Shown here piece after piece: positions 1 to 50,769 of a DNA stretch of 50,769 bases. The translations under genes and the position numbers were made by a program. Under the pieces are notes generated by a model. It worked only from the letters and a program-made list of their open reading frames with translations, did no database searches and was not told where the DNA came from. Source of the stretch: Hydrogenovibrio sp. SC-1 (GTDB lineage: Bacteria > Pseudomonadota > Gammaproteobacteria > Thiomicrospirales > Thiomicrospiraceae); the NCBI RefSeq assembly GCF_002848135.1, contig NZ_PKGB01000016.1:1-50769 (forward strand). The letters are read 5' to 3'. Numbering within the stretch: position 1 is the stretch's first letter; the number at the start of each line of letters is the position of its first letter.

Positions 1-777
1 GGAAATGGTATTTCCTTGATTATTTTCGCCGGGATCGTTGCTGGATTACCTTCTGCACTAGGTGGTACATTTGAGCAAGTTAATACAGGTGCAATGCATG
101 CCATAACAGCATTTGTTCTATTGGCTTTGGTCTTTGTTGTGATTGCATTTGTTGTTTTTGTAGAGCGTGGACAAAGACGTATTCCTATACATTATGCGCA
201 GCGCATGCGTGGTCGTAAAATGTATGGCGGTCAAGAAGGTCATCTGCCACTAAAATTAAATATGGCGGGTGTTATTCCCCCTATCTTTGCTTCAAGTATT
301 ATTTTGTTCCCAGCAACACTGGGTGGTTGGTTCGGTACAGCTGAAAACATGGGATGGCTTAAGGATATTGCCACAACGATGTCTCCCGGTCAGCCTTTAT
401 ATATTATGTTTTATGCAATGGCGATTATTTTCTTTTGTTTTTTCTATACAGCAATTGTTTTTAATCCCAATGAGACAGCAGACAACCTTCGAAAGTCTGG
501 AGCATATATTCCTGGAATTCGACCAGGACAACAGACTGCCAGAAGAATAGATACCATTATGAGTCGATTAACTCTAGCAGGTGCAATTTACATTACGCTT
601 GTATGTTTATTGCCTGAGTTTTTGATCTTATATTGGAATGTACCTTTTTATTTTGGGGGTACATCTTTATTGATTATTGTGATTGTTGTGATGGATTTTA
701 TGACGAACATTCAAGCCCATCTTCAATCTGGTCAATATGAAAGTATGATGAAAAAAGCAAATCTAAAGGGTCGGTAA
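1..777 (+). CDS. secY: Protein translocase subunit SecY (C-terminal part, cut by window edge)
   Basis: This is the pore subunit of the SecYEG translocon in the inner membrane. The reading frame is open from the first base, so only the last 258 residues are present. Visible features are several hydrophobic membrane segments, the basic cytoplasmic loop with [11 protein letters not shown] around residues 58-68, and the [11 protein letters not shown] stretch typical of the last cytoplasmic loop of SecY. It ends the spc operon. The usual next gene, rpmJ, is not found before rpsM. The identification is firm; the N-terminus lies outside the window. Confidence 0.97.
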
Positions 778-832
778 GTTTTAATTGGTTGATAATTAAA
801 GGTTACTACTAGTAATTAATCCATAAAATGAG

Positions 833-838
833 TATAAT
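833..838 (+). promoter_or_regulatory. Possible -10 box ahead of rpsM
   Basis: A perfect TATAAT stands 40 bases before the rpsM start in the 100-base secY-rpsM gap. No good -35 hexamer is placed 16-18 bases upstream. The alpha operon may have its own promoter here, but the evidence is one hexamer only. Confidence 0.35.
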
Positions 839-877
839 CGCTCGTTTTTTGGTAGATGGATAGTTAAGGAGCGCAAA

Positions 878-1234
878 ATGGCTCGTATTGCCGGCGTAAA
901 TATACCAGTTAACAAGCATGTTGTAATTGGATTGAGATCGATCTACGGTATTGGACAGACCACTGCACAGAAAATTTGTTCAGATGTCAAAATTGATCCA
1001 ACTACTAAAGTTCGTGAACTGACAGAAGAACAGTTAGAAGCACTTCGTTCCGAAGTGACTAAGTTTAAAATTGAAGGTGATCTTCGTCGTGATGTAACTA
1101 TGAATATCAAGCGATTGATGGACATGGGATGTTATAGAGGAATTCGTCATCGTCGTAGCTTGCCTTTGAGAGGCCAGCGAACCAAAAATAATGCTCGTAC
1201 TCGTAAGGGTCCTAAAAAACCTATTAAGCGTTAA
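878..1234 (+). CDS. rpsM: 30S ribosomal protein S13
   Basis: S13 sits at the head of the small subunit and contacts tRNA and the 50S bridge. The 118-residue length is normal. The N-terminus [10 protein letters not shown], the helix-two-turn-helix region and the basic C-terminus with [15 protein letters not shown] are all family hallmarks. A strong ribosome site (AAGGAG, about 6 bases before ATG) fixes the start. It is the first gene of the alpha operon rpsM-rpsK-rpsD-rpoA-rplQ. Confidence 0.98.
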
Positions 1235-1254
1235 GCATAAATTAGAGATTAGAT

Positions 1255-1644
1255 ATGGCAAAAGCAAATTCACGTGTTAAAAAGAAAGCAAAACAAGTTG
1301 TAACTGACGCAGTTGCACATGTACATGCAACCTTTAATAACACCATCGTGACAATTACTGACCGTCAAGGGAATGCCTTATGTTGGGCAACATCTGGTGG
1401 CAGTGGTTTCCGTGGTTCACGAAAAAGTACGCCTTTCGCGGCTCAGGTTGCAGCAGAGCGTGCTGGTCAGATGGCCACAGAGTATGGTGTTAAAAATATG
1501 GATGTTATGGTTAAAGGGCCAGGCCCTGGACGTGACTCAGCAGTTAGAGGACTTAATAGTGTAGGTTTCAAAATCAGTTCAATTTCTGATGTAACTCCTA
1601 TTCCTCATAATGGTTGTCGTCCACCTAAAAAACGTCGTGTTTAA
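1255..1644 (+). CDS. rpsK: 30S ribosomal protein S11
   Basis: S11 is part of the small-subunit platform near the E site. The 129-residue protein contains [15 protein letters not shown] near residues 22-36 and the C-terminal [17 protein letters not shown], both diagnostic. It follows rpsM by 20 bases in the same operon. Its ribosome site is weak (a GAGATT-like stretch), which suggests translational coupling. Confidence 0.98.
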
Positions 1645-1660
1645 AATTCAGAGGTAGAAG

Positions 1661-2281
1661 ATGGCTAGATATATTGGTCCAAAATGTAAACTATCACGTC
1701 GGGAAGGTACAGATCTTTTCTTGAAGAGCGGTGTGAGAAGCATCGAATCTAAATGTAAAATTGATCAACTTCCAGGGCAGCATGGTGCGGGTCGTAAACG
1801 TGTTACAGAATATGGTTTACAGTTAAGAGAAAAACAGAAAGTTCGTCGTATGTATGGCGTTCTTGAAAAGAAATTTCGTTTGTATTACAAAGAAGCTGAT
1901 CGACGTAAAGGGTCAACAGGTGTTAACTTGTTACAACTTTTAGAAAGTCGCTTAGATAACGTTGTTTATCGTATGGGATTTGCATCTACACGTGCTGAAG
2001 CACGTCAGTTGGTATCTCATAAGTCGATTCAAGTGAACGGAAAGGCCGTGAATATTCCTTCTTTTGAAGTTTCGGCTGGTGATGTCATTAGTATTAGAGA
2101 AAAATCACGTAATCAAACTCGTATTGCTACTGCATTAGAACTCAATGCTCAATCTACAAATGTTGGGTGGGTAGAAGTGGATGCCAGTAAGTTTGAAGGC
2201 GTTTTTAAATCTGTACCAGATCGTACTGATTTATCTGCGGATATTTCTGAGAACTTAATCGTTGAGCTTTACTCTAAGTAA
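1661..2281 (+). CDS. rpsD: 30S ribosomal protein S4
   Basis: S4 is a primary 16S rRNA binder. In enterics it is also the translational repressor of the alpha operon; whether that holds here is not shown by the sequence. The 206-residue length matches the family. It starts [16 protein letters not shown] and carries an S4 RNA-binding domain around residues 95-155 ([21 protein letters not shown] region). AGAGGT lies just before ATG. Confidence 0.98.
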
Positions 2282-2306
2282 CCCATAGAAACGGAGATAA
2301 CTTCTA

Positions 2307-3296
2307 ATGCAAGAGATGTTAGAGCAGCTACTGACACCACGTCTGGTAGATATTAAAACAATTAGCGGTTTTAATAGCCGTGTCACTCTTGAGCCTCTAG
2401 AGCGTGGTTTTGGTCACACTTTGGGGAATGCTTTAAGAAGAATCTTATTATCTTCTATGCCGGGTGCCGCCATTGTTGAAGCTCAAATAGATGGCGTTTT
2501 GCACGAATATTCTTCAATTGAAGGTGTTCGTGAAGATGTTCTAGAGATCATGTTAAATCTCAAAGAAGTCGCAATTAAACTAAACGAATCGTCTGAGGCA
2601 GAACTCACCTTATCTAAGAAGGGTCCTGCTGTCGTTACAGCTGGAGATATTCAGCTAAACCACGATACTGAGATTATGAATCCTGACCTAGTGATTGCTC
2701 ACTTAGGTGAGGGTGCAGAGCTTTCAATGAAGTTGAGAGTGGAGAAGGGTATTGGTTATCGCGCTGCTGTTCAATCAACGGATGCGGACTCTTCTAGTAT
2801 CGGTGCTTTAAAACTCGATGCCAGTTTTAGCCCTGTTAAAACAGTCAGCTATGAAGTTCAAAATGCGCGTGTTGAACAACGAACGGATCTTGATAAGCTT
2901 ATTCTTAATGTTGTCACTGATGGGACACTTGACCCAGAAGAGGCTATTAGACAAGCTGCTACGGTTCTACATTATCAATTAATTGCATTTGTTGACCTTA
3001 AGCACAAAGAAATTGTGGTTCAAGAAGAAGAAGAGAATGAATTTGATCCCATTTTCTTACAGCCAGTTGATGATTTAGAGTTAACAGTTCGTTCTGCTAA
3101 TTGTTTAAAAGCAGAGCAGATCTACTATATTGGTGATTTAGTTCAAAGAGCTGAGTCAAGTTTGTTAAAAACCCCAAACCTTGGTAAGAAATCTTTGCAA
3201 GAAATTAAAGATGTTCTTGCACAACGAGGACTAGGTTTAGGTACCAAGCTCGAGAACTGGCCACCTTCAAGTTTGGTCAGTAGAGAGTCAGTATAA
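2307..3296 (+). CDS. rpoA: DNA-directed RNA polymerase subunit alpha
   Basis: The alpha subunit nucleates polymerase assembly and contacts UP elements and activators. The N-terminal domain shows [16 protein letters not shown] (about residues 35-50). The C-terminal domain (about 250-329) shows [16 protein letters not shown], the helix-hairpin-helix DNA-binding part. The length of 329 residues is standard. ATG at 2307 follows a CGGAGA ribosome site; an in-frame ATG at 2316 is possible but less likely. Confidence 0.98.
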
Positions 3297-3312
3297 TTTA
3301 AAGGAAACTACC

Positions 3313-3699
3313 ATGCGTCATCGTAAAAGTGGTCGTAAATTAAATCGCAATAGTTCACATCGTAAAGCGATGTTTAGCAACATGTCCGCCTCTCTCATTC
3401 AACATGAGTTGATTAAGACAACGGTTGCTAAAGCAAAGGAATTGCGTGGTGTTGCAGAGCCGCTAATTACATTAGCGAAGCAAGACAGTGTTCATAACCG
3501 TCGTATCGCTTTTTCTCGTTTGAGAGATAAAGCTGCTGTCGGGAAATTATTTTCAGAGTTAGGTCCTCGCTACGAGGCTAGACCTGGTGGGTATATTCGC
3601 ATTTTAAAGTGCGGTTATCGTCCAGGTGACAATGCCCCAATGGCTTATGTTGAACTGGTTGATCGACCAGAAGCAACAGATGAAACATCTGAAGATTAA
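3313..3699 (+). CDS. rplQ: 50S ribosomal protein L17
   Basis: L17 lies near the polypeptide exit of the large subunit. The 128-residue protein opens [20 protein letters not shown], diagnostic of L17, and ends in an acidic tail. AAGGAA precedes the start. It is the last gene of the alpha operon, and a clear intrinsic terminator begins 6 bases after its stop codon. Confidence 0.98.
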
Positions 3700-3704
3700 A
3701 TTAT

Positions 3705-3728
3705 AAACCAGCGAAAGCTGGTTTTTTT
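3705..3728 (+). terminator. Intrinsic terminator of the alpha operon
   Basis: A perfect 8-bp stem AAACCAGC / GCTGGTTT closes a GAAA tetraloop and runs into a T tract. The T tract touches the ATG of the next gene at 3729. Confidence 0.93.
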
Positions 3729-4481
3729 ATGTCTAGATTATTTGATACCCATTGCCACCTTCTTGCCGTACAATTCAATACTGATTCAGGAACATCCTTA
3801 ATCCTTCCTTCAGATATTGATTTCCTTAGTGTCGGTACGGAGCCCAAGGATTGGCAAAACACTCTTTCACTCTCTAAAACATACCATCAAGTCTCTGGGG
3901 CTATTGGCTTGCATCCTTGGTTTGTAAATGATAACTATCGCTTACATTTACAGTCACTAGAATATCTCATAGTTAACAACTCAACAATAAGCGCAATAGG
4001 TGAAATTGGTTTAGATTTTTCAAGCAAGTTCCTGCCCTATAAAAAACAACAATTATCAGTATTTGAACATCAGTTAAGATTAGCTGTCCAAAATGACTTG
4101 CCAGTCTCCATTCATTGCTACAAAGCACACAATGAAACGTTACATCTACTAAATGAATGTGCAGGGTTCGGATTTATGCATGGTTTTGCTGGCGGTAGCC
4201 AGATGGCCAAGCAATTTATCAAGCAGGGAATGCTTATAGGTGTCAATGGCGTGTTACTCAATCCAAATGCAAGGCGCTATCATCAAATGGTACAAGAGAT
4301 AGGGTTAGCCAGCTTGGTTCTTGAGACAGATGCCCCTTATGGAAAAAACTTGCCAGCGAGTAACCCATTTGATGCTTTATTACTAATAGCCGAGAAAGTA
4401 GCAAGTTTATTAAGTTGTTCTGTTGATGAGGTGATTGACCAAACACGTTATAATGCGCAACAAGTTTTGATGAGGAAGTGA
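3729..4481 (+). CDS. TatD-family metal-dependent hydrolase (YjjV-like)
   Basis: Predicted cytoplasmic metal-dependent deoxyribonuclease of the TatD amidohydrolase family. The metal ligands are visible in order: DTHCHL at residues 6-11, GEIGLDF near 95, SIHCY near 130, MHGF near 151 and ETDAPY near 203. The sequence resembles the YjjV branch more than TatD itself, an inference from motif context. The start cannot lie far downstream because DTHCHL is at residue 6. That places ATG directly on the terminator of rplQ with no ribosome site. Its stop is 1 base before tcdA, so the two are co-transcribed. Confidence 0.9.
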   Translation: MSRLFDTHCHLLAVQFNTDSGTSLILPSDIDFLSVGTEPKDWQNTLSLSKTYHQVSGAIGLHPWFVNDNYRLHLQSLEYLIVNNSTISAIGEIGLDFSSKFLPYKKQQLSVFEHQLRLAVQNDLPVSIHCYKAHNETLHLLNECAGFGFMHGFAGGSQMAKQFIKQGMLIGVNGVLLNPNARRYHQMVQEIGLASLVLETDAPYGKNLPASNPFDALLLIAEKVASLLSCSVDEVIDQTRYNAQQVLMRK

Positions 4482-4482
4482 T

Positions 4483-5214
4483 ATGCAGGCATTATTTGAA
4501 AGAAGTTTATTGGTTTTTGATGAACAGGGAATTGCTCAGTTACAAAAATCACATGTACTCGTTGCGGGTGTTGGCGGTGTTGGTGGTTTTGTTGCAGAGG
4601 CTCTGGCAAGAGCGGGTATTGGCAAATTAACGTTGATTGATCATGATGTTGTTTCACCCTCAAATTTGAACCGTCAAATTGTGGCCTTAAATTCTACTTT
4701 GGGACAGCCTAAAGTCGAAGTCATGGCGAAGCGTATTTTAGACATTAATCCACAGTGTGAAGTGACGTTGGTTAAAAGCTTTTTAAAGCCAGAGGATATG
4801 ACATCTGTCTTATCTAGTCAGTTTGATGCCGTTGTTGATGCCATCGATAGTTTGAACTGCAAAGTGGCTTTGGTTGCAACGGCTTATCAACAAGGATTGA
4901 AAGTCTATTCAAGCATGGGGGCCGGCCGCAGAATTGATCCTAGCCAGATCACAATAACTGATATTTCAAAAACGCATACTTGTGCTTTAGCTCGTAATAT
5001 GAGGCAAAGGTTAAAAAAACAGGGGATTAAAAAGGGGATTCCAGTTATTTTTTCACAGGAACTTCCTATGCGCCCAGGGCCAATGGAGTCCATTGAGGGG
5101 GCTAGAGGACGGGTTGTTAATGGAACGGCGAGTTATATGCCAGGTATATATGGTTTGATGCTTGCAGGGTTGGTTATCAAAGATATTGCCTCCACAGCTC
5201 AGCAGAAAACTTAG
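4483..5214 (+). CDS. tcdA: tRNA threonylcarbamoyladenosine dehydratase (ThiF/E1-like)
   Basis: TcdA (YgdL/CsdL) uses ATP to cyclise t6A37 of tRNAs to the hydantoin form. The E1-like nucleotide site is present: GVGGVGGFVAEALARAGIG at about residues 29-47, then LIDHDVV and NLNRQI. The later ITDISKTHTCALARNMRQRL block matches TcdA rather than MoeB or ThiF, and the zinc CxxC pairs of MoeB are absent. It starts 1 base after the TatD-like gene. Its stop overlaps the stop of the convergent DUF2927 gene by 4 bases. Confidence 0.9.
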   Translation: MQALFERSLLVFDEQGIAQLQKSHVLVAGVGGVGGFVAEALARAGIGKLTLIDHDVVSPSNLNRQIVALNSTLGQPKVEVMAKRILDINPQCEVTLVKSFLKPEDMTSVLSSQFDAVVDAIDSLNCKVALVATAYQQGLKVYSSMGAGRRIDPSQITITDISKTHTCALARNMRQRLKKQGIKKGIPVIFSQELPMRPGPMESIEGARGRVVNGTASYMPGIYGLMLAGLVIKDIASTAQQKT

Positions 5215-5987
5215 TTAACTAACGGATAAAGGCCTGAACGATTGACAATAAAGGGTGCGCGTTTGATGGTTCGGTTTTTTTCCCATTTAATCAACATCTT
5301 CTTAATAATCGGTTGGATTTGTTGAGCTTTCATACCCGGTGAAAGTGCTTCAGAATATAGTAATTTTAATAAGATATAATCCAAGCCAGTGAGTAACTCA
5401 ATTTTACTTTTATCATTTGCAATGCTTGGGAAGACCCAGTCAGAATCATTTGGTAAGCCCATAATCTGTGTCGTCTCTTCAACGATACAGGCAACTAATA
5501 GTCCATCCCCCATCACTCTATCAACCGGAATAATAACGGTAGCATGCGTGATTTCACTACGTCGATTGACTTGGAAACTCCCCATGCAGTTACTGTCCTG
5601 TGCCAAATTTTTGATCGCACTTTGGGTAAAGCGTTTGATCGCAGTCGCGTAATAATTTCCCTGAGTAAAAATAATATTCAAATTAGCAGTTGTCTGTGAG
5701 GGCTGGATGGGGTGTTTAGTGATTTTCTGTAAATGTTTGAGTTGAGCGGTGATTAAATTATTGATGAGAGGGTTGGGGGGCATTTTCAAAAATTCTACAG
5801 AATAATGTATTGGCTTTTGCCATCGAATTAACTGTTGATGGCTTGGGTTAAACTCATTTTTGAGTGCCACTTCCAGAAAGGCTTTCTGAATATAGTCAAT
5901 GGATTGCCATTTTTCGTAGAGGGGCTTGGCAGCCAATTGACTACAATAGAGTAAGGCGCAAAATAAAGGAACGAGTTTAATGGGCAT
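5211..5987 (-). CDS. Secreted DUF2927-family protein
   Basis: A 258-residue protein with a signal peptide (hydrophobic residues 4-18, likely cleavage after SQLAA at about 20), so it is predicted periplasmic. The centre and C-terminus carry the DUF2927 pattern: CIVEETTQIMGLPNDSD, then PSIANDKS and LTGLDYILLKLLYSEALSPGM. The function of this family is not established; the CxxEE/NDS arrangement recalls metallopeptidase-like proteins, but this is not proven. It lies downstream of uvrA on the same strand, separated from it by a palindromic repeat that probably terminates uvrA. A weak AGGTGA precedes ATG. Confidence 0.8.
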   Translation of the reverse strand: MPIKLVPLFCALLYCSQLAAKPLYEKWQSIDYIQKAFLEVALKNEFNPSHQQLIRWQKPIHYSVEFLKMPPNPLINNLITAQLKHLQKITKHPIQPSQTTANLNIIFTQGNYYATAIKRFTQSAIKNLAQDSNCMGSFQVNRRSEITHATVIIPVDRVMGDGLLVACIVEETTQIMGLPNDSDWVFPSIANDKSKIELLTGLDYILLKLLYSEALSPGMKAQQIQPIIKKMLIKWEKNRTIKRAPFIVNRSGLYPLVN

Positions 5988-6070
5988 TCACCTATTGCCC
6001 TAAAAAGCGTTTTGAATTTGAAGGTATTGAAATCAACAAATCGTATCCTAGCTTTTGCGTTTTAGCCCGC

Positions 6071-6096
6071 AAAAATGACCAGGCCTGGTCATTTTT
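6071..6096. repeat. Palindromic repeat copy 1 (core ACCAGGCCTGGT), overlapping the uvrA stop
   Basis: A perfect 26-base palindrome without spacer, flanked by A5 on the left and T5 on the right, centred on AGGCCT. The uvrA stop codon (6089-6091, minus strand) lies inside it. The A/T flanks on both sides make it a plausible bidirectional intrinsic terminator with a GGCC loop. Other copies are at 16355, 27548, 31867, 40871, 46862 and 49386. Confidence 0.9.
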
Positions 6097-8914
6097 GAGA
6101 AGGGGGTTTATTGAGCATGATATTTAAGTAATACCCCGTGTGAGAATCGGGTTGGGATGCAAGCATTTCTGGTGTGCCTGTCGCAATGATATACCCTCCG
6201 CCTGACCCACCTTCCGGCCCAAGGTCAATAACCCAATCTGCCGTTTTGATCACGTCCAAATTGTGTTCGATAATGACAATAGTATTTCCTTGATCACGTA
6301 GATTTTTAATGACTTTCAATAATAACTCTATGTCATGAAAATGCAAGCCTGTTGTGGGTTCATCTAAAATGTAGAGGGTGTTGCCGGTATCTCTTTTAGA
6401 TAGTTCCTTAGCAAGCTTAACTCTTTGAGCTTCCCCACCAGAAAGTGTCGTCGCGCTTTGTCCCAGTTTTATATAGCCTAAGCCCACTTCCATGAGCATA
6501 TTCAGCTTTCGAGCAAGCACAGGGATGGCATCAAAAAAGGCGCGGGCATCTTCAACCGTCATGTCGAGAATCTCATGGATGTTCTTACCCTTGTATTGGA
6601 TCTGTAAAGTCTCGCGGTTATAGCGATGACCATTGCAGACATCACAGGCGACATATACATCCGGCAAGAAGTGCATCTCCACCTTAATCACACCATCGCC
6701 TTGACAAGCTTCACAGCGTCCACCTTTAACATTGAAGCTAAAGCGTCCAGGGGTATAACCTCGGGTGCGAGATTCAGGGGTGGCAGCTAATAATTCCCTG
6801 ATCGGTGTAAAAAGGCCGGTATAGGTCGCTGGGTTAGATCGGGGAGTACGTCCAATCGGGCTTTGATCAATATTGACCACTTTGTCAAAATGTTCAAGAC
6901 CAGTAACCGCTTGGTAGGGTGCAGGCTCAAGTTGCGCTTTATTAAGGGCATTTGCGGTAATTTTATAGAGTGTTTCATTAATAAGGGTCGATTTACCTGA
7001 GCCAGAGACGCCTGTAATACAGGTCAGTAATCCCGCAGGAATTTCCAAATTGACATCTTGTAAATTATTTCCGGACGCCCCTGTGATTTTCAACCAATTT
7101 TGGGGTAGGGACAGGCGCTGTTGTGGGATTTCAATGGCCTTTTTGCCGGTCAGATACTGCCCTGTTAAGGAGGCCTCTGTTTGCATCACAGCTTCTGGCG
7201 TGCCTTGTGCAATGATGCGTCCTCCATGAATACCCGCACCAGGACCAATATCCAACACATAATCGGCTGAACGAATCGCATCCTCATCATGTTCGACCAC
7301 AATCACAGTATTGCCCAAGTCTCTTAAATGATTGAGCGTGCTTAAGAGGCGGTCGTTGTCTCGTTGGTGTAATCCAATTGAGGGTTCATCGAGTACATAC
7401 ATTACGCCAACCAGTCCTGCGCCGATTTGGCTGGCAAGGCGGATGCGCTGTGCTTCCCCTCCTGAAAGGGTATCCGCACTTCGGTTTAGATTCAGATAGT
7501 TTAAGCCGACATTGACTAAAAAAGATAAGCGACTGTGAACTTCTTTAATAATTTTTTTAGCGATTTGCCCTTTGCTACCCTCCAGTGAAAGTTGTTGAAA
7601 AAACGCATGGAGCTCACCAATCGGTTGAGAGGTTAACTCAGGTAACGTATTTTCTGCCACAAAGACATTGCGTGCGGATTCATTTAGGCGAGTTCCACCG
7701 CAGCTATGGCAACGGTGGGAAACTCGGAATTTTTCCAACTCATCACGAACGGATTTGCTTTCCGTTTCTAAGAGCCGGCGCTCCATATTGGGAATAACCC
7801 CTTCAAAACGGCGAGTATCAGCATAGCGGCCGTGGGGTAACGGCAGTTTTTCCTTACCAGAACCATACAATATTATCTCTTGCTGACCAGCTGTTAGTGC
7901 TTGCCAAGGGGTTTCCATATCGAATTGGTAATAATCAGCAACGGCTTTGAGTAGGTCGTAGTAGTATTTGTGGCGACGATCCCACCCCCGAATAGCCCCC
8001 CCTGCAAGACTAAGCTCAGGGTGTATGACAATTTTATCGGCATCAAAGGTTTGTTTGACGCCCAATCCGTCACAAGCAGGACAAGCTCCATGCGGGTTAT
8101 TGAACGAAAATATTCGGGGTTCCAACTCAGCAACAGAGTAACCGCACTCTGGACAAGAAAAACGTTCTGAAAACACCAAACGGAAATCGTCATCAGAATC
8201 CATAGGCAGTACCAGTGCAATGCCTTCAGCCAAGTGGAGTGCCGTTTCAAACGATTCTGCTAAGCGTTGTTTAATGTCTTCCCGAACTTTAAATCGATCG
8301 ACCACCACTTCAATATCATGTTTGAGGTTTTTATTGAGCGCAATAGACCCATCTAGCTCCATGAGTTTGCCGTCAATGCGGGCGCGTAAGTAACCTTGTG
8401 CCTGTAGTTCATCAAGCAAATTTTGATGCGAGCCTTTTTTGCCTCTGACAATGGGTGCAACCAAAAGGCATTTACTGCCTTCCGGTAAGGCTAACGTGTG
8501 GTCTACCATTTGGCTAACGGTTTGTGCGACTAAATCACAATGGTGTGTTGGGCAGCGAGGAGTGCCGGCTCTTGCATAAAGGAGTCTTAAATAATCATAA
8601 ATCTCCGTGACGGTTCCGACCGTAGAGCGGGGGTTATGGGAGGTTGATTTTTGTTCAATCGAAATCGCGGGAGATAACCCTTCAATATGGTCAATATCCG
8701 GTTTTTCCATCACTGAAAGAAATTGGCGTGCATAGGCCGATAATGACTCGACGTAACGTCTTTGACCTTCTGCATAAATCGTATCGAAAGCCAATGAAGA
8801 TTTTCCTGAACCCGACAAGCCAGTAATGACTATTAGCTTATCCCGTGGTAAGGTCACATCAATATTTTTGAGGTTATGGGTGCGAGCCCCTCGGACAATA
8901 ATTTCTTCTAGCAT
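6089..8914 (-). CDS. uvrA: UvrABC system protein A
   Basis: UvrA is the damage-sensing ATPase of nucleotide excision repair. The 941-residue length is standard. There are two ABC ATPase modules: Walker [10 protein letters not shown] near residue 32 and GVSGSGKST near 640, and signature LSGGEAQR near 485 and again in the C-terminal half. Zinc fingers are seen as CPECGYS...CPACDGLG and CEACQGDG...CDVCNGH. The start [16 protein letters not shown] is typical. An extended -10 promoter lies about 34 bases upstream. It is divergent from the MFS-ssb pair, a common arrangement in this class. Confidence 0.98.
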
Positions 8915-8947
8915 TCGTCGCCAGCCTTATGGTGAAGCAAAACCGTT

Positions 8948-8956
8948 ATTATAGCA
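8948..8956 (-). promoter_or_regulatory. Extended -10 promoter of uvrA
   Basis: Read on the minus strand this is TGC-TATAAT, an extended -10 element, placed so that the transcript has a leader of roughly 25-30 bases before the uvrA ATG at 8914. No convincing -35 box was found, as is usual for extended -10 promoters. No clear LexA box was recognised nearby. Confidence 0.6.
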
Positions 8957-9090
8957 AAACCAAGTGTTGCACAGGGTTATAAAGCAGTGCCAAACGATAG
9001 GCTGATATTCCAAATAATAGGGGTCGATTTTTAATCAGAAGTTTGAGTCTGGGGCAAAATGTGTTCCCATACCTAAAATCCCTTTAACAG

Positions 9091-9099
9091 TGATATAAT
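9091..9099 (+). promoter_or_regulatory. Extended -10 promoter of the MFS transporter gene
   Basis: TGA-TATAAT forms an extended -10 element about 105 bases before the MFS start. The -35 region is poor. The 288-base uvrA/MFS gap holds this and the divergent uvrA promoter; nothing else was recognised in it. Confidence 0.55.
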
Positions 9100-9205
9100 G
9101 CCGAACTTTCAATGTGCCGATATCGAAGGGTAGAGTATCAATGATCATTCTAGACTCGATGACAAAAGGTGTTAGTTAATTTCGCCATAAATAGGACCGT
9201 ATTTG

Positions 9206-10600
9206 ATGTTAGAACAGCGTCGCCAGATGAACCCCGTTGAGAGAAGGGCTGCCTTCTCTATTGCAGGAATTTTTTCAACCCGAATGCTAGGGTTGTTTAT
9301 GATCTTTCCCGTTTTCGCACTGTTTGCTCAACAAGAGTTCGAAGGGGTTACCGGAACTCAAATTGGGATAGCCATTGGTATTTATGGATTAACGCAAGCG
9401 GTATTGCAAATCCCTTATGGAATGTTGTCAGATCGGTTTGGTCGTAAACCGCTCATTATTGTTGGTATGTTGGTGTTTATGGCTGGTTCCATTATCTGTG
9501 CCTTAGCTGACTCAATTGAGATGATGATTTTAGGTCGTGCAATCCAAGGGATGGGTGCAGTCGCAGCTGTTTTAATGGCAACGGTCGCGGATTTAGTGTC
9601 GGAACAGTTCCGGTTACGGGCTATGTCGATTGTGGGTATCACGATTGGTTTGTCTTTTACCGCCTCGCTGGTTGCTGGCCCTGTTTTGGGAGAGCTTTTT
9701 GGTGTTAGAGGGATTTTCTGGATTATTGCAGGCCTGGGCGTTTTAGGCATCTTTTTAGTCCTGTTTGCAGTCCCTGCGATTACCAGTCAATCCTTTCAAA
9801 GAGAGGCTGAAGCCGACCCGAGTCAATTTAAAGACGTCATCAAAAATCCACAATTATTGCGTTTAGATATCGGTGTGTTCGTGTTGCATGCAACCTTAAC
9901 CGCCATGTTTATTGCGGTTCCTTTTATGATTCGTGACCTGGCTGGTCTCAACTCATTAAGTCATTGGGAATTGTATTTGCCAGTGATGTTGTTGTCGTTT
10001 GTTTTAATGGTTCCGTTTATTATTCAAGCAGAATCTAAAGGTAGAATGAAACCCATTTTTGTGGGGGCTATTTTAACCATCGCCCTAATGCAGCTGGCGT
10101 TGTTGTATGGTGCATCTGGGTTTTGGACGCTTTTCTTGTGGTTATTAATCTTTTTTACCGCTTTTAATTTGCTTGAGGCATCGCTACCTTCTTTGGTTGT
10201 TAAGCTGTCGCCAGCTGATAAAAAAGGAACGGCCAGTGGTGTCTATTCCAGTAGTCAATTCTTTGGCGCTGCGGCGGGAGGCTTTATTGGCGGCTGGTTT
10301 TATGAGATGTATAGCCTGGAAGGACTGTTCTTATTTACCGCGGCTATCGGATTCGTCTGGTTTGTTATGGCTCAGTCCATGGCCAATCCATTGCCGTTAA
10401 GCATTGCCTCAGTACATTACTCGGTCAAATTATCTGATGCGGAACAGGAGCAGCTTAGCGAAAAACTGCTCTCTTATGATGGCGTGCATGAAGTGGTGTT
10501 TGTGATGGCTGATCAGCGCGTTTACTTTAAAATTGATCGAAAGAAAATAGATGAAATAGGTTTGGTTGCCTATCTTGAAAAAGGATTGAACGAAGCTTGA
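9206..10600 (+). CDS. YajR-like MFS transporter with C-terminal YAM domain
   Basis: A 464-residue inner-membrane major facilitator protein, probably a drug/proton antiporter. The MFS motif A DRFGRKPLI follows the second membrane segment, and about 12 hydrophobic segments fill residues 15-395. The last 65 residues are soluble and alternate strand and helix (VHYSVKLSDAEQEQL ... VYFKIDRKKIDEIG), matching the ferredoxin-like YAM domain of YajR. A TTG at 9203 is also in frame. ATG at 9206 is preferred because AGGACC lies 7 bases before it. The uvrA/MFS/ssb order is seen in other gammaproteobacteria. The substrate is unknown. Confidence 0.85.
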   Translation: MLEQRRQMNPVERRAAFSIAGIFSTRMLGLFMIFPVFALFAQQEFEGVTGTQIGIAIGIYGLTQAVLQIPYGMLSDRFGRKPLIIVGMLVFMAGSIICALADSIEMMILGRAIQGMGAVAAVLMATVADLVSEQFRLRAMSIVGITIGLSFTASLVAGPVLGELFGVRGIFWIIAGLGVLGIFLVLFAVPAITSQSFQREAEADPSQFKDVIKNPQLLRLDIGVFVLHATLTAMFIAVPFMIRDLAGLNSLSHWELYLPVMLLSFVLMVPFIIQAESKGRMKPIFVGAILTIALMQLALLYGASGFWTLFLWLLIFFTAFNLLEASLPSLVVKLSPADKKGTASGVYSSSQFFGAAAGGFIGGWFYEMYSLEGLFLFTAAIGFVWFVMAQSMANPLPLSIASVHYSVKLSDAEQEQLSEKLLSYDGVHEVVFVMADQRVYFKIDRKKIDEIGLVAYLEKGLNEA

Positions 10601-10673
10601 TTTAAAATCGCATACCCTTTTTGCTGTTAAAAAGGTATGATTTAACACTTAAAAAAGAACATGGAGAAGAACG

Positions 10674-11285
10674 ATGGCAAGAGGTGTCAATAAAGTAATC
10701 TTGGTCGGAACCCTTGGTAGAGACCCAGAGGTCAAGTATGCGGCAAATGGAAACGCGATAGCGAATTTAAATGTTGCGACCTCTGAGCAGTGGAATGATA
10801 AGGCCACAGGGCAAAAGCAAGAAAAGACCGAATGGCACCGAGTGGTCATCTTTGGTAAGTTGGCAGAGATTGCAGGTCAGTATCTAACCAAAGGTGCTCA
10901 GGTTTATTTAGAAGGGAAACTACAAACCCGAAAGTGGCAAGATCCGAATACCGGTCAGGATCGCTATTCCACCGAAGTCGTGCTCGACTTCAATGGTCAG
11001 ATGCAAATGCTGGGCGGTGGCAATCGTCAAAGTGGTGGTGATGCGCCCTATGATGCAGGTCAAGGTCATGATAATTTTTCAGCACCTGGTGCAGGTATGA
11101 ATGCGCCGGGTGGTCAGCCGAGACCACAGCCGCAACAGCAGCAGGCTGGAGGATTTGGTCAAGTCCCTCAGCACCAGCAGCCAGCACAGCAAAATTATGG
11201 TGGCCAACCACAACAAGCCTCACCAGCGCAGCAGGTTCCTGCTTACACGCCCAATGACTTTGACGATGATGATGTTCCATTCTAG
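10674..11285 (+). CDS. ssb: Single-stranded DNA-binding protein
   Basis: SSB coats single-stranded DNA in replication, repair and recombination. The OB fold occupies residues 1-112 ([18 protein letters not shown], then [12 protein letters not shown]). A long Gly/Gln/Pro-rich linker (about 115-190) follows, ending in the acidic tip DFDDDDVPF that recruits partner proteins. GGAGA precedes the ATG. At 203 residues it is slightly longer than the E. coli protein because of the linker. An intrinsic terminator follows. Confidence 0.97.
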
Positions 11286-11321
11286 GGTTGCATGGCTCAA
11301 TGGTTGAAAAAGAATTACAAG

Positions 11322-11346
11322 AAACCCCTTTTAAAGGGGTTTTTTT
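11322..11346 (+). terminator. Intrinsic terminator after ssb
   Basis: A GC-rich stem AACCCCTT / AAGGGGTT with a short T-rich loop is followed directly by a T tract, 37 bases after the ssb stop. Confidence 0.9.
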
Positions 11347-11408
11347 ATGGATGATTTGACTCAAGCTAGTGGGGTTTTGGCCGATATTGTACATAGAGGT
11401 CACGAATT

Positions 11409-12032
11409 ATGAGTAAATCGAATATCACACCGGCATTACGGTATTTTTTCAAAAAATTAGAACGTAAATCGGACGAGTTTTATCAAGTCGAACAGGGTCG
11501 AAATGTCAAAGCGAACGAAGTGCCATTTGATGAGGTTGAACGGTTTGCAAGAGCCATTATGACTCAGAATATCTTTATTCATACGGTGGGCATTAATGGA
11601 AAGCATGAGTCCACTATTTTAACCAAAGCCATGTTTAGTATTAATAAAGTGGTTAGGCTTTATTACAGTACAACCTTGGATGAAAATAATCAGGGGTATA
11701 TTCGTATTCGTCCTGATAGTGTTCAACAGCTGATTCTGGTTGAACGCTTGCATGGTTTTAGGCCAACACCAGAATTGCTCTATGCCAGTCTGGATGAATG
11801 TCATGTGATCCGGTTTTTTATCAGTTGGCTAATGCGTCGCATTGATTGGGATAAGACGAAGGTGTCTAATCTAGACTTGTATAAAGAGTTTGTGGAAATT
11901 GAGCGTAAAGAAATTGAAGACGAAATTGCGGTTCAGCAAGTGGAGAAACAGCAGGCTGAATTAAAGTCGGCAATTAAAAAGCATTTCCCCGATCAGAAAA
12001 AGGTGCCGACTAAAGTCTTGTCCGACAAATAA
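11409..12032 (+). CDS. Hypothetical protein, 207 aa
   Basis: Not recognised. No signal peptide or membrane segment is visible, so it is probably cytoplasmic. Residues 1-150 look globular with mixed helix and strand (VERFARAIMTQNIFIHTVG, LHGFRPTPELLYASLDECHV). From about 155 to 200 the protein becomes a highly charged, probably coiled-coil helix rich in E, K and Q. It has codon use like its neighbours and a weak AGAGGT ribosome site before ATG. It stands alone between the ssb terminator and the convergent ispB. The start could also lie a few codons away, but the ATG is well placed. Confidence 0.75.
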   Translation: MSKSNITPALRYFFKKLERKSDEFYQVEQGRNVKANEVPFDEVERFARAIMTQNIFIHTVGINGKHESTILTKAMFSINKVVRLYYSTTLDENNQGYIRIRPDSVQQLILVERLHGFRPTPELLYASLDECHVIRFFISWLMRRIDWDKTKVSNLDLYKEFVEIERKEIEDEIAVQQVEKQQAELKSAIKKHFPDQKKVPTKVLSDK

Positions 12033-12053
12033 CGACTTCAGCTGATGGAGAGC

Positions 12054-13019
12054 TTAGTGGTTGCGATGAATCGCAAGGTTTGCTAACGAGATTAAAGCGT
12101 TTTTGTATGAAGAGTCAGGAAAATCTGAAATGGCTTGTTTGGCTTTTTTCACCTCTTCAGCAGCAACTTGTTGGGTGTAATCAATCGCGCCAGTTCTTTG
12201 AATAGCTTCAGTGACTTCTTTTAATAGCGAAATGCCTTCTGTCTCAATGGCTCTACGGACTAGTAATTTGTCTGCTTCTGTGCCGGTTTCCAAGACATAA
12301 ATTAACGGGAGCGTGGGTTTGCCTTCGGCTAAATCATCGCCTAAATTCTTACCAAGTGTAGAGGCATCCGCCATATAATCGAGAGCATCATCGATAAGCT
12401 GAAAGGCGGCACCTAGGTGGCGTCCATATTCAGTTAAACAGTTTTCGAATTCCGGTGTTTCGGCAAGGACGGCGCCAAGATGGGTTGCGGCTTCAAATAG
12501 TTTTGCTGTTTTTCGATGAATGACCTCCATATAGCGCTCGGTTGAGGTATCTGCATCATGACAGTTTAAAAGTTGGAGTACTTCGCCTTCAGCAATAACA
12601 TTGGTGGTTTCGGATAAGATTTCCATGACGCGCATATTGCCGGGTTCAACCATCATTTCAAAAGAGCGCGAATACAAAAAGTCTCCAACAAGTACGCTGG
12701 CCGCATTGCCCCAGACTTCGTTTGCTGTTTGGTTGCCTCGACGGGTCGTTGATTCATCGACCACGTCGTCATGTAATAAGGTAGACGTATGGATAAACTC
12801 AATCACGGCTGCCAGTGTCAGGTGATGTTGGCCTTGGTAGCCACAAGCTCTTGCTGTGAGTAGAACCAGTAATGGTCTTAAGCGCTTGCCGCCACTATTA
12901 ATGATGTAATGACCAATTTGATTGATCAGGACAACATCGGAAGCCAATTTTGACAAGATCAACTGATCTGTGGCTTGAATATCATCTTGAATGAGGGCGC
13001 GTATTTCAGAGAGTGTCAT
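12054..13019 (-). CDS. ispB: Polyprenyl (octaprenyl) diphosphate synthase
   Basis: IspB makes the long isoprenoid side chain of ubiquinone from FPP and IPP. Both aspartate-rich motifs are present: LLHDDVVDESTTRRG near residue 80 and QLIDDALDYM near 210. A GGKRLRPLLVLL block near residue 45 binds the substrate diphosphate. The 321-residue length is normal, but the product chain length cannot be read from the sequence. It is divergent from rplU-rpmA-obgE, the usual arrangement in gammaproteobacteria. Confidence 0.93.
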   Translation of the reverse strand: MTLSEIRALIQDDIQATDQLILSKLASDVVLINQIGHYIINSGGKRLRPLLVLLTARACGYQGQHHLTLAAVIEFIHTSTLLHDDVVDESTTRRGNQTANEVWGNAASVLVGDFLYSRSFEMMVEPGNMRVMEILSETTNVIAEGEVLQLLNCHDADTSTERYMEVIHRKTAKLFEAATHLGAVLAETPEFENCLTEYGRHLGAAFQLIDDALDYMADASTLGKNLGDDLAEGKPTLPLIYVLETGTEADKLLVRRAIETEGISLLKEVTEAIQRTGAIDYTQQVAAEEVKKAKQAISDFPDSSYKNALISLANLAIHRNH

Positions 13020-13063
13020 AGTATTATGAGTTTAAATTAAAACCAATCTCGTTAAAACGCTAA

Positions 13064-13092
13064 AGTGTAGTATGAATTGCATGATAAGCAAA
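13064..13092 (-). promoter_or_regulatory. Probable ispB promoter
   Basis: On the minus strand TTTGCT and TACACT are separated by 17 bases, with the -10 box 45 bases upstream of the ispB start. This is a moderate match to sigma-70; a TTGACA further upstream has no -10 box at proper spacing. Confidence 0.4.
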
Positions 13093-13172
13093 GCTGTAAT
13101 TGTTTTTTTGTCAAAAAAAATCATAGCGAAAGCAAGCCTGGTCCGAAAAAGAAAATATTTTTATAATGAAGT

Positions 13173-13201
13173 TTGACCTGGTGCTTAAAACCATATATAA
13201 T
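13173..13201 (+). promoter_or_regulatory. Strong sigma-70 promoter of rplU-rpmA
   Basis: TTGACC, a 17-base spacer and TATAAT. Transcription would start near 13208, giving an rplU leader of about 72 bases. Confidence 0.85.
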
Positions 13202-13279
13202 CCCGCCTTTGCCGTTTCTGACGGTGTGAAAAACAGAATTATTGAATTGGAATATTAACAAAACCGGGAGTTTCCAAAT

Positions 13280-13594
13280 ATGTATGCGGTAATTAAAACC
13301 GGTGGTAAGCAATATCGTGTTCGTGAAGGACAAGTGATACGCGTTGAGTCCCTAAATGCAAACGAAGGGGATACCGTAGAATTTGATCAAGTCATGATGG
13401 TTGGAGAAGGTGCTGACATTCAGTTGGGTGCACCTCTTGTTGAAGGGGCAAAGGTTGCAGCGACTGTTAAAGAAAACGGTCGTGGTAAAAAAGTCACCAT
13501 TATCAAGTTCCGTCGTCGTAAAAACAGATCACGCACTAAGCAAGGCCATCGTCAAAACTATACTGAAGTTGAAATTACAGGTATTTCAGCTTAA
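13280..13594 (+). CDS. rplU: 50S ribosomal protein L21
   Basis: L21 binds 23S rRNA in the large subunit. The protein opens [18 protein letters not shown] and contains [21 protein letters not shown]-type basic C-terminal residues, both diagnostic. The length of 104 residues is normal. A GGGAG element sits about 10 bases before ATG. It is first in the rplU-rpmA unit under a strong promoter. Confidence 0.98.
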
Positions 13595-13688
13595 TTTTAA
13601 CGTTTTATTTTTTAGACGTTATTCGATTAATTGAAACTTGATCTTGTTTCTGAGTAGGGAACAAGCAGGTTAAATAGGAGATGTCACC

Positions 13689-13946
13689 ATGGCTCATAAA
13701 AAGGCTGCAGGTAGTACTAAAAACGGTCGCGATTCCAATGCCAAACGATTGGGTGTAAAACGTTTTGGTGGTGAACAAGTTTCAGCAGGAAGCATTATCG
13801 TACGTCAGCGTGGGACTAAGTTTCATGCGGGCACGAACGTTGGTCGTGGCAAAGATGATACTTTGTTTGCAAAAGAAAGCGGTGAAGTTGCTTTTGTTAC
13901 CAAAGGTAAGCCACTTCGCACTTATGTAACCATTCAAACAAACTAA
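13689..13946 (+). CDS. rpmA: 50S ribosomal protein L27
   Basis: L27 reaches the peptidyl-transferase centre with its N-terminal tail. It begins [16 protein letters not shown] without the cleaved leader found in Firmicutes, and includes [14 protein letters not shown] near residues 38-51. At 85 residues it matches the family. A good AGGAG ribosome site precedes it. A terminator follows. Confidence 0.98.
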
Positions 13947-13970
13947 GAAATCTGTTTAAATGGTTCTAAA

Positions 13971-13998
13971 AAAACCCCGGCTGGTTCGGGGTTTTTTT
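13971..13998 (+). terminator. Intrinsic terminator after rpmA
   Basis: Stem AAAACCCCG / CGGGGTTTT around a 7-base loop, followed by a T tract. It separates rplU-rpmA from obgE, so obgE depends on read-through or on a promoter in the 115 bases before it. Confidence 0.92.
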
Positions 13999-14071
13999 GT
14001 TTCTGATCAAAAAATTTGTCAAGGTTGGTTAAAATAGGGCTTTACGGGGTTCTTGTAGCGCTGCGGCGTAG

Positions 14072-15160
<1,089 letters not shown>

Positions 15161-15162
15161 CC

Positions 15163-16299
15163 ATGTTAACTCGTACCGATATTTCCAAAAAATCCCGTCG
15201 TTGGGTGGTTAAAATTGGCAGCGCATTACTCACCAATGATGGTCAGGGTTTAAATCGCGCCGCTTTGGCGCAATGGGTTGTGCAAATGGTGGCGTTGCGT
15301 GAACAGGGAATTGAATTGGTAATCGTTTCCTCGGGTTCAGTTGCAGAAGGTATGCAACGTTTGGGTTGGGTAAAGCGTCCCTCGGCCATTAACGAGCTTC
15401 AGGCAGCAGCAGCAGTTGGGCAGATGGGGTTGGTGCAAGCCTATGAATCGGAATTTGCAAAAAATGGTATTCATACTGCACAAATCCTGATGACGCATGA
15501 TGACTTATCCAATCGGGCACGTTATCTCAATGCCTCTAATACCCTTCAGACACTACTAGAACATGGTGTTGTTCCTGTCATTAATGAGAATGATACGGTG
15601 GTGACGGATGAAATACGGTTCGGAGATAATGATACGCTTGCAGCATTAACGGCGAATTTAGTTTCAGCGGATGTTTTGGTTATTCTGACCGATCAGCAAG
15701 GCCTTTATGACGATAATCCCCGTTCAAACCCTCAGGCCAAGCTCATTACTGAGGCTCAGGTCAGTCGTAAAGATATTGAAACCATGGCCAGTCCTGAAGG
15801 CGGGCATTTAGGTAAGGGTGGGATGTATACCAAGGTTATGGCTGCGAAGCGTGCAGCGCGCTCAGGTACAGCAACCTATATTGCCTCTGGTCGAGAGGAT
15901 AACGTCTTGCCTCGGTTGCTTTCCGGTGAAGTCGGTTTGGGAACCTTGTTGATTCCAGACTTAGAGCCAATGACGGCTAAAAAGCGTTGGTTAGCTGGAC
16001 ACTTGCAGGCGAAAGGACAGTTGGTGCTAGATGAAGGTGCTGTCAAAGCACTGCAATCCTCAGGAAAGAGTCTATTGCCAATTGGGGTTGTGGGTTTTTC
16101 TGGGCAGTTCAAACGAGGTGAATTGGTTATTTGTGTGAATGAGCATAACCAAGAAATCGCTCGTGGTTTAGTGAACTACGCTTATTTTGAGGTGAAGCAG
16201 ATTATGGGGCATGCGTCTGCTGAAATTGACGGTTTATTAGGTTATAGCGAAGGTGAGTTTTTAATTCATTGCGATAACTTGGTGATAGCTGAACAGTAA
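15163..16299 (+). CDS. proB: Glutamate 5-kinase
   Basis: ProB phosphorylates glutamate as the first step of proline synthesis. The amino-acid kinase domain covers about residues 1-260 ([33 protein letters not shown]). A C-terminal PUA domain covers about 280-378 ([21 protein letters not shown]). The 378 residues match the two-domain form. It follows obgE almost without gap, which is common in this class. Confidence 0.96.
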
Positions 16300-16354
16300 A
16301 TTTTCTTTTTTGTCGTGAAATCCGCTTTAGCATTTTCTATTTGTCAATATCTAT

Positions 16355-16374
16355 AGTAACCAGGCCTGGTTACT
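16355..16374. repeat. Palindromic repeat copy 2, between proB and groES
   Basis: A perfect 20-base palindrome with the ACCAGGCCTGGT core, 55 bases after the proB stop. Its outer arms read GTA/TAC instead of the TGA/TCA of copy 1, so both sides have changed together. No long T tract follows. Confidence 0.88.
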
Positions 16375-16494
16375 TTCAATGCCATTTTTGCCGGTATTCC
16401 ACTCTTTTTTCGCTCTGAGCTGGTTCGGAGTCCGCATAAATCAGTTATTTTTTCAATCTGTCTCTTGAAAATAATTTGTTTGTCACTATAAGGG

Positions 16495-16522
16495 TTGACA
16501 CTGATTCATCAATCAATAAAAT
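16495..16522 (+). promoter_or_regulatory. groESL promoter
   Basis: TTGACA, 16-base spacer, TAAAAT. It lies directly before the CIRCE operator, so HrcA bound there would block initiation. A CTTGAA further upstream has no convincing sigma-32 -10 partner. The 309-base proB/groES gap contains the palindromic repeat, this promoter and CIRCE. Confidence 0.8.
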
Positions 16523-16524
16523 AA

Positions 16525-16551
16525 TTAGCACTCTCTGTGATAGAGTGCTAA
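16525..16551 (+). promoter_or_regulatory. CIRCE operator (HrcA binding site)
   Basis: Perfect inverted repeat TTAGCACTC, 9 bases, GAGTGCTAA, identical to the CIRCE consensus. It overlaps the expected start of the groESL transcript. HrcA itself is not encoded in this window. Confidence 0.97.
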
Positions 16552-16608
16552 TTTAACTGTATTTGGTAGTCTAACACCTTGAATTATTTATTTTATTAGG
16601 AGAAATAC

Positions 16609-16899
16609 ATGAATATTAAACCGCTACATGATCGTGTTGTGATTCGACAAGTAGAAGAACAAAAAGAATCAGCTGGTGGGATTTTATTGCCCGGCTCAGC
16701 ACAAGAACAAGAAAATATGGGTGAAGTGGTTGCCGTTGGTCCAGGTAAAGCAGCTGACAGCGGTTCGATTGTTGCCATGACGGTCAAAGTGGGTGACAAA
16801 GTCATGTTTGGACAATATTCTGGTCAGGAAGTAAAAGATGATAAAGGCGATACGCTAAAAGTGATGCGTGAAGACGATATTATCGCAATCATTGACTAA
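16609..16899 (+). CDS. groES: Co-chaperonin GroES
   Basis: GroES is the seven-subunit lid of the GroEL folding chamber. The protein opens MNIKPLHDRVVIRQVE, with the mobile loop region ESAGGILLPGSAQE at about residues 20-33. The 96 residues are normal. TAGGAG precedes the ATG. It is co-transcribed with groEL under CIRCE control. Confidence 0.98.
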   Translation: MNIKPLHDRVVIRQVEEQKESAGGILLPGSAQEQENMGEVVAVGPGKAADSGSIVAMTVKVGDKVMFGQYSGQEVKDDKGDTLKVMREDDIIAIID

Positions 16900-16948
16900 G
16901 TGACCTATCGATTCATAATCGGTTAACGAATTAATAGAAAGGATTTAA

Positions 16949-18592
<1,644 letters not shown>

Positions 18593-18617
18593 CTTAATCG
18601 CTCATCACTTGATGTTC

Positions 18618-18649
18618 AAAAAGCCCCTCTTGGTTGAGGGGTTTTTTTT
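18618..18649 (+). terminator. Intrinsic terminator after groEL
   Basis: Stem CCCCTC / GAGGGG with a 6-base loop, extended by AAAAAG pairing with the T tract (T8). Confidence 0.93.
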
Positions 18650-18724
18650 GAACTCAAAAAGCTGAGATTTCGTTAGAAACCTATCAGTGATAGAATAAGG
18701 CTTCATCTAAATGGAAGAAACCGA

Positions 18725-19774
18725 ATGGAACAAGTGACATATAAAGTAGGAATTGTTGGGGGGACTGGCTACACCGGTGTCGAACTTTTGAGATTACTGG
18801 CAAACCACCCTGCAGTGGACGTGGTCGCCATTACATCGCGCAGCGAAGCGGGGATGTCTGTCTCCGATTTGTATCCAAATTTACGAGGCTATTACGATTT
18901 GGCTTTCTCGGAGCCCTCTGAAGCCGTATTGTTAGGGTGTGATGTGGTGTTTTTTGCAACCCCTCATGGTGTTGCGATGGAGATGGCCCCGAAGTTAATC
19001 GCCGCTGGCGTCAAAGTCATCGATTTAGCGGCTGATTTCCGAATAGAAGATATGGAAACCTTTTCCAAATGGTATGGTTTAGAGCATAGCTGTCCTGACG
19101 TTATGTCAGACGTGGCCTATGGATTACCAGAACTCTTTCGAGATCAAATTCGGCAAGCCAAAGTGGTTGCGAACCCTGGGTGTTATCCGACCAGTATTTT
19201 GTTGGCTGCTGTGCCTTTATTGCGGTCAGGCCTGGTCAGTTTAGATGGTGTTGTTGCTGATGGTAAGTCTGGTGTCAGTGGTGCGGGTAGAGGTGCCAAT
19301 GTGGCGATGTTGGGTGCGGAAATGAGTGAAAGCTTTAAAGCTTATGGGGCAAAAGGGCATCGTCATCTACCTGAAATGAAAGAAAAGCTTCACCAACTTG
19401 TCGATCAACCCGTTGATTTGACCTTTGTGCCGCATCTGGTACCGATGGTTCGGGGAATGGAGTCGAGTGTGTATTTGACGTTAACTGCCGATGCCAGTGA
19501 AGCGGCACTACATTCAATATTGGAGACCACTTATGAAGATGAGCCTTTTGTGGATGTGATGCCATTGGGGAGCTTGCCAGAAACAAGGATGGTCAAAGGG
19601 TCGAATATGTGTCGTTTGGCTGTTTATCGTCCCCAAGGTGGTTCAAAGGTTGTGGTGTTGTCCGTGATTGATAATCTAGTGAAAGGCGCAGCCGGTCAAG
19701 CCGTGCAGAATATGAATATTCTCTTGGATTTGCCTGAAACGCTTGCCTTAGAACAGGTTGCACTCATGCCGTAG
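18725..19774 (+). CDS. argC: N-acetyl-gamma-glutamyl-phosphate reductase
   Basis: ArgC reduces N-acetylglutamyl phosphate with NADPH in arginine synthesis. It has the Rossmann start [18 protein letters not shown], the catalytic cysteine in NPGCYPTS near residue 155, and the [10 protein letters not shown] loop near 181. The 349 residues match the common form. It stands alone behind the groEL terminator, and other arg genes are not in the window. Confidence 0.96.
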
Positions 19775-19832
19775 TGGGTTGCTTGTGGTGGCAAGACTCT
19801 CAGGGTGTTATCACTTTATTGTGTTTAGATTC

Positions 19833-19861
19833 GTGACGGCTTGCAATGCATTTGTTACAAT
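19833..19861 (+). promoter_or_regulatory. Probable erpA promoter
   Basis: GTGACG and TACAAT are separated by 17 bases, and the -10 box is preceded by TGT, giving an extended -10. The predicted start is about 30 bases before the erpA ATG. No IscR-type site was recognised with confidence. Confidence 0.5.
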
Positions 19862-19896
19862 TGTTTTTTAGATTGCCATTCAGTTAGGAGACGATC

Positions 19897-20238
19897 ATGT
19901 CTGAAATGCCAACCCCTGTTAACTTTACCGAAGCAGCTGCTGAGAAGGTCAGTGGATTAATTCAAGATGAAGGTAATCCTGAATTAAAATTACGTGTCTA
20001 TATTACGGGTGGGGGCTGTTCTGGATTCCAATATGGCTTCACGTTTGATGAGTCCCAAACAGAAGATGATACCGTTGTCGAAAAAGAAGGTGTGAAGCTT
20101 ATGATTGATCCAATGAGCTTTCAGTACCTTGTCGGTGCTAAAATTGATTATGTTGAAGACTTGCAAGGCGCGCGCTTTGTGATTGAAAATCCAAATGCCA
20201 CCACCACCTGTGGTTGTGGTTCCTCTTTTGGTGTTTAA
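19897..20238 (+). CDS. erpA: Iron-sulfur cluster insertion protein ErpA
   Basis: ErpA is an A-type carrier that delivers [Fe-S] clusters to apoproteins, including IspG/IspH of the MEP pathway in enterics. The three cluster cysteines are present: GGGCSGFQY near residue 40 and TTCGCGSSF at the C-terminus. At 113 residues and with the FTEAAAEKV start, it matches ErpA better than IscA. A clear AGGAG precedes ATG. In many relatives anmK and the M23 peptidase follow directly, but here citrate synthase intervenes. Confidence 0.93.
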
Positions 20239-20365
20239 CGAAACTCAGTACACCAAGGCAAATCGATTATTTTAACCAAGCGCACAGTTTCTCACTAGCG
20301 CTTTATGCTTGGCTCATGCCTGATTGAAAGCAGCCAGCATTTTCACCAATGATTAGGGTTTAGTT

Positions 20366-21556
20366 ATGGAATACATTCCTGGTTTAGCAGGCGTTCCCGC
20401 CACCGAGTCTGAAATTTCTTATATTGATGGACAAAAGGGGGAGTTAACCTACCGGGGTTACAACATTATGGAGTTGGCTGAGTATTCCTCATTTGAGGAA
20501 ACGACCTTACTATTGTTGTTTGGGAATTTGCCAACCGAAACGGAATTAGCCGATTTTGAAACGAAACTGCGAAATGCCAGGCGTGTTAAATATAATTTAA
20601 GAGAAATTATGAAAAACCTGCCGGCAACGACGCACCCGATGCATATGCTACAGGTTGCTGTGGCTAGCTTGGCGAGTTTTTATCCCAGTACTGAGTATAT
20701 GAAGGGTGGGACAGAGAACCAAGACTATATCAACGAAGTAACGGTCAATATTATTTCTCACATGGGAACCCTAGTCGCGATGTGGGAGCATATGCGTAAT
20801 GGGTTTGATCCGATCGAACCGCGCAAAGACCTGACCTATGCTGAGAACTTTCTGTATATGGTGACGGGTGAAGAACCGGATAAAGATTGGGCAAGACTGT
20901 TGGATGCTTGTTTAATTTTGCATGCTGAGCATACCATTAACGCCTCAACTTTTACGACGATGGTCACCGGATCTACCTTGGCGAATCCTTGTTCTGTCAT
21001 CTCTTCTGCAATTGCTTCTTTATCGGGGCCGCTTCATGGGGGTGCGAATCAAAAAGTCATTGAAATGTTAGATGAGATCGGGTCTCCGCAAAATGCCCGC
21101 GCTTATATTGAAAAGCGGTTGTCAGAGAAGAAAGTGATCTGGGGAATGGGGCATCGAGAATACAAAACCAAAGATCCTCGTGCGACGATTTTGCAAAAGT
21201 TGTCATCTCAACTGCTGAAAAATAAAAGTCAGCAGGGATCTTTGAGCAAGGCTTTTGAAACAGCAATGGAAGTCGAAAAAGTGTGTGAAGAATTGCTGAG
21301 CCATAAAGGGGTTTATCCGAATGTAGATTTTTATTCGGGGATACTTTATAAAGAGATGGGCTTTGATGCGGGGCTTTTCACCCCCATTTTTGCCGTAGCA
21401 CGTTCAGCAGGTTGGATGGCGCACTGGCGTGAGCAATTACAGAATAATAAGATATTTCGTCCGACTCAAATCTACAAAGGGGTCGGCAACTCTTGTTATT
21501 TGCCAATGGAAAAGCGGACAGTTGGATTGCGGCAAGCATTTTGTGAAGACGAGTAA
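20366..21556 (+). CDS. gltA: Citrate synthase
   Basis: Condenses acetyl-CoA with oxaloacetate. The catalytic residues are visible: His in LHGGANQKV near residue 229, His in GMGHREY near 269 and Asp in NVDFYSG near 320. The 396-residue length and lack of an N-terminal NADH-binding domain fit the shorter dimeric type seen in Gram-positives and some autotrophs, rather than the 427-residue hexameric E. coli GltA. A 2-methylcitrate synthase cannot be excluded, but no prp genes are nearby. The symbol is therefore used loosely. Confidence 0.88.
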   Translation: MEYIPGLAGVPATESEISYIDGQKGELTYRGYNIMELAEYSSFEETTLLLLFGNLPTETELADFETKLRNARRVKYNLREIMKNLPATTHPMHMLQVAVASLASFYPSTEYMKGGTENQDYINEVTVNIISHMGTLVAMWEHMRNGFDPIEPRKDLTYAENFLYMVTGEEPDKDWARLLDACLILHAEHTINASTFTTMVTGSTLANPCSVISSAIASLSGPLHGGANQKVIEMLDEIGSPQNARAYIEKRLSEKKVIWGMGHREYKTKDPRATILQKLSSQLLKNKSQQGSLSKAFETAMEVEKVCEELLSHKGVYPNVDFYSGILYKEMGFDAGLFTPIFAVARSAGWMAHWREQLQNNKIFRPTQIYKGVGNSCYLPMEKRTVGLRQAFCEDE

Positions 21557-21574
21557 TTAACTGGGGATGTTTAT

Positions 21575-22699
21575 TTAAGGCGCCCAGATACCGCCTAGTA
21601 TTGAATCCGTCTCAGCACCAGTAATGCGTTTTAATGCGATTGGGGTGTTTGAGAGCCGTTGTTTGGCAAGCCAGGCACACATCATGGCCTCAATCGCATC
21701 GGGGTCAACATTCAGAGCCTGAGTTGTTTGTACTGAATAGGGTAACTGACCTTGTAATCGGTCGATCAAGGTTTCGTTATTGGCCCCACCCCCGCAAACC
21801 CATAGTGATTGAGGTTGTTTCGGTAGGGTTAACAGCGCCATTAATAGCGTTTCAACCGTTAACTGAGTTAAGCTGCTTAGTACATCTTCAGGTGCATAGC
21901 GCGCTAGTGAACCGGCAGTTTCTTTTAACCAGTTGGCGTTAAAATATTCTTTACCAGTCGATTTGGGGGCAGGTTTAGAAAAATATGGGTCTGCCATCCA
22001 TTTCGATAGCAACTGCGGCTTCACCTCGCCTTTCGCTGCCAAAGCACCATTTTTATCAAAGGGTCGCGCTAATGCGGTTTGACAGTAACTGTCCATTAAC
22101 CCATTGCCAGGCCCTGTGTCAAAGCCAATGACTTGATCATTTTCTAAATAGGTTAAGTTGGCAATGCCACCGATATTAACCACGACGGTGGGTAAATCGG
22201 TGTCAAATATAATGCGATGAAATGCTGGTGCAAGTGGTGCGCCCTGACCCTTTTTAGCAAGGTCATCGATTCTAAAATCAGCAACCGTACAAATTCCCGT
22301 ATTCTTAGCGATAAAAGCAGGGTGACCCACTTGCAAGCTCATAGGGATCTCTGGAGCATGGTATAGGGTTTGGCCGTGACTGCCTACAGCCTGGATTTGC
22401 TCAGGTTGTGTCTGAGTAGCCTCTAATAGCGTTAAAGCTGCTTGGCTAAATTGCTGTGCAACTTGATGTTCCAGTTGGCACAAGCTTTTTAGAGAAAGGG
22501 TTGGGTTATGGTTTAAGTCATCCAATTGCTGTTTAAGGCTGTCTGGATAAGGGATAGTCATAAAGCCTTTTAATACCGGTTGATGGGCTTGAAAGTCAAC
22601 CAGTGCCGCATCAACCCCATCAAGGCTGGTGCCAGACATTAAGCCAATATAGAGCGATGATTTATTCAAAATTGGCGGCGATCTGTGTATGCGGGTCAA
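21575..22699 (-). CDS. anmK: Anhydro-N-acetylmuramic acid kinase
   Basis: AnmK phosphorylates and opens anhydro-MurNAc in cell-wall recycling. The ATP-site block GLMSGTSLDGVDAALVDF is at about residues 19-36. NIGGIANLTYL and GFDTGPGNGLMD follow near residues 180-205, and the catalytic region matches the family. The start is uncertain: TTG at 22699 gives 374 residues and overlaps the upstream peptidase gene by 38 bases, while TTG at 22669 gives 364 residues with an 8-base overlap and is nearer to the E. coli N-terminus. Neither has a clear ribosome site. It is translationally coupled to the M23 peptidase gene. Confidence 0.93.
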   Translation of the reverse strand: MTRIHRSPPILNKSSLYIGLMSGTSLDGVDAALVDFQAHQPVLKGFMTIPYPDSLKQQLDDLNHNPTLSLKSLCQLEHQVAQQFSQAALTLLEATQTQPEQIQAVGSHGQTLYHAPEIPMSLQVGHPAFIAKNTGICTVADFRIDDLAKKGQGAPLAPAFHRIIFDTDLPTVVVNIGGIANLTYLENDQVIGFDTGPGNGLMDSYCQTALARPFDKNGALAAKGEVKPQLLSKWMADPYFSKPAPKSTGKEYFNANWLKETAGSLARYAPEDVLSSLTQLTVETLLMALLTLPKQPQSLWVCGGGANNETLIDRLQGQLPYSVQTTQALNVDPDAIEAMMCAWLAKQRLSNTPIALKRITGAETDSILGGIWAP

Positions 22700-23933
22700 G
22701 TCGACTGAGTTGTGCTGACATTAACCCAGAGAATTGATCAAAGCGGTTTCGATGTTTTCTTGGAACGGGGCTGGCGTCCGGAAACTTCACTTTTAATGGG
22801 TCAATATAGCGTCCATTTTTTCGGAATTCATAATGCAAGTGGGGGCCGGATGCCATGCCCGTTTGACCAATATAGCCAATCACTTGGCCTTGTTTGACCC
22901 ATTGTCCCCGTTTGAAATGACCAAATTTTGACATATGCGCATAAACGGTTGTGTATTTATCGGCATGTCGGATATAAATCACCCGGCCATAGCTGCGGCT
23001 CCAATAGCGTTTAATAATTTGTCCATCACCCGTAGCGCGGATGGGGGTACCCGTTGGACCTCCATAATCAACGCCGCGGTGCGCCCGCCATCTTTTTAAG
23101 ACAGGATGAAACCGTTTGGGTTTATAGCGAGAGGTAATTCGGACATAGTCCACTGGGTTTCTGAGGAAGGCTTTCCGTAAGTTCTGTTTGTTGTGGTCAT
23201 AGTAGCCTACAGACTGCCCTTTGGCGTCTTTTAGTAAAAATGCAGTATGGCGCTCATCGCCCCCTGTGATGATTTCTGCGGCGAGAATATTGCCATCGCC
23301 AATATATTCACCTTGAATATAGCGTTTTTCATAAATGACCTTAAAGGGGTCTCCTGGTCTTAACTGTCGGATGAAATCAATTTCCCAAGAAAAGATGTCG
23401 GCCAAGTTCATAATGGTTTTGGCGCTTAATCCTTGTGCTTCTCCACTGAGATAAAAAGAGTGTTGGATTAAACCGCTAGCCGTAACAATCTTGGTTTCAA
23501 TTGGGTGCTGAAGCTGCTCAATTTTAAAGCCTTCATCATTTGATGTTAATTGATAGTGTGTCTGCTCTGTTTTGGGGTAGAGAATCTTTTTTAACTGATT
23601 GTCGCTGTCTAACCAGATTTCTAATGCATCTCCAGCAGCAAGTTGAGTCAGCCATCGGCTGTTCGCAGTTTGGGTGATTTGATAGGTGGTTCTCGGGTCA
23701 ATACCAACTTCATTTAACACTTCAGAAAGGGAACCATTGGGCTTAACTTGAATCGTCTGCTTTTGCCAGTGTTTTTCAGTCTTATGGGGTTCAGTAGAGA
23801 TAACTTTTGCCAATGGAGGAAGTGGCATCAATGTTTTTTGAGGTGATTCAGATGCCGTAGCAAATTGGATTGCTAACAAAGATACGGAAATAAAAAGTAG
23901 CAAAAAATGCATTAGTGTTTTGTAACGGCTCAC
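22662..23933 (-). CDS. mepM: M23 family murein endopeptidase (MepM-like)
   Basis: Predicted periplasmic zinc endopeptidase that cuts peptidoglycan cross-links during growth. An N-terminal hydrophobic segment (about residues 8-27) is a signal peptide or anchor. A LysM/OapA-like region spans about 60-130. The C-terminal LytM domain has the zinc ligands in HRGVDYGG near 285 and HLHYEF near 366. At 423 residues it resembles E. coli MepM. The start is GTG; an ATG 7 codons in would also leave an intact signal sequence. It is upstream of anmK, a conserved pair that links wall cleavage and recycling. Confidence 0.9.
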   Translation of the reverse strand: MSRYKTLMHFLLLFISVSLLAIQFATASESPQKTLMPLPPLAKVISTEPHKTEKHWQKQTIQVKPNGSLSEVLNEVGIDPRTTYQITQTANSRWLTQLAAGDALEIWLDSDNQLKKILYPKTEQTHYQLTSNDEGFKIEQLQHPIETKIVTASGLIQHSFYLSGEAQGLSAKTIMNLADIFSWEIDFIRQLRPGDPFKVIYEKRYIQGEYIGDGNILAAEIITGGDERHTAFLLKDAKGQSVGYYDHNKQNLRKAFLRNPVDYVRITSRYKPKRFHPVLKRWRAHRGVDYGGPTGTPIRATGDGQIIKRYWSRSYGRVIYIRHADKYTTVYAHMSKFGHFKRGQWVKQGQVIGYIGQTGMASGPHLHYEFRKNGRYIDPLKVKFPDASPVPRKHRNRFDQFSGLMSAQLSRLDPHTQIAANFE

Positions 23934-23989
23934 AATATCTAAGGTTCGCTTTAGTTGGTTTGATTGATATTTTGGCTGATAATTCTTAA

Positions 23990-23995
23990 ATTATA
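23990..23995 (-). promoter_or_regulatory. Possible promoter of mepM-anmK
   Basis: On the minus strand a perfect TATAAT lies 57 bases before the mepM start, with TTAAAT 16 bases upstream as a weak -35. It sits in the 132-base tusA/mepM gap. Confidence 0.4.
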
Positions 23996-24065
23996 CTGAA
24001 AATCACTTGATATTTAAGCCTTTTAAACCAATCTTCCTTTGCTAGTCCCACTTTAAAGTAGTCGA

Positions 24066-24305
24066 CTAACTTTCTTTTGCGTTGACTCTAATGGTCAATA
24101 ACTGATGTTGAGAGAGGGTTTCGATGCTTAAAAAATCATGTCTATTCAGGCGACACCAACTTCGAACGTCTTTTTCAGCGGCCTTATCCGTGGTAAGCAG
24201 TTTTAAGAGTTGACCCGGCTCACAGCGACGGACCTGTTGCTGCAGTTTAATCACTGGCATTGGACATTTTAAACCAGTTGCATCAATCTCAAGGGCTTCA
24301 GGCAT
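24066..24305 (-). CDS. tusA: TusA-family sulfur carrier protein
   Basis: TusA-type proteins carry sulfur as a persulfide, for tRNA thiolation in enterics or for the Dsr/Hdr pathways in sulfur oxidisers. The 79-residue protein has the key LKCPMPVIKLQQ motif with the active cysteine at residue 14 and TTDKAAEKDVRSWC downstream. Another Cys is at about residue 51. Its partner pathway cannot be told from the context. It is divergent from glyQ. Confidence 0.88.
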   Translation of the reverse strand: MPEALEIDATGLKCPMPVIKLQQQVRRCEPGQLLKLLTTDKAAEKDVRSWCRLNRHDFLSIETLSQHQLLTIRVNAKES

Positions 24306-24417
24306 ATTTTTTATTCGTAACTTGTTATAATTGTCGCTATTTTACGTTACTTTCAAGTGTATGGCGACTCTCAAAGGAGAGAAAGGCCACTTATAATTTA
24401 TTGAACAGGAATCAACA

Positions 24418-25344
24418 GTGTCAAATAATGCGGCAACCGATATTTCAACATTTCAAGGACTGATCCAAACGCTTCAAGCCTTTTGGGCGGAGCAGGGCTG
24501 CGTGATTATGCAGCCTTACGATAATGAGATGGGAGCAGGGACTTTTCACCCATCGACTTTTTTAAGGTCAATTGGGCCAGAGCCTTGGCGAGCAGCTTAT
24601 GTGCAACCTTGTCGGCGACCCACGGATGGTCGTTATGGTGAAAACCCGAATCGACTGCAGCATTATTATCAGTTTCAGGTGATGTTAAAGCCATCGCCTG
24701 ATAATATCCAAGACTTGTATTTGGATTCATTAAAAGCGTTAGGCATTGACCCATTAGAGCATGATATTCGTTTTGTGGAAGATAACTGGGAATCGCCAAC
24801 CTTAGGTGCTTGGGGGTTAGGCTGGGAAGTCTGGATGAATGGCATGGAAGTGACCCAGTTTACCTATTTTCAGCAGGTTGGCGGGTTAGAGTGTCGTCCA
24901 GTCACTGGAGAAATAACCTATGGCCTAGAGCGAATTGCTATGTATTTGCAAGGGGTCAATAGTGTCTACGATTTGACCTGGGTGAATGGCCCAGCTGGCA
25001 AAGTGACCTATGGCGATGTGTTCCATCAAAATGAAGTGGAGATGTCGACCTACAACTTTGAAAAAGCCGATACCGATATTCTGTTTCGAACTTTTGATGA
25101 ATGTGAAGCGACGTTCAGTCAATTGGTGTCTGATAAGTTACCCTTACCCGCATATGAGCAGGTATTGAAAGCCTCTCATGCCTTTAATTTATTAGATGCA
25201 AGGCATGCGATTAGTGTGACAGAAAGAGCTCGATTTATTGGTCGCGTGCGCAATATGGCCAAACAAATTGCGGAAGCTTACTATGAAGGACGTGAAACAC
25301 TTGGGTTCCCTTTGGTAAAAACAGTCGAAGCGGAGGGGAAATAA
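24418..25344 (+). CDS. glyQ: Glycyl-tRNA synthetase alpha subunit
   Basis: The alpha chain of the tetrameric glycyl-tRNA synthetase holds the class II active site. It contains [19 protein letters not shown] near residues 31-49 and [18 protein letters not shown], both diagnostic. The GTG start at 24418 has AGGA 7 bases upstream. Two TATAAT boxes upstream (24326, preceded by TGT as an extended -10, and 24392) could serve the operon. It is followed after 1 base by glyS. Confidence 0.97.
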
Positions 25345-25345
25345 T

Positions 25346-27421
25346 ATGACAATGAATACAGCAGATTTTTTAGTTGAAATTGGAACCGAAGAACTTCCGC
25401 CAAAAGCGTTAAAAACCCTTTCTGATGCGTTTATGAAGGGTATCACACTCGGGCTAGAGGAAGCAGAGTTAAGTTTTGAAACAGTGACCGCTTTTGCATC
25501 CCCCCGTCGTTTAGCCGTGATGGTTAAAGCGTTACAAACCAAACAAGCTGATAAAACGGTTGAGCGTAAAGGGCCAGCAAAAAAAGCCGCGTTTGATGCC
25601 GAGGGGGAACCCACTAAAGCCTTGCTGGGCTTTGCAAGAGGTTGTGGCGCAGAGGTTTCTGACCTATCGGAAATTGAAACCGATAAAGGCATTTGGATGG
25701 TTTACCACCTAGCCCAAAAAGGACAGATGGCCGCAGAATTATTGCCGAATATTGTCAACAAATCACTGAGCCAGTTACCCATTCCTAAGCGGATGCGGTG
25801 GGGAAGTTCGGACGTCGAGTTTGTGCGCCCTGTGCATTGGGTTCTGATGCTGTTAGGGAATCAGGTTGTGCCAGCTACGATATTGGGACACACCGCATCG
25901 AATCAAACTTATGGACATCGTTTTCATGCCCCTGGTGCAATTGGCATTGAACAGCCAACTGACTATGTCGACGCGCTTAAACAAAAAGGCTATGTTCAAG
26001 CAGATTTTGCCGAACGCAAAGCCGCTATTCGTCAGCAAGTTGAAGCCGCGGCAAAAGCAGTGGGAGGTGTTGCTGAAGTGGATGACGACTTATTAGAGGA
26101 AGTCACCGCTTTAAATGAATGGCCGACGGCGGTAGTAGGAGAGTTTGATGAAAGTTTCCTAGCGGTGCCGCCAGAAGCCTTAATATCAGCGATGAAAGGC
26201 CATCAGAAGTATTTCCATATTTTAGATGGCAATGGCCGTTTGATGGCGAAATTTATTACGGTTTCGAATATTGAAAGTGTGAATCCAGATTCCGTAAAAC
26301 ACGGTAATGAACGCGTGATTCGACCAAGATTGGCGGATGCCACTTTCTTTTGGAATCAGGATCGAAAGCAACCATTAGATGATTTCTTGCCTCGATTAAA
26401 AACTGTCGTGTTTCAGCAGAAGCTTGGTACCCTATATGACAAGACTGAGCGCTTGGAAACCTTAGTGGTCAAAGTTGGACGGTCATTAGGTGAAAGTGCA
26501 GAAATCCTAGAAAGAGCGGCACGCTTATCTAAATGTGATTTGATGACAGAAATGGTCGGAGAGTTCCCAGACCTTCAAGGCATCATGGGACGGTATTATG
26601 CACAAGCCCAACACGAAGATACCCGCGTGGCTGAAGCTCTGGATGGGCAATATCAACCTCGTTTCGCCGGCGATGATCTGCCGAATGGTGCAGTTTCCCA
26701 AGCTCTGGCGATTGCCGATAAGCTAGATACCATTACCGGTATTTACGGCATTGGTCAGATTCCTACTGGAGATAAGGACCCGTTTGGATTGCGCCGTTCG
26801 GCCTTGGGTCTGGTGCGTATTATTATTGAAAAAGCGTTGGATTTAGATTTGCAATTAATGATTCGTTATAGTCTTGAATTGCAAGCAAATATCGATGTCA
26901 ATGATACTTTGGTAATGGATATTTATGAGTTCATTATCAGTCGATTAAAAGCGTATTATGCGGACCAAGGTGTGAGTGCCGAGCAGTTTGAGGCAGTTCG
27001 TGTTTGTGGGCCATCACATCCATTGGACTTTGCAAAACGGATTGATGCGGTCTGCCAGTTTAGCAATATGGAAGAAGCCGCCAGTCTCAGCGCTGCCAAT
27101 AAGCGTATTGCGAATATTCTGAAAAAAGTGACGGTGGCGTTACCGGAAGAGGTTTCTGCCGAACTGTTTTCGGAAGCGGCTGAACAGCAATTGTTTAGCG
27201 CATTGGATGCCTTGCGTGAATCGGTCAGCACGAAAATTGCAGAGCGAGACTATACTAGCGCAATGCAGTTATTGGCAACCATTCGTCAGCCAGTCGATGC
27301 ATTCTTTGATGGTGTGATGGTGATGGCGGAGGATGAAGCGGTCAAACTCAATCGACTGGCTTTACTCAACCAGATTTATCAACTATTTAGACAAGTGGCA
27401 GATATTTCAAGGTTGTCATAA
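25346..27421 (+). CDS. glyS: Glycyl-tRNA synthetase beta subunit
   Basis: The beta chain binds tRNA-Gly. It begins with FLVEIGTEELPPKAL (residues 8-22), the family signature, and contains GHQKYFHI and an HD-like block. A DALR-type anticodon-binding C-terminus follows. Its 691 residues match E. coli GlyS. GAGGGG about 8 bases before ATG at 25346 supports this start; a second ATG is two codons in. A bulged terminator hairpin follows. Confidence 0.97.
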   Translation: MTMNTADFLVEIGTEELPPKALKTLSDAFMKGITLGLEEAELSFETVTAFASPRRLAVMVKALQTKQADKTVERKGPAKKAAFDAEGEPTKALLGFARGCGAEVSDLSEIETDKGIWMVYHLAQKGQMAAELLPNIVNKSLSQLPIPKRMRWGSSDVEFVRPVHWVLMLLGNQVVPATILGHTASNQTYGHRFHAPGAIGIEQPTDYVDALKQKGYVQADFAERKAAIRQQVEAAAKAVGGVAEVDDDLLEEVTALNEWPTAVVGEFDESFLAVPPEALISAMKGHQKYFHILDGNGRLMAKFITVSNIESVNPDSVKHGNERVIRPRLADATFFWNQDRKQPLDDFLPRLKTVVFQQKLGTLYDKTERLETLVVKVGRSLGESAEILERAARLSKCDLMTEMVGEFPDLQGIMGRYYAQAQHEDTRVAEALDGQYQPRFAGDDLPNGAVSQALAIADKLDTITGIYGIGQIPTGDKDPFGLRRSALGLVRIIIEKALDLDLQLMIRYSLELQANIDVNDTLVMDIYEFIISRLKAYYADQGVSAEQFEAVRVCGPSHPLDFAKRIDAVCQFSNMEEAASLSAANKRIANILKKVTVALPEEVSAELFSEAAEQQLFSALDALRESVSTKIAERDYTSAMQLLATIRQPVDAFFDGVMVMAEDEAVKLNRLALLNQIYQLFRQVADISRLS

Positions 27422-27471
27422 CCTAAACAGGACTTTTCGAGGTGTTGAACAAAGCATGCTCGGATTTATTG

Positions 27472-27516
27472 ACGGACTCACAGCATTGCTTGCTGTTGAG
27501 TCCGTTTTGTTTTGTT
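27472..27516 (+). terminator. Terminator of glyQS
   Basis: A long stem ACGGACTCACAGCA pairs with a downstream arm that has a single bulged T; the loop is 5 bases. It is followed by TTTTGTTTTGTTTT. Confidence 0.8.
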
Positions 27517-27547
27517 TTCCCAGTTATTGGTAGCTTAAAAAGTCAAG

Positions 27548-27567
27548 AATAACCAGGCCTGGTTATT
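27548..27567. repeat. Palindromic repeat copy 3, between glyS and gmhB
   Basis: A perfect 20-base palindrome with core ACCAGGCCTGGT and outer arms AATA/TATT, followed by a T run on the plus strand. It lies 31 bases before the gmhB start, downstream of the glyQS terminator. Confidence 0.88.
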
Positions 27568-27598
27568 TTTTTACTGGTTTGAAGGAATAAACCCTACT

Positions 27599-28135
27599 AT
27601 GAAAATCATTGTGTTAGATCGGGACGGCGTCATCAATGAAGACTCCGATGACTATATTAAACACCCGGATGAATGGCATCCAATTTCAGGAAGTCTTGAA
27701 GCCATAGCCGTGCTGAAACAACGCGGTTGGACCGTAGCGATTGCGACGAATCAGTCTGGCATTCGACGAGGGTATTACAATCGACAAACTTTGCATGCGA
27801 TGCATCAAAAGTTTCAAGCGTTATTGAAATCGCATTCGGTCAGTGTGGATTGGATTAGTTACTCACCGTATGTCGCTGAGGATTTAAGTCCTTGTCGTAA
27901 ACCGCAAACGGGCATGTTGAGAGCCATCGAAAACCGATTTGGCTGTGCGTTAAAAGGACAACCAATGGTGGGCGATTCATTGGCCGACATCCGTGTGGCG
28001 AAAGCCCATCAGATGCGCCCTTTTTTGGTTAAAACCGGAAAGGGGATGCGAACGCTGGCTTCTAAGGCACCTGAGCTGCAAGGTGTTCCTGTCTATGAGT
28101 CCTTGGCAGCAGCCGTAAAGGAAAATTGGTTATGA
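27599..28135 (+). CDS. gmhB: D,D-heptose 1,7-bisphosphate phosphatase (GmhB-like HAD)
   Basis: HAD-superfamily histidinol-phosphatase/GmhB type, predicted to remove the C7 phosphate in ADP-heptose synthesis for LPS core. Seen: DRDGVINEDS near residue 7 (nucleophile and acid Asp), ATNQSGI near 50, CRKPQTGML near 103 and GDSLADI near 127. The zinc-binding loop usual in GmhB (CPH...CxC) is reduced to SPYVAEDLSPCRKP, with only one Cys. The true substrate may therefore differ, or this is a zinc-free form. It overlaps plsC by 4 bases (ATGA). Confidence 0.85.
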   Translation: MKIIVLDRDGVINEDSDDYIKHPDEWHPISGSLEAIAVLKQRGWTVAIATNQSGIRRGYYNRQTLHAMHQKFQALLKSHSVSVDWISYSPYVAEDLSPCRKPQTGMLRAIENRFGCALKGQPMVGDSLADIRVAKAHQMRPFLVKTGKGMRTLASKAPELQGVPVYESLAAAVKENWL

Positions 28136-28860
28136 AATTGATTTATTTATTGCGCTCACTGGTGTTTTCGATTGGTCAAATAACCACCTTAATCTTTTTT
28201 TCGGTGTTTGGGTTGTTGCTGTATCCTTTTTCTCACCAGGTCCGCTATCGCTTTATCCATTACTGGGCGCGGTTTTGTATTGTATGGTTGCGATGGACTT
28301 GTGGGGTCAAATATCGTGTATTTGGCTCAGAAAATATTGATTTTTCTAAGGCTGGTTTGGTTTTTGCTAGACACGAATCGGCATGGGAAACGTTCGCGTT
28401 TCAAGCAATTTTCCCGCAACTGACCTTCGTTTTGAAAAAGGAACTACTTAAAATTCCTTTTTTTGGTTGGGGACTGGCGATGCTGAGTCCGATTGCGATT
28501 GATCGGAACGCTGGTCGCAAGGCGATTAAACAAGTGGTCACGGAAGGCTGTCAAAGGATTGACGATCAGGTGTGGGTTGTCATCTTCCCCGAAGGTACGA
28601 GAATGCCTGCGGGGGTGCCGGGCGACATTAAGTCCGGTGGCGCTATGTTGGCAAAAAAGGCGTTGGCCCCCGTTTACTTGGTTGCACATAATGCTGGCAG
28701 TTGTTGGCCTAAAAATAGTTTTATAAAAAAACCAGGAACGATTGACGTTTATATCAGTCCACCACTGGATGTTGCAGCTTTATCGGTTGCAGAAATTAAT
28801 CAAAAAACAGAGGAATGGTTGTTTGCGCCTCATAGACCTCCTAAAAAGGAGGCAGTTTAA
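28132..28860 (+). CDS. plsC: 1-acyl-sn-glycerol-3-phosphate acyltransferase
   Basis: Inner-membrane acyltransferase making phosphatidic acid. There are one or two N-terminal hydrophobic segments (about residues 5-30). The catalytic block RHESAWETFA near 82 has the HESAWET form common in gammaproteobacteria rather than classic HX4D, and FPEGTRMPAG lies near 153. ATG at 28132, with AAGGA upstream, overlaps the gmhB stop; a TTG two codons earlier is less likely. The gmhB-plsC pairing suggests an envelope-lipid unit. Confidence 0.9.
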   Translation: MKLIYLLRSLVFSIGQITTLIFFSVFGLLLYPFSHQVRYRFIHYWARFCIVWLRWTCGVKYRVFGSENIDFSKAGLVFARHESAWETFAFQAIFPQLTFVLKKELLKIPFFGWGLAMLSPIAIDRNAGRKAIKQVVTEGCQRIDDQVWVVIFPEGTRMPAGVPGDIKSGGAMLAKKALAPVYLVAHNAGSCWPKNSFIKKPGTIDVYISPPLDVAALSVAEINQKTEEWLFAPHRPPKKEAV

Positions 28861-28885
28861 GTCGGCAAAAGCACTTTGATAATAA

Positions 28886-29710
28886 ATGAGTAAATTGGCA
28901 ACCTTCATTGGCGTCATTTTAGGACTGATTATTGTTGGTATGAGTATGTTTGACTTTGAAAAAGGTCAGATACTCATGGCTTTTTTTAATTGGCAGGGGT
29001 TGTTGGTGGTGCTGGGCGGCACTTTTGCGGCAACCTTTATCAACTATCCTTTAAGTCAAATGGGTTGTGCGTTTAATGGTTTAGGTAAAATCTTTTTTTC
29101 AGAACCGCCTTCCGACAATGAAGCCATTGAGCAAATTCTCTATCTAAGTCATATTGTCCAGAAAAAAGGCATTTTAGGCGTTGAGCGTGAAATTGACTTG
29201 CTTTCTGATCCTTTCCTGAGGTTTTCGATATCAGAGATGATGGTCTATCGAGATATTGATCTGCTCCGTAATAGTTTAGAAAACCGTTTAAATTCGATGC
29301 GACTACGTCATCTGACTTGCCAAGATATGTTCAATAATATGGCCGCATATGCGCCTGCATTTGGCATGATGGGAACGGTAATGGGGTTAATTATGATGAT
29401 GACGGCTCAAATGGCTCCGACCGACCCTACTGCCTTTTCGGGCGGTACAGATAATATGCTTGCTAACTTGTTGCAAGGGATGGGGTTAGCTCTGGTAACC
29501 ACCTTCTATGGCGTTTTATTTGCTAACTTTGTATTCATTCCTTCCGCAGGGAAGTTAAAGGTATTGTCTGATGCGGAAATATTTAAAAACGAAATTTTGA
29601 TTTTTGGGGTGTTGGGTTTAAAACAAGAGCAATCGCCACTGCTGTTAAGAGAAAGCATGATGGCCTTTTTAAATGAGAAAACCAAACAAAAACTGGCTGA
29701 TGCGGCCTAG
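28886..29710 (+). CDS. MotA/PomA-like stator subunit, first gene of a three-gene Mot-like operon
   Basis: A 274-residue inner-membrane protein of the MotA/TolQ/ExbB proton-channel superfamily. Four membrane segments are seen: about residues 4-20, 33-52, 155-177 and 193-215. The third has PAFGMMGTVMGL and the fourth LALVTTFYGVLFAN, close to PomA rather than to the longer E. coli MotA. The cytoplasmic loop between segments 2 and 3 carries charged residues as in stators. It has only a weak ribosome site. It is followed by two MotB-like genes and is distinct from the motA at 37976. Confidence 0.88.
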   Translation: MSKLATFIGVILGLIIVGMSMFDFEKGQILMAFFNWQGLLVVLGGTFAATFINYPLSQMGCAFNGLGKIFFSEPPSDNEAIEQILYLSHIVQKKGILGVEREIDLLSDPFLRFSISEMMVYRDIDLLRNSLENRLNSMRLRHLTCQDMFNNMAAYAPAFGMMGTVMGLIMMMTAQMAPTDPTAFSGGTDNMLANLLQGMGLALVTTFYGVLFANFVFIPSAGKLKVLSDAEIFKNEILIFGVLGLKQEQSPLLLRESMMAFLNEKTKQKLADAA

Positions 29711-29721
29711 GCGAGGCGCCG

Positions 29722-30459
29722 ATGAAAGCGCAAGACATTATTCAATCACAGGAAGGCCAAGCACTTAGACAATTACGCCGCAATAAATCGTGGCAACTGG
29801 TTTTTGTGGCCTTGTTTACAGCACTGTTAGCTTTTTTTGTGCTGATTGTCGCGATGATTGAAGTTGAAACCAATGCCAAAAAACGGGATTATCAGCGTCT
29901 TGTGAATAGCCTTTACCAAGAAATTAACTTTGAAAAAGAGCGCATGGGGCTGAGTTGGCTGCATACTGAAAACACGCTGACCAAAGGGATTCGGTTGACG
30001 ATTGCTTCAGAGGTTTTTGAAGAAACACCGTTATTTATGTCTGCTAGAGCTAGGGTCAATCCACGCTACATGCCTTATGTTAACCGCCTAGTCGAATTAC
30101 TCAATCGAATGCAACTGGAGACGGTTCGGCAACGCTATCCAAATTGGGTTGCGACCTTACGAGAGCCGGGCGATGACTTTGTTGTGACGGTTCGTGTTGA
30201 GGGGCATACGGATGCCAATCCCATGACGGGTGCAGGGATGTATCGATCAAACTACGAATTGAGTGCGTTGCGTGCCTATGCCATTATGGAGTTGCTTAGA
30301 ATCTACACACAACTTCCGAGCCGGCAATTCGCGATAGCAGGTTACGGCCCTTTCTACCCTTTGAACCCGCAGGATCCTTTTGCCGCAGAAAACCGTCGAG
30401 TTGAAATCTATATCGTGCCACAAGTGATTCCAGAGGCGATAGACGATGTCAACGGTTAG
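29722..30459 (+). CDS. MotB-like protein lacking the channel aspartate
   Basis: A 245-residue protein with a short cytoplasmic N-terminus, one membrane segment (about residues 25-46) and an OmpA/MotB peptidoglycan-binding domain (about 145-240: VEGHTDANP, NYELSALRAYAI, NRRVEIYI). In MotB the proton-binding Asp sits six residues after the Trp that opens the segment (W16/D22 in the ordinary MotB at 38818). Here that register is W24/A30, so the Asp is Ala. The downstream gene overlaps it by 14 bases and keeps the Asp. It may act as a passive partner in a mixed stator; this is inference. Confidence 0.85.
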   Translation: MKAQDIIQSQEGQALRQLRRNKSWQLVFVALFTALLAFFVLIVAMIEVETNAKKRDYQRLVNSLYQEINFEKERMGLSWLHTENTLTKGIRLTIASEVFEETPLFMSARARVNPRYMPYVNRLVELLNRMQLETVRQRYPNWVATLREPGDDFVVTVRVEGHTDANPMTGAGMYRSNYELSALRAYAIMELLRIYTQLPSRQFAIAGYGPFYPLNPQDPFAAENRRVEIYIVPQVIPEAIDDVNG

Positions 30460-31153
30460 ATCTGAAAAAGCACGGTCTGCTTGGCTATTTTCATTTGGTG
30501 ATGTGCTCACTTTATTGATTACCTTTTTTATTATGATGATCGTATTGAATAAAGGGGAAATCACGAAGGTGCAACGCTGGAGTGATATTCAGTTAAAAAT
30601 GGTGTATGACGGCCTAGCAGACGAGATGCAAAGTGCTCAGTTTGTCGAAATCGATTATCAAATGCAGGGTGCAATGATTAATGTCAATAATCCCAATGCG
30701 TTCTTGAAAGGGGGGTATGAGCCTTCGCCAGCTTTTGAGGCCGAATTAAATCGGGTTGGTAAAAGGCTCAAAATGATGGGACTCTTTAAGATTCAACCGA
30801 GTGAAATGCCCGATTATGTTCAAAACTATATGGAATCCGACGACCTGATCTGGCGGCCGGAAATCGCCATTGAAGGGCATACGGATAGTGATGCAATTGA
30901 CCCAAACTCTGCATTACGGAATAACTGGTTTCTCAGTACCATGCGAGCTCAAGCGGTGATGCAGATTTTGTTTAATGCCAGTGAGCTTGATCAATCGTTA
31001 TTTGGTATGGCGGGCTATGGAGAACACCGTCCTAAGGTCAATAATGACAGCTTTCAAGGTAAAGCACAAAATAGACGAGTGCAAATTTTGATTTCTGCAA
31101 CCTTCGAAAAGGCCTCACAAAGTGGCCGATCCGATTTAAAAAACACTAGATAG
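30446..31153 (+). CDS. Second MotB-like protein, channel aspartate present
   Basis: A 235-residue protein with one membrane segment (about residues 13-34) opening W13-LFSFG-D19, so the channel Asp is kept in the MotB register. The periplasmic OmpA-like domain (about 125-225) has IEGHTDSD, NWFLSTMRAQAV and NRRVQILI. It overlaps the previous MotB-like gene by 14 bases in another frame, pointing to coupled translation at a matched ratio. It is divergent in sequence from that gene, so it is not a recent duplicate. It converges on ung with a 2-base gap. Confidence 0.85.
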   Translation: MSTVRSEKARSAWLFSFGDVLTLLITFFIMMIVLNKGEITKVQRWSDIQLKMVYDGLADEMQSAQFVEIDYQMQGAMINVNNPNAFLKGGYEPSPAFEAELNRVGKRLKMMGLFKIQPSEMPDYVQNYMESDDLIWRPEIAIEGHTDSDAIDPNSALRNNWFLSTMRAQAVMQILFNASELDQSLFGMAGYGEHRPKVNNDSFQGKAQNRRVQILISATFEKASQSGRSDLKNTR

Positions 31154-31155
31154 GT

Positions 31156-31845
31156 TTATTTAGGCAGTTGCCAGTCAATCGGCGTCTGTTGGTGATGTTG
31201 CAGATAGGCGTTGGTTTGTGAAAAGGGACGACTGCCAAAAAAACCACGGTAAGCTGATAAAGGCGAGGGGTGAGGACTTCGAATAATGAAGTGTTTATCC
31301 TTTGGGATAATTTGTCCTTTCTTCTGAGCGTAAGCCCCCCATAAAATAAAAACTAAGTGTGTTTTCTGAGTTGCCAATGATTCAATAATGGCATCTGTAA
31401 AGGTTTCCCATCCTCGGCTTTGATGAGAGTTGGGTTTACCTGCTTCGACCGTTAGCACTGAATTGAGTAGTAATACTCCCTGGTCGGCCCAAGGTTGTAA
31501 ATAGCCACTGTGTTGATTACTGATATTTAAATCGGTTTGTAATTCTTTATTAATATTTTGCAGCGATTTTGGTAACGGCTGAACATCCGGCAATACTGAA
31601 AAGCTTAACCCATGCGCATGGCCTGGTGTTGGATAAGGATCCTGTCCCAAAATAATCACTTTCACCTTTTCGAATGGCGTTGAGTTTAAAGCATTAAACC
31701 AAAGCTGAGACTTGGGCAAGATTTGTTTGCCAGCCTGCTTTTCAGCGATCAAAAACTGTTTTAACTGTCGCATATAGGGTTTTTCAAATTCCGGTGCTAA
31801 AACATTTAACCAGGAAGGCGTGAGTTGAATGGGTTTATTTGGCAT
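31156..31845 (-). CDS. ung: Uracil-DNA glycosylase
   Basis: Family 1 UDG that removes uracil from DNA. It has the water-activating loop GQDPYPTPGHAHGLSFSV near residue 66 and the leucine-intercalation loop HPSPLSAYRGFFGSRPF near 190. The 229 residues match the family. A degenerate copy of the palindromic repeat lies 22-45 bases upstream of its start, between it and the divergent parE. Confidence 0.97.
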   Translation of the reverse strand: MPNKPIQLTPSWLNVLAPEFEKPYMRQLKQFLIAEKQAGKQILPKSQLWFNALNSTPFEKVKVIILGQDPYPTPGHAHGLSFSVLPDVQPLPKSLQNINKELQTDLNISNQHSGYLQPWADQGVLLLNSVLTVEAGKPNSHQSRGWETFTDAIIESLATQKTHLVFILWGAYAQKKGQIIPKDKHFIIRSPHPSPLSAYRGFFGSRPFSQTNAYLQHHQQTPIDWQLPK

Positions 31846-31866
31846 GAGAAACCTTTAAGCAGAGTA

Positions 31867-31890
31867 AAAATGACCAGGCCTGGGCGTTTT
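31867..31890. repeat. Palindromic repeat copy 4 (degenerate), between divergent ung and parE
   Basis: The left half (AAAATGACCAGG) matches the family, but the right arm reads GGGCG instead of GGTCA, giving one mismatch and one G-T pair. It lies between divergently transcribed genes, so it cannot be a simple end-of-gene terminator. Confidence 0.8.
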
Positions 31891-31938
31891 AATGAAGCTC
31901 TGGTGACGACGAGGTTAAAATTGTACTCGGTAAGTGGT

Positions 31939-31967
31939 TTGAATCCAAATGTGTTACGGGGTAATAT
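31939..31967 (+). promoter_or_regulatory. Probable parE promoter
   Basis: TTGAAT, 17-base spacer, TAATAT, about 68 bases before the parE GTG start. Confidence 0.55.
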
Positions 31968-31992
31968 AGCGCCTTGTCTTTATTACGTTTAG

Positions 31993-33921
<1,929 letters not shown>

Positions 33922-33935
33922 GGCTGGTTTGATGG

Positions 33936-34289
33936 TTATTTCGGTTTGGTTTTTAAGCTTAACTCATGAAGCCGTTTTTTATAGTTTATAAAGTCTTCAA
34001 TAATCGCTTGTTCATGTGGCGTGGTTTCGATAAATTCGATGGCTAAAGAGTACCCATTGGGGGTATCATGCACCGCTCTAACATAGCCGAATAAGTCCAT
34101 ATCATTAAATATCTTGAGCGCTGGGAGTTCGAAAAAGACTTCCAATCGAGTACCGACAGAAGCTCTTTTGTTTGACTCAGCTTCAATTCCGGTTTTGGAT
34201 ATGGCTTTCAACCGACCTTGTGCCGTGACAGTATGACCTTTTAATTCAATGTGTCTATCGGTAGCAACGGATGGTGATTGAAATAGCAT
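33936..34289 (-). CDS. Degenerate PilZ-like protein
   Basis: A 117-residue protein with PilZ-type strand order. GRLKAISKTGIEAES resembles the DxSxxG loop but lacks the Asp, and the RxxxR motif is absent, so c-di-GMP binding is doubtful. The later GYVRAVHDTPNGYSLAIEFIE matches the end of the PilZ barrel. It is last in a minus-strand pair, 9 bases after the PilZ gene at 34299-34646. The family assignment is by pattern only. Confidence 0.6.
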   Translation of the reverse strand: MLFQSPSVATDRHIELKGHTVTAQGRLKAISKTGIEAESNKRASVGTRLEVFFELPALKIFNDMDLFGYVRAVHDTPNGYSLAIEFIETTPHEQAIIEDFINYKKRLHELSLKTKPK

Positions 34290-34298
34290 AGGCGCTTC

Positions 34299-34646
34299 TT
34301 ATTGGTCGTGTAAGTGTTTTCGGACAAAGTCATCGAGAACAGAGGTTAAATAATTCGAGGCATCTTTAAATTGAACACCAATAAGATATTGGTGTTGTAC
34401 ATGTGCCGTTCGAGCAACTATGCCGCATAGAATGATATCTTTGTTATTGATGTTAGGGAGTGAAAAGATGAGTTGTATTTCATTTCCCTTTTCAATCAAG
34501 GTATCACTTAGAATGCCGACCCCGATCGTCGATAGGTCAATCATTTTAGCGGTAATGGTTGCTTGAGCAAGTTGTAGAGTGATAGGGCGTTCGGTTGAAA
34601 CTCTTTCGGCATTTCTTTTCTCAATGTCAAAAGTGGGCTGAGTCAT
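34299..34646 (-). CDS. PilZ domain protein, paralogue A
   Basis: A 115-residue single-domain protein. It has R-NAE-R (RxxxR) near residues 11-15 and IDLSTIGVG (DxSxxG) near 37-44, so it is predicted to bind c-di-GMP. It is a close paralogue of the gene at 34858-35205, sharing NAERVSTERPIT, IFSLPNINNK-like and RTAHVQHQYLIG segments. Stretches of the upstream DNA are also shared, so it arose by tandem duplication. Its target could be motility, given motAB nearby, but no direct evidence shows this. Confidence 0.8.
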   Translation of the reverse strand: MTQPTFDIEKRNAERVSTERPITLQLAQATITAKMIDLSTIGVGILSDTLIEKGNEIQLIFSLPNINNKDIILCGIVARTAHVQHQYLIGVQFKDASNYLTSVLDDFVRKHLHDQ

Positions 34647-34857
34647 AGCGAAGGTTTAACCTTTAACGTTTATTGTCTAAACCGATATGATAAATTAACT
34701 GATCCTATTTGGAAACACATTAAATTAGCTGAAATCGAAACAGCTATTGATTTATGTTGATAGCCGTTTTTAGATTACCTGTTGTTTTGCATGCTGGTTT
34801 TGGCATCTAAACAGTATTTGATTGCTCGTGTAGGCACCCCCGAAGAATCATGGGTGT

Positions 34858-35205
34858 TTACTGGTAGCGTTGGTGGGAGTGGATAAAATCATTTATGACA
34901 GATTGAATGTAGTTAGAGAGGTCTTTAAACTGTATGCCAATTAAGTATTGGTGTTGAACGTGGGCAGTTCGAGTGGCAATGCCACACAAGACAAGCTCTT
35001 TATTATTAATATTTGGCAGGGAAAACGTAATTTGAATTTCATTCCCTTCTAAAATAGGCTTCTCACTGAGAACCCCAATGCCGACTAAGGATAAATCGAT
35101 CATTTTGGCGGTAATGGTTGATTGATTAGATTGGACGGTAATTGGGCGTTCGGTTGAAACTCTTTCGGCATTTCTTTTATCGATGTCAAAAGTTGGTTGT
35201 ATCAT
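34858..35205 (-). CDS. PilZ domain protein, paralogue B
   Basis: A 115-residue tandem paralogue of the previous gene, with RxxxR (RNAER) and DLSLVGIG intact, so it is predicted to bind c-di-GMP. The reading frame is open further upstream to 35265, but ATG at 35205 is preferred because the paralogue begins at the same residue (M-Q-P-T-F-D-I). A 210-base spacer without recognised elements separates the two copies. It is divergent from the HMA gene. Confidence 0.8.
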   Translation of the reverse strand: MIQPTFDIDKRNAERVSTERPITVQSNQSTITAKMIDLSLVGIGVLSEKPILEGNEIQITFSLPNINNKELVLCGIATRTAHVQHQYLIGIQFKDLSNYIQSVINDFIHSHQRYQ

Positions 35206-35368
35206 AGGGCGGTTTAACCTTTTAAGTTTATTTCCGAAACCGCTATGATAAAGTAACTGAACCAATTTGGGAATAAATTATCCGTTCTAAAATGACTGTT
35301 TGTGCAGGTTGTTGGTTTATTCAAATGTGGTGACTTGAGTTGATTCATATTGTCACTAGGAGGTAATC

Positions 35369-35647
35369 ATGTATTTTGAAGTCGTAGTGGAAAATATAAA
35401 ATGTGGTGGTTGCGCTAACAGCATTCAAAACCAGCTAAACAGTTTGGAGGGGGTGAGCGATGCCCAAGTTGATATCGAGGCTGGAAAAGTCAGCTGTACT
35501 TTAGCGACAGAAGCGTTAAAGGAGCCTGTGAAGCTCAGTTTGCTTAAACAAGGTTATCCAGAGGTTGGAATGGTTGAAGGGTTAGGCGCAATGGGTGCCA
35601 AAGCAAAGTCCTATGTATCTTGTGCAATCGGAAAGATGCAGAAATAA
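35369..35647 (+). CDS. Heavy-metal-associated (HMA) domain protein
   Basis: A 92-residue protein whose first 65 residues form an HMA ferredoxin-like fold, with the metal-binding pair in IKCGGCANSI near residues 11-20. It is probably a copper or other soft-metal chaperone. The C-terminal extension (GAMGAKAKSYVSCAIGKMQK) contains another Cys and is not typical of CopZ. It has a perfect AGGAGG ribosome site. It lies 28 bases before parC, and no metal-transport ATPase is nearby, so its partner is unknown. Confidence 0.82.
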   Translation: MYFEVVVENIKCGGCANSIQNQLNSLEGVSDAQVDIEAGKVSCTLATEALKEPVKLSLLKQGYPEVGMVEGLGAMGAKAKSYVSCAIGKMQK

Positions 35648-35675
35648 GTTTAACTGAATCAATTAAGAGAAAGAA

Positions 35676-37904
35676 ATGAGTCAGCAAATGATTAATTATG
35701 AAGGGATAGAGCAACAGTCGGTCGCACAGTTTACAGAAAAAGCGTATTTAGACTATGCGATGTACGTTATTTTGGATAGAGCCTTGCCGCATATTGGGGA
35801 TGGTTTGAAGCCAGTACAACGTCGTATCATATTTGCCATGTCTGAATTGGGATTGAAATCAACCGGCAAGCATAAAAAATCGGCAAGAACGGTTGGGGAT
35901 GTCTTAGGTAAATTCCATCCACATGGCGATTCGGCTTGTTATGAAGCGATGGTGCTGATGGCTCAATCTTTTTCATTTCGTTACCCTTTGGTTGATGGTC
36001 AGGGTAACTGGGGGTCGGTTGATGACCCAAAATCATTTGCAGCGATGCGTTATACCGAAGCTAAACTGTCAAAATTTAGTGATGTTCTGTTGGAAGAAGC
36101 CGCCCAAGGAACCGTTGATTGGGTGGCGAACTTTGATGGGAGCTTAGAGGAACCCTCGGTCTTGCCAGCAAGGGTGCCACACGTATTGTTGAATGGCACT
36201 TCAGGGATAGCCGTCGGGATGGCGACCGATATCCCACCGCATAATTTAAATGAGGTGGTGGCAGCCTGTATTGCATTGTTAGAGAATGATCAATTAACCG
36301 TTGAGCAACTGTGTGATCATGTTCAAGGGCCCGATTATCCAAATAATGCATGGGTTATTACGCCTAAGGCAGAACGCTTAAAACTTTATGAATCGGGCAG
36401 TGGTTCGATTCGTCAAAGAGCGCGCTATTTTGTTGAGGATGGCGTGAACGTGGTCATTGATGCGTTGCCTTTCCAGGTTTCAGGGGCAAAAATATTAGAG
36501 CAGATTGCGTCACAGATGCGGGCTAAAAAACTGCCAATGGTGGTGGATTTACGAGATGAATCGGATCATGAGAATCCCGTTCGATTGGTCATCGAATTAC
36601 GATCCAAGCGAGTGGATGCCGAAATGGCAATGTTGCATTTGTTTGCAACTACGGATCTTGAAAAAAGCTACCGAGTGAATTTGAATGTGATTGGTCTCAA
36701 TGGCCGTCCACAAGTAAAAAGCTTAAAAACCATGCTTTCCGAGTGGTTGGTGTTTCGGACAGAAACTGTTCGTAGGCGGCTACAGTATCGCTTAGATAAA
36801 GTGTTAGCACGGTTGCATATCCTGGATGGTTTGTTGATCGCTTTTTTAAATATTGATGAGGTGATTGCCATTATTCGTGAAGAAGACCGCCCCAAGCCGG
36901 TTTTGATTGAACGATTTGGTTTGTCGCAAATTCAAGCAGAGGCCGTATTAGAATTAAAACTACGTCATCTTGCTCGATTAGAAGAGATGCGAATTCGTTC
37001 TGAGCAGGAAGACTTGGAAAAAGAGCGCCAAAAAATTGAAAAGACGTTGGCTAGTTCAGCTCGAATGAAAACCTTGGTGAAAAAAGAATTATTAGCAGAT
37101 GCGGATGTGTATGGTAATGAGCGCCGGTCTTTGATTCTAGATGCCCCAGCGGCCCAGGCGCTTAGCGAACAAGATTTGTTACCTTCAGAATCAATTACAG
37201 TGGTGTTATCGGATAATGGTTGGGTTAGAGCTGCGAAGGGGCATGATGTTGATGGTCGTTCTCTCAGTTATAAATCCGGAGATGCATTCCGAGCACAGGT
37301 ATCAGGGCAAAGTCGTCAAATGGCGATCTTTTTAGATTCTACGGGACGAGCTTATAGTGTGGCAGCGCATACGCTACCGTCTGCAAGAAGTCATGGTGAA
37401 CCTTTAACCGGACGACTCAGTTTAGCGAAAGGTGCTCAGTTTACCCAGGTTTTACTGGGAGCTGGCGAAGAAAAGGTCGTTTTGGCCTCCAGTGGTGGCT
37501 ATGGTTTTATTACTCAGTTAGCGAATTTGATCTCAAAAAACAAAGCAGGAAAGGCGGTGATGACCTTACCTAAAGGAGGAGCCCTATTGCCTCCTGCAGC
37601 ATATCAGCAAGGAGACTGGATTGCCGTTGCGACCGATGAGCCTAGGCTGCTGGTGTTTGATGGACAGGAATTGCCGGAACTTGCAAAAGGTAAGGGCAAT
37701 AAGTTAATTCAGTTGCCAAAAAATTGTCAGGTTACGGCTGTGTTTGCCTTCTCACCTGGCCAAAAGATCGAGTTGGTGGCAGGAGATTATGCGAAGTCGT
37801 TTGGTCTCAGTGCGATTGAAGAAGCTTACGCAAATCGGGCAAAACGCGGGATTCCTTTGCCTAGAACTTTAAAGAAATGTACACAGATACGACTCCAAGA
37901 ATAA
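35676..37904 (+). CDS. parC: DNA topoisomerase IV subunit A
   Basis: The DNA-cleaving subunit of topoisomerase IV. The catalytic Tyr is in the [11 protein letters not shown] block near residue 124. The quinolone-determining region reads [19 protein letters not shown], with the Ser and Glu positions in the wild-type state. The 742-residue length and the simple C-terminal domain fit ParC rather than GyrA. It shares the region with parE, but three PilZ-type genes and an HMA gene separate them. Confidence 0.97.
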
Positions 37905-37927
37905 TATCCATCCAGTTGGTATTGATA

Positions 37928-37955
37928 TTGCTTGTATTCGGCTAGTTTATAGAAT
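37928..37955 (+). promoter_or_regulatory. Possible promoter of motAB
   Basis: TTGCTT, 16-base spacer, TAGAAT, about 20 bases before the motA start. No sigma-28 GCCGATAA-type box was seen, which is noteworthy for stator genes. Confidence 0.35.
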
Positions 37956-37975
37956 ACGGTTGAAAAGTAGCCATT

Positions 37976-38818
37976 ATGATTTCAAAAATTATTGCAATAC
38001 TCATCATTATTGGGAGTTCCGTCGGCGGATTTATCTGGTCCGGCGGATCGCTTGGTTCATTATGGCATCCTGCTGAATTGTTGGTGATACTTGGGCTTGG
38101 ATTAGGTGTATTTTTAAGTTCAACACCTGTTTATATCTGGAAAAAAACACTGGTGTTTACTGGGCGTTTTTTCAGTGGGGGGCGGGTTAATAAAAAAACC
38201 TATGTTGAAGTGCTGAGTTTGTTAGATGATTTGGCCAGATTAGTACGTGCAGACGGTCTTTTGGCATTGGATCGGCATATGGAGGATCCTGACAACAGTA
38301 CTATTTTTACCAAATACCCGCTTATTATGAAGCATCGGGAGTTGAAGAAATTTATTGTTGATAATTTTAGCTTTCTGCTTTTAAACCCACCGCAGTCACT
38401 TAATTTTGAAAACTATCTAGATAATCAGATTCATGATGTTTATCAGTCTATGATGGAAGTTCCGAAAGCGACAGGAAAAATTGCTAACTTGATGCCTGGT
38501 TTCGGGATTATTGCGGCGGTAATGGGGGTCATCTTGACAATGAATTTGCTCGGTGGCGATATGGATGTGTCTCTGATCGGGACATCAATTGGTGCCGCAT
38601 TAGTCGGTACCTTGACTGGGATATTCTTTGCATTTTCGGTGATCGCCCCGTTCACCCATGCGGTTGAAATTATGATTCGCCAGGATAAGGCGATGTTTTC
38701 TGTGGTAGCGTCTTTTTTACTCGCCTTTTCTTATGGGGTTTCTCCTGCATTAGCTTTTGAAGTCGGTCGGCAACGAGTGCCGCCCGAATTTGAGATAACT
38801 CGGTCAGGAAATGAATAA
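37976..38818 (+). CDS. motA: Flagellar motor stator protein MotA
   Basis: A 280-residue inner-membrane protein of the longer, proton-type MotA family. Membrane segments lie at about residues 3-20, 33-52, 168-192 and 200-225. PGFGIIAAVMGVILTMNLLGG precedes the last pair and GTLTGIFFAFSVIAPF forms the fourth. The cytoplasmic loop includes RADGLLALDRHMEDP and KKFIVDNF, typical of MotA. The stop overlaps the motB ATG by one base (TAATG). It is the canonical counterpart to the Mot-like operon at 28.9 kb. Confidence 0.92.
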   Translation: MISKIIAILIIIGSSVGGFIWSGGSLGSLWHPAELLVILGLGLGVFLSSTPVYIWKKTLVFTGRFFSGGRVNKKTYVEVLSLLDDLARLVRADGLLALDRHMEDPDNSTIFTKYPLIMKHRELKKFIVDNFSFLLLNPPQSLNFENYLDNQIHDVYQSMMEVPKATGKIANLMPGFGIIAAVMGVILTMNLLGGDMDVSLIGTSIGAALVGTLTGIFFAFSVIAPFTHAVEIMIRQDKAMFSVVASFLLAFSYGVSPALAFEVGRQRVPPEFEITRSGNE

Positions 38819-39591
38819 TGTCAAGAAAGGATGACCATGATGTACATGATGAGGGCGGCGCTTGGGAAATCGCTCTAGCCGACCTAATGACGACCTTGAT
38901 GGTGTTCTTCTTGGTCATGTGGCTGTTGTCCATTGTGGATACGGACAAGCGTAAAGCATTTGTGAATGGCTTAATGGGGGCGGGAACCTCTGGTGATGTC
39001 CTTGTGGAAGAGATTACCGGTAAACACGTTCAAACTGACTCTATTGAACCGATTGCCGAGTTAAAACAGCCGATTACCACTGATGAAATTAAGGAAGTCT
39101 TGTCTGAAGTTGATCCCAAGGATATCGATGTTGAAGAAACTGAGGACTACACCAAAATTACTTTGCGATCGGATAGCTTTTTTGAAAGTGGTCGCGCGTC
39201 AATTACCGATAGTACCCGTGAGCAACTCGAACAATTGGGTGAGTCTTTGGCTGGCCGTGAACAAGGGCTAACGATTACCGGTTATACCGATAGTATTCCG
39301 ATTAATAATTTACAATTCCCATCAAACTGGGAGCTTTCTGCCGCTCGAGCGGCAACCATCGCTCGTACCTTTATTTATATGGGGGTTGAAGCCGGGTTGG
39401 TGACGATTGAAGGGAAAGCGGATAATGAACCCGTCGCGCCCAATTCAACGGCTTATGGTCGATCATTAAATCGTCGTGTTATTATCCTGGTGGATAAGAA
39501 AGCTAAAGAAAAGCTCCCTGAAGCGTCTTCAAACAGCAGACCCACTGCTGCGCAAATACCTGCCGCTCGATCAAATAGCATTCGACCTTAA
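38818..39591 (+). CDS. motB: Flagellar motor stator protein MotB
   Basis: A 257-residue MotB with the proton channel segment W16-EIALA-D22-LMTTLMVFFLVMWL intact. The plug and linker follow, then an OmpA-like peptidoglycan-binding domain (about 115-225: TITGYTDSIPI, NWELSAARAATIAR, NRRVIILVD). A low-complexity C-terminal tail ends it. It starts on the motA stop. Its 3' end overlaps the convergent moeB by 4 bases. Confidence 0.93.
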   Translation: MSRKDDHDVHDEGGAWEIALADLMTTLMVFFLVMWLLSIVDTDKRKAFVNGLMGAGTSGDVLVEEITGKHVQTDSIEPIAELKQPITTDEIKEVLSEVDPKDIDVEETEDYTKITLRSDSFFESGRASITDSTREQLEQLGESLAGREQGLTITGYTDSIPINNLQFPSNWELSAARAATIARTFIYMGVEAGLVTIEGKADNEPVAPNSTAYGRSLNRRVIILVDKKAKEKLPEASSNSRPTAAQIPAARSNSIRP

Positions 39592-40346
39592 GAACAGGTT
39601 GGGCATTGCGGATCTTGTGGTAGTTTTAAGGTGCGGATTTGCATCGTAAGACCATCAATTATCATCAATTTTCCTGTTAGTGTAGGCAGTTTCAACAGGG
39701 CTTTAATGGCCTCCATTGCCTGCATGGAACCAATCATGCCAACTAAAGGCGCAACGACACCATTTTGGCTACAGGTTTCATTTTCTGTTGATGATGATTT
39801 GTAGAGACATTGGTAGCAGGGCGTATTTTCAACCCTAAAATCGTAGGTGGTTAATTGTCCTTCCCAACGAATTGCAGCACCAGAAACTAAGGGCTTTTTG
39901 TGCTGAAAGCAGGCCTTATTCAGAGCATAGCGACTGGTAAAGTTGTCGGTACAATCCAATAGGATGTCGGCTTGCTGTACCAAGTCATTGAGTTCGGTTT
40001 CGTTGAGTTGATGGCTGATTGTGTGTATTTGAATATGTCGATTTAAATCTTCTAGTTGTTTTTTGGCAGAAATTACTTTGGCTTGTCCTAGTTGGTTCTC
40101 AGTGTGAATGATCTGGCGCTGTAGGTTAGAGTCATCAACGGTATCAAAGTCTACCAATGTAAGGGTACCAATGCCTGCTGCGGCTAAATAGAGTGCTGCG
40201 GGAGAACCTAACCCGCCGAGACCAATGATCGCCGCATGAGATTGAGATAGTGTCAGCTGGCCCTGGTAGTCAATTTCAGAGAGTAATACTTGGCGGCTGT
40301 ACCGGCTAAGTTCGTCATCATTCAGTTCAGTTTTCTGGCTATTCAT
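39588..40346 (-). CDS. moeB: MoeB/ThiF-family adenylyltransferase
   Basis: An E1-like enzyme that adenylates the C-terminus of a sulfur-carrier protein (MoaD or ThiS). It has IGLGGLGSPAALYLAAAGIG near residue 40, VDFDTVDDSNLQRQI near 66 and CTDNFTSRYALNKAC near 130. The zinc pairs are CYQC near 182 and CPTC at the C-terminus. The choice between MoeB and ThiF cannot be made from sequence alone. It is last in the hemA-prfA-prmC-moeB run, a conserved order. Confidence 0.9.
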   Translation of the reverse strand: MNSQKTELNDDELSRYSRQVLLSEIDYQGQLTLSQSHAAIIGLGGLGSPAALYLAAAGIGTLTLVDFDTVDDSNLQRQIIHTENQLGQAKVISAKKQLEDLNRHIQIHTISHQLNETELNDLVQQADILLDCTDNFTSRYALNKACFQHKKPLVSGAAIRWEGQLTTYDFRVENTPCYQCLYKSSSTENETCSQNGVVAPLVGMIGSMQAMEAIKALLKLPTLTGKLMIIDGLTMQIRTLKLPQDPQCPTCS

Positions 40347-40385
40347 GGTGGGGGTGTGACTTCCATAAAAAATTTCGGGTGAAAA

Positions 40386-41258
40386 TTACATTTGTCCAAG
40401 GGTTATTCTAGGACGATGGCCATAGTCTTGTCGAGTTTCAATGTGCCTAAATCCGGCTTGCTGAAAAAGTGCTTGAACGGGCTTAGCTTGCTGGTAGCCA
40501 TGTTCAAGAATGAGCCAGCCATTGGCTTTTAAATGCATAGGTGCTTGAAAAATGAGTTTACGAATGTCTTCAAGACCATCTGAACCCGAAACCAATGCTG
40601 TTTCAGGTTCGAAACGGACATCGCCTTGGTTTAGGTGGGGGTCTTCGCTTTCAATGTAGGGCGGATTCGATACGATTAAATCAAAAGATTGATCAATCAC
40701 AGGTTGAAACCAATCGCCTTGTTTAAACGAAATACAAAGTTGGTGTCTCTGAGCATTTTTTTGTGCCACTTCCAGGGCCGCTTGGCTGAAATCAATGGCG
40801 GTCGCGTCACAATTCGGCTGTTGGTGCTTGAGCGCGCAAGCGATCGCGCCAGAGCCAGTTCCAAGGTCACAAAACGACCAGGCCTGGTCATTTTTAATTG
40901 CCATTTTCTCTAATGCGGTCTCGACCAGTATTTCCGTATCGGGCCTAGGAATTAATGTGGCTTCGGATACATAAAGGTCTAAGCCAAAAAAAGCGCGCTC
41001 ACCAGTCAGATAGGCGATAGGTTTGCCTGCAAGACGTTGTGCCAATAGCTGTTCGTACTGGGTGTGTTGAGCTTCAGTCAGCAACGTCTCTGGCCAGGTG
41101 TAAAGATAGGTTCGGCTTTTATTGAGGACAAATCCCAGTAATAGTTCAGCGTCTAAAGCAATGGTATCCGATTGGGATGTGGACAGTTTTGATTTGGCGT
41201 GAACTAACGCCTGGTCAATCCGCATGAAACCTGGATGTGCACTAGCCTTACTCTTCAT
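40386..41258 (-). CDS. prmC: Peptide chain release factor N5-glutamine methyltransferase
   Basis: PrmC methylates the Gln of the GGQ motif in RF1 and RF2 using SAM. It has the SAM site [15 protein letters not shown] near residue 120 and the catalytic NPPY in [12 protein letters not shown] near 190. The 290 residues are normal. It overlaps prfA by 11 bases. The seven residues NDQAWSF just before the SAM motif are encoded by a copy of the palindromic repeat, read in frame without disturbing the fold motifs. Confidence 0.95.
40871..40894. repeat. Palindromic repeat copy 5, inside prmC
   Basis: A 24-base near-palindrome with the full ACCAGGCCTGGT core and A4/T4 ends, with one C/A mismatch (a G-U pair in prmC mRNA). 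It is translated in frame on the minus strand as part of prmC, in the linker before the SAM-binding motif. Confidence 0.85.
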
Positions 41259-42336
41259 CGCTTAATTTAGCAAGTTGTTCGGCCTGGTATTCGTTAATGA
41301 GTGGATCTATGACTTGGTGAAGTCCACCTTGCATGACTTCATCAAGCTTATAGAGGGTTAAGTTGATGCGGTGATCTGTTACTCGCCCTTGTGGATAGTT
41401 GTAGGTTCGAATCCGTTCAGAGCGATCGCCACTCCCCACTAGACTTTTTCGCTCTTGCGCAATTTCTTGGTCGTGAACACGCTGACGTTCATCCATAATT
41501 CGCGAAGCCAGTAAAGACATGGCTCTGGCACGGTTCTTATGTTGTGACCGTTCATCTTGGCATTCAACCACGGTGCCCGTTGGTAAATGAGTAATACGAA
41601 TGGCTGAATCAGTTTTGTTGACGTGCTGGCCACCTGCGCCGGAGGCACGAAAGGTGTCGACTTTTAAATCGGCAGGGTTGAGGTCAATTTGTTCAACGTC
41701 CGCCGCTTCAGGCATAATAACCACTGTTGCGGCAGAGGTGTGAACCCGGCCCTGTGTTTCGGTGGCTGGAACGCGTTGTACTCGGTGAGCACCCGATTCA
41801 AATTTGAGTTTTGAATAGGCTCCATCCCCGATGATTCGCACAATAATTTCTTTAAAGCCACCATGCTCACCTTCTTGCGAATTGATGATCTCAACTTGCC
41901 AGCGTTGGGTTTCGGCATAACGGCTGTACATTCTAAAAAGATCCCCAGCAAAAATGGCTGCTTCGTCGCCACCGGTACCGGCACGTATTTCCAAGAAAAT
42001 ATTCGCATCATCATTGGGGTCTTTAGGCAGCAGCATTTTCTGTAATTCGGACTCTAAAGCAGTTTGATTTTTCTCAAGCAAAGGGAGTTCTTCTTGTCCC
42101 ATTTCTTTTAATTCGGCGTCACCAGACTTAATCATTTCCTTCGCTTCCTGAAGGTCTGATTCATTTGCTAAAAAGTCGTTAAAAGCGGTCACAACCGGGG
42201 TCAATTGAGCATGTTCCTTGCTCAAATTACGAAATTTATTTTGATTGCTGATCACTTCAGGGTCTGAAATGAGGTAGTTAATTTCATCAAGGCGTTCAAT
42301 CAGGCCTTCAAGCTTAGCGCGAATGGATTGTTTCAT
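41248..42336 (-). CDS. prfA: Peptide chain release factor 1
   Basis: RF1 reads UAA and UAG stop codons. The GGQ catalytic motif is in [13 protein letters not shown] near residue 229. A PxT-type recognition loop is expected near 185 in the [16 protein letters not shown] block. It has 362 residues, as normal. It is encoded between hemA (9-base gap) and prmC (11-base overlap), which methylates its GGQ. Confidence 0.97.
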
Positions 42337-42345
42337 AGGGAGTCG

Positions 42346-43635
42346 TTAGTTTTCTTTTTGCATCGAATTTTTGGATGGTGCAATATCAGGCAGTAACAAT
42401 TTTTTTGCGGCCTCTAATACTTCGATTTCGCCATTTAACCCTGCTTGATTCAGGTTGTGGGTTGAGGTGTGTAAAATTTTATTGGTTAGTTGATTGGCTA
42501 ACTTCGTCAGTAGGGTTGAGGGATCAGCACCCAGCTCAAGTTGGTGGTGGGTTTCGCTGAGTAGCTGCTGTTTTAATTCGTGGGCCTGTTGACGGTAGCT
42601 CTGAATGATCGGGCTGACCACTTGGGTTGCCTTGTATTGATTGATAAAAGCTTGCGCCTGAGCATCGACAATTTCTTCCGCCGCCAAGGCTGCATCTTGT
42701 CGAGATTGTTTGTTTTCTTCGATAATCTCTTGTAAATCGTCGACACTATAAAGATAGGTGTCACTGAAATCCCCAACTTGCGCTTCAATATCTCTCGGAA
42801 CCGCGATATCGACCATAAACATCGGTTTGTGGCGACGCTGCTTAAGGGCATTTTCAACCATCTTGGTTTTAATAATGGCATCTGGGCAGGCAGTTGAAGC
42901 GATAACGATGTCTGCCTCATGCAGGTGATCTTTGATTTCTGCGAGGTTAATAGCATAGCCACCCAGTGTTTCTGCAAGTTGGTGCGCCTTAGAAAGGGTG
43001 CGGTTCGCAATAATCAAATTGCCAACCTGATTTTCTTTAAGATGTCGCGCTACCAGTTCAATGGTTTCTCCAGCGCCAATTAACAGCGCATTTTGTTCTT
43101 TTAAACACCCAAAAAACTGTTTGGAAAGAGCGACGGCAGCAAATGCGACAGAAACGGGGCTAGATCCAATTTCGGTATCGGTTCTGACTTGTTTTGCTGT
43201 CTTAAAAATACACTGAAACAACGCATGTAATGTTTGGTGAATGCTGTCATTTTTGTGAGCGAGCTGAAAGGCATCTTTTATTTGACCAAGGATTTGCGGC
43301 TCGCCCAGTACCAGAGAGTTTAGCCCACTTGCCACTCGCATAATATGCTTGATTGCATCCAAGTCATTGTATTCGTATAGATATTGCGAAATGCTTTGTT
43401 GCTGCAATTGAAAAAACTGATGAAGCCAGTCGTAAATAGATTGGGTGTCTTCAGTATTTAAGGTCGCATAAATTTCAGTGCGATTGCAGGTCGAAAGGAT
43501 AACGCATTCTGTGGCGAGCGATTGCTCTTTGAGTTCAGCCAATGCATGCTGTACTTGTTCAGGTGAAAAAGAAATTTTTTCACGAATATCCACTGGTGCC
43601 GTTTCGTGGTTTACACCCAAAACAAATAATTTCAT
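42346..43635 (-). CDS. hemA: Glutamyl-tRNA reductase
   Basis: HemA reduces glutamyl-tRNA to glutamate semialdehyde, the first step of C5 tetrapyrrole synthesis. The catalytic cysteine is in ILSTCNRTEIYATL near residue 49. GEPQILGQIKDA follows near 112, then a Rossmann domain (LIGAGETIELVARHL) and a C-terminal dimer helix. ATG at 43635 gives MKLFVLGVNHETAPVDIREK, the usual N-terminus. The frame is open to a TTG at 43653 but without support. The ribosome site is weak. Confidence 0.96.
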   Translation of the reverse strand: MKLFVLGVNHETAPVDIREKISFSPEQVQHALAELKEQSLATECVILSTCNRTEIYATLNTEDTQSIYDWLHQFFQLQQQSISQYLYEYNDLDAIKHIMRVASGLNSLVLGEPQILGQIKDAFQLAHKNDSIHQTLHALFQCIFKTAKQVRTDTEIGSSPVSVAFAAVALSKQFFGCLKEQNALLIGAGETIELVARHLKENQVGNLIIANRTLSKAHQLAETLGGYAINLAEIKDHLHEADIVIASTACPDAIIKTKMVENALKQRRHKPMFMVDIAVPRDIEAQVGDFSDTYLYSVDDLQEIIEENKQSRQDAALAAEEIVDAQAQAFINQYKATQVVSPIIQSYRQQAHELKQQLLSETHHQLELGADPSTLLTKLANQLTNKILHTSTHNLNQAGLNGEIEVLEAAKKLLLPDIAPSKNSMQKEN

Positions 43636-43696
43636 AAGGAATCGTTTAGCCAAAAAGGAGAAAAATAATGCAATTTAAGGGATGTAATTTTGCTAA

Positions 43697-43702
43697 ATTA
43701 TA
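43697..43702 (-). promoter_or_regulatory. Probable hemA -10 box
   Basis: TATAAT on the minus strand, 62 bases before the hemA ATG, in the divergent hemA/TPR gap. No good -35 was found. Confidence 0.4.
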
Positions 43703-43709
43703 GCCTTAA

Positions 43710-43738
43710 TTGCAAGTTTTACAGTGTGTTTTTACACT
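43710..43738 (+). promoter_or_regulatory. Probable promoter of the TPR lipoprotein gene
   Basis: TTGCAA, 17-base spacer, TACACT. The transcript would begin near 43745, leaving only a short leader and supporting the TTG start at 43762, which has GGGGA just upstream. Confidence 0.5.
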
Positions 43739-43761
43739 TTTATCAAATTATGGGGAAAGAT

Positions 43762-45582
43762 TTGTCTGGATTCGTTGTATTCAAACCCGTTATTTTACGG
43801 GTTCTATTGTTGGTTATCGGGTTGGTTTTAAGTGGTTGTGCTCAACTGAAACCCAAGGTCGAGTCTGCTTTCGGATTAGATGCAGCTCAAACCCAGCCAG
43901 AGTCCGTATCAAAGCCAGAAGACTCCCAGCAGTCCGGTAAGGATGTGTCCAAAATTGAGTTGACCGCTGCAGAAATGTATCGTGTTATGTTGGCGGAAAT
44001 GCTAGTGGTGAAAGGAGATGTGCGTACTGGGTTTTCAGTCATGCATGAAGTCGCAACGCTAACGAGACAACCGGAGCTGGCTGAGCGAGCTTTTAAACTA
44101 TCAATGGCGACTTATGATTTAGCATCAATTGCTTCTGCGGCCGCTTTGTGGCGTGATGTTTCACCGGATGAACCCTTAGCTTGGAAAGCGTCCTATATTA
44201 TGCAGGCGCGTGACGGTCGAATTGAAGAGGCTATTTCGAGTTGGTCACGCTTTCAGCAATTGTCGGGCAAGGATTTAGTTCATGTTCTGATGGAAACGGG
44301 GGTGCGTATTACCCAAGCCGTTCCGGTTGAGCATGGTACGGCTTTTTTACAGCAATTACACCAGAAGTATCCACAAAGCTTAGTCATGCGCTATGTGTTA
44401 GGGATGGCATCAGAAGCATATAAGCAGTATGCATTAGCCATTAGGCAGTTAGAAAGCACGATTGCGCAAATTGATTCTGAAACTTCAAATGAAATGGGCG
44501 CTGAGTTAAGGCAGCAGCTTTATCGAGAATCCCATTATTTATTGGCGAATGCTTATTTGAAGTCGGGGCAATCGGAGTTGGGGTTGGTCCGTTTAGCGGA
44601 TTATATTAAGGCGCACCCTAAAGATTGGAAGTTTCAAGAGCGTTATGCGCGAATGGAAGTAAAGGTTGGGCGATTTGATTTGGCAGAGTCGCGTTATTTG
44701 AAAGTGGTCGAAAATGAACCCGATGCAAACACTTCTAAGTTATCAGCGGCTTTGTTGATGTTGGAAAGGGAAGCGTATGATAAAGCTGAGGTACTGTTGA
44801 TTGAGCTGGAGTCCGTGTTGCCGTATCGCTCGAGTGCACTTTATTATTTGGGGGTGTCGGCGCAAAGACAGCATCAGTTGACTCAAGCAAAGCGCTATTT
44901 TCAGCAAATTACCACGCATGACTACTTGCTCGATGCACGATTGCATATGGCCGAAATTGATTATCCCGAAGTTGGTCTGGTCAAAACGCTTGAGGCGTTA
45001 GATGCAATAGATGTGACTGAAACGGCAGACAAGGTGAAATTATTGCAGGCCAAAGCCATCTTTTATAATAAAGCTGGTGAAAAGCAAAAATCGATTATGG
45101 TTTATGATCAGGCTATTGCATTGCAAGATCAAAAAGTAGAACTGTATTTGATGCAGGCGATGTTGTTTTATGATTTAGCTCAGTTTGAACAATATGAAGC
45201 GAATCTAAAGCAGGCACTTGCGATTGATGGCGATGATGTCGAAATAATGAATGCATTGGGCTACTTCTATGCCGAACAAAAAAGAGAATTCGTTTATGCG
45301 CAGCAATTGTTGGATAAAGCTCTGACCCTAGCGCCAAATCGCTATTACATTTTGGACAGCCGGGGTTGGCTGGCCTATCAGCAAGGGCAATACCAAGAAG
45401 CAGAAAAATTCCTTTCGCGCGCACTGGCATTGCAGGTAGATGAAGAAGTGTTGATTCATTTAATTCATGTCCTTTGGAAGCTTGAGCGTCAGGAAGAAGC
45501 AAAAAAGCTCTGGGTTGACTATCGAAATCAGTATCCCCAAAATGAAGTTTTACAAACTTTAATTCTGGATTTGATGAAATAA
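43762..45582 (+). CDS. TPR-repeat lipoprotein next to hemA
   Basis: A large protein with a lipoprotein signal: hydrophobic residues 10-23 and lipobox LSGC with the Cys at residue 26. The rest is almost all helical with many TPR-like repeats, clearest in the C-terminal third (ALGYFYAEQKREFVYAQQLLDK, GWLAYQQGQYQEAEKFLSRAL). Equivalent TPR genes lie beside hemA in other gammaproteobacteria, upstream of lolB. Here TTG at 43762 is preferred because of the ribosome site and promoter; ATG at 43750 and a longer frame from 43690 are alternatives. Its role is unknown, and outer-membrane protein handling is possible. Confidence 0.82.
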   Translation: MSGFVVFKPVILRVLLLVIGLVLSGCAQLKPKVESAFGLDAAQTQPESVSKPEDSQQSGKDVSKIELTAAEMYRVMLAEMLVVKGDVRTGFSVMHEVATLTRQPELAERAFKLSMATYDLASIASAAALWRDVSPDEPLAWKASYIMQARDGRIEEAISSWSRFQQLSGKDLVHVLMETGVRITQAVPVEHGTAFLQQLHQKYPQSLVMRYVLGMASEAYKQYALAIRQLESTIAQIDSETSNEMGAELRQQLYRESHYLLANAYLKSGQSELGLVRLADYIKAHPKDWKFQERYARMEVKVGRFDLAESRYLKVVENEPDANTSKLSAALLMLEREAYDKAEVLLIELESVLPYRSSALYYLGVSAQRQHQLTQAKRYFQQITTHDYLLDARLHMAEIDYPEVGLVKTLEALDAIDVTETADKVKLLQAKAIFYNKAGEKQKSIMVYDQAIALQDQKVELYLMQAMLFYDLAQFEQYEANLKQALAIDGDDVEIMNALGYFYAEQKREFVYAQQLLDKALTLAPNRYYILDSRGWLAYQQGQYQEAEKFLSRALALQVDEEVLIHLIHVLWKLERQEEAKKLWVDYRNQYPQNEVLQTLILDLMK

Positions 45583-45681
45583 GACGGTTAGAGATGTTGG
45601 CAATATTATGTTTTTCTTGCATTTAAATATTATTGAAAGCTTGTTATTATGGGGTCTCTTAATTTTTTTAGTAAAAAACGC

Positions 45682-45709
45682 TTGATTTGCGGCTTTTAAA
45701 ATGGATAAT
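45682..45709 (+). promoter_or_regulatory. Promoter of tRNA-Gln (and possibly prs)
   Basis: TTGATT, 16-base spacer, GATAAT, about 34 bases before the tRNA. No terminator is seen between the tRNA and prs, so they may share the transcript. Confidence 0.55.
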
Positions 45710-45742
45710 ACGCACCTGTCTTAGATGACAGCGATAAACAGT

Positions 45743-45817
45743 TGGGCTATAGCCAAGCGGTAAGGCAACGGGTTTTGATCCCGTCATGCGCAGGTTCGAA
45801 TCCTGCTAGCCCAGCCA
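45743..45817 (+). tRNA. tRNA-Gln (anticodon TTG)
   Basis: A full cloverleaf: acceptor arms TGGGCTA/TAGCCCA, anticodon stem ACGGG/CCCGT with loop TTTTGAT, T arm GGTTCGAATCC and encoded CCA. The U-starting acceptor and TTG anticodon identify tRNA-Gln. The position ahead of prs is conserved in relatives. Confidence 0.97.
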
Positions 45818-45879
45818 TTATCCTCCCTGAATTCTTCAAATCATTTTTTTCCTGGTTTTCGCCATAGGAGTTGCCATTC

Positions 45880-46845
45880 ATGGCTTACAAAAATGTCCGA
45901 TTATTTGCCGGAAACGCAAATGTCAGCTTAGCTGAAAAGATTTCCTCCTCGATTGAAATTCCATTAGGTAAAGCAGATGTCGGCCGCTTTAGTGATGGCG
46001 AGATTATGGTTCAAATTAATGAATCAGTACGCGGAAAAGATGTTTACGTTTTACAGCCTACCTGTACCCCTGAACCCGCCGTTAATTTAATGGAACTGCT
46101 GGTTATGATTGATGCGCTAAAACGCGCTTCTGCAAAGCGGATTACCGCAGTGGTGCCCTATTACGGTTTTGCTCGGCAAGATCGTCGTCCTCATTCAGCT
46201 CGTGTACCAATTACAGCGCGCTTAGCAGCGGATATGATTACGGTTGCCGGTGCCGATCGTTTGATCACAGTGGATTTGCATTCGGATCAAATCCAAGGAT
46301 TTTTCGATATTCCGGTCGACAATATTTATGCCTCACCGACGCTTGTTGATGACATGCGTACTTCGGGTCATATCGCTGGCGATAATATGATGGTGGTTTC
46401 GCCTGATATGGGTGGTGTCGTGCGTGCTCGCGCTGTCGCCAAAGCCCTAGGGTGTGATATGGCCATTATCGATAAGCGACGTCCAAAAGCGAATGTCGCT
46501 CAAATTATGAATATTATTGGTGATGTATCCGGTCGTGATTGTATCTTAGTTGATGATATGGTGGACACAGCCGGTACGCTTTGCAAGGCTGCGGCTGCAT
46601 TGAAAGAGCATGGCGCAAAAAGTGTAACGGCTTATGTTGTTCATGCCGTTTTGTCTGGCTCTGCCGTTGATACGATAAATAATTCTTGCCTAACAGAACT
46701 CGTCGTAACAGACACCATCCCATTGTCCGAAGCGGGTATGGAATCTAATCGCATTCGTCGCGTTTCAGTTGCTCCTGTACTCGGTGAAACCATTCGACGT
46801 GTCCATCAGGAAGAATCAGTTTCCGAGTTAATGCCTATTCGTTAA
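45880..46845 (+). CDS. prs: Ribose-phosphate pyrophosphokinase
   Basis: Prs makes PRPP from ribose 5-phosphate and ATP. It has [14 protein letters not shown] near residue 35, the ATP loop [10 protein letters not shown] near 98, [12 protein letters not shown] near 130 and the PRPP-binding block [15 protein letters not shown] near 220. ATG at 45880 ([12 protein letters not shown]) has AGGAG 9 bases upstream; the frame opens 3 codons earlier at a TTG too close to that site. The 321 residues are slightly longer than in E. coli. Confidence 0.96.
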
Positions 46846-46861
46846 AGGCCTTATTGCACGT

Positions 46862-46887
46862 CAAAACGACCAGGCCTGGTCGTTTTG
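46862..46887. repeat. Palindromic repeat copy 6, after prs
   Basis: A perfect 26-base palindrome with core ACCAGGCCTGGT, arms CGA/TCG and A4/T4 flanks, 16 bases after the prs stop. It probably terminates prs transcription before the rplY promoter. Confidence 0.9.
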
Positions 46888-46943
46888 GCAGTTTAAGGTC
46901 TTGTTTTCTTACGTTAATCTCTTTTGTTTCTAAAAAAAATCGG

Positions 46944-46949
46944 TATAAT
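46944..46949 (+). promoter_or_regulatory. Probable rplY promoter
   Basis: TATAAT with a poor -35. The leader would be about 95 bases and contains a short GC hairpin (GGGGCTTGCCCC, 46992-47003). Confidence 0.45.
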
Positions 46950-47051
46950 ACCGCTCTTTGTTTCTGTGCTTGGTCGCGAGCATGGAGTTTTGGGGCTTGC
47001 CCCGGTTTATTTATTAGGTGAACGACGCCTAAGATTTATGGAGTAATTAAA

Positions 47052-47633
47052 ATGGATCAAGTTTGGACAGCAGAGCTGCGTACAGAGGAAGGGAAGGGTG
47101 CGAGCCGCCGTCTTCGTCTGGCAGGCAAAGTACCAGCCATCGTATATGGTGGTGAGCAGGAAGCAAAATCAGTTGCTTTGAAAAGTAATCAAATTGAACG
47201 TGCTTTAAGAATAAATGTTGATTTGTATAACACCGTTTTAACGCTAGAAGGCGAAGGTGTTGCTGAGCAATGTATTATTAAAGACTTACAGCGTCATCCT
47301 GCAACAGGCTTTATTTCTCACATTGATTTTCAACGTGCAAGTGATAAGTCAGCTATCGTAAAACGTGTTCCACTTAAGTTTGTTGGTAAAGAAGTTGCAC
47401 CAGGTGTGAAAATCGGTGGGATTATGTCTTTCATGCAATCCAGCGTTGAAGTGAGTTGCTTAACTAAAGATTTACCAACTGCAATTGAAATTGACGTTTC
47501 TAATTTAGAAGCAGGTCAGAACTTGCGTCTATCTGAGTTAGAAATTCCTGCTGGTGTTAAGTTAACCGCGTTAACGCACGGTAACACTGATTATGATCAG
47601 GCCGTTGTTGGTATCAGCAAAGTAAAACGTTAA
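47052..47633 (+). CDS. rplY: 50S ribosomal protein L25 (CTC form)
   Basis: L25 binds 5S rRNA. This is the two-domain general-stress (CTC) form of 193 residues, longer than the 94-residue E. coli L25. The N-terminal domain has EEGKGASRRLRLAGKVPAIVYGG near residues 12-34, and the C-terminal TL5-type beta domain spans about 95-190. GGAG stands before ATG. It is part of prs-rplY-pth-ychF, conserved in the class. Confidence 0.95.
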   Translation: MDQVWTAELRTEEGKGASRRLRLAGKVPAIVYGGEQEAKSVALKSNQIERALRINVDLYNTVLTLEGEGVAEQCIIKDLQRHPATGFISHIDFQRASDKSAIVKRVPLKFVGKEVAPGVKIGGIMSFMQSSVEVSCLTKDLPTAIEIDVSNLEAGQNLRLSELEIPAGVKLTALTHGNTDYDQAVVGISKVKR

Positions 47634-47666
47634 TTTTAAGCGTTTAAGATAACAGAAAGCCCGCAT

Positions 47667-48242
47667 ATGTCCTGTATAAAGCTAATTGTTGGTCTGGGAA
47701 ATCCTGGAAAACAATATGAGCAAACTCGACATAATGCGGGTTTTTGGTTTGTGGAGGAAGTTGCTCGTCAATATCAAGTGCAATTTCGTCCAGAGACCAA
47801 ATTTTTAGGTGATGTGGCTCGAGTTCAGTCAAATGGCATGGATGTTTGGTTGCTTAAACCCATGACTTTTATGAATCGAAGTGGTCAGTCTATCCAATCT
47901 TTAGCCAATTTCTATAAAATATCAGCCGATGAAATTCTCGTGGTGCATGATGAACTTGATTTAGCACCCGGTGTTGCCAAGCTTAAGTCTAATGGCGGGC
48001 ATGGTGGTCATAATGGATTACGTGACACCATTGCCGCATTGGGCACGCGAACCTTTCATCGTCTTCGGTTGGGGATTGGGCATCCAGGTCACAAGGATCA
48101 AGTGGTGGATTATGTCTTACGTGCACCCTCTAAACCGGATTTTCAAGCGATTGAAGATGCAATTTATGATGCTTCACACGTCTTGCCGGAACTGCTAAGT
48201 GGCGAGATGGAAAGGGCAATGCATCAACTTCACACGCAGTAA
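47667..48242 (+). CDS. pth: Peptidyl-tRNA hydrolase
   Basis: Pth frees peptides from stalled peptidyl-tRNA. It has [19 protein letters not shown] near residues 9-27 (catalytic His near 24), MTFMNRSG near 70, and HDELDLAPG near 97. The 191 residues are normal. It follows rplY by 33 bases and precedes ychF by 37 bases. Confidence 0.97.
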
Positions 48243-48279
48243 TTCAATAAATTAATCATGACGCTATTAGGAGTTCAAA

Positions 48280-49371
48280 ATGGGAATTAAATGTGGCATT
48301 GTTGGCCTACCCAATGTTGGAAAATCGACCTTGTTCAATGCCTTAACAAATGCAGGGATTGAATCAGCCAACTATCCATTTTGTACCATCGAACCCAATG
48401 TTGGCGTAGTGCCGGTTCCAGATGAAAGGGAAGATGCGTTGGCAGAGATTGTGAACCCTGAGCGCGTGTTATCAGCAACGGTCGATTTTATGGATATCGC
48501 AGGCTTGGTCGAAGGTGCTTCAAAAGGGGAAGGGCTTGGCAACAAATTTTTAGCCAATATTCGCGAGACCGATGCAATTGTTCAAGTTGTGCGTTGCTTT
48601 GAAAATGATGATATTGTGCATGTCGCCGGTAAAATTGACCCCATTTCAGATATTGAAATTATCAATATGGAACTTATCCTAGCAGATATGGAGTCTTTGC
48701 AAAAAGCGGTTCAAAAAGTACAGCGTGTTGCAAAAAGCGGTGATAAAGAAGCGGTTGCCAAGCAAGTTGTCTATGAAAAGGTGTTGCACGAAGTTGAAAA
48801 CGGCAAGCTCGTTCGTCTGGTTGAATTGAATGAAGATGAACTTAAAGTCTTGCAAGATTTGCACCTCTTAACCATTAAGCCGATGATGTATGTTGCGAAT
48901 GTGAATGAAGATGGGTTTGAAAATAATCCCATGTTAGATAAGGTTGAAGCGCTTGCTGCGGAACAAGGTGCCGTGGTGGTGCCAATTAGTGCGGAAATCG
49001 AAGAACAGGTTGCAGAACTTGATGATGAAGACAAGGCTGAATTCCTTGCGGAAATGGGGCAAGAAGAACCTGGTCTAAACCGAGTTATTCGTGCTGCTTA
49101 TCAGTTACTCGGCTTGCAAACCTATTTCACAGCAGGCGTAAAGGAAGTTCGAGCTTGGACGGTTAAAAAAGGCGCAACCGCACCGCAAGCGGCAGGCGTG
49201 ATTCACACCGACTTTGAAAAAGGGTTTATTCGTGCAGAAGTCACGGCCTATGAAGATTTTATTGCCTATAAAGGTGATGCCGGTGCAAAAGCAGCTGGAA
49301 AGCAACGCTTAGAAGGTAAAGAATACATTGTTCAAGATGGCGATGTAATGCATTTCCGTTTTAATGTTTAA
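48280..49371 (+). CDS. ychF: Redox-regulated ATPase YchF
   Basis: YchF/OLA1 is an Obg-related P-loop ATPase that binds ribosomes. It has [18 protein letters not shown] near residue 8, the [17 protein letters not shown] switch region near 72, and NVNED in place of the G4 NKxD, as in YchF. A TGS domain ends the protein ([13 protein letters not shown]). The 363 residues match. AGGAG precedes the ATG. It is conserved downstream of pth. Confidence 0.97.
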
Positions 49372-49385
49372 CGCTATCGCGCGCT

Positions 49386-49411
49386 TAAAATGACCAGGCC
49401 TGGTCATTTTA
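49386..49411. repeat. Palindromic repeat copy 7, after ychF
   Basis: A perfect 26-base palindrome with core ACCAGGCCTGGT, arms TGA/TCA and A4/T4 flanks, 14 bases after the ychF stop and 32 bases before the tRNA-Met promoter. Confidence 0.9.
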
Positions 49412-49443
49412 GCTGAAAAAGTGATAAAACTCCTGTTACAAGG

Positions 49444-49471
49444 TTGACAAGGCCGATAAAAATTCTATAAT
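49444..49471 (+). promoter_or_regulatory. Strong promoter of tRNA-Met
   Basis: Consensus TTGACA, 16-base spacer, consensus TATAAT; the start would be about 8 bases before the tRNA. Confidence 0.88.
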
Positions 49472-49485
49472 ACCGCAATCTTTTT

Positions 49486-49562
49486 GGCTACATAGCTCAG
49501 CTGGTTAGAGCACATCACTCATAATGATGGGGTCCCAGGTTCAAATCCCGGTGTAGCCACCA
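49486..49562 (+). tRNA. Elongator tRNA-Met (anticodon CAT)
   Basis: A complete cloverleaf with acceptor GGCTACA/TGTAGCC, anticodon loop CTCATAA, T arm with GGTTCAAATCC and encoded CCA. Close identity to enteric elongator tRNA-Met and the paired first acceptor base exclude initiator tRNA. Confidence 0.97.
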
Positions 49563-49569
49563 TATTTCT

Positions 49570-49597
49570 AAAAAACCCGCCTAGTGCGGGTTTTTTT
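49570..49597 (+). terminator. Intrinsic terminator after tRNA-Met
   Basis: Stem AAAACCCGC / GCGGGTTTT with a 5-base loop and T7 tail, 8 bases after the tRNA. Confidence 0.93.
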
Positions 49598-49631
49598 ATG
49601 TCTGTGATTTCTAGATTTTGGCTAGTATGGT

Positions 49632-50024
49632 TTAGTGATAGCCAATGTCATGGTGGTGTGATTGTGGAAGGTTCTCCGCATCAGGAAGCAGATACCAAAT
49701 AAGGTAATCAACGACCATTGGCACGATTACGCTATGTTCATTACCGCTTTCTTGAAGTATTTTTCGGATGTTTTGTTTTATTTCAGGGCGGTTTGAGGTA
49801 TCCATAATGATGTCTATATCGGATCCGAAGTATTCAATAGCCTCTTCATATTTTGGGTAGTTCGGTATGCCTCGGTCGAGCGCGTCATCAATGAGTGCAT
49901 TTTCCATGTTGGGTTCACTGATCGCTAGAATTTCCACTTGATCAGGGTTTAGGGTGGTAAACTTTTGATAGAATTTACCGCCGACTCGACCAAGACCGAT
50001 CATTAGAATGTTGATTTTTTTCAT
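49632..50024 (-). CDS. Small Rossmann-fold NAD(P)-binding protein, His-rich C-terminus
   Basis: A 130-residue protein opening MKKINILMIGLGRVGGKF, with the GxGxxGG dinucleotide motif at residues 10-16. After it come an acidic strand end (ISEPN) and DIDIIMDTSNRPE, as in the nucleotide domains of homoserine-dehydrogenase or KtrA-like proteins. Only the nucleotide-binding half is present; no catalytic domain follows. The C-terminus SHHHDIGYH is His-rich. ATG at 50024 has GAGGAA 6 bases upstream, so the longer frame from 50051 is rejected. The function is unknown, and it could be a sensor or a regulatory domain protein. Confidence 0.7.
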   Translation of the reverse strand: MKKINILMIGLGRVGGKFYQKFTTLNPDQVEILAISEPNMENALIDDALDRGIPNYPKYEEAIEYFGSDIDIIMDTSNRPEIKQNIRKILQESGNEHSVIVPMVVDYLIWYLLPDAENLPQSHHHDIGYH

Positions 50025-50100
50025 GAGATTCCTCTTTTGTTTTTTTGTCATAAACGTAAATCGGACGTCATTAAGTATAGAATAATCAATAGGTTTTTGC

Positions 50101-50128
50101 TAGCTGAGTCAATAAGTTGATTCAGCTA
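50101..50128. repeat. 12-bp inverted repeat between divergent genes
   Basis: TAGCTGAGTCAA, loop TAAG, then TTGATTCAGCTA: 11 Watson-Crick pairs and one G-T pair. It sits between the Rossmann-protein gene (minus) and the secreted-protein gene (plus) without a T tract, so an operator is as likely as a terminator. Confidence 0.6.
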
Positions 50129-50171
50129 AGTAATAGAAGGGCTGAACAATTTATAATTGAGTGAGGAAGTT

Positions 50172-50717
50172 TTGAAAAATAGAATTCGATTCTTGGTGTT
50201 GAATGTATTGCTGATTGTTTCTGTCAAAAGTTTCGCTTTTACTCAGTCGTGTCAGCTGGTGGCAAAAATGGCTGGAGATGCGTATGAAGCTCGTCCAGAT
50301 TGGTTTGCTAGCTTATCTTCCCCATCCTTGTTAAATGGTCAGCTAGGGTCGTTAGTGGAAAGGAATGGAGCTTGGTATATTTATAAAACATCGGCAGTAA
50401 GTTTTAAGCAAGAGCAATGCACGACCCAGAAGTTGGTTGTAAATGGTCACAGTGTGGAGATAGTTCCTGTTTTATATAATAGAAAGACGCACCAGAGCGC
50501 AGTTATTAATGGGCGGTTTTTGATTAAGGTTTATCGTGTAAAGAATCTGAGTCAGTTGGTTGGCCGGTATGGATTTAAAAAAGTTTCCGTATTACCAAAT
50601 CGGTTTACGGCCATTTTTGATGTTAGACCACAAAAATCTTACGATTATTTAATTGAGCGTTTAGATCAAGATCGAGACGTTGAGTGGGTTGCCCCTATAT
50701 TAAGTGAACCTAATTAA
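50172..50717 (+). CDS. Secreted protein resembling a stand-alone subtilase propeptide
   Basis: A 181-residue protein with a signal peptide (residues 1-22, cleavage after SFA or nearby), so it is predicted periplasmic or exported. Residues about 105-178 (FLIKVYRVKNLSQLVGRYGF, then LPNRFTAIFDV and LDQDRDVEWVAPIL) resemble the N-terminal prodomain of S8 subtilases, ending in the xVEWxxP pattern. No protease domain follows. TTG at 50172 is preferred because GAGGA is 4-5 bases upstream; the frame opens at TTG 50157. A stand-alone protease inhibitor or chaperone is possible but unproven. Any partner would lie beyond the window edge. Confidence 0.6.
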   Translation: MKNRIRFLVLNVLLIVSVKSFAFTQSCQLVAKMAGDAYEARPDWFASLSSPSLLNGQLGSLVERNGAWYIYKTSAVSFKQEQCTTQKLVVNGHSVEIVPVLYNRKTHQSAVINGRFLIKVYRVKNLSQLVGRYGFKKVSVLPNRFTAIFDVRPQKSYDYLIERLDQDRDVEWVAPILSEPN

Positions 50718-50769
50718 CAAATAAGCTAGATTGTTCTATTTTGTTAAAACAAGGTAACTGACTGGCATA

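Follow-up and report, generated by a model that had tools for sequence, protein, structure and literature searches.

The closest described relatives of the locus considered here are the flagellar stators, among them the Na+-driven PomA-PomB complex of Vibrio, in which five A subunits surround two B subunits (A5B2). In the 5:2 model as set out in one account, the aspartates of the two B chains alternate and one ion passes for each 36 degrees of rotation (PMC9389320), and a passage in another paper proposes that rotation occurs when both aspartates are protonated (PMC10659934). In current models of this kind the two B chains are equal partners whose ion sites alternate, and the B-chain aspartate has been called, in a passage on stator families, universally conserved (PMC10374538). 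Threonines T158, T185 and T186 are described as essential in PomAB (PMC6677748, PMC10374538), and coupling to FliG is described as strictly requiring the PomA residues R88, E96 and D114 (PMC10374538). One A-type gene together with two B-type genes is found in the AglR-AglQ-AglS gliding motor of Myxococcus, where AglQ and AglS are of the ExbD/TolR type (PMC3169522); a passage on this motor describes both with the conserved aspartate and states the existence of a B-B heterodimer as an open question (PMC9389320). Searches of the open-licence PMC literature, which covers few subscription papers and no bioRxiv preprints, found no description of a flagellar stator with the gene order A-B-B or of a MotB partner lacking the aspartate.

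The window, a stretch of 50,769 nucleotides from Hydrogenovibrio sp. SC-1, contains a gene for a PomA/MotA-like protein (A) followed by genes for two unlike MotB-like proteins (B1 and B2; Table 1). Open reading frames, translations and Pfam matches bore out the gene order, the coordinates, the overlap of B1 and B2 by 14 bases (30446-30459) and the key residues given in an initial sequence-only reading of this DNA: the Trp opening the membrane helix and the residue at the ion site are W24/A30 in B1, W13/D19 in B2 and W16/D22 in the ordinary MotB of the window. A gap of 25 bases separates plsC from A, and a scan for promoters and terminators gave nothing above chance.

Table 1. Genes of the A-B1-B2 locus, its upstream neighbours and the canonical pair used for comparison (positions in the window).
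Feature	Position	Strand	Description
A (PomA/MotA-type ring subunit, 274 aa)	28886..29710	+	Pfam MotA_ExbB; PomA-like fold, full-size cytoplasmic domain; Thr triad T164/T205/T206
B1 (MotB-like, 245 aa)	29722..30459	+	Single membrane helix, A30 at ion-binding position; OmpA-like domain
B2 (MotB-like, 235 aa)	30446..31153	+	Single membrane helix, D19 at ion-binding position; OmpA-like domain
gmhB and plsC, just upstream of A	gmhB 27599-28135, plsC 28126-28860	+	Names by resemblance; not counted as motor part
Separate canonical motA-motB, comparison set	37976..39591	+	Single B, Asp present

A resembles the Vibrio A subunit in fold and in sequence, including the equivalents of T158, T185, T186 and M155, and B1 and B2, like PomB, combine a single membrane helix with an OmpA-like domain. 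The locus differs from PomA-PomB in its two dissimilar B proteins, one without the aspartate, and at the position equivalent to R88. The canonical MotA-MotB of the window has the same overall architecture but a single B protein, and its A protein has Ala and Gly in place of two of the three threonines. The A-B-B arrangement recalls AglRQS; however, B1 and B2 match the Pfam families OmpA and MotB_plug and not ExbD, which sets them apart from AglRQS, ExbBD and TolQR. The matches are MotA_ExbB for A (E 2.1e-19), OmpA (E 1.9e-6) and, below its cut-off, MotB_plug (E 1.4e-4) for B1, and OmpA (E 1.6e-8) and MotB_plug (E 5.3e-8) for B2. The top NCBIfam models for A are MotP, MotA and PomA, all below their equivalog cut-offs. 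A role in phage defence of the Zorya type was considered and rejected: the PADLOC profile for ZorB matches B1 (E 1.7e-13) and B2 (E 2e-17), but it matches the ordinary MotB of the window too (E 1.9e-18), and A has no PADLOC match up to E 1.

The AlphaFold model of A (mean pLDDT 78.5, built from 23 sequences) has PomA (8brd, E 3.3e-12) and MotA (8ucs) as its best solved fold matches, with ExbB/TolQ appearing only at E 0.011 or worse, and a profile search with A returned MotA/PomA chains alone at E 0.001. Fold and profile matches together place A among the MotA-type proteins with a full torque-generating cytoplasmic domain. The PomA numbering that we take to apply to A was placed partly from the Vibrio sequence and partly from published passages. 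With this numbering, the equivalents of T158, T185 and T186 are present in all 43 A proteins of the window's family, in 53/53 A proteins from distant A-B-B loci (54 loci less identical copies) and in 20/20 PomA controls, whereas in MotA controls Ala and Gly replace two of these threonines; A thus carries the threonine triad of Na+ stators. The rotor-coupling charges tell a different story in the family: E96 is kept in 43/43, and R88 is lost, the site holding Arg in a single protein out of 43 and otherwise Lys (21), Gln (8), His (7), Tyr (3), Leu (2) or Phe (1), compared with Arg in 41/41 of the canonical stators fetched from the same family. The D114 site is occupied by V, I, L, T or S and is acidic in none of the 43, which proves nothing since the controls vary too (Asp in 13/20 PomA and in no MotA). 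R88, K89, E96 and D114 are all kept in the 53 distant A-B-B proteins. Loss of the rotor Arg is not special to A-B-B loci, since it is also absent from 30/56 distant A proteins with a single B (present in 26/56).

Both B proteins have an OmpA-like domain as judged by Pfam and by motif columns, with the G-H-T-D and L-S-x-x-R-A columns conserved or nearly so in each, and we consider that both probably bind peptidoglycan. The AlphaFold model of B1 (mean pLDDT 87.8) has as its nearest folds the periplasmic domains of MotS, PomB and MotB, with one ZorB chain among the matches.

A search at the level of the order yielded 62 genomes, all assigned to the window's family and including near-duplicates such as G012 and G018. 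A, B1 and B2 follow one another as in the window in 45 of them, spread over six of the seven genera; both B proteins were recovered in all 45 and A in 44, its pieces lying on separate contigs in G011. At the ion site B1 has Ala in 17, Ser in 15, Gly in 10, Thr in one and Asp in two genomes, giving a residue other than Asp in 43/45, and B2 has Asp in 45/45. The helix-opening Trp of B1 is kept in 41/45. Canonical B proteins of the family, from 40 loci chosen by hand out of longer lists plus the window's own, have Asp in 41/41 (20 PomB and 21 MotB). A first B protein without Asp followed by a second with Asp is therefore close to fixed in the family, and its recurrence in 45/62 genomes, with only two of the 45 having Asp in both, is more than chance. 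The 17 genomes in which no match to the B1 profile was found at 1e-15 also gave no family-level match to the A profile.

To look beyond the family, the A profile was run on 369 genomes from the class and 398 from across the phylum. A gap separates the sampled family members, which score 412-461 bits, from all other matches, none of which exceeds 185. The distant set comprises 114 loci (32 + 82), which are all the non-family matches at E 1e-42 or better after L329, a duplicate of L215, was dropped. Two B genes are present in 54/114, and at these loci the second B protein has Asp in 54/54 and the first never does, having Glu in 49, Gln in four and Ser in one. Single-B loci have Asp in 58 of the 59 that could be read, L313 and L322 being among the 58 and read by eye, and in L295 the end of the contig cuts the locus after its first (Glu) B. 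The two-B loci belong to families f207, f227 and f240, whose kinship with the window goes no closer than the phylum, and to one genome of the same class (G181). This last locus was found by the A profile and missed by a B1 profile scan of the class in which up to seven candidates per genome were scored, so absence from that scan is uninformative; the hits listed outside the family at E 1e-15 start at profile position 58 or later and miss the membrane helix. The exception among the readable single-B loci is L307 (genome G598, 57% complete), where a flagellar-type MotA (80-844) is followed by a single MotB-like protein (1088-1885) with Ser at the Asp site.

The sequence-only reading had inferred one silent half-channel and had asked whether Asp/Ala is a fixed pattern. 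The asymmetry itself stood, in the family and in all 54 distant loci, but the residue in the first B protein varies, and two sister genomes have Asp in both proteins, an outcome that the reading had named as counting against it. The first site need not be silent in the distant loci, where the usual Glu could still bind an ion.

Outside the class, these loci lie in a flagellar setting. In the three neighbourhoods scanned out of 11 fetched (L331, L333, L338), the order is A-B1-B2-FliL-FliM, with FliN also present in L333 and L338 and FliP in L333; the FliM match (PF02154) of L338 is below cut-off. Within the class, about 8 kb separates A-B-B from FliG in G181, and this 19.5 kb stretch also contains flgK and a flagellin-N gene. 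FliG was found in 19 of 20 genomes searched, the exception being G454. We listed the MotA_ExbB matches of seven f207 genomes and of G181, assigning TolQ/ExbB labels by length and motifs. The A protein of A-B-B is the only MotA type among the matches read in G430 (3/3), G436 (4/4) and G512 (4/4), all with FliG, and among 7/8 in G181, where the weak match C4 was left unassigned. It is also the sole MotA type among the four matches of G454, the genome with no FliG match, and a second, single-B set of MotA type accompanies A-B-B in G461, G433 and G519. At the ion site of the first B protein G430 and G436 have Glu, G512 (93% complete) has Gln and G181 has Ser. Outside the class, A-B-B is very probably a flagellar stator, and the gene content of G430, G436, G512 and G181 leads us to conclude that it is the flagellar stator in these four.

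How would such a set of genes work? The reading that we favour, and that we hold to be somewhat better than an even bet, is an A5-B1-B2 rotary ion motor with a heterodimeric axle and a single aspartate. A would form the pentameric ring of a 5:2-type motor, of the PomA type and with the threonine triad of Na+ stators, and the axle would be a B1-B2 heterodimer in place of two identical B chains. B2 would supply the ion-binding Asp and alone load and release the ion as the ring turns, while B1, its Asp replaced by a small neutral residue, would pack against B2 and be anchored to peptidoglycan as B2 is. A neutral residue at this site, above all Gln, may mimic an Asp that is permanently filled with an ion. 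One turn would then cost about five ions in 72-degree steps, as against ten in 36-degree steps. The heterodimer, the stoichiometry, the ion, the stepping and the present target are all things that we infer from the sequences compared here. Published models in which both aspartates take part count against a motor with one. If true, the one-Asp reading would contradict models in which two equivalent sites must alternate, and a natural motor of this kind would offer a direct test of the need for two sites, of the number of ions per turn and of an axle made of unequal chains.

The membrane helices allow B1 to be considered at the position where two B chains would meet. At the interface position beside the Asp site, B1 has Ile or Val opposite Gly or Ala in B2 in 43/45 family genomes; the two genomes with Asp in B1 (G026 and G019) have Ala/Ala there, as do most canonical B proteins of the family. 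The substitution A31I at this position is reported, in a passage on the E. coli homodimer, to abolish motility (PMC10659934). Such knob-and-hole packing is only suggestive of a heterodimer, since bulky residues stand at the interface in single-B proteins too (L, V, I or M in 37/56).

The strongest alternative keeps B1 out of the pore altogether. The motor would be a standard homodimeric A5-B2-B2, and B1, tethered to the membrane by the MotB-like helix that it kept, would be an accessory that grips peptidoglycan or places the stator. Its OmpA-like domain and conserved motif columns would be retained for such a task and its Asp would be free to go; stator-stabilising periplasmic partners do exist, the T-ring proteins MotX and MotY being described in this role (PMC9093738). 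The helix of B1, however, is conserved along its length in the family, with L12 in 45/45, F15 in 44/45 and A, S, G or T at the Asp site in 43/45, though less so than that of B2, and it is nearly invariant in the distant loci, as expected of a helix packed in a ring. Furthermore, the Asp has apparently been regained at exactly this site. Its two carriers are sisters nested in genus g6 beside a Ser-bearing relative, and on a tree made without the B1 helix, from 42/45 rows (G018, G023 and G011 left out), a single change accounts for them, which makes regain simpler than many losses. We rate an accessory B1 as unlikely. The two Asp-bearing B1 proteins, together with the Ser, Gln and Glu versions found elsewhere, amount to a ready-made series of natural mutants.

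We regard as improbable a further scheme in which A assembles into two alternative motors, an active A5-B2-B2 and an inactive A5-B1-B1, so that B1 acts as a brake or as a decoy that titrates A. Gene order would lead one to expect co-expression, and an Asp-less B1 would resemble PomB D24N, described as non-motile in a passage on that protein (PMC6677748). A B1 homodimer would nevertheless set Ile/Val against Ile/Val, much like the non-motile A31I homodimer, and the Glu that prevails in the first B protein of distant loci is not an obvious dead residue. That the family locus is the decaying leftover of a stator is very improbable: the set is absent from 17/62 genomes and has lost the rotor Arg, and decay of the first gene in relatives, a possibility raised by the sequence-only reading, was met for B1 in one genome (G055, with B1 frameshifted and in two pieces), but B1 is unbroken in the other 44/45, the Asp of B2 and the threonine triad of A are strictly conserved over a deep tree, and the set is kept in six genera, in one of them elsewhere in the genome. 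A split A gene occurs in G065.

If the A5-B1-B2 motor is accepted, the design would be a variant of the flagellar stator, found among flagellar genes and with intact rotor charges outside the class and in the one class genome outside the family. A broader proposal, which we put forward tentatively and rate at somewhat less than an even chance, is that these loci represent an ancient and widespread class of stators of the flagellar type, in which the axle is heterodimeric and the Asp is on one chain only, the other bearing Ala, Ser, Gly, Thr or Gln (in many cases Glu). Such stators would act as the sole flagellar stator in some species (candidates are G181, with Ser/Asp, and G512, with Gln/Asp) and would have been redirected to a different task in the window's family. 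With the rotor Arg so nearly absent from the family, the flagellar relatives are no guide to function there. Because A-B-B coexists with ordinary stators in nearly all family genomes and has lost the rotor Arg, its target may have changed in the family, where it would either drive the flagellum through an altered coupling or drive some other target in the envelope.

The set is indeed an extra one in its own genome, as had been claimed from the canonical motAB of the window, since three canonical MotA/PomA matches occur there besides A. This observation, together with the retention of FlhA in 16 of the 17 family genomes that lack A-B-B, led us to reject A-B-B as the sole flagellar stator throughout the family; an exception is G020 (95% complete, 160 contigs), which has A-B-B and FlhA and no MotA_N match. 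Nor does gene content support a strictly non-flagellar role in the family: G015, the only family genome without FliG_C and FlhA matches, also lacks A-B-B, and G065 and G077, which have A-B-B without FlhA and with weak FliG_C matches only, are 88% and 86% complete. The motAB pair of the window represents a second MotAB type that recurs in many genomes of the family, frequently at a distance of roughly 9-40 kb from A-B-B. A further PomAB-like type, with a helix such as WMVTYADAMT, occurs in some family genomes (L177, L178, L184 and L192, also L180 and L186), and in the A tree the first four of these stand on a long branch of their own, away from the main PomA group.

The origin of the arrangement was approached with quick trees. 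In the free A tree the family and distant sets fall into two clades, and in the free B tree B1 and B2 of the family are sisters (SH-aLRT 95), which fits separate duplications as well. A common origin was not rejected by the AU test (p-AU 0.776 for A, 0.642 for B1 and 0.634 for B2), and for each protein the tree in which A-B-B was constrained to one group is likelier than the unconstrained quick tree. A single origin and a double origin are both tenable, with the free A and B trees favouring two.

The neighbouring genes had been read as a hint of an envelope role. The order gmhB-plsC-A is seen in 28/33 family loci examined; among the remaining five, L135, L167 and L168 miss a neighbour in the gene calls, and the two loci of genus g2 (L150, and L151, which is cut short upstream) have A-B-B at another genomic address. 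Since the g2 set lies elsewhere, and outside the class A-B-B heads flagellar operons that run into fliL-fliM, we set the envelope reading of these neighbours aside as a weak hint; gmhB-plsC is treated as an inherited address of A-B-B that says little about function. In a genome of another class, genes resembling gmhB and plsC lie about 6 kb beyond A-B-B (L333:207-1483).

Finally, most family genomes contain two extra weak FliG_C matches besides FliG, often as adjacent pairs; the window's own genome has one and g2 none. Two adjacent 154-aa proteins are encoded in the window's own genome (contig C5, L153:6134-6595 and 6607-7068) and in many others of the family. A link between the paired FliG_C-like small proteins and A-B-B was considered and rejected: the pair occurs in genomes without A-B-B and is unmatched in g2, where A-B-B is present.
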